Of a DNA stretch of 6,999 bases, positions 1 through 6,999 are shown in pieces. Each line of letters begins with the position of its first letter. Position 1 is the stretch's first letter. The notes under the pieces are model-generated. The model worked only from the letters and a program-made list of their open reading frames with translations. It was not told the DNA's origin and did not search any database. Source of the stretch: Actinomycetota bacterium (GTDB taxonomy: Bacteria; Actinomycetota; Thermoleophilia; Solirubrobacterales; 70-9); assembly GCA_005884305.1 (NCBI GenBank), contig VAYL01000217.1:11197-18195 (forward strand), in the 5' to 3' direction. Both the position numbers and the translations under genes were made by a program.

Positions 1-103
1 CATGGCGCCGGGCATCGGCGAGCCCATGCGCAGTGCGGCCATTACTTTACTGTCTGAAGTAATGGCCGCACTGCGCATGGGCTCGCCGATGCCCGGCGCC
101 ATG
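1..103. repeat. Perfect 47-bp inverted repeat with 9-nt spacer at the window edge
   Basis: Bases 1-47 are the exact reverse complement of 57-103, with spacer TACTGTCTG at 48-56. The right arm is ordinary coding sequence of the minus-strand flippase-like gene. The left arm repeats it backwards and keeps the frame open. The match reaches base 1, so the arm length is a minimum. A perfect palindrome this long inside a coding end and touching the sequence edge is best explained as a fold-back (hairpin chimera or assembly-end) artefact. A real cruciform or an extreme terminator is less likely. Confidence 0.95.
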
Positions 104-1200
104 TGACCCCGTGCCCGCTCCTCCTCCCAGCGCGTGACGGTCCGCCGCAGCTGGAAGAACGCGACCATCCCCGGCGGGATCGGTAGCCAGAATGCCGCCA
201 GCCGGTAGGTAAGCACGGCCGCGAAGACCTCGCCGCTCGGCAGCCCGAACAGCACGAAGGTGCCGATCATGCCCGCGTCCACGGCGCCCACGCCCCCCGG
301 GGCCAGCGGAAACAGGTTGGCGACCATCCCGACGAAGAAGCCCTGCACGACGACGCCGAACGGGACATGGACGCCGTACGCGTGGAACGACGCCCACAGG
401 ATCCCGATGTTGCACGCCCAGAAGCCGATGGCGCCCGCGAGCGCAAGACCACCTCGTGACGGGTTGCGGACGAAGTCGATCGCGGTTCGCGTGCCGCTTG
501 CGAGTGTCGCTGGAGCCGAGGCCAGTCGCCACGCGATCCGGTGGAAGCGGTAGCCCTGCGCGAAGTGCGCCAGGCGACGCTCGATGTCGTCCGGGATCAG
601 GGCGATGAGCAGGAAGACCACGATCATCGCGGCCGCGATCGCCGCCGGCACGATGGTTAGGCCGACCGGGGACTCCCCGCTGAGCACACCGGTCCGCAGC
701 AGAACGCCGAACAGAACGAGGGCAAACATGTACACCGCGTAGAGCAGTACGAGGAACGCGACCATCCTGCACGCGGTCTGCCGCCGCTCCATACCTGCCT
801 TGCGCAGTGCCCAGTAGGTGAGAACGATCCCCCCGGCGCCACCCGCGGAGAACAAACGGGTGGCCGCGAGGCCGGCCATCGTGATCTGGTACGACTCACT
901 CCACTCGAGGTGCAGCAGGTGCTCGCCGACGACGCCGCGGAAGAGCGCGACGTACGAGGCGAACATGAGGACCGTGAACGCCAGGGCGACCACGAGCCAG
1001 GCGGGGCTCGCGTCGCCCAGCTGGCCGATAGCACCCTTGGTGCCGACGATCTTCGGCACCAGGATGTAGATCGCCGCCAAGAGCAGGAGCACCACGACGA
1101 CCGTCTGGATCAGGCGCTTCGGGGAGGCGAAGAACGCAGGCTCGGTCTCCTCACCCTCCTGAGTCAGATCCCGATCGACCACATCCTGGTCGCTCCCCAT
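1..1200 (-). CDS. Lysylphosphatidylglycerol synthase TM-region / YbhN-like 'flippase-like' membrane protein, 3' end missing
   Basis: Integral membrane protein of the LPG_synthase_TM / UPF0104 family. Members are associated with moving or modifying envelope lipids, but the substrate cannot be read from sequence. The ATG at 1200-1198 opens a frame of 400 codons to the window edge with no stop. A charged acidic N-terminus (1-28) precedes a first membrane segment at about 30-49, and further hydrophobic segments lie at about 66-88, 145-170, 180-202, 252-275, 282-300, 308-335 and 336-350. Family signatures are visible: RLFSAGGAGG (115-124) and the Pro/Gly motif NLFPLAPGGVGAVDA (295-309). AGGA lies two bases upstream of the ATG, too close for an ideal ribosome site. 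The gene lies 68 bp downstream of the PAP2 gene on the same strand and may share its transcript. Residues after about 380 run through the hairpin repeat. From about 385 they are a mirror image of upstream sequence, so the true C-terminus is not in the window. Family call is confident; function is not. Confidence 0.88.
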   Translation of the reverse strand, partial: MGSDQDVVDRDLTQEGEETEPAFFASPKRLIQTVVVVLLLLAAIYILVPKIVGTKGAIGQLGDASPAWLVVALAFTVLMFASYVALFRGVVGEHLLHLEWSESYQITMAGLAATRLFSAGGAGGIVLTYWALRKAGMERRQTACRMVAFLVLLYAVYMFALVLFGVLLRTGVLSGESPVGLTIVPAAIAAAMIVVFLLIALIPDDIERRLAHFAQGYRFHRIAWRLASAPATLASGTRTAIDFVRNPSRGGLALAGAIGFWACNIGILWASFHAYGVHVPFGVVVQGFFVGMVANLFPLAPGGVGAVDAGMIGTFVLFGLPSGEVFAAVLTYRLAAFWLPIPPGMVAFFQLRRTVTRWEEERARGHMAPGIGEPMRSAAITSDSKVMAALRMGSPMPGAM

Positions 1201-1268
1201 CGTCCTAATACTGGCAGGCGCCCCAGCCGTAGGTTGGTCAGCTCCGCATCAAGAGCGTCGGTGGACGA

Positions 1269-2099
1269 TCAGCCGTTCGCAGCCGCCTCGAGGCGCTGCG
1301 CGAATGCGCTGACGCGGCGCGCCAGCGGGCGGGCGGGCGACTGGCCGTTCCGCACCGCCGCAACTATGCCCGACCCCACCAGCAGGTCGATCACGTAGTG
1401 CTCTCCCAGGTAGACGAGCGCCAGTCCCAGCGTGAGCGCGTAGGACCACCCCGCGATGCCGGGCACCGTGCCCGCCTCCGACAGCAGTATCGCCGCGAGC
1501 AGCGAGGTGGCGAAGTGAAGCGATGGCATCGCCGCCCACGGATTGCCGCCGAGCGAGGAATAGAGGGCAGGCCAGGCTCGGCCCCAGGTCCCCTCCCCCA
1601 CCTCGACCATGACGCGCCTCAGGTGGCGTGGCGCGGCCGCCCCGGCGACGATGTCCTCGCTCAGGGGTCCCTCCTGTTCGGCGATGTAGCCGTTCTCGGC
1701 CGCCCACCACGGCGGCGCGGTGGGGAATGCGTAGTAGATCGCGCAACCGAGGTCGAAGGTCGCCGCCATCTGAAGCGCGGCACCGGGAAACCGGTGCTCG
1801 TCGCGGAGCAGGATCCAGACCAGCGCGGCATACGGCTCGATGAACCAGGCCCAGTGGACGATGGCCAGGACCCGGTCGAGCCGGGTCACCCTTCCCGGCC
1901 GCGACAGCGCGCGCTGCAGGCGCACGTTCGGGAGGTCGCCGGCGCCCAGGAATCTGTCGACCGCGATCGGATACCGAACGCGCAGGCGTTCCCGCAACCG
2001 CTCCGGGTCGTCGTACGGGAGTTCGTGAATCACCGTGAACGCCCACATCTGGGCGACGAAGATCGCCACGTCCCGCGCGCGCGTCCGCGGGAACAGCAC
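1269..2099 (-). CDS. PAP2-superfamily membrane protein (PAP2_3 / inositol phosphorylceramide synthase-like type)
   Basis: Membrane phosphatase or phosphotransferase of the type-2 phosphatidic acid phosphatase superfamily, presumably acting on a lipid phosphate or lipid headgroup in the cytoplasmic membrane. The catalytic motifs are present: FPTAPPW (125-131), MPSLHFATS (191-199) with the active-site region Pro-Ser-x-His, and YLGEHYVID (230-238) with the His234...Asp238 pair expected of motif C3. Hydrophobic segments lie at about 12-25, 77-98, 110-125, 195-207 and 214-250. The GTG at 2099-2097 is the first usual start after the in-frame stop at 2162-2160, and gives 276 aa. It cuts a hydrophobic N-terminus short. 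An adjacent frame from TTG 2238 encodes a basic then hydrophobic stretch that would join this frame after a one-base shift near 2140-2160. The real protein may therefore be about 320 aa, with a frameshift or sequencing error. The substrate is unknown. Confidence 0.85.
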   Translation of the reverse strand: MLFPRTRARDVAIFVAQMWAFTVIHELPYDDPERLRERLRVRYPIAVDRFLGAGDLPNVRLQRALSRPGRVTRLDRVLAIVHWAWFIEPYAALVWILLRDEHRFPGAALQMAATFDLGCAIYYAFPTAPPWWAAENGYIAEQEGPLSEDIVAGAAAPRHLRRVMVEVGEGTWGRAWPALYSSLGGNPWAAMPSLHFATSLLAAILLSEAGTVPGIAGWSYALTLGLALVYLGEHYVIDLLVGSGIVAAVRNGQSPARPLARRVSAFAQRLEAAANG

Positions 2100-2247
2100 C
2101 GCGATGGCGAACGGTCCGGCGGTGGTGGCGGCGACCGTGACCGCCGGTGATCGCCACTGTCAGCGCGGCGGCGGCGGCCCCCCGGACGAAGGGCCTGAGC
2201 GGCGAGCTTCGCGAGCGACGGAGGCGCTTACCGAGCAAGGCGCGGCG

Positions 2248-2253
2248 AGTATA
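2248..2253 (-). promoter_or_regulatory. Candidate -10 box TATACT for the PAP2/flippase-like unit
   Basis: On the minus strand TATACT (2253-2248) matches the TANNNT -10 pattern closely. It sits nine bases before the TTG at 2238, which starts the possible extended N-terminus of the PAP2 protein. No convincing -35 hexamer is seen 16-19 bases upstream. The spacing would suit a leaderless or nearly leaderless transcript. Confidence 0.4.
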
Positions 2254-2321
2254 GGTGCGGCCCTTTGAGCGGCGGCTTTTGGGGATCGTTTTGAGGTCAG
2301 TCGATCGGCGGCGCGGGGGTC

Positions 2322-2354
2322 ACCCCATCGGTGGGGTCCGGTCGCCAACCGGAC
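2322..2354. other. Two adjacent small hairpins in the divergent intergenic region
   Basis: ACCCCA-TCGG-TGGGGT (2322-2337) is a 6-bp stem with a 4-nt loop. GTCCGGT-CGCCA-ACCGGAC (2336-2354) is a 7-bp stem with a 5-nt loop. They share the bases GT at 2336-2337, so only one can form fully at a time. They lie between two diverging promoters, a position that suits an operator. There is no T-tract to suggest a terminator. Short GC-rich hairpins arise by chance in such DNA, so a regulatory role is only possible. Confidence 0.35.
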
Positions 2355-2389
2355 GACCGGCCTCAGGCGGTCACAAGGCTCACCGCGAT

Positions 2390-2395
2390 TAGAAT
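2390..2395 (+). promoter_or_regulatory. Candidate -10 box TAGAAT for the oxidase-like operon
   Basis: TAGAAT at 2390-2395 fits TANNNT and lies nine bases before the TTG start at 2405. No good -35 is visible. There is no Shine-Dalgarno sequence between it and the start. A leaderless transcript beginning at or near the TTG is plausible, as is common in Actinobacteria. Confidence 0.4.
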
Positions 2396-2404
2396 GCGCG
2401 CGCC

Positions 2405-3277
2405 TTGGCGACCCGGAAGCGACTCCGCCGTCTCGCCCTCTATATCTGCCTCGCGCTGGCCGCGCTGGCGCTGCTTGCCGTGCCTGCCGGGGCATCGGTC
2501 TTCGGGCCGCGCCAAGCGCACTCGCCGAACGCCAGCGACATCAGAACCGCTTACTGGGTGGCGATCATCGTCGGCGCGGTACTGATCATCGCCGTCCACG
2601 CTTTCCTGATCGCGGCCCTGGTCCGGTTCCGGGCGCGGCGGGGCCGCTCGCCGCGGCGGTTCACCGCCGGCCACAGGGCCTTCGCCCGCCCTGCTGTCCC
2701 ACTTGTCGCGATCGCGGTCGGGCTCTTCGTCTTCGCAATCGTGATGACGACCAAGACCCGCGACGTCCAGGCGACCGGCCCGGAGGGCCTTGGCGCGGAC
2801 AGCGATCTCGTCGCCCAGGTCAACGGACTCAGCATCCCCTCGGGCTCCCCCGTGCTGAACATCAACGTCATCGGGCAGCGCTGGCTTTGGCGCTTCGAGT
2901 ATCCGGGCGGCCGCCCCGGTGACCGGGTGTTCTCGTACGGCCAGCTGACAGTGCCGGTCGATACCGCAGTCCTGCTCCACCTGACGTCCACGGACGTCAC
3001 GCACCGCTGGTTCATCCCCACCCTCGGCGGGCAGGTGGACGCGATCCCCGGGCAGGACGTCAGCACCTGGTTCCGGGCCGACCAGACCGGCACGTTCTCC
3101 GGCCAGTCGACCTCGTATTCCGGTAGCGCGTACGCCACGATGCGCGCCTGGGTGCACGTCGTGACGGCGCAGCAGTACCAGAGCTTCATCAGCTCAAAGC
3201 GAAAGCAGCTCGCCCAGGCGCAGGATTACGTGTCGAAGAAGCTCGGCGAGACCACCTCAGGGGTGCCGACGCCATGA
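2405..3277 (+). CDS. ctaC: Cytochrome oxidase subunit II homologue lacking the CuA site
   Basis: In ordinary oxidases this subunit carries the CuA centre that takes electrons from cytochrome c. This 290-aa protein has the normal architecture: a basic N-terminus and signal-like hydrophobic stretch (10-30), two membrane helices (about 49-73 and 96-115), then an extracytoplasmic cupredoxin domain. The domain keeps the aromatic motif RWLWRFEYP (159-167) and the first ligand position His200 in TDVTHRWFIP. The usual G-Q-C-x-E-x-C-G-x-x-H-x-x-M loop reads GQSTSYSGSAYATM (233-246). Both Cys are Ser235 and Ser239, Glu is Ser237 and the second His is Tyr243; only Met246 remains. CuA therefore cannot form by the known chemistry. 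The start is TTG, because a TAG at 2390-2392 closes the frame and no ATG or GTG lies between. The stop overlaps the next start as ATGA. Quinol-oxidase subunit II also lacks CuA, but the partner subunit here argues against that role. The symbol marks homology only. Confidence 0.9.
   Translation: MATRKRLRRLALYICLALAALALLAVPAGASVFGPRQAHSPNASDIRTAYWVAIIVGAVLIIAVHAFLIAALVRFRARRGRSPRRFTAGHRAFARPAVPLVAIAVGLFVFAIVMTTKTRDVQATGPEGLGADSDLVAQVNGLSIPSGSPVLNINVIGQRWLWRFEYPGGRPGDRVFSYGQLTVPVDTAVLLHLTSTDVTHRWFIPTLGGQVDAIPGQDVSTWFRADQTGTFSGQSTSYSGSAYATMRAWVHVVTAQQYQSFISSKRKQLAQAQDYVSKKLGETTSGVPTP
3259..3263 (+). promoter_or_regulatory. Ribosome binding site AGGGG for the subunit I homologue
   Basis: AGGGG lies ten bases before the ATG at 3274, inside the end of the subunit II gene. 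It supports this ATG as the start and translational coupling through the ATGA overlap. Confidence 0.5.
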
Positions 3278-5016
3278 CGCCTCCCACCGCAGCGGGCACG
3301 GCCCGCCCCGAGCTCGTCACCGAGCACGTGCCGCGTCGCCGGCAGGCCTGGATCGAGCGCGCCACGAGCTCCGACCACAAGTCCGTGGGGATGATGTACA
3401 TCGGCGCTGCGCTCACCTTCGGCCTCACCGCGCTCACCGCGCTGGTCGTGATGCGGGTCCAGCTCATCGTCCCCGAGAACACGACGATCGATCCCGAGAT
3501 CTTCAACCGCGTCATGTCGAGCTTCGCCGTGACCGGGGTCGTCTTGTTCGCGATCCCGCTGGCGCTCGGGCTCTTCTCCTATATCGCGCCGCTTCAGGTC
3601 GGAGCGCGCGGGGTGGCGTTTCCGAGGCTGAACCTCATGTCGTTCTGGCTCTACGTTGCCGGCGGCTTCACGATTTACGGCAGCTTCCTGTGGCGGCCCT
3701 CGGAGGCAGGCTTCGCGGCGCTCCCTCCGCTCTCCGAGCCGCTCTACTCCAACACCCACGGCGTCGACGCCTGGATCGTCGGCACCGCCCTGGCCGTGCT
3801 CGGCTTCGTCTGTTTCGCCGTCAACCTCGTGGCGACGCTGCGCACGATGCGGGCGCCGGGGATGGCGTGGCGCCGCGTGCCGCCGTTCACCTGGGCTGCG
3901 AACCTGGGGAGCTACCTGCTCCTGATCTGCGGGCCGGTGATGTTGGCAGCGCTCGTCATGCTGTTCATCGATCGCCACTACGGCGGCGTCTTCTTCGACC
4001 CCGGCTATGGGGGCGCGCCGATCCTCTACGAGCACTTCGCCTCGTTCTTCTTCACCGGCGCCTTCGCGTTCATGGTCATCTTCGCGGCCGGCGTCATCTC
4101 CGACGTGCTGCCGCCGTTCGGGCGAAAGCCGCTCTTCAGCCAGCGCGGCGTGATGAGCTGCATGCTCGCGATCGCGATCGTCGGTCCGCTGGCCTGGATG
4201 CGCAACATGTACTCGGCACCGATCCCGACCGCCTTCCTCGTCTTGGCGATGCTGTTCGCGGTGGCGTTGGTGATCCCCATCGGGCTCCTGATCTACAACT
4301 GGATCGCGACCATCTGGGGCGGCACGCTGCGCACCCGCGCGGCGCCGCTGTACGCGATCGGGGCGATCAGCGCGATGACGATCGGGCTCGCCGGGGACCT
4401 CGCGTGGTCGCTGATCCCCGTGGGCTGGCAGATCCAGAACACCACGGCGTCCCAGGGCGCGACGATCGCGGTGATGGTCGGCGCCGCGGTCCTCGGCGGC
4501 TTCGCCGCGCTTCATTACTGGATGCCCAAGATCACGGGCCGCCTCGTCGGCGACGGGGTCGCGAAGGCCGCGCTGCCGCTGATCCTCGTTGGCCTATACG
4601 CCTTCGCCCTGATGGCCTTCTTCGCCGGCGTCAAGGGCCAGCCGGTCGACATCTACAAGTTCTACGGCGGTGAAGGCCTGGACGGCTACAACCTCGTCGC
4701 CTCGATCGGGGCGTTCGTGATGGCCAGCGGGGTGCTGCTCGAGTTGGGGAACCTCGTCCACGCCTATGGCCGCGGCGTCCTCACCGGCCACGACCCCTGG
4801 GGCGCCGCCACCCTGGAGTGGTACGCCACCTCGCCGCCGCCAGTCCACAACTTCGACGTGGTGCCGGATGTCCGCAGCTCCGAGCCGCTCTACGACATCC
4901 GCCGCGCGATCGCCAACCGGACGTATACCTGGCGGCCCGCCGCGAGGGAGGCGGCGCCGGACCAGCCTGCGCCCGAGGCGGTCGAGACCGGTGGGCCGAC
5001 GACCGGCAGTCGATAG
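3274..5016 (+). CDS. ctaD: Cytochrome oxidase subunit I homologue without heme, CuB or proton-channel residues
   Basis: Full-length (580 aa), about 12-helix A-type heme-copper oxidase subunit I by fold. It keeps family landmarks: SSDHKSVG (32-39), GAR-VAFPRLN (110-120), DRHYGGVFFDPGYGG (233-247), LYEHF (251-255), RKPLF (284-288), YNWIATIWGG (341-350) and YWMPKITGR (415-423). An ungapped reading against the canonical motifs shows the catalytic residues replaced. The low-spin heme His in helix II is Phe84. HPEVY is TGAFA (261-265), losing a CuB His, the Glu and the cross-linked Tyr. The CuB His-His pair is Arg310-Asn311. The heme a3 and heme a histidines are Ala396 and Ile398. The Mg-site His-Asp is Gln388-Asn389, and the propionate Arg-Arg is Val458-Asp459. 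The D-channel Asp is Gly113, and the K-channel Thr and Lys are Ile336 and Leu339. The frame has no stops or shifts, so it does not look like a decaying pseudogene. It cannot be a normal oxidase; its role is unknown. The symbol marks homology only. Confidence 0.92.
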   Translation: MTPPTAAGTARPELVTEHVPRRRQAWIERATSSDHKSVGMMYIGAALTFGLTALTALVVMRVQLIVPENTTIDPEIFNRVMSSFAVTGVVLFAIPLALGLFSYIAPLQVGARGVAFPRLNLMSFWLYVAGGFTIYGSFLWRPSEAGFAALPPLSEPLYSNTHGVDAWIVGTALAVLGFVCFAVNLVATLRTMRAPGMAWRRVPPFTWAANLGSYLLLICGPVMLAALVMLFIDRHYGGVFFDPGYGGAPILYEHFASFFFTGAFAFMVIFAAGVISDVLPPFGRKPLFSQRGVMSCMLAIAIVGPLAWMRNMYSAPIPTAFLVLAMLFAVALVIPIGLLIYNWIATIWGGTLRTRAAPLYAIGAISAMTIGLAGDLAWSLIPVGWQIQNTTASQGATIAVMVGAAVLGGFAALHYWMPKITGRLVGDGVAKAALPLILVGLYAFALMAFFAGVKGQPVDIYKFYGGEGLDGYNLVASIGAFVMASGVLLELGNLVHAYGRGVLTGHDPWGAATLEWYATSPPPVHNFDVVPDVRSSEPLYDIRRAIANRTYTWRPAAREAAPDQPAPEAVETGGPTTGSR

Positions 5017-5027
5017 CCTGATTTCCA

Positions 5028-6065
5028 ATGGCTAGCGCCCCTCGTGGCGATGCGAACGAACTCGCTCGCTTCCGCCGGCTCCTCACTGCCACCATCGTCG
5101 CCACCTTCGCGCTGATCGTCATCGGCGGCGTCGTGCGCGTCAGCGATTCGGGCCTCGGCTGCGGGGCCGCGGGCAGCGGAACCCACGGCTGGCCGCTCTG
5201 CGGTGGGCGGGTGCTTCCGTTCCTCCAAGAGCACCAGATCATCGAGTTCAGTCACCGCGTAGCAGCCACCATCGTGGTGCTCTTGATCATCGCGCTGGCG
5301 ATCGTGGCGTTCCGCCGCCTGCGCGACCGCCGCTGGCTGGTCCGCGGCGTAGTGGCGGCGGCCGTCCTTGTCGTCGCCCAGGCAGCGCTCGGCGGCCTCA
5401 CCGTCGAGCACGGCCTCGAGCCGGCGTTCGTTGCTTCCCACCTCGGCCTCGCGATGCTGTTGATCGGCCTTCTCATCACCCTGCGGCGGATGGCGCAGGA
5501 CGACGAGCGAGCGGCCCCGCTCGACACGTCGCGGGCGCTTCGCTGGACGGCGATAGCGGCCACCGTCCTGGTCTTCTTCACGATCGTCGCCGGCGGCGTG
5601 GTCGCCGGCACCGAGGAGGAGGGCACCACGTCGCAGCCCGTGATCGGCGCCCACCTCGCGTGCGGCACCGAGTTCCCCTCGTGCCTCGGCAAGTTCATGC
5701 CGTTCTCCTACGGCAAGATGGTCGACATCCAGCTGACCCACCGGCTGCTGATGTACCTGACCACGATCGCGATCGTGGCGCTGACCGCCGTGGCCATCCG
5801 CCGGCGGGTCGTCTTGCCGCCCGGCGGCAACCGAGCCTTCCTCCTGATCCCGCTCCTGCTCGTGTGTCAGATCCTGCTGGGCGCGATCAACGTGTGGGAG
5901 GGCAAGCATCCCGGGCTGATCGTCGGCCACCTGACGCTCGCCACGATCCTGTGGGGGACGGTCGTGTACGCAGCGGCCACGCTGATGCCGGTCCCCGAGG
6001 CCGCGCGGGCGAAGCAGGCCGAGGAGGCCGGCGGGGCGGCTGAGACACAGGCGGTAACGGTCTGA
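5028..6065 (+). CDS. ctaA: Heme A synthase (COX15/CtaA type)
   Basis: Membrane enzyme that oxidises the C8 methyl of heme O to a formyl group, making heme A for aa3-type oxidases. The 345-aa protein shows the expected duplicated four-helix layout with all four conserved heme-binding histidines: His76 in IEFSHR, His138 in ASHLGLA, His238 in LTHRLL and His301 in GHLTLA. The conserved loop glutamate is Glu73. Both extracytoplasmic cysteine pairs are present (Cys45/Cys58 ending in WPLC, and Cys212/Cys219), as in the Bacillus-type enzyme. The C-terminus (about 322-345) is a short Ala/Glu-rich tail. The ATG lies 11 bases after the subunit I stop, without a Shine-Dalgarno sequence. A weak TAGCCT box (5014-5019) overlaps that stop, so reinitiation or a leaderless internal transcript are both possible. 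The intact catalytic set contrasts with the gutted oxidase subunits upstream. Confidence 0.95.
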   Translation: MASAPRGDANELARFRRLLTATIVATFALIVIGGVVRVSDSGLGCGAAGSGTHGWPLCGGRVLPFLQEHQIIEFSHRVAATIVVLLIIALAIVAFRRLRDRRWLVRGVVAAAVLVVAQAALGGLTVEHGLEPAFVASHLGLAMLLIGLLITLRRMAQDDERAAPLDTSRALRWTAIAATVLVFFTIVAGGVVAGTEEEGTTSQPVIGAHLACGTEFPSCLGKFMPFSYGKMVDIQLTHRLLMYLTTIAIVALTAVAIRRRVVLPPGGNRAFLLIPLLLVCQILLGAINVWEGKHPGLIVGHLTLATILWGTVVYAAATLMPVPEAARAKQAEEAGGAAETQAVTV

Positions 6066-6122
6066 TGGAGGGCAAGGCAACGGCCGACCGTCCCGCTCGC
6101 GGCGCCCGTCGGGCGGCGGGGG
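6065..6122 (+). other. Possible frameshifted N-terminus of heme O synthase
   Basis: An ATG at 6065-6067 overlaps the ctaA stop as TGATG, a typical coupled start. Its frame reads MEGKATADRPARGARRAAG and then runs out of frame into ctaB at a run of five G (6118-6122). With four G it would join directly to LLDILRDYLALTKPR. This suggests either a homopolymer sequencing error or a lost upstream start. Confidence 0.45.
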
Positions 6123-6989
6123 TTGCTGGACATCCTGCGCGACTACCTCGCGCTGACCAAGCCCAGGATCATCGTCCTGCTGCTGATCACGACGGTGACG
6201 ACGATGTTCGTCGCCGACCCGTCCGGGCCGAGCCTCGCCACCATCCTCTGGACCATGCTGGGCGGCTACCTCGCGGCGGGCGGCGCCGGGGCGATCAACC
6301 ACTTCGTCGACCGCGACCGCGACGCGCGCATGGCGCGGACCTGCGACCGGCCCCTGGTCACCGGCCGGATCGAGCCGAGCCGCGGGCTCGCGTTCGGGAT
6401 CGCGCTCGCGGTGGGCTCGATCGCCCTGCTCGCAGCGACCGTGAACCTCGTGGCCGCGGCGCTCGCGCTGAGCGGGCTGCTTGGCTACGTCTTCGTTTAC
6501 ACGCTGTGGCTGAAGCCGCTGACGCCGCAGAACATCGTCATCGGTGGAGTTGCCGGCGCGGTTCCACCGCTCGTCGGCTGGGCGGCGGCCACCGGTGGCC
6601 TCACCTGGGACGCGCTCTACCCGTTCGCGATCGTCTTCCTCTGGACGCCCCCCCACTTCTGGGCGCTCGCGCTGCTCGTCAAGGACGACTACGAGCGCAC
6701 CGGGGTGCCGATGATGCCGGTCGCGCGCGGCGACGCCACAACGCGTCGCCAAATTCTCGTCTACAGCATCGTCCTGGTCGCGTTCACCGTGCTGCCGTAC
6801 GTCACCGGCCTCTTCGGATGGCTCTATCTCGCGAGCGCGCTCGCCTTCGGCGCCGGCTTCGTCGGCCTCGCCGCCGATCTGGCGCGCCACCCCTCACGCC
6901 CGGCCGCGGTTCGCCTTCATCTGGTCTCGCTGGCCTACCTCGCGCTGCTCTTCGCCGCGATGGCGGCGGATCGCATCCTCCTCAGCTAG
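6123..6989 (+). CDS. ctaB: Protoheme IX farnesyltransferase (heme O synthase)
   Basis: UbiA-superfamily membrane prenyltransferase that adds a farnesyl group to heme B to form heme O, the substrate of CtaA. The 288-aa frame shows LTKPR (11-15), the first aspartate-rich motif NHFVDRDRDARMART (59-73) followed by DRPL, LKPLTPQNIVIGG (130-142), TPPHFWALAL (175-184) and the second motif KDDYERTGVPMMPV (187-200). About eight to nine hydrophobic helices follow the family pattern, ending just before the TAG at 6987-6989. All expected catalytic residues are present. TTG 6123 is the first usual start in this frame after an in-frame TGA at 6063-6065. An ATG at 6065, one base out of frame, may be the true start if the G run at 6118-6122 is miscounted. 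It is very likely co-transcribed with ctaA. Confidence 0.95.
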   Translation: MLDILRDYLALTKPRIIVLLLITTVTTMFVADPSGPSLATILWTMLGGYLAAGGAGAINHFVDRDRDARMARTCDRPLVTGRIEPSRGLAFGIALAVGSIALLAATVNLVAAALALSGLLGYVFVYTLWLKPLTPQNIVIGGVAGAVPPLVGWAAATGGLTWDALYPFAIVFLWTPPHFWALALLVKDDYERTGVPMMPVARGDATTRRQILVYSIVLVAFTVLPYVTGLFGWLYLASALAFGAGFVGLAADLARHPSRPAAVRLHLVSLAYLALLFAAMAADRILLS

Positions 6990-6999
6990 CCCGCTCGCG

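Follow-up and report, generated by a model that had tools for sequence, protein, structure and literature searches.

A stretch of actinobacterial DNA of 6,999 nucleotides, referred to below as the window, encodes a homologue of subunit I of the heme-copper oxidases in which none of the six histidine ligands of the low-spin heme, the high-spin heme and CuB remains (0/6). The overlapping upstream gene encodes a subunit II homologue that has lost the CuA cysteines. Our preferred reading, to which we give a probability of roughly 0.43, is that this dead pair of subunits is a non-redox 'pseudo-oxidase' that binds and stabilises the cell's other A-type oxidase, which still bears its ligands. To our knowledge, the histidine ligands are what defines all heme-copper oxidases described to date. 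A literature search whose coverage left out most subscription papers turned up no account of a subunit I without ligands, and is hence no proof of novelty. A selected, ligand-free version present across a family, with ligand-bearing orthologues at the locus and extant intermediates, makes a non-catalytic scaffold role directly testable. It also means that the label 'cytochrome c oxidase subunit I', carried by several of the listed homologues, overcounts the oxidases in such genomes.

The subunit I homologue and the residues now occupying its functional sites are:

3274..5016, + strand: coxA-like subunit I, 580 aa, without heme or CuB ligands
3523..3525, + strand: F84, replacing the helix II heme a histidine (gap-free alignment and direct reading)
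4054..4068, + strand: TGAFA (261-265), replacing HPEVY (gap-free alignment and direct reading)
4201..4206, + strand: R310-N311, replacing the CuB His-His (Q-N in 43/44 long family rows, all but the window)
4459..4467, + strand: A396-T-I398, replacing the helix X His-x-His (gap-free alignment and direct reading)
4648..4650, + strand: D459, replacing a heme-propionate Arg (Asp in 43/44 long family rows, Glu in 5/5 of clade f4)

Alignment by phmmer with subunit I of an actinobacterial aa3 oxidase (9wcx_I) gave a score of 278 bits over residues 29-543, with no gap at any ligand site. The original prediction that every metal-binding position is substituted between flanks that align without gaps was thus confirmed, both by this alignment and by direct reading. 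Could a shift of the alignment bring the histidines back? The whole protein contains only nine (18, 35, 162, 235, 254, 414, 496, 506 and 525), so that no shifted alignment restores the ligands of helix II, VII or X; this inventory and the gap-free alignment together rule the possibility out. H254, which lies upstream of the former HPEVY site, is also invariant in the active orthologues. The replacements extend to the residues that we take to be the D-channel aspartate (now G), the K-channel lysine (now L), both heme-propionate arginines and the Mg site, bearing out the earlier claim that the last two groups are gone. The charge reversal from Arg to Asp at the propionate site would speak against a bound heme. 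In a Pfam scan of the protein COX1 was the sole match; this match is significant and, with a predicted 12-helix COX1 fold that appears intact in the modelled structure, places the protein in the heme-copper superfamily by descent. Against NCBIfam TIGR02891 it scored 378 bits, compared with a cut-off of 671, and it is therefore not an aa3 equivalog.

The partner gene and its sites are:

2405..3277, + strand: coxB-like subunit II, 290 aa, TTG start, without CuA cysteines (PF00116; TIGR02866)
3002..3004, + strand: His200 of subunit II, a retained CuA ligand position
3107..3142, + strand: former CuA loop, residues 235-246, with two Cys changed to Ser, His changed to Tyr and Met retained
3274..3277, + strand: ATGA overlap of 4 bp between the subunit I start and the subunit II stop

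Subunit II matched PF00116 at 54 bits, above the cut-off, and TIGR02866 at 123 bits, under the cut-off of 148. A CuA center is made by two Cys, two His, a Met and a Glu. These positions read H-S-S-S-Y-M in the window as against H-C-E-C-H-M, so that both Cys, the Glu and the second His are gone and one His and the Met are left; the sole cysteine of the protein is residue 15. Among the best 120 of 343 significant homologues of subunit II, the window included, the first His and the Met are kept and both Cys are absent in 120/120. The cofactor sites have thus been lost together in both core subunits, subunit II having decayed in step with subunit I. The predicted structure of subunit II is of moderate confidence (pTM 0.56).

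How far does the loss extend among relatives? All of the best 120 of 3026 significant subunit I homologues, the window's own included, are ligand-less, and some of the near ones are named Solirubrobacterales. As the losses are common to these 120, sequencing error is ruled out. The host bin of the window is 2.35 Mb in size and 73% complete. Within the host family (f1, of the Solirubrobacterales) the dead gene is present in 47/50 genomes, including 25/26 of high quality, with subunit I identities to the window of 39-69%; it had no match in the family genomes G004 (97% complete), G016 (54%) and G111 (78%). None of the 47 family rows has a histidine at any of the four CuB and a3 positions, so that the close homologues, the 120 listed and the 47 of the family alike, do not retain these ligands. 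The helix II histidine is absent from all 44 readable rows, the other three (two fragments and G002) being gapped there. The low-spin histidine of helix X is kept in 29/47 rows and lost in 18, the window among them. The claim that all ligands are lost therefore stands for the window and, at the most, for 17 further rows, and falls for the 29 rows that keep this residue; relatives have nearly always lost five or six of the six. Two of the 47 copies appear damaged: G002 lacks residues ~67-90, with no N in the contig, and in G014 the N-terminal part lies in another frame. Since both are metagenome-type assemblies of many contigs, this damage is possibly assembly error.

Outside the host family the ligands are the rule. 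All six histidines are kept in 29/30 orthologues from families f2 and f3, the exception being G056, and in 18/18 subunit I copies from two further families of the class. A tree was calculated from 57 rows with the ligand columns removed, using 18 of the 47 f1 rows and 18 of the 29 active orthologues. The dead f1 copies formed one clade with support of 100/99, in agreement with a shared loss among the family rows used. They were joined, again at 100/99, by the dead copies of f4, and the combined clade lay next to the active orthologues. The dead pair thus has as its ancestor an oxidase of this locus that bore the ligands. f4 is a single genus in which subunit I is ligand-poor and subunit II lacks both Cys in 5/5 genomes. 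Trees holding f1 and f4 apart were rejected (p-AU 0.0007 and 0.0005), in tests framed after the first tree had been seen and with long branches in play. One loss in the ancestor of f1 and f4 is the simplest reading, though four of the five f4 copies retain the first CuB histidine. Two f4 copies of subunit II (L122 9166-10164 and L123 9353-10417) read A-G-V-N-Y-Q and A-G-V-N-Y-M, the last CuA residues also being lost, beyond the degree of loss in the window.

There has been at least one further independent loss. In G056, of family f2, the ligand positions read H-Q-Q-Y-S-R-Q-H for subunit I and H-S-Q-G-F-M for subunit II. The second oxidase of this genome is intact, and in its congener G065 neither alpha subunit has lost a ligand. 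G056 groups in the tree with a ligand-bearing sister (100/100). This placement, together with the rejection of one clade of all ligand-poor rows (p-AU 0.027), leads us to reject a single origin of all the losses. Among the best 120 of 7570 significant homologues of the G056 protein, nine share a similar loss, all with both low-spin heme a histidines. A single clade of all ten G056-type rows was rejected (p-AU 0.005), and P0253 groups with a sister that bears the ligands (100/100), a scatter that recombination could also give. The metagenomic subunit I sequences P0241, P0245-P0247, P0253 and P0255-P0258 keep only the two low-spin heme a histidines, with a recurring Q, S and Q at the former CuB and a3 positions.

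Are the dead genes under selection? For the 14 dead pairs that are closest (13 from f1, one from f4), the ratio dN/dS (Nei-Gojobori, custom script) was 0.04-0.24; it was 0.07-0.13 for 8 pairs of active orthologues and 0.04-0.23 for 8 pairs of the other active kind. The dead pairs are relatives of the window, whose own nearest genomes (68% identical at best) are too diverged for the test; their values are not near 1. The reading frame of the window is open, and thus neither a broken frame in the window nor relaxed selection in its relatives marks the gene as a pseudogene. New residues have moreover become fixed in the 44 long family rows: N311 in 44/44, Q310 in 43/44 (Arg in the window) and D459 in 43/44. 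The original prediction of a stable, repurposed family, rather than error or recent decay, is supported by the losses common to the homologues, the low dN/dS and the single clade.

The preferred reading calls for an active partner. A second oxidase is found in 17/17 family genomes that are at least 90% complete, 16 of which also carry the dead copy. In 12 family genomes the second copy was read, and in 12/12 the six histidines and CuA are intact; a relative with intact ligands thus resides in the same genome. In 11 family genomes both copies lie on one contig, within ~15 kb and convergent, the genes between them including coxC and those for a CBS-domain protein and a cytochrome c. The second copy of the window's own genome is fragmented over the ends of contigs C104 and C120; it can be read in part, and its CuA is intact. 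G004 has kept the active subunits I and II but lacks the dead pair, coxC and any match to ctaB (at E 1e-20). Because ctaB and coxC are absent too, this is a block loss that cannot decide on a partnership of dead and active copies; with ctaB also lost, the co-loss of coxC is a weak sign of a complex. There was no coxC hit in three genomes that carry the dead copy, G008 (83% complete), G017 (87%) and G130 (90%). The G004 locus itself (L062, G004:C2:66000-85000) has intact coxA and coxB without the dead pair, ctaB or coxC, which makes its supply of heme A/O puzzling.

If the dead pair is a partner, some region of it might be expected to be held more tightly than the rest. The best kept long segment is:

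4774..4908, + strand: C-terminal tail of subunit I, residues 501-545 (retention compared with the active paralogue)

The 29 active orthologues share 223 invariant columns; of these, 76 are kept at ≥90% and 60 are down to ≤15% in the dead f1 copies. Retention over all columns is 0.56 in f1 and 0.48 in f4, as against 0.71 in the active paralogue and 0.68 in other active oxidases. For the tail (26 invariant residues) the order is reversed, with 0.84 in f1 and 0.82 in f4 compared with 0.59 for the active paralogue (20 copies) and 0.57 for five further active oxidases. The tail has been selectively retained in the dead copies, although kinship itself favors a shared tail, the active alpha copies being more closely related to the dead copies than to the paralogue. 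It presumably faces the cytosol, and is predicted at low confidence (pLDDT <50 at 517-522 and 531-546). Elsewhere, retention in f1 and the active paralogue is 0.88 in both for loop 192-203, 0.30 and 1.00 for the N-terminal segment 20-34, and 0.43 and 0.99 for loop 284-289; TM9 retains 0.23 in f1 and 0.20 in f4 versus 0.89 in the active paralogue. Conservation of the whole cytosolic face is unsupported beyond the tail, the values for cytosolic segments being 0.73/0.68 as against 0.75 in the active paralogue.

The arrangement that we propose is as follows. Dead subunit I would pair with dead subunit II, as suggested by the overlapping genes and joint decay. The pair would dock on the active oxidase or on its subunits III/IV, with the C-terminal tail probably forming part of the contact, and would bind no heme. 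Cytochrome bd, in which heme-free CydB is partnered with heme-bearing CydA, would follow the same logic. A structural partner is the most economical account of the recurrent losses, the selected sequence and tail, the joint decay of the subunits and the second oxidase in near-complete genomes. Contact between the dead and live cores is something that we only infer, from co-occurrence and clustering. Gene proximity is no proof of contact, because the two oxidases shared the cluster at a time when both still worked, and the tail is the only regional result that favors docking. In a bolder version, which is conceivable if somewhat doubtful, Thermoleophilia-like actinobacteria would have made a cofactor-free complex repeatedly (at least twice, three times by the trees) by way of a still surviving 'heme-a-only' stage (H-Q-Q-Y-S-x-Q-H), with the low-spin ligands kept and the binuclear center gone. 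In the active oxidase a live core and a dead one would then be joined into a hetero-oligomer. It would be the superfamily's first pseudo-oxidase, with a scaffold job that involves no electrons.

Known systems offer partial parallels. The A1-type (HPEVY) cytochrome c oxidase subunits I and II have the same fold, length, gene pair and gene order, and ligand-bearing orthologues share the locus in sister families, but the dead pair lacks the ligands of heme a, a3 and CuB, the CuA cysteines and the D/K-channel residues. The quinol oxidases CyoAB and QoxAB resemble it in a subunit II (CyoA) without CuA; they keep the ligands of subunit I, whereas the dead subunit I has lost them, and its scores against NCBIfam CyoB and QoxB are far below the cut-offs. 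The NorB nitric oxide reductases, of the same superfamily, keep their histidine ligands, none of the six being left in the window. In the archaeal bd-type oxidase CydAA', CydA is reportedly paired with a paralogue. CydB has the fold of CydA and no metal cofactor, the heme space being filled by quinone in E. coli and by aromatic residues in mycobacteria (PMC8951039). CydB is thus a cofactor-free relative of a heme-bearing subunit within a terminal oxidase (PMC8951039). It belongs to another protein family and is a proven enzyme subunit, whereas the dead pair is a putative one.

The gene neighborhood bears on a different role. The flanking genes of the window are:

1..1200, - strand: LPG_synthase_TM gene, running beyond the window, a syntenic marker (PF03706, 88 bits)
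1269..2099, - strand: PAP2-family gene, a syntenic marker with the same neighbor in other families (PF14378, 80 bits)
5028..6065, + strand: ctaA, heme A synthase-like (PF02628, 143 bits)
6123..6989, + strand: ctaB, heme O synthase, start uncertain (TIGR01473, 327 bits, above cut-off)

The dead pair might be an assembly platform outside the mature enzyme, on which chaperones for heme or copper, or subunits not yet mature, are held while the active oxidase is made. We consider this rather unlikely. The succession of dead pair, ctaA and ctaB in the window would suit it, as would the fact that 43/47 family genomes with a dead copy have a ctaB no more than a few kb away from it on that contig. However, ctaB also adjoins the ligand-bearing orthologue in sister families, and the neighborhood is therefore older than the ligand loss; the window copy, moreover, is without any heme ligand and has its propionate Arg reversed to Asp. 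Upstream of the dead pair, family loci have a pyridine-nucleotide-disulfide oxidoreductase, which we take to be thioredoxin-reductase-like, LPG_synthase_TM and PAP2, with ctaB downstream. Two or three of the upstream genes also lie beside ligand-bearing f2/f3 orthologues (L057, L058, L063, L127 and L130). A further CtaA-like gene (COX15-CtaA) is present in the cluster at four loci (L060 8698-9753, L051, L053 and L064) of genera g9, g11 and g12.

What has become of the vacated heme cavities? Transmembrane histidines have fallen from 12.1 to 4.9 per protein in the dead copies (44 family rows), and the mean volume of transmembrane residues is 136.6 in dead as against 141.0 cubic angstrom in active copies (357 columns, with row L022 counted twice). 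As the residues are smaller on average, the cavities are not obviously refilled, and refilling by bulkier side chains is unsupported. Such cavities could hold quinone or lipid, or form an ion path, in a repurposed membrane conduit or receptor. E. coli CydB, with quinone where CydA has hemes, would be a precedent (PMC8951039), and new charges are conserved in the family (R79 in 43/44, E375 in 41/44 and D392 in 32/44). Against this, the D- and K-channel residues are lost, and the new charges are absent from clade f4, the window itself having Ala at 392 and Asp at 375. A conduit or receptor is in our view unlikely.

A sensor or regulator signaling through the conserved tail is more improbable still. 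The tail retention of 0.84 and 0.82 and the CBS-domain gene (cluster 5) near 15/26 loci would be in keeping with it, but Pfam finds COX1 only in the protein, and the CBS gene also lies beside the ligand-bearing copies L054, L055 and L130. Slow pseudogene decay of a redundant oxidase, which the long branches, the low identity to the window (39-69%) and the two damaged copies of 47 (G002 and G014) might suggest, is largely refuted and very improbable in the face of dN/dS values of 0.04-0.24, the newly fixed N311 (44/44) and D459 (43/44), presence in 47/50 genomes and a subunit II retained in step.

Some minor observations concern other oxidase genes. The window's bin also contains an intact A1-type oxidase (L006, G000:C240, 354-3298, - strand) with a cytochrome c motif ending subunit II. 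Its bit scores reach 596 with alpha copies of other families, compared with 451 for a family copy of the second kind and 289 for the host's dead copy; given this order, the contig may be foreign or the oxidase acquired by transfer. Near the active coxA and coxC of locus L049, the products of 10318-11112 and 14689-15702 have what we take to be a resemblance to universal-stress domains, and a Pfam scan of 14692-15618 gave no match above cut-off. Finally, the active second subunit I (L049 15615-17579 and L126 4554-6479) carries an N-terminal extension of ~75-100 residues that resembles extra transmembrane segments.
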